Origin: a virus | Reading direction: 5' to 3' (one strand) | IMG/VR virus record: IMGVR_UViG_3300021956_000066 | Location: 1-27,553 of that record | Length of the DNA: 27,553 bases | Shown: one piece after another, positions 1 to 27,553 of the stretch | How positions within the stretch are numbered: the stretch's first letter is position 1 | How the letters are laid out: every line of letters begins with the position of its first letter | Translations under genes and position numbers: made by a program | Notes under the pieces: model-generated | The model's database searches: none | The model's input: only the letters and a program-made list of their open reading frames with translations | Told to the model about the DNA's origin: nothing

Positions 1-1
1 C

Positions 2-919
2 GATGGGAGTTCTACTACTAATATTACTACCTATAATCTTTTTGGACAAGATACTCTCATCAGTGGTCAAGTAAATACGATTAACTGGGGAGCGCAACAA
101 TCTACGTTTACAGATGCGATTGAAACAAGGTCTTTGTTTAATAATTATTACCTTAATTATTTGACTAATATCTTTACATCAAAAGCAAGGATTGTAAAAC
201 TCAAAGGTATTTTACCGATTAGTTTATTGCAAAGTTTAAAGCTAAATGACCGGTTAATCATTCGGGATAAACGATACATTATTAATTCATTCACAACTGA
301 CCTAACTACTGGAGAAGTTGATTTTGAATTATTAAATGATTTTCGTGTAGCTTCATCCGTTCCTGATCCTACGACTTACTATTCATTCTTAGTAACAAAT
401 AGCAATTCAGCAACTTCAGGCGATGCGTGTGCATTGTCAAGCTATCCATTGACTATTTACGGAACGAATCCAACGTTTGAAAGCAATTCATTATTCTATA
501 CGAATACCGGTGCTTTATTTAATGGGGGTAATTACTATTTTAAAACTGCTTTAAATAAATACGCGCAGATTTCAACGGTTGGAGTTGCAACAAATCAAGG
601 CTCATGTGGTTCAGCACCAGCACCAACTTTATATGCGTTTAGCGTAACAAATGCAAGTTCAGCGACATCGGTGGAGGCTTGCCCTATAACTGATTATTCA
701 TTGACAATCTACGGAGAATCAACACCATTGTACACAAACGTTGTCGTTTACGGAAACAATACCGGTACTTTAGTTCCTTATGCTGGTAATGGATACGTAT
801 ACCATTGCAACGATGGTACTTGGGTTCAAATTAGTTCGACTGGAGTTATTACAACTTGGGGTACTTGTTCAGTAATTCCTCCGGCAATTGAAACATTCAC
901 ATTCTACACTTTAAAATAA
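2..919 (+). CDS. C-terminal part of a tail/baseplate-associated protein (5' end cut by window)
   Basis: The frame is open from base 2, so this is the end of a longer gene; the first start-like codon inside the window (TTG at 134) is not the true start. The segment KLKGILPISLLQSLKLNDRL followed by IIRDKRYIINSF and GEVDFELLNDF matches my recollection of large tail proteins of Bacteroidota phages. The last ~180 residues are two tandem copies of an ~84-residue domain (bases 380-613 and 632-868), each opening Y-F-VTN-SAT-AC, containing LTIYG and closing QIS-TGV-T-GSC. A truncated version of the same domain opens the next gene, one base downstream. Likely an exposed tail-tip component; the exact role is unknown. 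Confidence 0.75.
   Translation, partial: DGSSTTNITTYNLFGQDTLISGQVNTINWGAQQSTFTDAIETRSLFNNYYLNYLTNIFTSKARIVKLKGILPISLLQSLKLNDRLIIRDKRYIINSFTTDLTTGEVDFELLNDFRVASSVPDPTTYYSFLVTNSNSATSGDACALSSYPLTIYGTNPTFESNSLFYTNTGALFNGGNYYFKTALNKYAQISTVGVATNQGSCGSAPAPTLYAFSVTNASSATSVEACPITDYSLTIYGESTPLYTNVVVYGNNTGTLVPYAGNGYVYHCNDGTWVQISSTGVITTWGTCSVIPPAIETFTFYTLK
380..868 (+). repeat. Two tandem copies of an ~84-residue virion domain
   Basis: Copy one begins YSFLVTNSNSATSGDAC and copy two YAFSVTNASSATSVEAC, offset by 252 bases (84 codons). Both carry LTIYG, an aromatic-rich core (NGGNYY / GNGYVY) and a closing QIS-TGV-T-GSC motif with paired cysteines. The DNA copies have diverged, so this is an old domain duplication rather than a recent one. 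The same core (IFYKNSGK, then AGNYVVV and YYVTLGSDGKI) recurs at residues 16-78 of the next gene (bases 966-1154). Confidence 0.7.
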
Positions 920-920
920 T

Positions 921-3257
921 ATGGCATTCTCAAGCGTAACTGATGCACGGACTAAATTAATAAATCCATATACAGATGTGGATTCAGAGATTTTATATGC
1001 CAATAATGATTTGCTAAATTCAACGACCATATTTTATAAAAATTCAGGTAAGACAATTTTAGCAAGTGCGGGAAATTATGTGGTTGTAACAAATTTTAAA
1101 ACGTATTACGTTACACTTGGCTCAGATGGAAAAATTGTAGGGACAAAATCCGAAGTTATGCCAACTGGTTCAGATACTACTTGGGTTGAAGATAGATTAA
1201 AAGATGGCGATGGATTAATTTCAAATCAGTTAAGCGTTGGTGGAACATCGTTAAGTATGTCATCTGATTTTAAATTAACGGATGCGGTTTGGAGTTCAAG
1301 ACCATACACTGGAAGTAAAGCATGGATGATTGAACACGGAACATTAAACACAAGTGCAATTACAAATATCGATTTATCTGATATGCGTGGCTATGATTTA
1401 CGTTTAATTACTGGTGAATATAAACCAGTTGATATAGGAGGTGGTACAATGGTAAATAAATTTATTGGAGATACTTATCCAGCAAACACAACCTCAGCCA
1501 TTATCCATTTAGAATCAAATCCAGCAAAAGCTGATATTGTTGGGAATAAAAAATATTTCTTTCGTCCTGATTACTGGATTCCAAGCACTTTACACAATAC
1601 TCATTCGTATTTTAGAAGGATGCCTGATATTGCTCAAATCTATGATAAGAATGGATTTAAAAAGATGTGGGCTGATATGGCAGAACCTTTAATGGACGTG
1701 GTTTATGCTGGAACACATACTGCAAGAACATCAACGCGTTTAAGAAAAGGAATTACAGAGGCAAAAGATGTTACAACTGCTTGGGGAGTTAGTCAAAATA
1801 TCGACCATAGCATGAGGTTACACTATGAATATGATGATAGTTTTATCACGGCAGTATCAAGGGCTTGGGATGTAGATGGAGTTCCAGCAACTGGTAATTT
1901 TCAGGAGGATATTTGGCAACACAAATCAACGGCATTGTTTGAATCATTAAACGTTAGTGAATCTAATAAATCGACTTGGAGGTATATTCGTGGAGGATAC
2001 AATTGGGGTTATTACGAAGTAAATAAATACGAATGGACAACTGCTTGGGCTTCAGGTACTGGTTATCAATCAGATGGCCCAGCAAGTCAATACCCGGCGT
2101 ATTACTATCCTTACGGAGGTACCAATGGAATACATATTGAATATGATTTTGAAACAATAAGTCCTGCTTTGACATCAGAATTGGCTGGATCAAATTGGAA
2201 TGCTTGTATAAATTCAGCAATTGGTTCTGCTGAAGCGGCATACGGAAGTATAACTCCTCATTTTTATTATCCAAAATTCTCTATTTACGGACGTGGTATT
2301 TATCAATCAATTTATCAAGGTTCTGCCGGTACTGGATGGCAGGATATGAAACCGGGAAATTCAATTACATCAACGGCTTTATATTCTGATTATCATGAAT
2401 ATTATGTTAATGGAACTATTTCATATACTGGTTTAACATCTTATAAAGCATGGTTTAAAGGTGCAATTGAGCATTTTGGATATTTCTATGTGACTAATTA
2501 TCAATTAATGATGGATTCTAAATTCCAAATTTATTCATTAGTTCATAATACTGATATTACAAGAAAGATTTTATTGCAAATTTTAGGGCCGGGACATGAA
2601 AAAAGAGTTTGTGGTTATTTTTGGTATAAACAAGAATTTATTAATGGAGGTACTAATGATTATACATTACAAAGAAAAGTAGTTACATCAAGCGGAAGTC
2701 AATATAGTACTGACCGAAATCGTTTAGAGGCTTCTCCTTCAATGATGTACAATATGGCGGTATGGTCAATGACTTATGCAGATGGTTTATACTTTTGGTA
2801 TCAAGCTAAATTAGGCGAGGAAACTGGTGCCGCAAGAGCAGATGGTGAAGCAAATGGTTATAGTGATGGAACAATTGAAAGTAAATGGGGCGAAACTTGG
2901 TGCGTTGGTAAATCTTCCTACGATTGGGCTTATATCGGTTATCTTCACGCAAGTCAGAATAAAGATATTATTGCGGCAAATACTGATTGGAAAACTCCTA
3001 ATTATTCTTTAGGAGGTGGTTCATGGACATCAGGAACACAAGATTATCCAGTTAGTTTATTCAATCAATCAAGACCAATTTCAAAGTATAAATTGAGTGC
3101 AGATGGTACTGAAGCATTAGTAATTATTTATAACGGTTATTCTAATGGATATACTAAAACAACACATACATTAAGATTGCCTGATAAAGCAAATTATCAG
3201 TTTACAGTTGATACTTGGGGAAGTTTCACTACGGTTTTACGTTTAAGTGGTTTATAA
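921..3257 (+). CDS. Large tail fibre / receptor-binding or glycan-degrading virion protein (putative)
   Basis: A 778-residue protein starting one base after the previous stop. Residues 16-78 resemble the repeated domain ending the upstream tail protein, which suggests a shared attachment or oligomerisation module. Residues ~120-650 are very rich in Trp and Tyr with scattered acidic residues, as in carbohydrate-active enzymes, and the last ~70 residues (from about SRPISKYKLSADGTEALVI) look like a small beta-sandwich such as caps many glycoside hydrolases. I recognise no specific hydrolase family and cannot assign catalytic residues. Size and position between tail-tip and tape-measure genes fit a host-recognition protein or depolymerase. 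Confidence 0.6.
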   Translation: MAFSSVTDARTKLINPYTDVDSEILYANNDLLNSTTIFYKNSGKTILASAGNYVVVTNFKTYYVTLGSDGKIVGTKSEVMPTGSDTTWVEDRLKDGDGLISNQLSVGGTSLSMSSDFKLTDAVWSSRPYTGSKAWMIEHGTLNTSAITNIDLSDMRGYDLRLITGEYKPVDIGGGTMVNKFIGDTYPANTTSAIIHLESNPAKADIVGNKKYFFRPDYWIPSTLHNTHSYFRRMPDIAQIYDKNGFKKMWADMAEPLMDVVYAGTHTARTSTRLRKGITEAKDVTTAWGVSQNIDHSMRLHYEYDDSFITAVSRAWDVDGVPATGNFQEDIWQHKSTALFESLNVSESNKSTWRYIRGGYNWGYYEVNKYEWTTAWASGTGYQSDGPASQYPAYYYPYGGTNGIHIEYDFETISPALTSELAGSNWNACINSAIGSAEAAYGSITPHFYYPKFSIYGRGIYQSIYQGSAGTGWQDMKPGNSITSTALYSDYHEYYVNGTISYTGLTSYKAWFKGAIEHFGYFYVTNYQLMMDSKFQIYSLVHNTDITRKILLQILGPGHEKRVCGYFWYKQEFINGGTNDYTLQRKVVTSSGSQYSTDRNRLEASPSMMYNMAVWSMTYADGLYFWYQAKLGEETGAARADGEANGYSDGTIESKWGETWCVGKSSYDWAYIGYLHASQNKDIIAANTDWKTPNYSLGGGSWTSGTQDYPVSLFNQSRPISKYKLSADGTEALVIIYNGYSNGYTKTTHTLRLPDKANYQFTVDTWGSFTTVLRLSGL

Positions 3258-3258
3258 G

Positions 3259-3414
3259 ATGGTAAGAAATGTAATAGATTTATTAATGGTAAATAACCAT
3301 TATGGCCAAAGCGAATTGATTGAAATTGCTAAAGGCAAAAATGAAATTCCTAAAACTTGGAAAAGCGGATTTAAACAAATTAAAAGAGAAGTAAAATGGC
3401 TGACAAAAAAATAA
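3259..3414 (+). CDS. Small basic hypothetical protein between fibre and tape-measure genes
   Basis: A 51-codon frame starting two bases after the fibre stop (MVRNVIDLLMVNNHYGQSEL, ending EVKWLTKK). It fills the gap and overlaps the start of the tape-measure gene by 19 bases, the overlapping style common in this genome. It is Lys/Ile rich with no membrane segment or Cys motif. An internal ATG at 3286 is an alternative start. Chance remains possible because the frame is short; tight packing is the main support. Confidence 0.45.
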   Translation: MVRNVIDLLMVNNHYGQSELIEIAKGKNEIPKTWKSGFKQIKREVKWLTKK

Positions 3415-5033
3415 TTGAAGTAAAAATTCAAAGTAATGCTAAAGAGTTAGCCAACGATTTAGATACTGCCGGAAAATCTGCTGCTGATTTAAGTAATAAT
3501 CTCGGAGGGAATAACGGAGGGAATAAGTTTCTTAATGACCTAAAAAATAATGCTTTAAATCTTATTCCGGGTTTAAAAGGCGCGACAACTGCAGTAGATG
3601 GATTAGGAAAGCAATTATGGACATTAGCCGCAAATCCTATTGGTGCGGTTATTGCTGGTGTTGTAGTTTCCCTTAAATTTTTATATGAAGCATTTCAAAA
3701 TACGGTTGCTGGGGGTAAGCAAATTAAAGCAGTATTTGAAGGATTTGATGCAGTAGCAACAAAAGCAAAAGATACATTTTTTGCAGTTGGTAGAGCATTA
3801 GCTTCTTTAGATTTTTCTGGGGCAGCAAAAGAAATTAGAAATTTTGGTAATGAAGCCGGAAAAACATTTGAAACAGTTAGAAAATTAACTGAAGAACAAC
3901 AAAAAAATGATAAGGCGAGGAAAATTGCAGCAGTTGAACAATCTAAAACTGATTTATTATTAGTTAAATCAAGGGATATTTTAACTGATGAAACTGCTAC
4001 CTTAAAAGAAAAAAGAAAGGCTTTAGAAGAAGTTACAAAAGTTGAGATTAAAACAAGTGCTGAAAAAGTACGTATTGCTCAAAAAGATTTAGAAATCTTA
4101 AAAGCAAAGCAGAAGGCAATTGGTGGACAAGCGGCAATTAAAATGAATCAGGAAATTCGTGATTCTGAAATTGCATTAAATGAAGCTCAAACTGAAAATG
4201 CTCAAACTGGAATTAAATTAAATCGCCAGCGTAAAATGTTGGCTCGCCAAGAAAAGGCAGATATAGTTGAAGCAACAGCATTAAAGAAAGAACAACAAAA
4301 AGCGGAAGAAGAAAAAGCTAAAAAAGAATTAGAAAAATTAGATGCAAGAATAGTTTCCCAAAGAAATTATGAAGCAAATATAGCAGCGGAAGAAATTGCA
4401 GCAGAAGAAGAACGGAAGAAAAGAGCAATTGAAAAACAAAAACAAATTGATCAAGAGAATGGTGCTGAATTAAATTCTTATGCTACCTATCAAGCGAATA
4501 TAACTGCTGAAGAACAAAAGCAAGCTGAAGAACGTAAGAGAATTGCTGAGGCTGAAAAAAATGCTAAGCGTGAAGCTATGATGGCAGTTGCTCAATCATT
4601 TGAAAATGCTTCTGCAATTATTGGTCGTGAAACTGCTGCTGGGAAAGCCTTAGCGGTTGCAAGTGCTACAATTTCAACTTTTGTAGCCGCACAATCAGCC
4701 TATGAGAATGCTCAAAAGATTCCTTATGTTGGTTTTGCTTTAGCACCAATTAACGCAGCTTTAGCAATTGCAGCCGGTTTGAAAAATGTTCAAAGCATTT
4801 TAGATGTTGATGTTCCCGGTTCAAAAGGTGGTGGAATGCCATCAGGTGGAGGTGGATTTGGTGGAGGTGGAAATGCGCCAAGATTTAATGTAGTGGGACA
4901 AAGCACGGCTAACCAAGTTGCTCAAGCAGTAGGTCAAAATATTCCTCCAGTTAAAGCCTATGTTGTTTCAAGTGATGTAACAACTGCGCAAGCATTAGAC
5001 CGAAACAAAATCACATCGGCCACATTAGGTTAA
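3396..5033 (+). CDS. Tail tape-measure-like protein (short)
   Basis: A 545-residue protein. An N-terminal Ser/Asn/Gly-rich region leads to a hydrophobic stretch with NPIGAVIAGVVVSLKFLYEA (about residues 80-100), then a long charged coiled coil (about 160-390, dense in Lys/Glu/Ala/Gln). A second hydrophobic region follows, with GKALAVASATISTFVAAQSA and ALAPINAALAIAAGL, and then a Gly-rich tail. NPIGA motifs, coiled coil and an Ala-rich C-terminal helix pair are typical of tape-measure proteins, which set tail length and travel with the DNA. It is short for a tape measure, predicting a short tail, or it may be only one of two such proteins in the genome. Confidence 0.65.
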   Translation: MADKKIIEVKIQSNAKELANDLDTAGKSAADLSNNLGGNNGGNKFLNDLKNNALNLIPGLKGATTAVDGLGKQLWTLAANPIGAVIAGVVVSLKFLYEAFQNTVAGGKQIKAVFEGFDAVATKAKDTFFAVGRALASLDFSGAAKEIRNFGNEAGKTFETVRKLTEEQQKNDKARKIAAVEQSKTDLLLVKSRDILTDETATLKEKRKALEEVTKVEIKTSAEKVRIAQKDLEILKAKQKAIGGQAAIKMNQEIRDSEIALNEAQTENAQTGIKLNRQRKMLARQEKADIVEATALKKEQQKAEEEKAKKELEKLDARIVSQRNYEANIAAEEIAAEEERKKRAIEKQKQIDQENGAELNSYATYQANITAEEQKQAEERKRIAEAEKNAKREAMMAVAQSFENASAIIGRETAAGKALAVASATISTFVAAQSAYENAQKIPYVGFALAPINAALAIAAGLKNVQSILDVDVPGSKGGGMPSGGGGFGGGGNAPRFNVVGQSTANQVAQAVGQNIPPVKAYVVSSDVTTAQALDRNKITSATLG

Positions 5034-5073
5034 ACGAAAATATAACAAAAGAAAATTTTAATGTTTAAGAGTT

Positions 5074-5658
5074 ATGAAAATCATTGAATTGGTAATCGAG
5101 AATGATGCTGATGGCATAGAAGCTATTTCTTTAGTTGAAAAGCCAGCTATTGAAAGCAATTTCATCACATTGGCAAAGGAGTACGAAATGAATTTAGCCG
5201 AAGTAGATACTGAAAAGAAAGTATTAATGGGGCCAGCTTTGATTCCTAATAAAATGATTTTTAGAAAGGAAGGGGATTTAAAATTCCAAGTATTCTTTTC
5301 AGAAGCAACGGTTGAGCAAGCGAGCCAAATGTATTTGAAAGCTGGCAATCAATCAAATGCTACATTACATCACAAAACGAAGATTGATGGAATGTCATTA
5401 GTTGAATCATGGATTATTACAAATCCGGAAATGGATAAATCAAAGGCATACGGCTTTGACTTACCTAAAGGAACGTGGATGGTATCTATGAAAGCGGATA
5501 ATGAGGAGATGTGGCAGAAAGCAAAAAGTGGAGAAGTAAAAGGTTTTTCAATTGAAGGATACTTTGCTGATAAGCTAAGTTTACAAATGTTACCTGATAT
5601 TTCAGACGAAGATTTAGTTGAACATATTTTAAACATATTAGAAGATGGCGAAAAATAG
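5074..5658 (+). CDS. XkdF-like prohead serine protease
   Basis: 194 residues resembling the XkdF-like putative serine protease domain used as capsid maturation protease. It opens IIELVIENDADGIEAISLVE, typical of the family, followed by KPAIE. The candidate active site is the His pair in ATLHHK (H99/H100) with Ser112 in the segment ending LVESWII. GTWMVSMK and VKGFSIEGYF near the C-terminus are further family hallmarks. Its place ahead of a scaffold-like protein and the capsid protein agrees: the expected job is to remove scaffold during head maturation. Its end overlaps the next gene by 14 bases. Confidence 0.85.
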   Translation: MKIIELVIENDADGIEAISLVEKPAIESNFITLAKEYEMNLAEVDTEKKVLMGPALIPNKMIFRKEGDLKFQVFFSEATVEQASQMYLKAGNQSNATLHHKTKIDGMSLVESWIITNPEMDKSKAYGFDLPKGTWMVSMKADNEEMWQKAKSGEVKGFSIEGYFADKLSLQMLPDISDEDLVEHILNILEDGEK

Positions 5659-5833
5659 TTATTCAAGTCCTAAAAGTGCAAAACGTGGGTGTTTGTGCAA
5701 AGATGGAACTTATTCAAGTGAATGTTGCGATGGTGAGTTAATCTCTCAAGGTGTTGGTGCTTTAGTTGGTCAGTCAGTTTCTGCGGTTACAAATGTAAAC
5801 GAAGCACGAGTTATTACAAACGTAAGTAATTAA
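5645..5833 (+). CDS. Small Cys-rich protein with GCLCKDGTY motif
   Basis: 62 residues with four cysteines in GCLCKDGTYSSECCDG, then a Gly/Val-rich half (QGVGALVGQ) without a convincing membrane span. Similar small proteins sit in head modules of Bacteroidota phages; the function is not known to me. The paired cysteines could bind metal or form disulphides in the virion. It overlaps the protease gene by 14 bases and lies 11 bases before the scaffold gene, so it is part of the head operon. The GC-C-DGTY signature recurs in the lipoprotein at 21903-22109. Confidence 0.75.
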   Translation: MAKNSYSSPKSAKRGCLCKDGTYSSECCDGELISQGVGALVGQSVSAVTNVNEARVITNVSN

Positions 5834-5844
5834 CAAAAATAAAT

Positions 5845-6456
5845 ATGGAATACAAAAGCAAAAAAAATCGAGTTAAAGCCGCTTTAGGTTTCCAAGTTAA
5901 TCTTGCCCAAATGAAGTTAGATGATGGAATTACCATCGTTGAAGCTGAATCATTTGAGCCTGATTATTCTGTGGGAATTGTAACGGCTGATGGCATTGTA
6001 CCTTTGCCAGTAGGCGAGTACAAGTTAGAAGATGGAAACATTTTGGTTATTGAAGTTGAAGGTATTATCAAGTCGATTGCACCGGAAGCACAAGAAGAAG
6101 TTATGCCTGAGCAAGGTCATCCAACTGCTGAAGCAACTGAGCCACAAATGGAAGCGCAAGCACCATCACCAAAGCGTATTGTTGAATCGGTTAGCAAGGA
6201 AACATTCTTTGCAGAAATCGAGAAGTTAAAGGTTGAATTTTCAGCACAAATTGAAGAATTGAAGTCAGTTAAAACTGAACTTGAATCAGTAAAGGCAGAA
6301 AAAGAGGCTTTAGAAGTTAAATTAAATGCTCAAGAGGAAGGCGCAGAACCAATTGTTCAGAATCCAGAGCCTGAGGAAAAAGTAGAAGGATTTTCATTCG
6401 GTCAAAATCGTCCGGAAACTATCCAAGATAGTGTGTTTTCAAAAATATTTTCATAA
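5845..6456 (+). CDS. Putative capsid scaffolding protein
   Basis: 203 residues. The N-terminal part has EAESFEPDYSVGIVTADGIV and PLPVGEYKLEDGNILVIE, motifs recurring in pre-capsid proteins of Bacteroidota phages. The middle is rich in Pro/Glu/Gln. A coiled coil spans about residues 125-170 (EIEKLKVEFSAQIEELKSVK and onward), and the tail ends PETIQDSVFSKIFS. An acidic, coiled-coil protein placed directly between protease and major capsid protein is the classic setting of a scaffold. The assignment rests on position and composition, not on a strong family signature. Confidence 0.7.
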   Translation: MEYKSKKNRVKAALGFQVNLAQMKLDDGITIVEAESFEPDYSVGIVTADGIVPLPVGEYKLEDGNILVIEVEGIIKSIAPEAQEEVMPEQGHPTAEATEPQMEAQAPSPKRIVESVSKETFFAEIEKLKVEFSAQIEELKSVKTELESVKAEKEALEVKLNAQEEGAEPIVQNPEPEEKVEGFSFGQNRPETIQDSVFSKIFS

Positions 6457-6480
6457 TCATTAACAAATTAAATTTAAAAA

Positions 6481-7434
6481 ATGGCTACTACAACAAGTAT
6501 TACCACAACGTATGCTGGTGAGTTTGCAAACAAAATCATCGCTGCATCCCTTTTATCTTCTCCAACCATTGATCGTGGTGGTATTGAAGTAAAACCTAAC
6601 GTTCGTTACAAGCAAGTTATCAAGCGTTTGGCTACTGATGCAATCTTGAAAGATGCAACTTGTGATTTCGATGCAACATCAACAATCACATTGACTGAGA
6701 AAATCTTACAACCTGAGGAGTTCCAAGTTAACTTACAATTATGTAAGAAGGATTTCGCTTCTGATTGGTTAGCAGTTGAGCAAGGATATTCTGCATTCAA
6801 AGTATTGCCTAAAACTTTCCAAGATTTCTTAGTTGCTCATGTTGCTGCTAAAGTTGCTGCAAAGAACGAAACTAACATTTGGGAAGGTGTTACTGCTAAC
6901 GCTGGTGAGTTCAACGGTTTGACTACTTTATTAGCTACTGATGCTGCATTACCTGCTGCTAACGAAGTTGCTGGTACAACTGTAACTGCTTCAAACGTTA
7001 TCACTGAACTTGGTAAAATTGCTGATGCTATTCCAGCTGCATTATACACTAAAGATGACCTTTACATCTACGTTTCTCAATCAATTGCTCGTTCATATGT
7101 TCGTGCTTTAGGTGGCTTCGGTGCATCAGGTTTAGGTGCTAATGGTACTAACTCAATGGGAACTCAGTGGTACAATAACGGATCATTGTCATTCGATGGT
7201 ATCAAGTTGTTTGTTGCTGATGGTCTTGCTTCTACTAAAGCTATCGCTGCTCAAAAATCTAACTTGTATTTCGGTACTGGTCTTATCTCTGACTTGACTG
7301 AAGTTAAAGTTATAGACATGCAAGATATCGACGGAAGTCAGAATTGTCGCGTGGTAATGAGAATGACCGCTGGAGTTCAGTATGGTTTTGCTTCTGACAT
7401 CGTTACTTACGGTATCACAAACTCAGCTAACTAA
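6481..7434 (+). CDS. Major capsid protein (HK97-fold expected)
   Basis: 317 residues after protease and scaffold and before a strong terminator. It opens with a Thr-rich segment and AGEFANKIIAASLLSSPTID, and contains QPEEFQVNLQLCKKDF and DWLAVEQG, typical of Bacteroidota phage capsid proteins. A long Ala-rich helix (HVAAKVAAKNETNIW) and the C-terminal RVVMRMTAGVQYGF fit an HK97-type subunit. Codon use differs visibly from the neighbours, favouring AAC, TTC, ATC and GCT, as expected for the most heavily translated virion gene. The leader is A-rich (AAATTTAAAAA) without a Shine-Dalgarno. Confidence 0.85.
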   Translation: MATTTSITTTYAGEFANKIIAASLLSSPTIDRGGIEVKPNVRYKQVIKRLATDAILKDATCDFDATSTITLTEKILQPEEFQVNLQLCKKDFASDWLAVEQGYSAFKVLPKTFQDFLVAHVAAKVAAKNETNIWEGVTANAGEFNGLTTLLATDAALPAANEVAGTTVTASNVITELGKIADAIPAALYTKDDLYIYVSQSIARSYVRALGGFGASGLGANGTNSMGTQWYNNGSLSFDGIKLFVADGLASTKAIAAQKSNLYFGTGLISDLTEVKVIDMQDIDGSQNCRVVMRMTAGVQYGFASDIVTYGITNSAN

Positions 7435-7440
7435 TTAAGT

Positions 7441-7474
7441 TAAGGAGGGGCATTAAGTTGTCCCTCTTATTTTC
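7441..7474 (+). terminator. Intrinsic terminator after the capsid gene
   Basis: An imperfect GC-rich stem (AGGAGGG at 7443-7449 with CCCTCTT at 7462-7468, including one G-U pair) encloses a 12-base loop and is followed by a T-rich stretch. It lies 9 bases past the capsid stop, so it probably caps or partly attenuates the head operon and could make capsid mRNA more abundant than downstream messages. Confidence 0.65.
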
Positions 7475-7496
7475 AATCTTTAAATAAAAAATCAAT

Positions 7497-8024
7497 ATGG
7501 CTTGCGATATTAGTTTAGGTCGGTTAGAACCTTGCAAAACCAGTGTTGGTGGATTGAAAGCAGTTTATATCATCAACGAAGGCGATGCTACTGGTGTTAC
7601 CTACGATGCAACGGATACAGATGCGGTTACGGCGATTGCTGGAACTCCTACCGGATATAAATATGATTTGAAAGGAAACTCATCATTTGAGCAGACAATC
7701 AATTCAAGCCGTGAGAACGGAACTACTTTCTTCACGCAAACACTTAATTTAACTTTAAAAGGAATCACTACTAAGGACTTGAAACAAATCAAGTTATTAG
7801 CTTACGGACGTCCTCAAGTTATTGTTGAAGATAACAATGGTAAATTTTACTATGCCGGTTTAAAGAACGGTATGGAAGTAACTGGTGGCTCAATTGTTAC
7901 CGGTGCAGCGATGGGTGACCTTTCGGGTTTTACATTGACAATCGTTGGCGAGGAGCCAGTACCAGCAAACGTGATTTTAACATCACTTACAACTGCCGGT
8001 GTTACGATTGTAACTGGAGTTTAG
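7497..8024 (+). CDS. Putative major tail (tube-like) virion protein
   Basis: 175 residues starting MACDISLGRLEPCKTSVGGL, a start I associate with a conserved virion protein of Bacteroidota phages, followed by KAVYIINEGD. It is predicted almost entirely beta-strand (alternating Thr/Val/Gly), with TFFTQTLNLTLKGIT in the middle and GDLSGFTLTIVGEEP near the end, consistent with a tube-type beta-barrel. Being bracketed by two terminators and lying beside the capsid gene fits an abundant structural protein. The tail-tube role is inference; a head decoration protein is an alternative. Confidence 0.55.
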   Translation: MACDISLGRLEPCKTSVGGLKAVYIINEGDATGVTYDATDTDAVTAIAGTPTGYKYDLKGNSSFEQTINSSRENGTTFFTQTLNLTLKGITTKDLKQIKLLAYGRPQVIVEDNNGKFYYAGLKNGMEVTGGSIVTGAAMGDLSGFTLTIVGEEPVPANVILTSLTTAGVTIVTGV

Positions 8025-8048
8025 TTTTAAATTCGGGGTTAAGATGTT

Positions 8049-8083
8049 GGAAGGCCGGGCAGAGTTCCCGGTCTTTCCTTTTT
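8049..8083 (+). terminator. Strong intrinsic terminator
   Basis: GGAAGGCCGGG (8049-8059) pairs with CCCGGTCTTTCC (8067-8078) with one bulge around a 7-base loop, followed directly by a T run to 8083. It is the strongest factor-independent terminator in the window and separates the tube-like gene from the 8116 gene. Confidence 0.9.
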
Positions 8084-8115
8084 AAAACAAAATCACTTTT
8101 TTCGGTTTATAGTAT

Positions 8116-8550
8116 ATGATTCTATTAAAGGCATTAGCAACGGCACAAGAAGTGAAGTTCATTCCGACAAGGACTGGAGTGCCGAATGAATTATTTTTAA
8201 GAAACGAAACAACCAACATAGAAACAAGTCAGTACATTGATTGTACGACTGAATCATTTTATAAAAAGTTTTCAGAGGTATTGACTTTAGAAGAAGGTCA
8301 TTTTTATACTTTAACGATTAAAGAAAATTCCGACAAGACTGCAATTGATAATTTTGGGGCGAGGGTAGTGGCAGATTCAGGAACGTATGAAGCGGAATCT
8401 TGTTTATACACTTTCCTTTCAGAATTTGACCATACAAGCACTTTAATTCACAACGATAAGGTATTTGTAACAAATCAAGTTATTGACGATTATAGCGTAA
8501 ATAAAGACGAATACGTTCAGCATTCGCAAAACATAATTTTCTATGAATAA
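8116..8550 (+). CDS. Conserved phage virion-module protein with an inserted ARVVAD...EAESCL repeat
   Basis: 144 residues of a small protein type often found just before the portal gene in Bacteroidota phages; recognisable parts are FYKKFSEVLTLEEGHFYTLTI and KVFVTNQVIDDYSVNKDEYV. Between these halves (residues ~80-104) sits FGARVVADSGTYEAESCL, which matches the 35-residue repeat making up most of the protein at 10867-11322. The insert looks like a mobile structural module placed in a surface loop. The end overlaps the portal start by 8 bases. Molecular role unknown; probably virion-associated. Confidence 0.7.
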   Translation: MILLKALATAQEVKFIPTRTGVPNELFLRNETTNIETSQYIDCTTESFYKKFSEVLTLEEGHFYTLTIKENSDKTAIDNFGARVVADSGTYEAESCLYTFLSEFDHTSTLIHNDKVFVTNQVIDDYSVNKDEYVQHSQNIIFYE

Positions 8551-10297
8551 GAGAAAGGATAATAGTGGTATTCACTTTGTTCAGTTGGAAGCATACTCAG
8601 CACCAAAAACAACCGAAAACAATCGGGATGCTTGGGTAGGGTTTGGTGAAGACAACAATTACTTTCAGTTTTTGATTGACCGATACAACGGATCAACAAC
8701 TAATAACGCAGTAATTAACAATATTAGCAAGCTGATTTATGGTCGTGGGTTAGACGCTACGGATTCAAGTAAGAAACCGAATGAATATGCCCAAATGAAG
8801 ATGTTATTCCGTAACGATATAGTTAAAAAGGGGGTAGCAGATTTAAAACTATTGGGCCAATATGCCTATCAATTGATTTATAACAAATCAAAAGATTCTA
8901 TTATTCGTGTTGAACATATTCCAGTTCAGTTATTAAGAGCAGAAAAATGCAATAAAAAAGGAGAGATTGAGGCATATTATTATTCAGATAATTGGGAGGA
9001 TATTAATAAATTTCCGCCTAAACGTATTCCGGCTTTTGGTTTCGGGGATAAAACTTTGGAGATTCTTTACGTTGGCAATTACACCGTTGGTCAGAAGTAC
9101 TACTCGAATGTTGATTATATTGGTGCAGTACCTTACGCCAAATTAGAAGAAGAAATTGCTGATTATTTGATTAACGATGTACAAAACGGATTCAGTCCGA
9201 CAAGCGTTGTCAATTTCAACAATGGTATTCCTGACGAAGAAAAACGTGAGTTAATTAGCCAACAAGTTTCTGCTACATTGACTGGATCAAAAGGAAAGAA
9301 AGTAGTGGTTTCATTCAATAACGATGAAACGAAAAAGACTACGGTAGATTCTATTCCGTTGAACGATGCGCCTAAGCACTATGAGTATTTAAGTGAGGAG
9401 GCACAAAGAAAGATTTTATTAGGTCACGGAGTTGTAAGTGGTTTACAATTCGGTATTCCTTCAGGTAATGGATTTAGTTCAAATGCTGATGAGTTAAAGA
9501 ATGCAATTACTTTATTTGATAATATGGTAATTCGGTATTTTCAAGATACGTTTATCGATGGAATTGATAAGGTTTTAGCATTTAATAAAATTAGCTTAAA
9601 TCTTTATTTCAAAACCTTGCAGCCATTGGAGTTCGTTGACTTGAACCCAATCGCTGACAAGGCTACGGCAGAGGAAGAAACTGGAGTTAAATTATCGGCT
9701 CATTTGGACGATATGGAACTCGAAGAATTTGGAGAGGACATTGACTTAACTGAATGGGAATTAATTGATTCAAGAGTGGTAGGCGATTTGGAAGAAGAAG
9801 CACGCTTAGACGCAGAACTTGAAGCGTTAAACAATCCAAAGAAATCATTGCTTTCTAAGGTTTATGAATTTGTAACTACTGGAGTTGCAAGACCAAATTT
9901 GCCTTCGTCACAAGATGGAAGAATGTTTATGAGCCGTTATCGCTATTCAGGCGAAACAACTGCTAAAAGTAGACCATTCTGCGTGAAGATGACATCAATG
10001 AATAAGTTATATCGGAAAGAGGATATTGAACTAATGAGCCAAAAGGCAAGTACAAATCCGGGTTGGGGACCACGAGGTGCAGATACTTACGATATATTCC
10101 TTTACAAAGGAGGAGGCGCTTGCCACCATTTTTGGACTCGTGAAACTTATAAGCGTTTTACTGATCCACGCAAAAAAGGAAGTGAGCAAGTAACTCCAGC
10201 ACAAGCGAGAAAAGCTGGCGAAATATTGCCAACTAATAATATGTTGGTTTATACTAAGCCGATAGATATGCCAAATCAAGGATTTTTACCAAAATAA
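8543..10297 (+). CDS. Portal protein with an additional C-terminal domain
   Basis: 584 residues. The first ~430 read as a portal: NNAVINNISKLIYGRGLDA near the start, a helical stem region, and FGIPSGNGFSSNADELKNAI before the C-terminal part. Portals form the dodecameric DNA gate at the head vertex. The last ~140 residues are a separate domain: FCVKM (C480), LYRKEDIELMS, NPGWGPRGADTYD, then GGGACHHFW (C527, H528, H529) and KPIDMPNQGFLP. I recall this domain in other Bacteroidota phage head proteins, where it resembles minor-head (Mu gpF-like) regions with Cys/His clusters. The fusion would place a minor head function on every portal subunit. Confidence 0.8.
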   Translation: MNKRKDNSGIHFVQLEAYSAPKTTENNRDAWVGFGEDNNYFQFLIDRYNGSTTNNAVINNISKLIYGRGLDATDSSKKPNEYAQMKMLFRNDIVKKGVADLKLLGQYAYQLIYNKSKDSIIRVEHIPVQLLRAEKCNKKGEIEAYYYSDNWEDINKFPPKRIPAFGFGDKTLEILYVGNYTVGQKYYSNVDYIGAVPYAKLEEEIADYLINDVQNGFSPTSVVNFNNGIPDEEKRELISQQVSATLTGSKGKKVVVSFNNDETKKTTVDSIPLNDAPKHYEYLSEEAQRKILLGHGVVSGLQFGIPSGNGFSSNADELKNAITLFDNMVIRYFQDTFIDGIDKVLAFNKISLNLYFKTLQPLEFVDLNPIADKATAEEETGVKLSAHLDDMELEEFGEDIDLTEWELIDSRVVGDLEEEARLDAELEALNNPKKSLLSKVYEFVTTGVARPNLPSSQDGRMFMSRYRYSGETTAKSRPFCVKMTSMNKLYRKEDIELMSQKASTNPGWGPRGADTYDIFLYKGGGACHHFWTRETYKRFTDPRKKGSEQVTPAQARKAGEILPTNNMLVYTKPIDMPNQGFLPK

Positions 10298-10300
10298 AAT

Positions 10301-10801
10301 ATGGCGACTGCATTATTTGTAAGTAGAGATGAGATTGTAAAGTTTACTGCGTTGAATGGCAACATCGACGTAGACAACTATATTCAGTGGGTTAAGGTTG
10401 CTCAAGATATTCACATTCAGAATTATCTTGGGACTAAGTTATTTAAAAAGATTAACGACGATATAGTAGCTGGGACTTTGACTGGCAATTATTTGACTTT
10501 GACTAACGTTTATGTTAAACCTATGCTTATTCACTGGAGCATGGTGGAATATTTACCTTTTGCAGCTTATACGATTGCTAACAAAGGAGTTTACAAGCAT
10601 AACTCAGAGAATAGCGATACGGTAAGCAAGGAAGAAGTTGATTTTTTAGTAGAAAAAGAACGATCAATTGCCGAGAATTATACTCGTCGGTTTATTGATT
10701 ACATGAGTTTTAATAATAGTTTATTTCCTGAATATAACACAAATAGCAACGCAGATGTCTATCCGGATAAACAAAGTGACTTTAGTGGCTGGCAGTTGTA
10801 G
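10301..10801 (+). CDS. Head-tail connector / head completion protein (putative)
   Basis: 166 residues starting three bases after the portal stop. It is mostly helical: ALFVSRDEIVKFTALNGNID, then IQWVKVAQDIHIQNYLG and a C-terminal VEKERSIAENYTRRFIDYM. The N-terminal pattern (short beta start, then helices with IQNYLGTKLF) is one I associate with DUF6712-type connector proteins of Bacteroidota phages. Position immediately behind the portal agrees with an adaptor docking below it. Confidence 0.65.
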   Translation: MATALFVSRDEIVKFTALNGNIDVDNYIQWVKVAQDIHIQNYLGTKLFKKINDDIVAGTLTGNYLTLTNVYVKPMLIHWSMVEYLPFAAYTIANKGVYKHNSENSDTVSKEEVDFLVEKERSIAENYTRRFIDYMSFNNSLFPEYNTNSNADVYPDKQSDFSGWQL

Positions 10802-10877
10802 AGGAAACTACAAGCCAAAGGATGAAAACATTAAAAAATTAAAGGTTTATTTAAACAAGTTAGAAAATGGCAAATAA
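10755..10877 (+). CDS. Very small Lys-rich protein (candidate)
   Basis: A 40-codon frame (MSIRINKVTLVAGSCRGNYK, ending NKLENGK) overlapping the connector gene by 47 bases and the next gene by 11, so it exactly bridges the gap. The pattern C-GNYKPK-ENI-KLK-YL resembles tiny conserved proteins I associate with Bacteroidota phages, but I cannot name a family. The alternative is an out-of-frame shadow; the bridging position and sensible composition favour a real gene. Confidence 0.4.
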   Translation: MSIRINKVTLVAGSCRGNYKPKDENIKKLKVYLNKLENGK

Positions 10878-11322
10878 CATAGGATGGGGAGAAGGTGCTG
10901 ATAATAACGCAATCGGTTGGGGGCAAGGCGCCATCAATAACATCGGTTGGGGTTATTCGCACTATGTTAGTTGGTCGGGAGAAACAGATTTGACTGGTGA
11001 TTTAACTTACCTTGATAGTTTTATTTCTAATTTTTCTACACGAATTGCAACTGATAATGGTACATTTGAAGCGTCTTCTTGTTTATATAATAGTTTACGA
11101 GGAGAACTAACAAATGCCGGTTTATTGTATATTCCATTTAATGCTAGAACGTTAGCAGATGGAGGAGTGATGGAAGCCGATACTTGTTTATTAAATTTCA
11201 TTGGGGATTCAATTTCTAATGGCGGTTTATTAAGTCAGGCATTTAAAGGAAGAACTCTATTAGATAGCGGAGAATTTGAAGCTGATATTTGTTTAGTCAA
11301 TTTTGTAAATAGTTTAACTTAA
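10867..11322 (+). CDS. IGWG-repeat virion protein with three 35-residue repeats
   Basis: 151 residues in two repeat regions. Residues 5-30 carry three IGWG units (NIGWGEGADNN, AIGWGQGAINN, NIGWGYS) followed by SWSGETDL, a start common in Bacteroidota phage structural proteins. Residues 56-150 are three exact-period 35-residue repeats of the form F-x-R-x-x-x-D-x-G-x-x-E-A-x-x-C-L, with CL at 72, 107 and 142. One further copy is inside the 8116-8550 protein. Regular short repeats suggest a beta-solenoid or stacked lattice on the particle surface; the function is unknown. Confidence 0.75.
   Translation: MANNIGWGEGADNNAIGWGQGAINNIGWGYSHYVSWSGETDLTGDLTYLDSFISNFSTRIATDNGTFEASSCLYNSLRGELTNAGLLYIPFNARTLADGGVMEADTCLLNFIGDSISNGGLLSQAFKGRTLLDSGEFEADICLVNFVNSLT
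11032..11316 (+). repeat. Three 105-base (35-codon) in-frame repeats
   Basis: Three protein repeats begin at FSTRIATDNGTFEASSCL, FNARTLADGGVMEADTCL and FKGRTLLDSGEFEADICL, each exactly 35 codons apart. The DNA has diverged strongly between copies while the R, D, G, E-A and C-L positions are kept, which indicates selection on the protein structure. The fourth copy in the window is at about 8353-8427. Confidence 0.8.
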
Positions 11323-11329
11323 AAAAGAT

Positions 11330-12505
11330 ATGAATTTATTAGATACCGCCAGTCTCGTTGTAACACCGAACGGCTATAAGGCATCAAAACTTTACTCGAT
11401 TATCCCTTCCGATGGATCAGGCGATATGACATTCGCACGGACTGGAGATACTGCAACTCGTGTTAATTCAAGTGGTTTAATTGAAACGGTTTTAGCTAAC
11501 AAACCAAGACTTGATTATTTAGGTAGCACTTGCCCTAAATTATTACTTGAGCCACAACGGACAAATTTAATTACTTATTCAGATGCTTTTGATAATGCAG
11601 CGTGGACAAAAACAAGTGTAACAATTACGGCAAATTCCGCTATTAGTCCAGATGGTACACAAAATGCTGATACAATTACATCAGCAAGTTCAAGCCCATC
11701 AACTAATTATTTAAGACAAGTAGTTACATTGACGGCTGCATCATTATACAATTTTTCAATATTTATTAAGCCAATTACAGATTTTTCATTACGAATAGAC
11801 GAAGCCGCTTATTCGGGCAAAAATATTACATTTAATTTAACAACTGGTGCAATAACTACTACTGGAGGGCCATTCAGTGTTTATAAAATAGAGGCATATG
11901 CTAATGGATGGTATAGATGTTCATTTTCTTATCAACTCGCAGCAGGACAAACATTGTCTTATTTAAATATTAATAATCAATCAAGTTATATTTGGGGCGC
12001 ACAATTAGAAGTCGGTGCCTACGCAACATCATACATTCCTACGACTACGGCAAGCGTAACAAGAAATGCGGATGATTGTTCAAAGACATCTATATCAAGT
12101 TTAATTGGTCAAACTGAAGGAACTCTATTTTTTGATTTAAATATTGATTCATATATTAATTTTACATATTTATGGCTAAAAAGTGATACATCTAATGTTA
12201 TTGGATTTATTATAAATAGTTCAAGTATTCAAGCACAAGTATGGAATGGAGGCGTTCAGCAAGTAGGAATAGTTTATAATAATACAACCATAGGAAGGTT
12301 TAAAATTGCTATATCATACAAAGCAAATGATTTCGCATTTTATTTAAATGGTGTATTAGTTGGAACAGATACATCGGGTACAGTTCCCACTTGTAGCGCT
12401 GCAGATTTTTATTTTTATGCATCAAATAAAATTAGAATTAATTCTTCTGCAGTTTGGAAAACTAAATTAACAAATCAAGAATTAGTAACTTTAACAACGA
12501 TATAA
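11330..12505 (+). CDS. Tail fibre / spike protein with carbohydrate-binding and LamG-like domains
   Basis: 391 residues. An N-terminal region (FARTGDTATRVNSSGLIE, then LLLEPQRTNLITYSDAFDN) is a recurrent opening of phage fibre proteins. Residues ~85-240 look like a beta-sandwich carbohydrate-binding module (NGWYRCSFSY, YIWGAQLEVGAYATSYIPT). Residues ~255-391 resemble a concanavalin A/LamG-type domain (EGTLFFDLNI, YKANDFAFYLNGVLVGTD). The expected role is glycan binding on the virion surface or host. It is followed one base later by a small gene that may assist it. Confidence 0.75.
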   Translation: MNLLDTASLVVTPNGYKASKLYSIIPSDGSGDMTFARTGDTATRVNSSGLIETVLANKPRLDYLGSTCPKLLLEPQRTNLITYSDAFDNAAWTKTSVTITANSAISPDGTQNADTITSASSSPSTNYLRQVVTLTAASLYNFSIFIKPITDFSLRIDEAAYSGKNITFNLTTGAITTTGGPFSVYKIEAYANGWYRCSFSYQLAAGQTLSYLNINNQSSYIWGAQLEVGAYATSYIPTTTASVTRNADDCSKTSISSLIGQTEGTLFFDLNIDSYINFTYLWLKSDTSNVIGFIINSSSIQAQVWNGGVQQVGIVYNNTTIGRFKIAISYKANDFAFYLNGVLVGTDTSGTVPTCSAADFYFYASNKIRINSSAVWKTKLTNQELVTLTTI

Positions 12506-12506
12506 T

Positions 12507-12863
12507 ATGAAGTTCCGTAAATATGAGTTTTTGCCTGAAGAGTGGGCAACATTAAAACAAGAAATACAAGTTTCACACGAATTTAACGGAGAAACAATTA
12601 CATCTTGGAATCCTGATTTAATCGAATCAGTTGTGGAAATTGGTCATATTATGATTACTCCTTTAGTAATTGACGAAGATATGAACGTAACTACTCCTGC
12701 GGTTTTATCTGATAAATATTCAGTTGATATTCTTTGGAAGAATGACGAATTGCCTTCGTTTTCTGCATACAAGATTTGGTGTACTCCAGTAGGAATCCAT
12801 TCATTTGGTGCGTCGATTGATGCAGATTATGAGCAAGCATACCTTGAAACTTTAGCTAACTAA
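12507..12863 (+). CDS. Small conserved phage protein following the fibre gene
   Basis: 118 residues of mixed alpha/beta. The C-terminal part (YSVDILWKNDELPSFSAYKI, then WCTPVGIHSFG and YEQAYLE) matches a small protein that I recall beside fibre and structural genes in Bacteroidota phages. Position right after the fibre gene would suit a fibre-assembly helper or a small virion component, which is inference. The stop codon TAA shares its last base with the ATG of the next gene. Confidence 0.6.
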   Translation: MKFRKYEFLPEEWATLKQEIQVSHEFNGETITSWNPDLIESVVEIGHIMITPLVIDEDMNVTTPAVLSDKYSVDILWKNDELPSFSAYKIWCTPVGIHSFGASIDADYEQAYLETLAN

Positions 12864-13060
12864 TGGAACAAAACCAGCATCCTTTAGGTGTCCTTTCCGT
12901 TGTATTGGGGGGAATATCTGCATTAATTTCTTACTCAGCAATAAGCTACATCGTAGGGATTGCATCGGGTTTATTTGCCATCGGATCGTGTACATTTGCA
13001 ATGGTTTACTATTATAAGCAGATTGTAAAGCTGAATAAGGATGCCGAAAAAGGAGTTTGA
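12863..13060 (+). CDS. Two-span membrane protein, holin candidate
   Basis: 65 residues with two hydrophobic segments (about 9-30, GVLSVVLGGISALISYSAI, and 29-52, YIVGIASGLFAIGSCTFAMV) and a charged Lys-rich tail (KQIVKLNKDAEKG). Size, hairpin topology and position as first gene of a run leading to an endolysin and a spanin fit a small holin or antiholin. A YccF-like or other small membrane protein cannot be excluded. Its start overlaps the previous stop and its end overlaps the next gene by 20 bases, pointing to coupled translation. Confidence 0.55.
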   Translation: MEQNQHPLGVLSVVLGGISALISYSAISYIVGIASGLFAIGSCTFAMVYYYKQIVKLNKDAEKGV

Positions 13061-13265
13061 TATTCGCCAATTTTTGGCAAGCAATGGGGAATATTCAAGC
13101 GGTCGTTTAGTATTTATTATAGGTTCATTTGTTTCTTTTGGTCTATTAATTTACGACCATAAAGACAATGGCTTGCAAAATATTGTTACTGCGGTGCTTG
13201 GATATTCATCAGCTTCTTTTACTATTGCAAAGTTTTCTAAACAAAAGTCAGATGAAACTAAGTGA
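13041..13265 (+). CDS. Second holin-like membrane protein
   Basis: 74 residues: a charged N-terminus (MPKKEFDIRQFLASNGEYSS), a strong transmembrane helix (LVFIIGSFVSFGLLIYD), a second weakly hydrophobic segment (QNIVTAVLGYSSASFTIAKF) and a charged tail. It lies directly before the endolysin and overlaps it by 14 bases, the usual holin position. With the neighbouring 12863 gene it may form a holin/antiholin pair; which is which cannot be told from sequence. Confidence 0.6.
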   Translation: MPKKEFDIRQFLASNGEYSSGRLVFIIGSFVSFGLLIYDHKDNGLQNIVTAVLGYSSASFTIAKFSKQKSDETK

Positions 13266-13716
13266 ACATTTTGATTTAAACGAGTTTACTCGAAGCGATT
13301 ACGCTAAACGTAACGGAATAAATAATCTTCCAAATGCAGAGCAAACGGACAATCTTCGAGAGCTTTGCATTAATATTTTAGAGCCAATCCGAAAGCATTT
13401 TCAGATTCCAATATTGATTTCTTCAGGCTTTAGAAGTCAAGCATTAAATACGGCAATCGGTGGGGCAAAGAATAGCCAGCACACAACCGGAGAAGCAGTT
13501 GACATTGACCATGATTTGTCAGTGAATGTTGTAACCAATCGGATGATATTTGACTTTATTAAAAATAATTTGATATTTGACCAAATGATTTGGGAGCTGG
13601 GCACATCAACAAATCCGGATTGGGTTCATGTTTCATACGTTGGAGGGAATAAGAATCGCAATCAAATCTTAAGAGCCATTAAGCATGGAGGCAAAACAAC
13701 TTATGAAAAATATTAA
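13252..13716 (+). CDS. M15-family peptidase endolysin
   Basis: 154 residues using the ATG at 13252; the frame also extends upstream through the holin-like gene, but homology-like sequence begins at MKLSEHFDLNEF. The M15 (D-Ala-D-Ala carboxypeptidase / L-Ala-D-Glu endopeptidase-like) zinc motifs are clear: ISSGFRS (residues 57-62), SQHTTGEAVDID with H77 and D84 as zinc ligands, and DWVHVSY with H126 as third ligand; E115 is a candidate catalytic residue. It would cut peptidoglycan peptides at lysis. There is no signal peptide, so release through the preceding holin is expected. Confidence 0.9.
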   Translation: MKLSEHFDLNEFTRSDYAKRNGINNLPNAEQTDNLRELCINILEPIRKHFQIPILISSGFRSQALNTAIGGAKNSQHTTGEAVDIDHDLSVNVVTNRMIFDFIKNNLIFDQMIWELGTSTNPDWVHVSYVGGNKNRNQILRAIKHGGKTTYEKY

Positions 13717-14155
13717 ATTCTTTCTTTTTGCAGCAATTATCTTTGCAAGTTGTAAATCAACACAAACGACCAGCGTGGTTGAAAAGGTTCGAGTTGATAC
13801 AATTAGGGAAGTAAAGACGATTGAGAAATTTAAAGCTATTCGAGATACTTTAACGATTGAAAACCCTTGCGATTCTGCGGGCATTCTGACACGATTTTAT
13901 AGCAAGATAACCATTCCACAAGGCAAGGTCATAATAAGGTCAGAGAATGGAAATATCAAAGCCACAATCGACTTAGATAGCGTGGCGAATGTGTATGATT
14001 CTAAATACAAATCAAAATATAATTCAGAAGTAAAGTTTTTTGAAAAGGTAATAGTCAAAGAAGTTGTTCCTACTTGGGCCGTTATAACTATGCTTTTTCA
14101 ATCACTCATCATAATCGGATACATTTATTTCCGGTTTATAAATCCTTTTAAATAA
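13703..14155 (+). CDS. Unimolecular spanin candidate (lipoprotein with C-terminal TM)
   Basis: 150 residues from the ATG at 13703 (a longer start at 13685 adds six residues and would spoil the signal peptide). The N-terminus is a lipoprotein signal, MKNIKFFLFAAIIFASCKST, with lipobox FASC and lipidated Cys17. A periplasmic region rich in Lys/Val/Thr follows. The C-terminus is one strong transmembrane helix (WAVITMLFQSLIIIGYIYF). An outer-membrane lipid anchor and an inner-membrane helix in one chain is the u-spanin layout, which fuses the two membranes in the last step of Gram-negative lysis. It overlaps the endolysin by 14 bases, as spanins often do. Confidence 0.8.
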   Translation: MKNIKFFLFAAIIFASCKSTQTTSVVEKVRVDTIREVKTIEKFKAIRDTLTIENPCDSAGILTRFYSKITIPQGKVIIRSENGNIKATIDLDSVANVYDSKYKSKYNSEVKFFEKVIVKEVVPTWAVITMLFQSLIIIGYIYFRFINPFK

Positions 14156-15150
14156 TGGATATGCAACACAAAGCAGATGCAGTTCGCAATCATTTTAATT
14201 CTTCAAAGTTAGGAGTTAAAGAGTTTTGTGAATCTTATCATTTGCAGTATGGATATGCTTCTTGGAAGCAGTTAAAGAAGTTCATGGTTCATAATCATAT
14301 AACCAGTACAGATCGTTCACGACTTGACAAAGAAGCATCGGTAAGGATAGAAGATAAAATTGATTACAACCTTGACTTATTGGATAACTTTGGCATTGCT
14401 GATTCATTGTCGAAGGAATACGAATCGATGAAGTTGCCAAGTCATTTAAAAAAGATTGGAATCTTATCAGACATTCACTTTCCTTATCATTCACTTGAGG
14501 CTTTGACCATTGCCATTAGGCATTTAAAGAGTTCCAATATTGATTGCCTTTATCTGAATGGGGACATAATGGATTTTTATTCAATCAGCCGACACGAGAA
14601 GGAAAAAGATTTAAGGGATTTCAAAAGGGAAGTTGATATGTCAAGGGATTTCCTAAAAAAGTTGCGTGATTTATTCCCGACGATTCCAATCTATTATAAG
14701 TTAGGAAACCACGAGCAACGCTGGGCAAGGTCTTTACAATTGCAAGCGGATGAATTTGCTCAGTTGCACGATCTTCAATTCGAGATATTTTTCAACTTGG
14801 ATAAACTCCAGTTCACAATGGTCAACGATTGGCAGGGTATGGAAATGGGTGACTTGCTTGTCGTTCACGGACACGAACTTTATGGTGCCGGTGGAATTAA
14901 TCCATCGCAGAACCTAATGAACAAAACGCTTTGCAATACTTTGATGGGCCACGTTCATAGAACATCGACAACACAAAAGAAAAGCGCATTTAAAGAATAC
15001 ATTAATACTTATACGACTGGATGCCTTACGGTATTATCTCCTAAGTATATGCCATTCTCATCACACAATCACGGCTTTGCAATAGTTGAATTGATAGAAG
15101 GCAAATCAAAAGTTTCTAATTTTCAAATTAAAGAAGGAAAAGTTTTGTAA
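14155..15150 (+). CDS. Calcineurin-like metallophosphoesterase
   Basis: 331 residues. All metal-site motifs are present in order: SDIHFP (D106, H108), NGDIMD (D137), GNHE (N185, H186), VHGH (H238, H240) and GHVH (H266, H268). Residues ~15-50 (KLGVKEFCESYHLQYGYASW) look like a helix-turn-helix or small DNA-binding segment, so the substrate may be nucleic acid, but that is inference. It starts on the overlapping TAATG of the spanin gene and is the last gene before a terminator. The role in infection is unknown; such enzymes in phages are variously linked to DNA processing or nucleotide signals. Confidence 0.85.
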   Translation: MDMQHKADAVRNHFNSSKLGVKEFCESYHLQYGYASWKQLKKFMVHNHITSTDRSRLDKEASVRIEDKIDYNLDLLDNFGIADSLSKEYESMKLPSHLKKIGILSDIHFPYHSLEALTIAIRHLKSSNIDCLYLNGDIMDFYSISRHEKEKDLRDFKREVDMSRDFLKKLRDLFPTIPIYYKLGNHEQRWARSLQLQADEFAQLHDLQFEIFFNLDKLQFTMVNDWQGMEMGDLLVVHGHELYGAGGINPSQNLMNKTLCNTLMGHVHRTSTTQKKSAFKEYINTYTTGCLTVLSPKYMPFSSHNHGFAIVELIEGKSKVSNFQIKEGKVL

Positions 15151-15188
15151 TTTTAGTTTTCATAGTTGAATAGGTTTATTCCTTAATT

Positions 15189-15218
15189 TCCCCATTGGTC
15201 TTACTGATGGGGATTTTT
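15189..15218 (+). terminator. Intrinsic terminator ending the late gene block
   Basis: TCCCCAT (15189-15195) pairs perfectly with ATGGGGA (15207-15213) around an 11-base loop and is followed by TTTTTG. It lies about 40 bases after the metallophosphoesterase stop and closes the rightward structural/lysis transcript before the early control region. Confidence 0.85.
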
Positions 15219-15223
15219 GTTTG

Positions 15224-15258
15224 TGTACGTTTTTAAAAAACGTACATAAAAACGTACA
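15224..15258 (+). promoter_or_regulatory. ACGTAC palindrome with third half-site: candidate operator
   Basis: Bases 15224-15246 read TGTACGTTTTT, a central A, then AAAAACGTACA: an 11-base-arm near-perfect inverted repeat. A third half-site AAAAACGTACA follows at 15248-15258 in the same orientation as the right arm. Spaced ACGTAC half-sites about 85 bases upstream of the next promoter's -7 box look like a binding site for a dimeric regulator. The T/A-rich core could also fold as a terminator-like hairpin. No regulator gene is identified for it here. Confidence 0.55.
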
Positions 15259-15321
15259 AAGCAAATATGTAATATTCCCTAATTCACACTAAAAAATAAA
15301 TAAAAAAAAGTTTAAAATTAT

Positions 15322-15360
15322 TTTTTTTATTACAAAAAAGATATTATCTTTGACATATCG
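15322..15360 (+). promoter_or_regulatory. Bacteroidota-type promoter for the early/middle region
   Basis: TATCTTTG at 15345-15352 is an exact TAnnTTTG -7 element. The expected -33 position holds only a T-rich run (ATTATTTTTTTTAT) rather than TTG, so the promoter is weaker or activator-dependent. It lies about 45 bases before the first gene of the long rightward run starting at 15396. The 245-base gap 15151-15395 otherwise holds only the terminator, the palindrome and A/T-rich spacer. Confidence 0.6.
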
Positions 15361-15395
15361 AAAGCAACAAAGCAATCGAATAAACCTTATCAAAA

Positions 15396-15524
15396 ATGAA
15401 AAACTTAATTAATTACATCACAGAAATGCACAAGCAAGATACTGAGTGCATACCTTTAGCCATCGGCATCTTAGCAATGAGTTTTATTGGGTTCATCGTA
15501 TTCGCAGCTATAATCTTATCATGA
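15396..15524 (+). CDS. 42-residue single-span membrane protein
   Basis: The frame encodes MKNLINYITEMHKQDTECIP and then one hydrophobic helix (LAIGILAMSFIGFIVFAAII) reaching almost to the C-terminus. The ATG follows an A-rich leader (TATCAAAA) and the stop overlaps the next start in an ATGA arrangement, good evidence for a real gene. It is the first gene behind the early promoter, so it is probably made early; small early membrane proteins in phages often target host functions, but nothing specific can be assigned. Confidence 0.65.
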   Translation: MKNLINYITEMHKQDTECIPLAIGILAMSFIGFIVFAAIILS

Positions 15525-15670
15525 TGACTTGGAGAATGAAATTCAGGTATCATGAAACTGGAACGTATTATGTTACCATGACATTTGCAGACATCAGAGA
15601 AGCAAATCGTTATATCAAACAAGAAGAACAATTAGAAAATTCAGAATTTTTAGACTTTGTAATACAATGA
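15521..15670 (+). CDS. Small hypothetical protein
   Basis: 49 residues beginning MMTWRMKFRYHETGTYYVTM; the ATG at 15521 overlaps the stop of the preceding membrane protein, and a second ATG at 15524 is equally possible. The upstream part of this open frame is a shadow of the 42-residue gene. Predicted mixed alpha/beta with an acidic C-terminal half (KQEEQLENSEFLDFVI). No family recognised. It overlaps the next gene by four bases (ATGA). Confidence 0.6.
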   Translation: MMTWRMKFRYHETGTYYVTMTFADIREANRYIKQEEQLENSEFLDFVIQ

Positions 15671-15891
15671 TAAAAGATACTTATCCATGCGTACTAAATG
15701 TACATTTGTCAAATGGTGGTCAATATTGGTCAGAGATTCAAGGATTCAAGACCGAAGAAGAATTTTTCAAGTGGATGCACAATCTTGCATTCTACGGAAC
15801 AAAAGTAAATGATTGGGACGCATTTTTAGAAAGTTCCGAAATAACTGGAGTTGTACAATTTAAACATATTCGAAATGAAAAACTTGATTAA
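15667..15891 (+). CDS. Hypothetical early protein, 74 residues
   Basis: Starts on an ATGA overlap with the previous gene. The sequence has several aromatics (GGQYWSEI, FKWMHNLAFYG, DWDAFL) and looks like a compact alpha/beta domain. No Cys motif, membrane span or recognised family. Its last 17 bases overlap the ERF gene, so it belongs to the recombination operon. Confidence 0.65.
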   Translation: MIKDTYPCVLNVHLSNGGQYWSEIQGFKTEEEFFKWMHNLAFYGTKVNDWDAFLESSEITGVVQFKHIRNEKLD

Positions 15892-16417
15892 ATCACTTAG
15901 CGCATTCCAAAACGAATGCCCAATTATCCACAAAGACACAAAGGGACATAATTATACATATGCCGACCTTCCTCAAATCTTCAGCACAATCAATCCGTTA
16001 ATGAAAAAGCACGGACTTTGCTTCAGTCAATTACTGGAGAACGATGGCCTTCGCACTATCTTGTTTCATGTAGAAAGCGGAGAGCAATTAGAAAGTTTTA
16101 CTCCAATCCCTAAAATTAAACTTGGGGCCATGAATGATTATCAGTCATTTGGTTCAGGTGTTACTTACTTTAGAAGATATGCAATCAGCTCGATGCTTGG
16201 GTTAGTTACTGACAAGGACATTGATGCAGCTGGAGTTCAAGCATCAAAGAAAAGCGTTTCAATCTCAGATTCAGAATTAGGCGAAGTAAAAAGATTGCTT
16301 GATGAATGCACTCACGTTGATCACTTGAAAGAAATTTGGGATGACATCGAAGCACCTTATCAGGCATTACCAATCATTAAAGAATTATTCACAAAACGTA
16401 AATCAGAATTAAAATAA
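15875..16417 (+). CDS. ERF-family single-strand annealing recombinase
   Basis: 180 residues from ATG 15875; the frame extends upstream to a TTG but the conserved part starts MKNLIKSLSAFQNECPIIHK. ERF hallmarks include ADLPQIFSTINPLMKKHGL, LRTILFHVESGEQLESFTPI and the family signature YQSFGSGVTYFRRYAISSML followed by GLVTDKDIDAAG. ERF proteins (first known from phage P22) pair complementary single strands in phage recombination and in circularising or repairing phage DNA. It is followed, with a one-base overlap, by an SSB-like protein, its expected functional partner. Confidence 0.9.
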   Translation: MKNLIKSLSAFQNECPIIHKDTKGHNYTYADLPQIFSTINPLMKKHGLCFSQLLENDGLRTILFHVESGEQLESFTPIPKIKLGAMNDYQSFGSGVTYFRRYAISSMLGLVTDKDIDAAGVQASKKSVSISDSELGEVKRLLDECTHVDHLKEIWDDIEAPYQALPIIKELFTKRKSELK

Positions 16418-16677
16418 TGGAAAAAAAAGACAAAGTATTCGCAAAGGGATTCAATTTCAAACGTTCAGAAAATGCACCTGAATGGGTAGTCGGAAAGTTA
16501 TCAATCAAGTTAGAGGATGCAATGCCATTCCTCACGCAGAACGCAAGCGGTGATTGGGTTAATTTAAATGTCGTTCAAGGTAAGCAAGGAAATTATTACA
16601 TTGAGTTAGATACTTGGAAACCTACCGGTCAAGCACCAGTGCAAGCAAAATCATCAGGAACAGATTTACCGTTTTAA
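16417..16677 (+). CDS. Small SSB-like protein ending in DLPF
   Basis: 86 residues, overlapping the ERF stop by one base. The body (VFAKGFNFKRSENAPEWVVG, NLNVVQGKQGNYYIELDTW) is beta-rich with aromatics and basic residues, compatible with a very small OB-type fold. A Gln/Ala/Ser linker follows and the last residues are TDLPF, matching the acidic-Pro-Phe C-terminal peptide by which bacterial SSBs recruit partners. I infer a minimal phage single-strand DNA-binding protein acting with ERF. It is far shorter than cellular SSB (about 150-180 residues), so the fold needs confirmation. Confidence 0.65.
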   Translation: MEKKDKVFAKGFNFKRSENAPEWVVGKLSIKLEDAMPFLTQNASGDWVNLNVVQGKQGNYYIELDTWKPTGQAPVQAKSSGTDLPF

Positions 16678-16679
16678 TT

Positions 16680-16862
16680 ATGGGAGCAAAAGACAAAGCA
16701 ATAGCATTAGTAAAAAAGTTTTACGTTGATGCTAATACGGATTTCAATAATTCAAAAATATGTGCATTGATTTTAGCAAATGAAATTATAGACGATTTAA
16801 TTGATCAAGAAAAGGACAGTTTATATTGGCACGAAGTTAGAAAAGAAATAGAAAAGTTATGA
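16680..16862 (+). CDS. Small conserved phage protein (KICALILANEII...YW-EV family)
   Basis: 60 residues from ATG 16680 (MGAKDKAIALVKKFYVDANT onward); the frame extends upstream as a shadow of the SSB-like gene. The pattern F-x(3)AN...CA-x(3)AN-II...YW-EVRKEIEKL is one I recall from small Flavobacteriia phage and prophage proteins, all helical. Two further genes here, 22314-22544 and 24234-24422, share this layout. Function unknown. The stop overlaps the next start (ATGA). Confidence 0.65.
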   Translation: MGAKDKAIALVKKFYVDANTDFNNSKICALILANEIIDDLIDQEKDSLYWHEVRKEIEKL

Positions 16863-17056
16863 AAATCAAAAAGATGTCGTTATATGCCCAAGTGGCTGAA
16901 AACTTAAATAGCAAGGGAATCCTTCCATTCTCTGCAAGATCGTGGAACACACCGCTGGTGCAGTCAGTTGCTTATGGAAAGATAAACTATCCTGAAGTAA
17001 TGGAAGAGATTAAGAACGTTTTAAATGCAATGCAGAATGAAAGAGTTAACGTTTAA
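16859..17056 (+). CDS. Small hypothetical protein, possibly DNA-binding
   Basis: 65 residues, MKIKKMSLYAQVAENLNSKG then ILPFSARSWNTPLVQSVAYG. The helix-rich layout with SARSWNTPLVQSVAYGKINY could be a helix-turn-helix-like unit (a loop, then a putative recognition helix), but I see no firm family. Basic N-terminus, ATGA overlap with the gene before. It overlaps the candidate gene at 17037 by 20 bases. Confidence 0.6.
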   Translation: MKIKKMSLYAQVAENLNSKGILPFSARSWNTPLVQSVAYGKINYPEVMEEIKNVLNAMQNERVNV

Positions 17057-17189
17057 CGAATGGCAAGCACATTTGTCAAAGCAATTAGAATCAGATTATC
17101 GTAAATTAAAACTTATAAAAAATGAAAAACTTTCAAAAGTATCACGCAGAAAATCCACAAATTTACAACGAGTTCAAGAGCTTAGCTAA
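17037..17189 (+). CDS. Candidate 50-residue Lys/Arg-rich protein
   Basis: The frame starts at ATG 17037, overlapping the previous gene, and bridges the gap MKELTFNEWQAHLSKQLESD to a basic end (KVSRRKSTNLQRVQELS). The first 28 codons fill the only gap between neighbours; the rest overlaps the 17122 gene by 68 bases, more than is usual here. Either it is genuine with an overlapping basic tail, or the gap is a leader for 17122. No family recognised. Confidence 0.35.
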   Translation: MKELTFNEWQAHLSKQLESDYRKLKLIKNEKLSKVSRRKSTNLQRVQELS

Positions 17190-17388
17190 AATGCTAATTA
17201 GTAGAAACTACAAACGTATCGGTGCTAAGCAAATATTTGAGTATATTCGGTTTCAAACAATGATAAGCGGAAACGATGGATGGAAACTTAATAACAGTTA
17301 CACATCAGATTACGCACGATTATTTGGAGAAGAATATCCACATTGGTCAGGATATTTTCAAAAAAGAGTTTGCAAATCCAAAAATTAG
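17122..17388 (+). CDS. Conserved phage hypothetical protein (ISR-YK-IGAKQIFE-IR type)
   Basis: 88 residues: FKSLAKMLISRNYKRIGAKQ, IFEYIRFQTMI, then WKLNNSYTSDYARLFGEEYP and an aromatic end (HWSGYFQKR). I recognise this as a widespread small phage protein in which a helical unit with a tyrosine-aromatic C-terminal motif is kept, often near replication genes; no biochemical function is known to me. The -33 element of the following promoter lies inside its last codons. Confidence 0.7.
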   Translation: MKNFQKYHAENPQIYNEFKSLAKMLISRNYKRIGAKQIFEYIRFQTMISGNDGWKLNNSYTSDYARLFGEEYPHWSGYFQKRVCKSKN

Positions 17389-17399
17389 TTCTATATTTG
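17369..17399 (+). promoter_or_regulatory. Bacteroidota promoter TTTG-N19-TATATTTG
   Basis: TTTG at 17369-17372 and TATATTTG at 17392-17399 are separated by 19 bases, an exact match to the Bacteroidota -33/-7 consensus (TTTG, TAnnTTTG). Transcription would start about base 17405, just upstream of the structured RNA at 17405-17493. Confidence 0.8.
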
Positions 17400-17404
17400 A
17401 ATAC

Positions 17405-17493
17405 ATAATCAGCGTAAGGGGTGAGAGTCTTCCGGTGATTTAATGGGTTAAAAAACCAAAGCCAGTTGTTCTCTCACGCAGCTGGCTTTTTTT
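17405..17493 (+). ncRNA. Putative ~90-nt structured RNA with pseudoknotted terminator (sRNA or leader/attenuator)
   Basis: Between genes at 17388 and 17504 lies a strongly structured segment behind its own promoter. The 3' hairpin pairs AGCCAGTT (17460-17467) with AGCTGGCT (17480-17487), extendable by two A-T pairs, and ends in a T run: an intrinsic terminator. Its 12-base loop contains CTCTCAC (17471-17477), the exact complement of GTGAGAG at 17421-17427, so an H-type pseudoknot is predicted. A small hairpin GGTT-AAAA-AACC (17446-17457) lies in between. Together this is a self-contained unit, either a free small RNA or a leader controlling the replication genes starting at 17504. It contains no open frame worth calling. 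Confidence 0.65.
17458..17493 (+). terminator. Intrinsic terminator (3' part of the structured RNA)
   Basis: An 8-10 bp stem (core AGCCAG with CTGGCT) with a 12-base loop and a run of seven T. It lies 11 bases before the start codon at 17504, so it would stop transcription just ahead of the replication gene unless read through or prevented; this is why attenuation is considered. Confidence 0.8.
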
Positions 17494-17503
17494 ATGCTCA
17501 AAA

Positions 17504-18178
17504 ATGAAATATTTCCTACACGATTCCAATTCATTTAACGACGAAAAGATTACAGAATTGTATCTTGAATTTGGGTATGAAGGTCTTGGATTGTTTTACA
17601 CAATCTTAGAAAAGTTAGCATTACAAGAGAAACCAATTAAGACTAATGTGTTAAAACATCAACTAAATGTTGGTAAAAAATTAGAGAAATGCTGGCGATT
17701 TATGGAAGAAATTGATTTGATTTCTTCAAATAATGGCGAAACTTTCAACAAACAATTGCTAAACTTTAGCCAAAAGTATCAAGTTTCTAAAGAAAAAAAC
17801 GCTAAAAGAATTTCAGAATGGCGTGAAAATCAAGCAGTTAAGGAAAATGTAACAAGTTCAGAAAGTGTTAGTAACGCTGATAAAGTAAAAGAAAGTAAAG
17901 TAAAAGAAAGTAAAGTAAAAGAAAGTAAAGTAAAGTTAATAGATATACTAACCCCACACGAACATAGTTTTGAGTTAGGTGATGAATATGAAAATTTTTA
18001 TTCCTATTGGTCTGAAAAAAACAAATCAGGGAAAGAAAGATGGGAATCCGAAAAGTTTTTTGATATTAATAGAAGAATTAAAACTTGGATGCAAAACAAA
18101 TCTAAATTTAACAATAATGGAAACGAACCAAAACTTGGCACCAGTGCGGCAAGAATGGAAGCCTTACGCAAGTGGTAG
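17504..18178 (+). CDS. Replication-initiation-like protein with Lin1244/Lin1753 (DUF4373)-like N-terminus
   Basis: 224 residues. The N-terminus (YFLHDSNSFNDEKITELYLE followed by FGYEGLGLFYTILEKLA) is the winged-helix-like domain seen in DUF4373 / Lin1244-Lin1753-type phage replication proteins, often coupled to DnaD-like proteins. A linker holds four in-frame KES/KVK repeats (about residues 125-145). The C-terminal third (SYWSEKNKSGKERWESEKFF, RIKTWMQNKSKF) is a helical segment of the type often found after such linkers. Expected role: origin binding or replisome assembly. The gene overlaps its partner (18117) by 62 bases. Confidence 0.75.
   Translation: MKYFLHDSNSFNDEKITELYLEFGYEGLGLFYTILEKLALQEKPIKTNVLKHQLNVGKKLEKCWRFMEEIDLISSNNGETFNKQLLNFSQKYQVSKEKNAKRISEWRENQAVKENVTSSESVSNADKVKESKVKESKVKESKVKLIDILTPHEHSFELGDEYENFYSYWSEKNKSGKERWESEKFFDINRRIKTWMQNKSKFNNNGNEPKLGTSAARMEALRKW
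17881..17935 (+). repeat. Tandem 15-bp direct repeats inside the replication gene
   Basis: The unit TAAAGTAAAAGAAAG occurs three times without change (17881-17895, 17896-17910, 17911-17925), followed by a partial fourth (TAAAGTAAAG). Being a multiple of three, copy-number change keeps the frame and only lengthens the KVKES linker. AT-rich tandem repeats inside an initiator gene recall lambda, where origin iterons lie in gene O; an origin function is possible but unproven. Confidence 0.85.
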
Positions 18179-18857
18179 CTTATCGCCAATCGTTCAAGCA
18201 CAAAGCACGCTAACAATCAGACAAAGGTCAGAAGATGACATTAAAGAAGCAATTCGCTATGCGATGGTTTTGGTTGGTTTACGAGGTGCAAATATGCCGA
18301 CAGATGAGGAAAAATTTGTCTTGCTTAATTTTATCAGAGTAAACTTTGGAAACCAAACTCCGGAAGAAATTAGATTAGCTTTTGAATACGCAATTGCTGG
18401 CAAGTTTGAAATAGATGTTAAATGCTACGAGAATTTCAGTTGTGAATACTTTGCACGGATTATGAAAGCATACATTGACTATTCAAGAAATGAAGTAAAA
18501 GGATTACCTAAAGAAATAGAACCTATGAAAGAAGTTCCAAGTGATCAGCAATTAAAAAAAGATGCGATTGATACGGTCAATTTTTATGCAGACAAATTAG
18601 AGAAGTCAAATAAAGAAGGCAAATCATTTACTTTCATTGCTGGAGGACTTTCAATACTATGGGACTATTTAGATAAGTTAGAAATTCAAAGTTTAACAAC
18701 TCAAGAACGTTTAGAGATTTGGAATAAGTATGCAAGCATTAAAGATGACGCAGAAAGAAAGTTACAATGCAAAACGCAAGGATACATTAGATTAATAAAT
18801 CAATTAGTAGATTTTGAATGCAGATTAGATTCAGAAGGAAAAATTAAACCAATATAA
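18117..18857 (+). CDS. Replication-module protein, possible helicase-loader/replisome partner
   Basis: 246 residues from ATG 18117 (METNQNLAPVRQEWKPYASG); the upstream part of the frame is a shadow of the preceding gene. The central region EDDIKEAIRYAMVLVGLRGA, MPTDEEKFVLLNFIRVNFGN, TPEEIRLAFEYAIAGKFEID and CYENFSCEYFARIMKAY matches proteins next to DUF4373 genes in Bacteroidota phages and prophages. It is all helical; I see no Walker motifs, so it is not an AAA+ loader. A role in recruiting the host helicase or primase is inferred from neighbourhood. Confidence 0.65.
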   Translation: METNQNLAPVRQEWKPYASGSLSPIVQAQSTLTIRQRSEDDIKEAIRYAMVLVGLRGANMPTDEEKFVLLNFIRVNFGNQTPEEIRLAFEYAIAGKFEIDVKCYENFSCEYFARIMKAYIDYSRNEVKGLPKEIEPMKEVPSDQQLKKDAIDTVNFYADKLEKSNKEGKSFTFIAGGLSILWDYLDKLEIQSLTTQERLEIWNKYASIKDDAERKLQCKTQGYIRLINQLVDFECRLDSEGKIKPI

Positions 18858-18859
18858 TT

Positions 18860-19120
18860 ATGAATATTTTATTAGAAGCAAATAAGATCATTAACGAAAG
18901 ATCTGAAGAAAAAGAAAGAATGTATGGACCATTTCAAGAAGGAATGGAGAGAGCTGCTTTAATATTTAATGGAATGACAGGATTAAATATAACTGCAACT
19001 GAAATCTATAAAGCTTTAATAGCTTTAAAATTATCAAGGGAATCATATAATCACAAAGAAGATAATTTACTTGATGCTGTAGCTTATATGGCTAGTTTGA
19101 ATGATTATTTAAATAAATAA
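18860..19120 (+). CDS. DUF6378-like small helical protein
   Basis: 86 residues: EEKERMYGPFQEGMERAALI, then NITATEIYKALIALKLSRES and a C-terminal HKEDNLLDAVAYMASLNDY. The YG-(x)n-A-(x)n-KLSRE-(x)n-D--DA--Y pattern fits DUF6378, a phage family of unknown activity; the paired acidic residues (EDNLLDA) recall all-alpha NTP pyrophosphohydrolases. It begins the visibly AT-richer block 18860-20080 and directly precedes the gp42-like gene, so a nucleotide-pool role is plausible but inferred. Confidence 0.65.
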   Translation: MNILLEANKIINERSEEKERMYGPFQEGMERAALIFNGMTGLNITATEIYKALIALKLSRESYNHKEDNLLDAVAYMASLNDYLNK

Positions 19121-19122
19121 AT

Positions 19123-19773
19123 ATGTATACGATAAAATGTTTGACAGCACAAAATGCTTTTGAAGAATTATATGATTATATAATTAAAAATGGCGAAGAT
19201 TGTTCTAATGGAACAAAGCAAATATTTAATACTTTAATTCAAATTGATAGACCTGATTTAAATTTAATTAAAACAGAATTTAGAAGTTGGAATAAAGATT
19301 ACGCCGAATATGAATGGCAATGGTATTTAAGTGGTAATCCAAATGCAGAAGAAATATCTAAAAAAGCAAAAATTTGGAAAAATATGATGGATGAGGATGG
19401 TAAAGTTAATTCAAATTATGGTTATCAATGGAATAGAAATAATCAACTTAATAATGTAATAGATATTTTAAAAAATAATCCAACTTCAAGAAAAGCTAGT
19501 ATATCGTTGTATGATGGAAAAGAAATATATAAATATTCTAAAGATACAGTTTGCACTTATGCAATTAATTTTTATATAAATAAAGATAAACTTAACATGC
19601 AAGTTATGATGAGAAGTAATGATTTAGTTTATGGATTTTGTAATGATCAATACTGTTTTAGTAAATTACAAATGTTAGTAGCAAATCAATTAAATTTAAA
19701 TTTAGGAATTTACACTCATTTTGTATGTAATATGCATATCTATGAAAGACACTTTAACTTAAAAAATAAATAA
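19123..19773 (+). CDS. T4 gp42-like deoxycytidylate hydroxymethylase (thymidylate synthase superfamily)
   Basis: 216 residues. Thymidylate-synthase-family signposts are all present: NYGYQWN (98-104), NPTSRKA (119-125), a catalytic-Cys position (C144), QVMMRSNDLVYGFCND (160-175) and HIYERHF (205-211). MRSND-V-GF-ND is what I remember from T4 dCMP hydroxymethylase (MRSNDVVFGFRND). The position occupied by Asn in thymidylate synthase (GLPFN) is Asp175 here, the change known to shift base preference from U to C. The enzyme should make 5-hydroxymethyl-dCMP with methylene-tetrahydrofolate. It is slightly shorter than T4 gp42 (246). It lies between DUF6378 and MazG-like genes. Confidence 0.8.
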   Translation: MYTIKCLTAQNAFEELYDYIIKNGEDCSNGTKQIFNTLIQIDRPDLNLIKTEFRSWNKDYAEYEWQWYLSGNPNAEEISKKAKIWKNMMDEDGKVNSNYGYQWNRNNQLNNVIDILKNNPTSRKASISLYDGKEIYKYSKDTVCTYAINFYINKDKLNMQVMMRSNDLVYGFCNDQYCFSKLQMLVANQLNLNLGIYTHFVCNMHIYERHFNLKNK

Positions 19774-19774
19774 A

Positions 19775-20080
19775 ATGAACTTAACAAATGAATTTGATTT
19801 AATAAGAATTTGGGCAAATGCAAAAGGAATTTATGCATTGGGTGATCCTAAAACTCAGTATATTAAATTATTAGAAGAAACTGGAGAATTAGCAAAATCT
19901 ATTTTAAAAAATGACGATGATGAATTTATTGATGCTATAGGTGATTGTGTAGTAGTTTTAACAAATTTGGCTGCATTGAAAGGATATAAAATAGAAGATT
20001 GCATTAATTCTGCTTATGATATTATTGCTAAAAGAACAGGTAAAATGGAAAATGGAACTTTTGTAAAAGATAAACAATGA
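19775..20080 (+). CDS. MazG-like nucleotide pyrophosphohydrolase
   Basis: 101 residues. The metal-binding motif is YIKLLEETGELAKSIL (E34, E35, E38), completed by DEFIDAIGDCVVVLTNLA (D53, D57), as in all-alpha NTP pyrophosphatases. These hydrolyse (d)NTP to (d)NMP plus pyrophosphate; T4 gp56 dCTPase/dUTPase is a relative in fold. Placed one base after the gp42-like gene, it may make dCMP from dCTP and so feed the hydroxymethylase while removing unmodified dCTP. The substrate cannot be read from the sequence. Confidence 0.8.
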   Translation: MNLTNEFDLIRIWANAKGIYALGDPKTQYIKLLEETGELAKSILKNDDDEFIDAIGDCVVVLTNLAALKGYKIEDCINSAYDIIAKRTGKMENGTFVKDKQ

Positions 20081-20316
20081 AAAGCAAAACAACAATCCAA
20101 AAGTTAATTGACGAGGTCGATGATGTTTTAAGAATCGATCACATTGAGGTCAATCGCAGAATGGTTTACCAATTATTCAAAGAAAAATTAACTATCCTTC
20201 TTGATGACGAAGAGGCAGTTATTAAGCAAGCCTATCGTGAAGGATGCTGGAAATGTAGTCAATATGAAACCGAAGAATTAGCCGACAAATACTATGAACA
20301 GACCTACGGAATTTAA
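20077..20316 (+). CDS. Small conserved phage protein ending YYEQTYG
   Basis: 79 residues, mostly helical and acidic: TTIQKLIDEVDDVLRIDHIE, then AVIKQAYREGCWKCSQYETE with a C--C pair, ending in EELADKYYEQTYGI. The AY-EG...YY--T-G ending recurs in small phage proteins of Bacteroidota that I know only as hypothetical. It overlaps MazG-like by four bases and contains the start of the small membrane gene at 20294. Confidence 0.65.
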   Translation: MKSKTTIQKLIDEVDDVLRIDHIEVNRRMVYQLFKEKLTILLDDEEAVIKQAYREGCWKCSQYETEELADKYYEQTYGI

Positions 20317-20413
20317 TAATCCTAAGAAAAGTTTTTGGGAATTACTAATTATTTTGTTAATATCGGGTGTCGTAATGATTTCAGCAATCATTTATAACGT
20401 AATAAACCTATGA
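20294..20413 (+). CDS. 39-residue single-span membrane protein
   Basis: Translates as MNRPTEFNNPKKSFWELLII then LLISGVVMISAIIYNVIN. A short Asn/Lys-rich cytoplasmic part precedes one hydrophobic helix spanning most of the rest. It starts inside the end of the previous gene and its TGA overlaps the ATG of the VRR-NUC gene (ATGA). The coupling and clean TM profile argue that it is expressed. Confidence 0.6.
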   Translation: MNRPTEFNNPKKSFWELLIILLISGVVMISAIIYNVINL

Positions 20414-20751
20414 AAAGCCAAGAGCATCAAATCCAAGTGGCAATCTGCCAATACCTTGATTTAATCAAAATACCTTACTTTGCAATTGCAAACGGTGGAT
20501 TACGCAACATAATAGTTGCCAAAAAGCTAAAAGCCGAAGGAGTTAAGGCTGGAGTGGCTGATTTATTTTTAATGATTCCAAATAAGATATTTAGCGGATT
20601 ATTTATCGAGGTAAAAACCAGCACTGGAAGGCAACAAGAATCACAAAAGGATTTTGAGAAGCTGGCTTTTGATTCAGGATATTGCTACGAACTTGTCAGA
20701 AGTTTAGACGATTTAATTAAATGTTTAGAAACCTATAAGAAAATAAGATGA
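20410..20751 (+). CDS. VRR-NUC domain nuclease
   Basis: 113 residues. The PD-(D/E)XK-type core is complete: EHQIQVAICQYLDL (N-terminal helix with the conserved Glu), GVKAGVADLFLMIPN (D51), GLFIEVKTSTGRQQESQKDF (E67, K69, followed by the Q-S-QK-F helix). VRR-NUC nucleases cut DNA in recombination or replication; in phages a Holliday-junction or flap role is often assumed. It sits in the early region downstream of recombination and replication genes and overlaps the next gene by four bases. Confidence 0.88.
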   Translation: MKSQEHQIQVAICQYLDLIKIPYFAIANGGLRNIIVAKKLKAEGVKAGVADLFLMIPNKIFSGLFIEVKTSTGRQQESQKDFEKLAFDSGYCYELVRSLDDLIKCLETYKKIR

Positions 20752-20933
20752 TAAAGAAGATTTTAACGGCCATATATTGCGCTGGATTAATTTATTTGTT
20801 AGTCGCAATGGATTACGCTAAGAAGCCAAATAAAGTGGCTTATATCGCAAAAGATACAATTGAGATATTTGAGGATAATTTCGATTCGACTTGGCAAGTT
20901 TACGGATGCACTTACTACGGATTTAAAAAGTAA
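20748..20933 (+). CDS. Small N-terminally anchored membrane/exported protein
   Basis: 61 residues: one hydrophobic N-terminal segment (ILTAIYCAGLIYLLVAM) followed by a ~40-residue soluble part ending STWQVYGCTYYGFKK. No lipobox, so it is probably an anchored protein with its C-terminus in the periplasm, though a signal peptide cannot be excluded. ATGA overlap with VRR-NUC. Function unknown. Confidence 0.6.
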   Translation: MIKKILTAIYCAGLIYLLVAMDYAKKPNKVAYIAKDTIEIFEDNFDSTWQVYGCTYYGFKK

Positions 20934-20937
20934 AACA

Positions 20938-21180
20938 ATGGAAAACGAAAATTGTGTTATAGATAAATTTAAAGGATGTTGTTGTAAATGTGAATACAAT
21001 ATACCTTTAATGAAGCATCCAATAAATTTAAATATAGGGAAGGGAAATATGAGTGAAATTATGGGATTTGCGTGCATTGGATTTTTTTCTGTAAATGAAA
21101 GAATTGCACATTTTTTTGATAAAGAACACGGAATGTGTGAATTGTATTTACATAAACAACAAGACAATGGAAAAATATAG
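20938..21180 (+). CDS. Cys-cluster small protein, probable metal binder
   Basis: 80 residues from ATG 20938 (MENENCVIDKFKGCCCKCEY); the upstream part of the frame shadows the previous gene. The N-terminal GCCCKCEYNIPLMKHP with the later GFACIGF and HGMCELY gives six to seven Cys plus His, a likely zinc or Fe-S site. I recall comparable CC-C-Y-----HP proteins in phages, without known function. The coding strand is AT-richer than that of the VRR-NUC gene. Confidence 0.65.
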   Translation: MENENCVIDKFKGCCCKCEYNIPLMKHPINLNIGKGNMSEIMGFACIGFFSVNERIAHFFDKEHGMCELYLHKQQDNGKI

Positions 21181-21391
21181 AATAGTGGAAGCAAAGATAC
21201 CTAAACTGCTTGATGATGATATTACTATTAAATATTTATACAGATATGATGTTGAATATTTAGAAACATTGTTTTTTGGATTAATAAAGCGATGGAATAA
21301 ATGTGGTTCATATTACAAATTAGAACAAGCAAAAGCAAAAATTGAATTTTATAAAAAAAGAGAAACTTGGAAAGTAATTGATGTAGAATAA
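21167..21391 (+). CDS. Hypothetical protein, 74 residues
   Basis: Starts MEKYRIVEAKIPKLLDDDIT at ATG 21167, overlapping the Cys-cluster gene by 14 bases; the open frame continues upstream only as its shadow. The end is helical with LEQAKAKIEFYKKRETWKVI, a form seen in many small phage proteins with an E-A...YK--WKV-D tail. No family or function assigned. Confidence 0.6.
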   Translation: MEKYRIVEAKIPKLLDDDITIKYLYRYDVEYLETLFFGLIKRWNKCGSYYKLEQAKAKIEFYKKRETWKVIDVE

Positions 21392-21392
21392 T

Positions 21393-21626
21393 ATGGGCCA
21401 CAAGTGGATAAGAAATGACGAATTAAATTGTCCATTTTGTTTGAAAGAGCAAAAGGCAGAGGTCATCCATTACCTTTGGAACATGACAAGCAACTTAGCA
21501 GAGTTAAACGTTATCTGCGACGATTGTAAAAAGACATTGAGATTACGACAAACCAATTTAGGATACCTAATTTTAAGAAAATATGAGAAACATTACAAGC
21601 CAAAAATTAAAACTAAAGTTTTATAA
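21393..21626 (+). CDS. Zinc-ribbon protein
   Basis: 77 residues with two CxxC knuckles: NCPFCLKEQ and ICDDCKKTL, separated by ~27 residues, the layout of a zinc ribbon. An aromatic/basic tail (YEKHYKPKIKTKVL) could contact nucleic acid. Such proteins may be transcription-related or structural metal sites; nothing more specific can be said. It starts one base after the previous stop. Confidence 0.7.
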   Translation: MGHKWIRNDELNCPFCLKEQKAEVIHYLWNMTSNLAELNVICDDCKKTLRLRQTNLGYLILRKYEKHYKPKIKTKVL

Positions 21627-21660
21627 TCATAATCCAAAAGAACAAACAGTTTTAAAAAGA

Positions 21661-21906
21661 ATGAAAAATATACCGACAGCAATTGTAAAACTTAAAGAAT
21701 ATTTGAAAGAAAACAACATTCCTTTTGTTAGGTTTCAAGATACTCAAAACTATATGATCCTCAGAGCAAGCGGAGGCTATCATTATTTGATTCTAAAATT
21801 CTATGAATTACCAATTAACAACTGGAAAGGATTTGAATTTAAGATTGAAGAAGTCAAATCATTAGATGAATCAGTTAAAGCAATCAATAAATATTTAAGT
21901 TTATGA
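21661..21906 (+). CDS. Hypothetical protein, 81 residues
   Basis: I prefer ATG 21661 (MKNIPTAIVKLKEYLKENNI) because the alternative start at 21583 would overlap the zinc-ribbon gene by 44 bases and adds only a Lys-rich shadow. The protein has an alpha/beta layout with FVRFQDTQNYMILRASGGYH and a closing helix (SLDESVKAINKYLSL). No known family. It overlaps the lipoprotein gene by four bases. Confidence 0.55.
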   Translation: MKNIPTAIVKLKEYLKENNIPFVRFQDTQNYMILRASGGYHYLILKFYELPINNWKGFEFKIEEVKSLDESVKAINKYLSL

Positions 21907-22109
21907 AACGAATTTTAATTTTATGTTTTGGACTTATGTCTTGCGAAGAATTAGATATCGAGCCAATCGAAAAGAAAAAGACCGGATGCTATTGCAATGA
22001 TGGTACTTATATCAAATGGGATGAGAATTTTTTAAAACAAACCGGATGGACTACTGGAAATCCTTGCTGGGATAAAGGTGGCATAAAAGAATACACCTAT
22101 GGTTACTAA
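21903..22109 (+). CDS. Phage-encoded small lipoprotein with GCYCNDGTY motif
   Basis: 68 residues. MKRILILCFGLMSCEELDIE is a short lipoprotein signal peptide with lipobox LMSC, lipidated Cys14 and acidic residues after it. The mature part carries KTGCYCNDGTYIKW and NPCWDKGGIKEYTYG, resembling the C-C-DGT...G-C---GG pattern of DUF3761-type secreted domains of Bacteroidota. In the middle of an early region it cannot be a spanin part. Phage lipoproteins expressed early often block superinfection at the outer membrane, which is inference here. Confidence 0.7.
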   Translation: MKRILILCFGLMSCEELDIEPIEKKKTGCYCNDGTYIKWDENFLKQTGWTTGNPCWDKGGIKEYTYGY

Positions 22110-22317
22110 AAAGAACTACTTGCACGCAATTCATTGGATAGATGAGCAATTGACAAGACCAACAAGGGAAGTCAAGATTCCCGGCGAAATAATTCACGAT
22201 CTGCATTATTCATTAAAGGTAAATCGAAATCAGATATTAGAGGATCGAGGAAATTATAGTTACGCAGCATTTGTCAGAACTAAAAAAATAAAAGACTATT
22301 TAAATGAAATAAAATGA
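22099..22317 (+). CDS. Hypothetical protein, 72 residues
   Basis: Translates from MVTKKNYLHAIHWIDEQLTR, a basic, helical protein with YSLKVNRNQILEDRGNYSYA and a Lys-rich end. No recognised family. It overlaps the lipoprotein gene by 11 bases and the next gene by four bases (ATGATAG), so it is within the same translationally coupled run. Confidence 0.6.
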   Translation: MVTKKNYLHAIHWIDEQLTRPTREVKIPGEIIHDLHYSLKVNRNQILEDRGNYSYAAFVRTKKIKDYLNEIK

Positions 22318-22544
22318 TAGAGCAAGAAAATAAACCAATAAATATTACTCCAGAAAAAAGAGCTGAAGAATTAGCTGAATGGTTTTTAATGGATGCTAAT
22401 AATGATTATGAAAAAGCAAGAGCTTGTATTTATGCGGCTAAAGTCGCTTGGGAAATTCAACGAACACATAATTGGACAAGTTTTGAGGCAAATTTTTATT
22501 TGTCAGTTGAAAATATTTTAAAAAAGAAAGCAAAATCATTTTAA
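22314..22544 (+). CDS. Small helical protein, relative of the 16680 and 24234 proteins
   Basis: 76 residues. AEELAEWFLMDANNDYEKAR, then ACIYAAKVAWEIQ and NFYLSVENILKKK. F--DAN-D--KA--CIYAAK resembles FYVDANTDFNNSKICALILA of the 16680 gene, and the C-terminal Y--V--I--K matches YW-EV-KEI-KL. I take these as diverged members of one small phage family of unknown function. Locally AT-richer than the genes around it. Confidence 0.6.
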   Translation: MIEQENKPINITPEKRAEELAEWFLMDANNDYEKARACIYAAKVAWEIQRTHNWTSFEANFYLSVENILKKKAKSF

Positions 22545-22550
22545 AAAGCT

Positions 22551-22895
22551 ATGAAATTAAATGAAGAAGAAACAGTGATGATTTACTTGGGTTTATTAAA
22601 CTCATTAATTGATCACATTGAAGGCGATTTTAGACAATCGATATTCAACAAGCAATCATTAAAGAACAAATCAAATATGGTTTTGGATGAATTGCTAAAG
22701 ATTGAGCAACAACTTTACAAGAATAATCCGGATACAACTGTAAGTGATGATTACTTTAGTGCTGGTAAAAATATGCTAGAATTTTTTAAATTAGGTATTA
22801 AGATGACAAAATTAGAAGAAGAAAATGCGCAAAGTCTTAATAATGAATTGAATAGCTTATTAAATAAATATGAATTAGATTTGGAATTTAAATAA
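22551..22895 (+). CDS. Hypothetical helical protein, 114 residues
   Basis: Starts MKLNEEETVMIYLGLLNSLI; three to four helices with charged faces (KNKSNMVLDELLKIEQQLY, LGIKMTKLEEENAQSLNNEL). Possible coiled-coil at the C-terminus. No family recognised. It is the last gene before the tRNA-like RNA, and the -33 element of that RNA's promoter (TTG at 22881) lies in its final codons. Confidence 0.6.
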   Translation: MKLNEEETVMIYLGLLNSLIDHIEGDFRQSIFNKQSLKNKSNMVLDELLKIEQQLYKNNPDTTVSDDYFSAGKNMLEFFKLGIKMTKLEEENAQSLNNELNSLLNKYELDLEFK

Positions 22896-22909
22896 TTTTT
22901 ATACATTTG
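22881..22909 (+). promoter_or_regulatory. Bacteroidota promoter TTG-N18-TACATTTG for the tRNA-like RNA
   Basis: TTG at 22881-22883 and TACATTTG at 22902-22909 with an 18-base spacer match the TTG/TAnnTTTG consensus. The expected start is about 4-7 bases after the -7 box, at or next to base 22913 where the acceptor stem begins, so the RNA would need little or no 5' trimming. Confidence 0.8.
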
Positions 22910-22912
22910 TAT

Positions 22913-23067
22913 AGTCAGGTGGCGGAATGGTAGACGCTTCTTAATATTGATAATTTAGTCCGTGTTATCATATTATTTAAAAGGGAAAAGCAAAAATAAA
23001 TAGAATGCATTCTATTGTTAATAGCGAACGGCAAATGCCCTTATAGGTTCGAATCCTGTCCTGACTA
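22913..23067 (+). tRNA. tRNA-Leu-like gene with a ~74-nt insertion at the anticodon arm
   Basis: Acceptor arms AGTCAGG (22913-22919) and CCTGACT (23060-23066) pair at all seven positions, with A23067 as discriminator and no encoded CCA. The D arm is GCG-GAATGGTAGA-CGC (22922-22937), of the Leu kind. The T arm is ATAGG-TTCGAAT-CCTGT (23043-23059). A short long-variable-arm stem GGC-AAAT-GCC lies at 23030-23039. Between D and T arms are 105 nt instead of about 32. Removing 22943-23016 leaves an 80-nt tRNA-Leu with loop GTTAATA (UAA) but a weak anticodon stem TTCTT/GCGAA. Alternatively the local TTGTTAA loop at 23015-23021 would read as GUU. The surplus is a bulged 11-bp hairpin and an 18-nt palindrome. 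Functional, spliced or decoy RNA cannot be settled by eye. Confidence 0.7.
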
Positions 23068-23081
23068 CTAAAATTTGTAAT

Positions 23082-23336
23082 ATGTTTTATAATCCGTTTG
23101 AAGAATTATCAAGAGAATTACAAAAAACTAATATGAAAGAGCAAGTCAATCATCCCGAACATTATTCATCCAATGGAATTGAGGCCATTGATGTCATTGA
23201 TGCCTATAAATTGAATTTTAATCTTGGGAATGCAATTAAGTATATCTTAAGAGCAGAAAAAAAAGGGAATAAGAAAATTGATTTAGAAAAATCTGTTTGG
23301 TATTTAAATCGAGAAATAGATAAATTTCATGGATGA
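23082..23336 (+). CDS. DUF3310 family phage protein
   Basis: 84 residues carrying the family core VNHPEHYSSNGIEAIDVIDA, then NLGNAIKYILRAEKKGNKKI and DLEKSVWYLNREID. DUF3310 proteins are common in phages, sometimes annotated as nucleotide kinases, but I know of no firm biochemical proof. The N-terminal 18 residues (MFYNPFEELSRELQKTN) precede a second ATG (MKEQVNHPEHY), which is an alternative start. It is the first gene after the tRNA-like RNA. Confidence 0.85.
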   Translation: MFYNPFEELSRELQKTNMKEQVNHPEHYSSNGIEAIDVIDAYKLNFNLGNAIKYILRAEKKGNKKIDLEKSVWYLNREIDKFHG

Positions 23337-23427
23337 ATTAGTAATTGAGGGAATCATTGTAGGTGGCTTGGAATTAGCATACATTTTATTAATGATTTTC
23401 GCAATCTATTCACAACGAAAAGAATGA
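23329..23427 (+). CDS. 32-residue single-span membrane protein
   Basis: MDELVIEGIIVGGLELAYIL then LMIFAIYSQRKE: one hydrophobic helix with acidic N-terminus and basic C-terminus, an N-out/C-in signal by the positive-inside rule. The start overlaps the DUF3310 stop by 8 bases and the stop overlaps the next start (ATGATGG). Tiny but with coupling on both sides. Confidence 0.55.
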   Translation: MDELVIEGIIVGGLELAYILLMIFAIYSQRKE

Positions 23428-23894
23428 TGGTAAGTATTGACCATTTAATTGATAAGCATAAGCATTGGATAGCGGTTGTAAAACGCTTCGGAGAAATTGC
23501 CTACGCTGAGGACATCGTTCAAGAGGCTTATATTAAGATTATCAATTCAAATAAGGATGCCAACTTTGCTTACTTTTATTTTACACTAAGGTCATTAACA
23601 ATGAACCTTCATAATAAGAAGGTAATCAAGGTAGAAATCACAAAAGACATTGAACATCTATTATTTGATTCACAAGAAGATGACATTGTTTTGGAACTTG
23701 CCCAACCATTTATAGACTACATTCAAACGTGGGAAGACTACGAAAGGATGCTATTTATGGTTTATGTTAATAAGGGAGTTAGTATGCGAAAGATGTCAAG
23801 AGAATCAGGCATAAGTTTTACAAGCATTTATAATACAATTAAAAACTGCAAAAAGAAATTAATAACATGGCAAAAAGAAAACCACAAGGATTAG
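23424..23894 (+). CDS. Sigma-70/ECF-like transcription regulator
   Basis: 156 residues. Residues ~5-60 resemble sigma region 2, including AYAEDIVQEAYIKIINS (the D-VQEA---- helix). The C-terminal part has a region-4-like helix-turn-helix, NKGVSMRKMSRESGISFTSI followed by YNTIKNCKKKLI. This layout is that of short ECF sigma factors or phage sigma-like regulators. It would redirect host RNA polymerase to phage promoters; TAnnTTTG promoters are read by the host primary sigma, so a different late promoter set would be expected. Located before the terminase block, fitting a late-gene switch, which is inference. Confidence 0.7.
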   Translation: MMVSIDHLIDKHKHWIAVVKRFGEIAYAEDIVQEAYIKIINSNKDANFAYFYFTLRSLTMNLHNKKVIKVEITKDIEHLLFDSQEDDIVLELAQPFIDYIQTWEDYERMLFMVYVNKGVSMRKMSRESGISFTSIYNTIKNCKKKLITWQKENHKD

Positions 23895-24244
23895 GCGATA
23901 CCATTGAGCAATTTACGGAAGCAACTGGTATTAAAGCTGGAGTTGAAAAGTTAGCACAAGCAATTGGATGGGATTGCGGTTGCGATGCACGAAAGGAAAA
24001 ACTAAATCAAATGTTTCCTTACAAGAAAATAAATTGCTTAACGGAAGAAGATTACGAGTATCTTCAAGGTTGGTTTAGCATGGATCGTTATCAAGTTTCT
24101 ATCTTGGAACAAAGAAGACTTTCGGAGGTTTATTATAATGTGTTTAATATTCAGTTAGAGCAGACAAGTTGCGATTCTTGCTGGAGAGATTACATCGGTC
24201 AAATCCGTAAAGTTTATCTTGAATATAAAGAGAATGGACAATAA
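23867..24244 (+). CDS. Conserved Flavobacteriia-type phage protein (GLGDTIEQFTEATGI)
   Basis: 125 residues with GLGDTIEQFTEATGIKAGVE and DCGCDARKEKLNQMFPYKK, then CLTEEDYEYLQGWF and a late C-DSC motif (TSCDSCWRDY). Cys in DCGC and CDSC could form a metal site. I recognise the opening from proteins of Bacteroidota phages near terminase genes; function unknown. It overlaps the sigma-like gene by 28 bases. Confidence 0.7.
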   Translation: MAKRKPQGLGDTIEQFTEATGIKAGVEKLAQAIGWDCGCDARKEKLNQMFPYKKINCLTEEDYEYLQGWFSMDRYQVSILEQRRLSEVYYNVFNIQLEQTSCDSCWRDYIGQIRKVYLEYKENGQ

Positions 24245-24422
24245 GAAGCCTGATGAAATGGCAAAGTATATTTTTAATAATTGCATTTACTTTTGTGGAT
24301 CAAAACTATTTGCGAAAGAATGTACTTTATATATTATCTCAATAATTTCAAGATTGAAGTTGAAAATAGATGATGAAATATATTGGAAGTTAGTGCAAGA
24401 AGAAGTTTATAAAATCAATTGA
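24234..24422 (+). CDS. Third member of the small YW-EV helical family
   Basis: 62 residues from ATG 24234 (MDNKKPDEMAKYIFNNCIYF); the longer frame from 24219 is a shadow of the gene before. The pattern AKECTLYIISIISRL followed by DEIYWKLVQEEVYKI parallels the 16680 protein (ICALILANEII...YWHEVRKEIEKL). Helical and unassigned. A stop one base before the next start (TGATATG). Confidence 0.6.
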   Translation: MDNKKPDEMAKYIFNNCIYFCGSKLFAKECTLYIISIISRLKLKIDDEIYWKLVQEEVYKIN

Positions 24423-24423
24423 T

Positions 24424-25164
24424 ATGCCAGTTATAAAATGCGGAAACGGAAAATGGAGAGTAGGACAAGGACAATGTATCTATGACACAAAAGAGAAAGC
24501 AACCGAAGTCTATCAAGCCATCATTGCACAAGGCAAGTATGCACAAGAAGGCAATAAAGTTTCTTTTGACTTTGATGATACGCTTTCCACTGCAAGAGGT
24601 CAGGCATTGGCTAAAAGACTAATAGCAGAAGGCAAAGATGTTCACATCATTACACGAAGGCAAGAATCTGCCTCCGCAGAAGTTTACAAGGTTGCTAAAG
24701 AATTAGGCATTCCTCGTTCTAAAGTTCATTTCACTAATGGTAAGATGAAATGGGAAACCATTAAACGATTGGGTATTGATGTGCATTACGATAACAATCA
24801 AGATGAGATAAGTTTGATTGATAAGAATACGCAAGCGGTTCCGGTTAAGTTTGCCGCAGAAGATAGTTTTAACGATTATCCACAAGCTGCAAGCGATAAC
24901 GCTAAACGAGCTTTGAAATGGGCAGATGAAAATGGTTGGGGAAGTTGTGGCACACCAGTAGGCAAGATCAGAGCAAATCAATTAGCAAAGAGAGAATCCA
25001 TTTCAAGAGATACGATAGCAAGAATGGCATCATTCAAAAGACATCAACAAAATAAAGATGTACCTTACAAAGAAGGATGCGGAGGCTTGATGTGGGATGC
25101 TTGGGGTGGAACAGAAGGAATCGAGTGGGCAATAAGGAAATTAGAGCAAATAGATAAATTATAA
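24424..25164 (+). CDS. Three-part fusion: phage N-domain, HAD-type phosphatase, phage C-domain
   Basis: 246 residues. Residues 1-36 (MPVIKCGNGKWRVGQGQCIY, DTKEKATEVYQAI) are a small domain known to me from phage head proteins. Residues 45-130 form a HAD-like phosphatase: VSFDFDDTLS (nucleophile D49, D51), HIITRRQE (T77) and HYDNNQDE (D123, D127). From about 150, YPQAASDNAKRALKWADENG, ANQLAKRESISRDTIARM and GCGGLMWDAWGGTEGIEWAI match a domain often found at the C-terminus of phage head-maturation proteins. An enzyme between two head-associated domains is unusual. Possible targets are a nucleic-acid end or nucleotide phosphate. Confidence 0.75.
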   Translation: MPVIKCGNGKWRVGQGQCIYDTKEKATEVYQAIIAQGKYAQEGNKVSFDFDDTLSTARGQALAKRLIAEGKDVHIITRRQESASAEVYKVAKELGIPRSKVHFTNGKMKWETIKRLGIDVHYDNNQDEISLIDKNTQAVPVKFAAEDSFNDYPQAASDNAKRALKWADENGWGSCGTPVGKIRANQLAKRESISRDTIARMASFKRHQQNKDVPYKEGCGGLMWDAWGGTEGIEWAIRKLEQIDKL

Positions 25165-25295
25165 TGGATCATTTTATAAAATATTTTTTATTAGGTTTAT
25201 TTACATTAGTAGCATCTACATTTATAATAATGACTACAATTGTAACTTTGAAATTTATGTATGTATTTTTTAAAGATATTTGGGATGATATGTAA
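25164..25295 (+). CDS. 43-residue membrane protein
   Basis: Begins MDHFIKYFLLGLFTLVASTF and continues IIMTTIVTLKFMYVFFKDI, one long or two short hydrophobic spans with almost no soluble part. Its ATG overlaps the TAA of the HAD fusion by one base. High A/T content and a strong hydrophobic profile. Function unknown. Confidence 0.55.
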   Translation: MDHFIKYFLLGLFTLVASTFIIMTTIVTLKFMYVFFKDIWDDM

Positions 25296-25449
25296 AATTA
25301 TAGGGCATAATTATCAAACAAATTTTGGATGGATGCCATCTAAAATGAAATGTAAACGATGTGGTAAAAAATGGAAATCAATTTTAAATCCAGATTATAA
25401 TGGTAATCCATTACAAAGTGATATTTATATTTGGATAGAAGATAAATAA
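25285..25449 (+). CDS. DUF1660-like small zinc protein
   Basis: 54 residues from ATG 25285 (MICKIIGHNYQTNFGWMPSK); an ATG at 25261 would lie deeper in the upstream gene. The Cys-His pair ICKIIGHNY and the knuckle MKCKRCGKKW give a compact zinc site, the pattern of DUF1660 prophage proteins. The tail NPDYNGNPLQSDIYIWIED is acidic and aromatic. Function unknown. Confidence 0.65.
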   Translation: MICKIIGHNYQTNFGWMPSKMKCKRCGKKWKSILNPDYNGNPLQSDIYIWIEDK

Positions 25450-25483
25450 ATACATAAAAATTAATTGGTTAATTTGTATTAAT

Positions 25484-25765
25484 ATGGACAAGCGAAAGAA
25501 TAACGGAGGACATAGTACCAAACCAGTTAGAGAAACAGATTTGCGTTTAGCTTCAAAGACTGATTTGCAAGCTATTCATGAGAAATTAGAGCCATTTACT
25601 GAAGAAGCAATTAAAAAACACGCTGATGCAATTAAATTAGGCGAGAAATGGGCTATTGAATTGTTCTATAAGTATCGGTATGGTATGCCTAAGCAAGTCA
25701 TCGACCAAAATAATACGCATACAATTAACGACTTTGACATAAAAGACATCGTAAAATTCGAGTGA
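25484..25765 (+). CDS. Small terminase subunit-like protein
   Basis: 93 residues, helical: TDLRLASKTDLQAIHEKLEP, EEAIKKHADAIKLGEKWAIE and YKYRYGMPKQVIDQ, followed by an acidic tail. GEKWAIE--YKYR-G-PKQ is what I associate with small terminase partners of Bacteroidota phages. It ends four bases into the large terminase (GTGA), as terS/terL pairs often do. It would recognise pac or cos DNA and present it to TerL. The 34-base gap before it has only a weak promoter-like TTAATTTG. Confidence 0.7.
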   Translation: MDKRKNNGGHSTKPVRETDLRLASKTDLQAIHEKLEPFTEEAIKKHADAIKLGEKWAIELFYKYRYGMPKQVIDQNNTHTINDFDIKDIVKFE

Positions 25766-26967
25766 TTAAGTTGAACAAAAAGTATATTCCATTATTTGAA
25801 AGTGATTCAAGGTACTTTGTAATAACTGGAGGACGTGGATCAGGAAAATCGTATGCCTTAAACTCATTTCTTTTGCTTTTAACGTACGAAGTTGGTCACG
25901 TTATATTATTCACTCGTTACACATTAATCTCTGCTCATATCTCAATCATTCCAGAGTTCACGGATAAGATTGAAACGGCTGGACTTTCTGATGATTTCTA
26001 TATTACAAAAGATGAAATCATAAACACGAGAACAAATTCCAAAATTATCTTTAAGGGGATAAAGACATCGAGTGGAACGCAAACGGCAAACCTTAAATCA
26101 TTGGCTGGAGTTACGACTTTCGTACTTGATGAGGCTGAAGAATTAGTAGACGAAGAAGTATTTGACAAGATTGATTTATCAGTCAGACATAACACAAAGC
26201 AAAATAGGGTTATTCTTATTTTGAATCCAGTAACTAAAGAACATTTTATTTATCGAAGATTCTTTGAGGCTAAAGGAGTTGAATCGGGCAAGTCATTGAC
26301 AAAAGACAATTCGACTTACATTCACACGACCTATCTTGACAATAAAAAGAATTTATCAGATTCGTTCATTCAGCAAGTCGAGTATTTACAAGAAACAAAT
26401 CCTAAAAAATATCAGCACGCAATACTTGGCGGATGGCTTGACAAAGCGGAAGGAGTTGTCTTTACTAATTGGCAGTTCGGAACGTTTAATCCTAATGGAT
26501 TACAAACATCATTCGGAATGGACTTTGGATTCTCAATCGATCCGGATGCGTTGACAGAAGTGGCAATTGATAAGACCAAGAAGATAATCTACATTAAAGA
26601 GGTCATTTATGAACGTGGATTAAAGACGCACGTTTTGGCTCAGTTAATGAAGGATAAAGTTGGTGGCGGTTTAATCATTGCCGATTCAGCAGAGCCAAGA
26701 TTAATCGATGACTTACGTTATCAAGGGATAAACATTCAGCCAGTAAAGAAAGGAACGATTGAATCAGGCATTGTAAGGATGCAAGACTACCAAATCATTC
26801 TTGATCCACAATCAAACAATTTAGCAAAGGAGTTTAATAATTATTGCTACTTAAATAAGGCAAGCAAGCTATACATTGATGACTGGAATCACGGAATTGA
26901 TTCGGCACGTTATAACATCATTTACCATTTAGATAATCCAAATCAGGGCAATTACCATATTTATTAA
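25762..26967 (+). CDS. Large terminase subunit (TerL)
   Basis: 401 residues with GTG start overlapping the small terminase stop. ATPase: Walker A TGGRGSGKS (residues 22-30), Walker B TTFVLDEAEEL (D123, E124), and ILILNPV as the coupling motif (152-158). RNaseH-like nuclease: FGMDFGFSID (D254), LIIADSAEP (D308) and WNHGIDSARY (D380), giving the usual acidic triad. TerL drives DNA into the head through the portal and cuts concatemers. It is on the short side of the family. Followed by 31 A/T-rich bases before the next gene. Confidence 0.93.
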   Translation: MIKLNKKYIPLFESDSRYFVITGGRGSGKSYALNSFLLLLTYEVGHVILFTRYTLISAHISIIPEFTDKIETAGLSDDFYITKDEIINTRTNSKIIFKGIKTSSGTQTANLKSLAGVTTFVLDEAEELVDEEVFDKIDLSVRHNTKQNRVILILNPVTKEHFIYRRFFEAKGVESGKSLTKDNSTYIHTTYLDNKKNLSDSFIQQVEYLQETNPKKYQHAILGGWLDKAEGVVFTNWQFGTFNPNGLQTSFGMDFGFSIDPDALTEVAIDKTKKIIYIKEVIYERGLKTHVLAQLMKDKVGGGLIIADSAEPRLIDDLRYQGINIQPVKKGTIESGIVRMQDYQIILDPQSNNLAKEFNNYCYLNKASKLYIDDWNHGIDSARYNIIYHLDNPNQGNYHIY

Positions 26968-26998
26968 GACAGAATATTAACAAAATTGTTTATACACT

Positions 26999-27553
26999 AT
27001 GAAGGTAAAGATTTCAATCCCAACCGATTTAAGCGAAATAAAGCTACATCAATATCAGAAGTTCCTGAAGATAGTAGGCGAGAATGAGGAAAGCGATTTT
27101 TTAAACCACAAGATGATACAAATCTTTTGTGGAATTGATATGAATATCGTTGGGCAGATGAGGCAAAAAGATGTCGAAGATGCTACGAATATAATTGGCG
27201 GATTGTTTAAGCAATTGCCATCGCTAACAACAAAGTTTGAAATGGATGGAAAGACCTTCGGGTTTATTCCTAACTTGGATGAGATGTCAAGCGGTGAGTA
27301 TATGGACTTGGATAATTACATCACAAATTGGGAGGAGATGCACAGAGCAATGGCGGTGCTTTATAGACCAATTAAACAAACGTTAGGACAAAAATACTTG
27401 ATTGAAGATTACGAAGGAAGTGAAAAGTATTGTGAACTGATGAAAGATGCACCATTAAACGTAACGCTTGGGGCGGTGGTTTTTTTTTGGCATTTAGGGA
27501 AAGAATTATTGAAAAGTACGATGGATTATTTAGTGGAGAATCCGCAGATGGAT
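26999..27553 (+). CDS. Conserved tail/virion assembly protein (3' end cut by window)
   Basis: Open to the window edge: at least 185 residues from MKVKISIPTDLSEIKLHQYQ. The family I recognise from Bacteroidota phages has this opening, then MIQIFCGIDM, FGFIPNLDEMSSGEYMDLDN, WEEMHRAMAVLYRPI and a C-terminal LNVTLGAVVFFWHLGKELL, all present here in order. These proteins usually lie shortly upstream of tape-measure genes and may be tail assembly chaperones, which is inference. No RBS beyond an A/T-rich leader. Confidence 0.8.
   Translation, partial: MKVKISIPTDLSEIKLHQYQKFLKIVGENEESDFLNHKMIQIFCGIDMNIVGQMRQKDVEDATNIIGGLFKQLPSLTTKFEMDGKTFGFIPNLDEMSSGEYMDLDNYITNWEEMHRAMAVLYRPIKQTLGQKYLIEDYEGSEKYCELMKDAPLNVTLGAVVFFWHLGKELLKSTMDYLVENPQMD

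Follow-up and report, generated by a model that had tools for sequence, protein, structure and literature searches.

The window analyzed here is a 27,553-nt stretch of viral DNA (IMG/VR record IMGVR_UViG_3300021956_000066) from a small phage genome, which also carries a thymidylate synthase gene at positions 19123 to 19773 (PF00303, E = 4.9e-32). The locus of interest lies on the plus strand between an upstream open reading frame (22551-22895, +), which served as the query for the orthologous locus in relatives and has 15 relatives in viral contigs, and a DUF3310 gene (23082-23336, +; Pfam PF11753, E = 1.8e-18), for which relatives were also found. Here, an RNA gene at 22913-23067 (+) reads as the acceptor, D arm, and T arm of a tRNA-Leu. 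It is preceded by a promoter-like site of what we take to be the Bacteroidota type (Flavobacterium/Bacteroides consensus), spanning 22881-22909 (+), with TTG at 22881-22883, an 18-nt spacer, and TACATTTG at 22902-22909, ending 3 nt upstream of the acceptor.

The 5' acceptor strand AGTCAGG (tRNA positions 1 to 7; 22913-22919, +) forms seven of seven Watson-Crick pairs with CCTGACT at 23060-23066, which together with the discriminator base A73 makes up the 3' end of the RNA (23060-23067, +); both strands are conserved in the family described below. A T at position -1 can pair with A73. U8, G9, and a tRNA-Leu-type D arm, TGGCGGAATGGTAGACGC (A14, A15, G18G19, and A20a), occupy 22920-22937 (+), an assignment based on the sequence, on family conservation, and on covariation of the 15-48 pair. 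The T arm, ATAGGTTCGAATCCTGT (ATAGG-TTCGAAT-CCTGT; 23043-23059, +), has five of five pairs, one of them G-U, and the family consensus is ACAGG/CCTGT. In place of the anticodon and variable arms is a hypervariable insert of 105 nt (22938-23042, +; U48 is 23042). It contains a bulged hairpin (22942-22975, +), present in both the MFE and the centroid structures, and an exact 18-nt palindrome, AATAGAATGCATTCTATT (22999-23016, +), which folds as a 7-bp hairpin and also appears as a reverse-strand self-match. The original prediction had described the promoter-like site, the canonical arms and their spacing, the hairpin, and the palindrome, and each was recovered here. The TTAATA repeats that it had noted at both insert ends (22941-22946 and 23018-23023) are also in place, but a 6-mer in AT-rich DNA is weak evidence, and the repeats are not reproduced in relatives.

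ARAGORN calls nothing at this gene, and the window has no Rfam match at the gathering cutoff, RF00005 included. Several other family members do pass the RF00005 cutoff, and some still receive a UAA-like call. Neither program matches a tmRNA in the window, and Rfam reports no intron family there; at 105 nt, the insert is indeed below the size of group I and group II introns, as had been pointed out. The gene has no anticodon arm with a 5-bp stem and 7-nt loop, and the hypothetical excision leaves a T-C mismatch. The whole RNA is not significantly better folded than its shuffles (z = -1.42), and the insert alone gives a weak signal (z = -0.56). Because the RNA folds only modestly beyond shuffles, the case for it rests on comparison with relatives, and because its insert is a singleton in a clustering of family bodies and folds weakly, the structure of this insert rests on the family as well. 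The core of the window's own cassette has no exact match in viral contigs.

Constant arms around variable inserts

The exact 25-nt 5' half of the element, AGTCAGGTGGCGGAATGGTAGACGC, was found in at least 120 IMG/VR contigs. Among the matches listed, nearly all share the 3' half ACAGGTTCGAATCCTGTCCTGACTAC, and the sequence between the D and T arms is wholly different. That the 5' half alone finds this many contigs, of which nearly all share one 3' half, shows that the window element is not a chance assembly. A further set of elements was retrieved with the 3' half as the query; the collections comprise up to 120 listed matches per scan, and the loci are partial contigs. The original prediction had suggested searching related phages for the three arms with a variable insert, and had taken arms that are not co-conserved as the mark of a degenerate tRNA. 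Many such relatives exist; strong co-conservation is seen for their arms but not for the insert.

The inserts span 20 to about 140 nt, and clustering of 270 distinct bodies gave 210 clusters. Among 240 dereplicated elements with the AGTCAGG acceptor, U48 is present in 87%, A73 in 91%, and C74 in 99%. T-stem positions 50 to 53 and 61 to 65 are 95 to 100% conserved in the family, and the T-stem and base-73 conservation is also seen in the 71 elements retrieved with only the 5' half, for which both lie outside the DNA query. The D arm is kept across the family, with some members having non-Leu D arms or G73. An acceptor-blind scan returned exactly AGTCAGG/CCTGACT in 56 of 82 distinct elements, and most of the remaining acceptors are still complementary (e.g., AGTCCTG/CAGGACT and GTCAAGG/CCTTGAC); some elements with other acceptors carry inserts of the same clans. 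The Levitt pair 15-48 covaries (A15-U48, 171; G15-C48, 6; G15-U48, 0; A15-C48, 7; Fisher P = 3e-8), these counts being of dereplicated bodies rather than of independent evolutionary events. The conservation of the acceptor, the T arm, the 15-48 pair, and A73 indicates that the tRNA elbow is intact. An extra inner T-loop was considered as a shared feature and rejected, as just 12 of the 240 elements have one.

On sequence grounds, we are highly confident of the anatomy of these RNAs, namely, constant tRNA-Leu arms with a structured, swappable cassette in the place of the anticodon and variable arms. Since the insert replaces the anticodon arm, such an RNA would be unable to decode codons. Together, the members form a large family of phage tRNA-scaffold RNAs that is apparently new to the literature; no paper describing such a family was found in the open-access literature.

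Many members sit in phage tRNA arrays, and several genomes hold many copies, as in the L007 array. The promoter motif TANNTTTG ends 3 to 6 nt upstream of the acceptor in 23 of 382 elements, compared with 13 at all other offsets examined; the 23 placements are not all independent and represent about nine different upstream contexts. Arrayed elements often have a short hairpin directly 5' of them, with the loop GAAAGA or similar (CTCGGAAAGACGAG and CAGCTGGAAAGACAGC) and a stem that varies compensatorily. Sites of this kind occur at about 1940-1970 in L007 and upstream of elements in L070, L104, L109, L112, and L362.

No isolate among 50,697 deposited phage records contains the 5' half, and a 32-nt probe of the 5' half returned only D arms of ordinary tRNA-Leu or short matches attributable to chance; a deposited metagenomic phage, MW202828, has a variant element with the acceptor AGTGCAG. 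Four contigs from 84,980 bacterial and archaeal species genomes matched, all phage-like and each the sole matching contig of its genome, two being in Chitinophagaceae MAGs and two assigned elsewhere. Given this rarity in bacterial genomes, the family is viral rather than a host tRNA copy. From the promoter type and the two Chitinophagaceae contigs, we infer Bacteroidota hosts. Mimicry of the top half of a host tRNA was considered separately and rejected, as the 395 Bacteroidota and 296 same-family genomes scanned lack the T-arm/acceptor pattern, with the exception of one phage-like contig, which is among those already named. As for cultured phages, Tenacibaculum phage pT24 (L225, 2278-3235) has an annotated series of tRNA-Sup, tRNA-Undet, tRNA-Pro, and tRNA-Undet with long noncoding spacers. 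One RNA of this cluster has the ACAGGTTCGAATCCTGT T arm, and pT24 is possibly a cultured phage with related RNAs.

Replacement and recombination of cassettes

The family inserts are better folded than dinucleotide shuffles (mean z = -0.79 ± 0.086 [standard error]; n = 139). In three clans, each represented by three sequences, helices have changed on both sides and the loops are conserved. No motif is shared by all inserts.

One locus, compared in eight phages, carries six unrelated cassettes within flanks that are 87 to 95% identical (84% for one pair, over a shorter downstream stretch). At this same locus, L040 and L083 have an identical cassette on flanks 90 to 92% identical. A second locus holds unrelated cassettes in L014 and L022, between flanks that are 96 and 92% identical. 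Judged from these comparisons, cassette change at conserved loci is replacement, not drift.

The relatives of the window locus, found via the upstream open reading frame, show the same intergenic site. In L230 and L231, it is occupied by an element with other inserts and an additional hairpin in the D loop, and in L235, the same TATACATTTG precedes a different RNA of hairpin or pseudoknot-like form. In six others (L229, L232, L233, L234, L236, and L243), both promoter and element are missing, and the upstream protein is 90 to 97% identical. In L235, a close relative of the window phage, the variant lies just 3' of the match end at 3342, where the same promoter is followed by the short RNA GGAATGGTTGTATCAGGGGTTCCCAGTCATTCCTTACTTGATA, whose two stems interleave in the manner of an H-type pseudoknot.

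The D-loop hairpin of L230 and L231 is also found with other inserts and with another acceptor (AATGAGG, in L362 to L364), and in clans 5 and 7, phages differ in which D-loop module is paired with which main insert. To go by these combinations, the two modules recombine independently of each other. Cassettes may also do without the tRNA body: the clan of the L074 cassette recurs in L027 and L078 outside any such body. In L027, a simple AGAGTAAG/CTTACTCT stem closes the cassette, which lies behind a promoter-like TAACTTTG site. A standalone cassette compared with Rfam gave no credible match. The inserts did not match Cas12a, Cas13b, or II-C CRISPR-repeat motifs in a simple, nonexhaustive pattern check, and none of the cassettes was matched to a known defense RNA.

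Possible functions of the scaffold and its cassette

The reading that we favor, with a probability of roughly 0.55, is that the family consists of phage small RNAs on a tRNA-Leu body, possibly leucylated, that display a variable decoy or binding cassette. Transcription would start at the acceptor or within a few nucleotides of it, and host RNase P, RNase Z, and the CCA enzyme would mature the ends. The tRNA body would confer stability and would also present the determinants for leucylation by LeuRS. The cassette would confer specificity by binding or titrating a host factor, perhaps most likely one of antiviral defense, which is the least certain step. The turnover of cassettes at promoter-driven sites, their conserved loops and covarying stems, and their lack of complementarity to their own loci make binding of a host factor the best fit. 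That the cassette acts as a decoy is a suggestion to which we give slightly less than an even chance; if it does, rapid turnover at a fixed site would reflect an arms race. A tRNA mimic acting as a decoy or regulator was among the options of the original prediction, and it agrees with the reading favored here.

With regard to leucylation, the LeuRS of E. coli requires A73, A15-U48, G18G19, and A20a and charges tRNA-Leu lacking the anticodon and variable arms (PMC9976931). The window RNA has every one of these determinants, and the A15-U48 and A73 combination occurs in 158 of 189 scorable elements, compared with 30 of 132 non-Leu tRNAs at these loci. Taken together, the determinants and the family counts indicate that the conserved parts are approximately what LeuRS reads and that the variable parts are what it ignores. 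RNase P, RNase Z, and the CCA enzyme use the same parts, so leucylation is a prediction and not a result; given the members with non-Leu D arms or G73, it also cannot be a universal feature.

The same observations could be accommodated by an RNA that is charged by the host LeuRS, which ignores the anticodon, and that never decodes, thereby sequestering LeuRS, leucine, or EF-Tu or donating leucine elsewhere. Such a leucine-acceptor decoy leaves a variable yet structured insert unexplained and does not suit the members with other D arms or G73, and we consider it unlikely. We also doubt that the top half is kept solely as a site for RNase P/Z cleavage and recombination, as tRNA punctuation with an interior free to vary. 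The residence of many members in tRNA arrays, the lack of a common insert motif, and the possibility that the constant halves seed recombination all speak for punctuation. It is at odds with inserts that are structured beyond shuffles, with their compensatory changes and conserved loops, with an identical insert on diverged flanks, and with a cassette clan found outside tRNA bodies. In addition, RNase P minimally needs an acceptor-T substrate, which the retained D arm and 15-48 pair exceed.

An antisense or immunity RNA is a far less probable explanation. P1 c4 RNA and P4 CI RNA are small, stable phage RNAs of variable specificity that are matured by RNase P, and the RNAs described here may resemble them, by analogy, in being small and phage encoded, in a likely tRNA-like maturation, and in variable specificity. 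An RNA of this type would pair with phage transcripts, but complementarity between insert and own locus is not in excess (mean percentile, 0.492 ± 0.027; n = 115, mostly partial contigs), and antisense to the own locus was rejected within the partial contigs compared. Conserved loops with changing stems are, moreover, the opposite of a guide that tracks its target. Least likely by a wide measure is that these are decayed tRNA-Leu genes, whether or not they contain a mini-intron that removes itself. The failure of ARAGORN and Rfam to call the window gene and the UAA-like call that persists in some members would suit decay, but the arms are co-conserved with covariation, promoters are correctly placed, and cassettes are replaced wholesale; as a general explanation, degeneration is refuted. 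An intron in a tRNA-Leu was rejected on insert length (20 to 25 nt being too little for an anticodon arm plus intron), on the lack of shared boundaries, and on the locus comparison. The original proposals of a mini-intron and of a Leu-UAA tRNA are wrong or find no support, as relatives have as little as 20 to 25 nt between the arms, share no splice signals or anticodon, and do not reproduce the UAA loop after excision. Of the proposed single tRNA-Leu, with its mini-intron or giant domain, what survives is a promoter-driven RNA whose tRNA arms are genuine; the gene belongs to a family with swappable inserts.

Extending the favored reading of a tRNA-bodied binding RNA, it is possible, though we put it forward tentatively, that aquatic, mainly Bacteroidota phages possess a combinatorial RNA system. 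A tRNA-Leu chassis, possibly leucylated, would offer at least two exchangeable sites (the D loop and the anticodon position), and cassettes would be shuffled between phages to present changing structures to host factors. If true, this would be the RNA equivalent of a scaffold that bears hypervariable loops. The family predicts leucylation, a transcription start at or next to the acceptor, and a phenotype that depends on the cassette. Engineers load foreign RNA inserts on tRNA bodies, and these phage RNAs would be a natural, widespread counterpart. Gene finders overlook the tRNA-scaffold genes or report them as tRNAs with nonsense anticodons, and the cassettes amount to a collection of rapidly evolving RNA structures from phages, which would be candidates for counterdefense.

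Relation to known RNAs

These RNAs share with bacterial tRNA-Leu the acceptor, D, and T arms, A73, A15-U48, G18G19, and A20a but differ in being non-decoding, with the hypervariable insert instead of an anticodon or variable arm. To our knowledge, no phage RNA decoy has a tRNA body. Precedents for RNA-based counterdefense are the RNA anti-CRISPRs (Racrs), which are phage RNA decoys (PMC10651486), and a phage RNA that mimics ToxI (PMC3475682). Like the RNAs proposed here, these are small phage decoys or mimics directed against defense; unlike them, they are not known to have a tRNA body, and the inserts here had no CRISPR-repeat match in the simple check. The c4 and CI RNAs differ in being antisense to their own transcripts, which is not supported for the tRNA-scaffold RNAs.

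The likeness to tmRNA lies in a tRNA-like acceptor/T domain with another RNA domain in place of the anticodon arm. In contrast to tmRNA, the phage RNAs have a full D arm, short hypervariable inserts (from 20 nt), Leu-type rather than Ala-type identity, and no common tag reading frame. An unannotated tmRNA-like gene, recognized by eye only, was seen in crAss-like phage cr4_1 (NC_055893.1; L226, about 1300-1530); it comprises GGGGCATTATGGTTTTGACAGC, a short frame encoding MDYTRLAA followed by stops, and the T arm/acceptor end CTCTCCTTACTACA.

GOLLD RNA, a large noncoding RNA of phages, is likewise found near tRNA genes, but its structure is unrelated, a single conserved fold that is not cassette-like. 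The two do occur side by side: in L080, a phage with several tRNA-scaffold elements, a GOLLD RNA (1293-1710; 262 bits) lies immediately upstream of a tRNA-Leu call.
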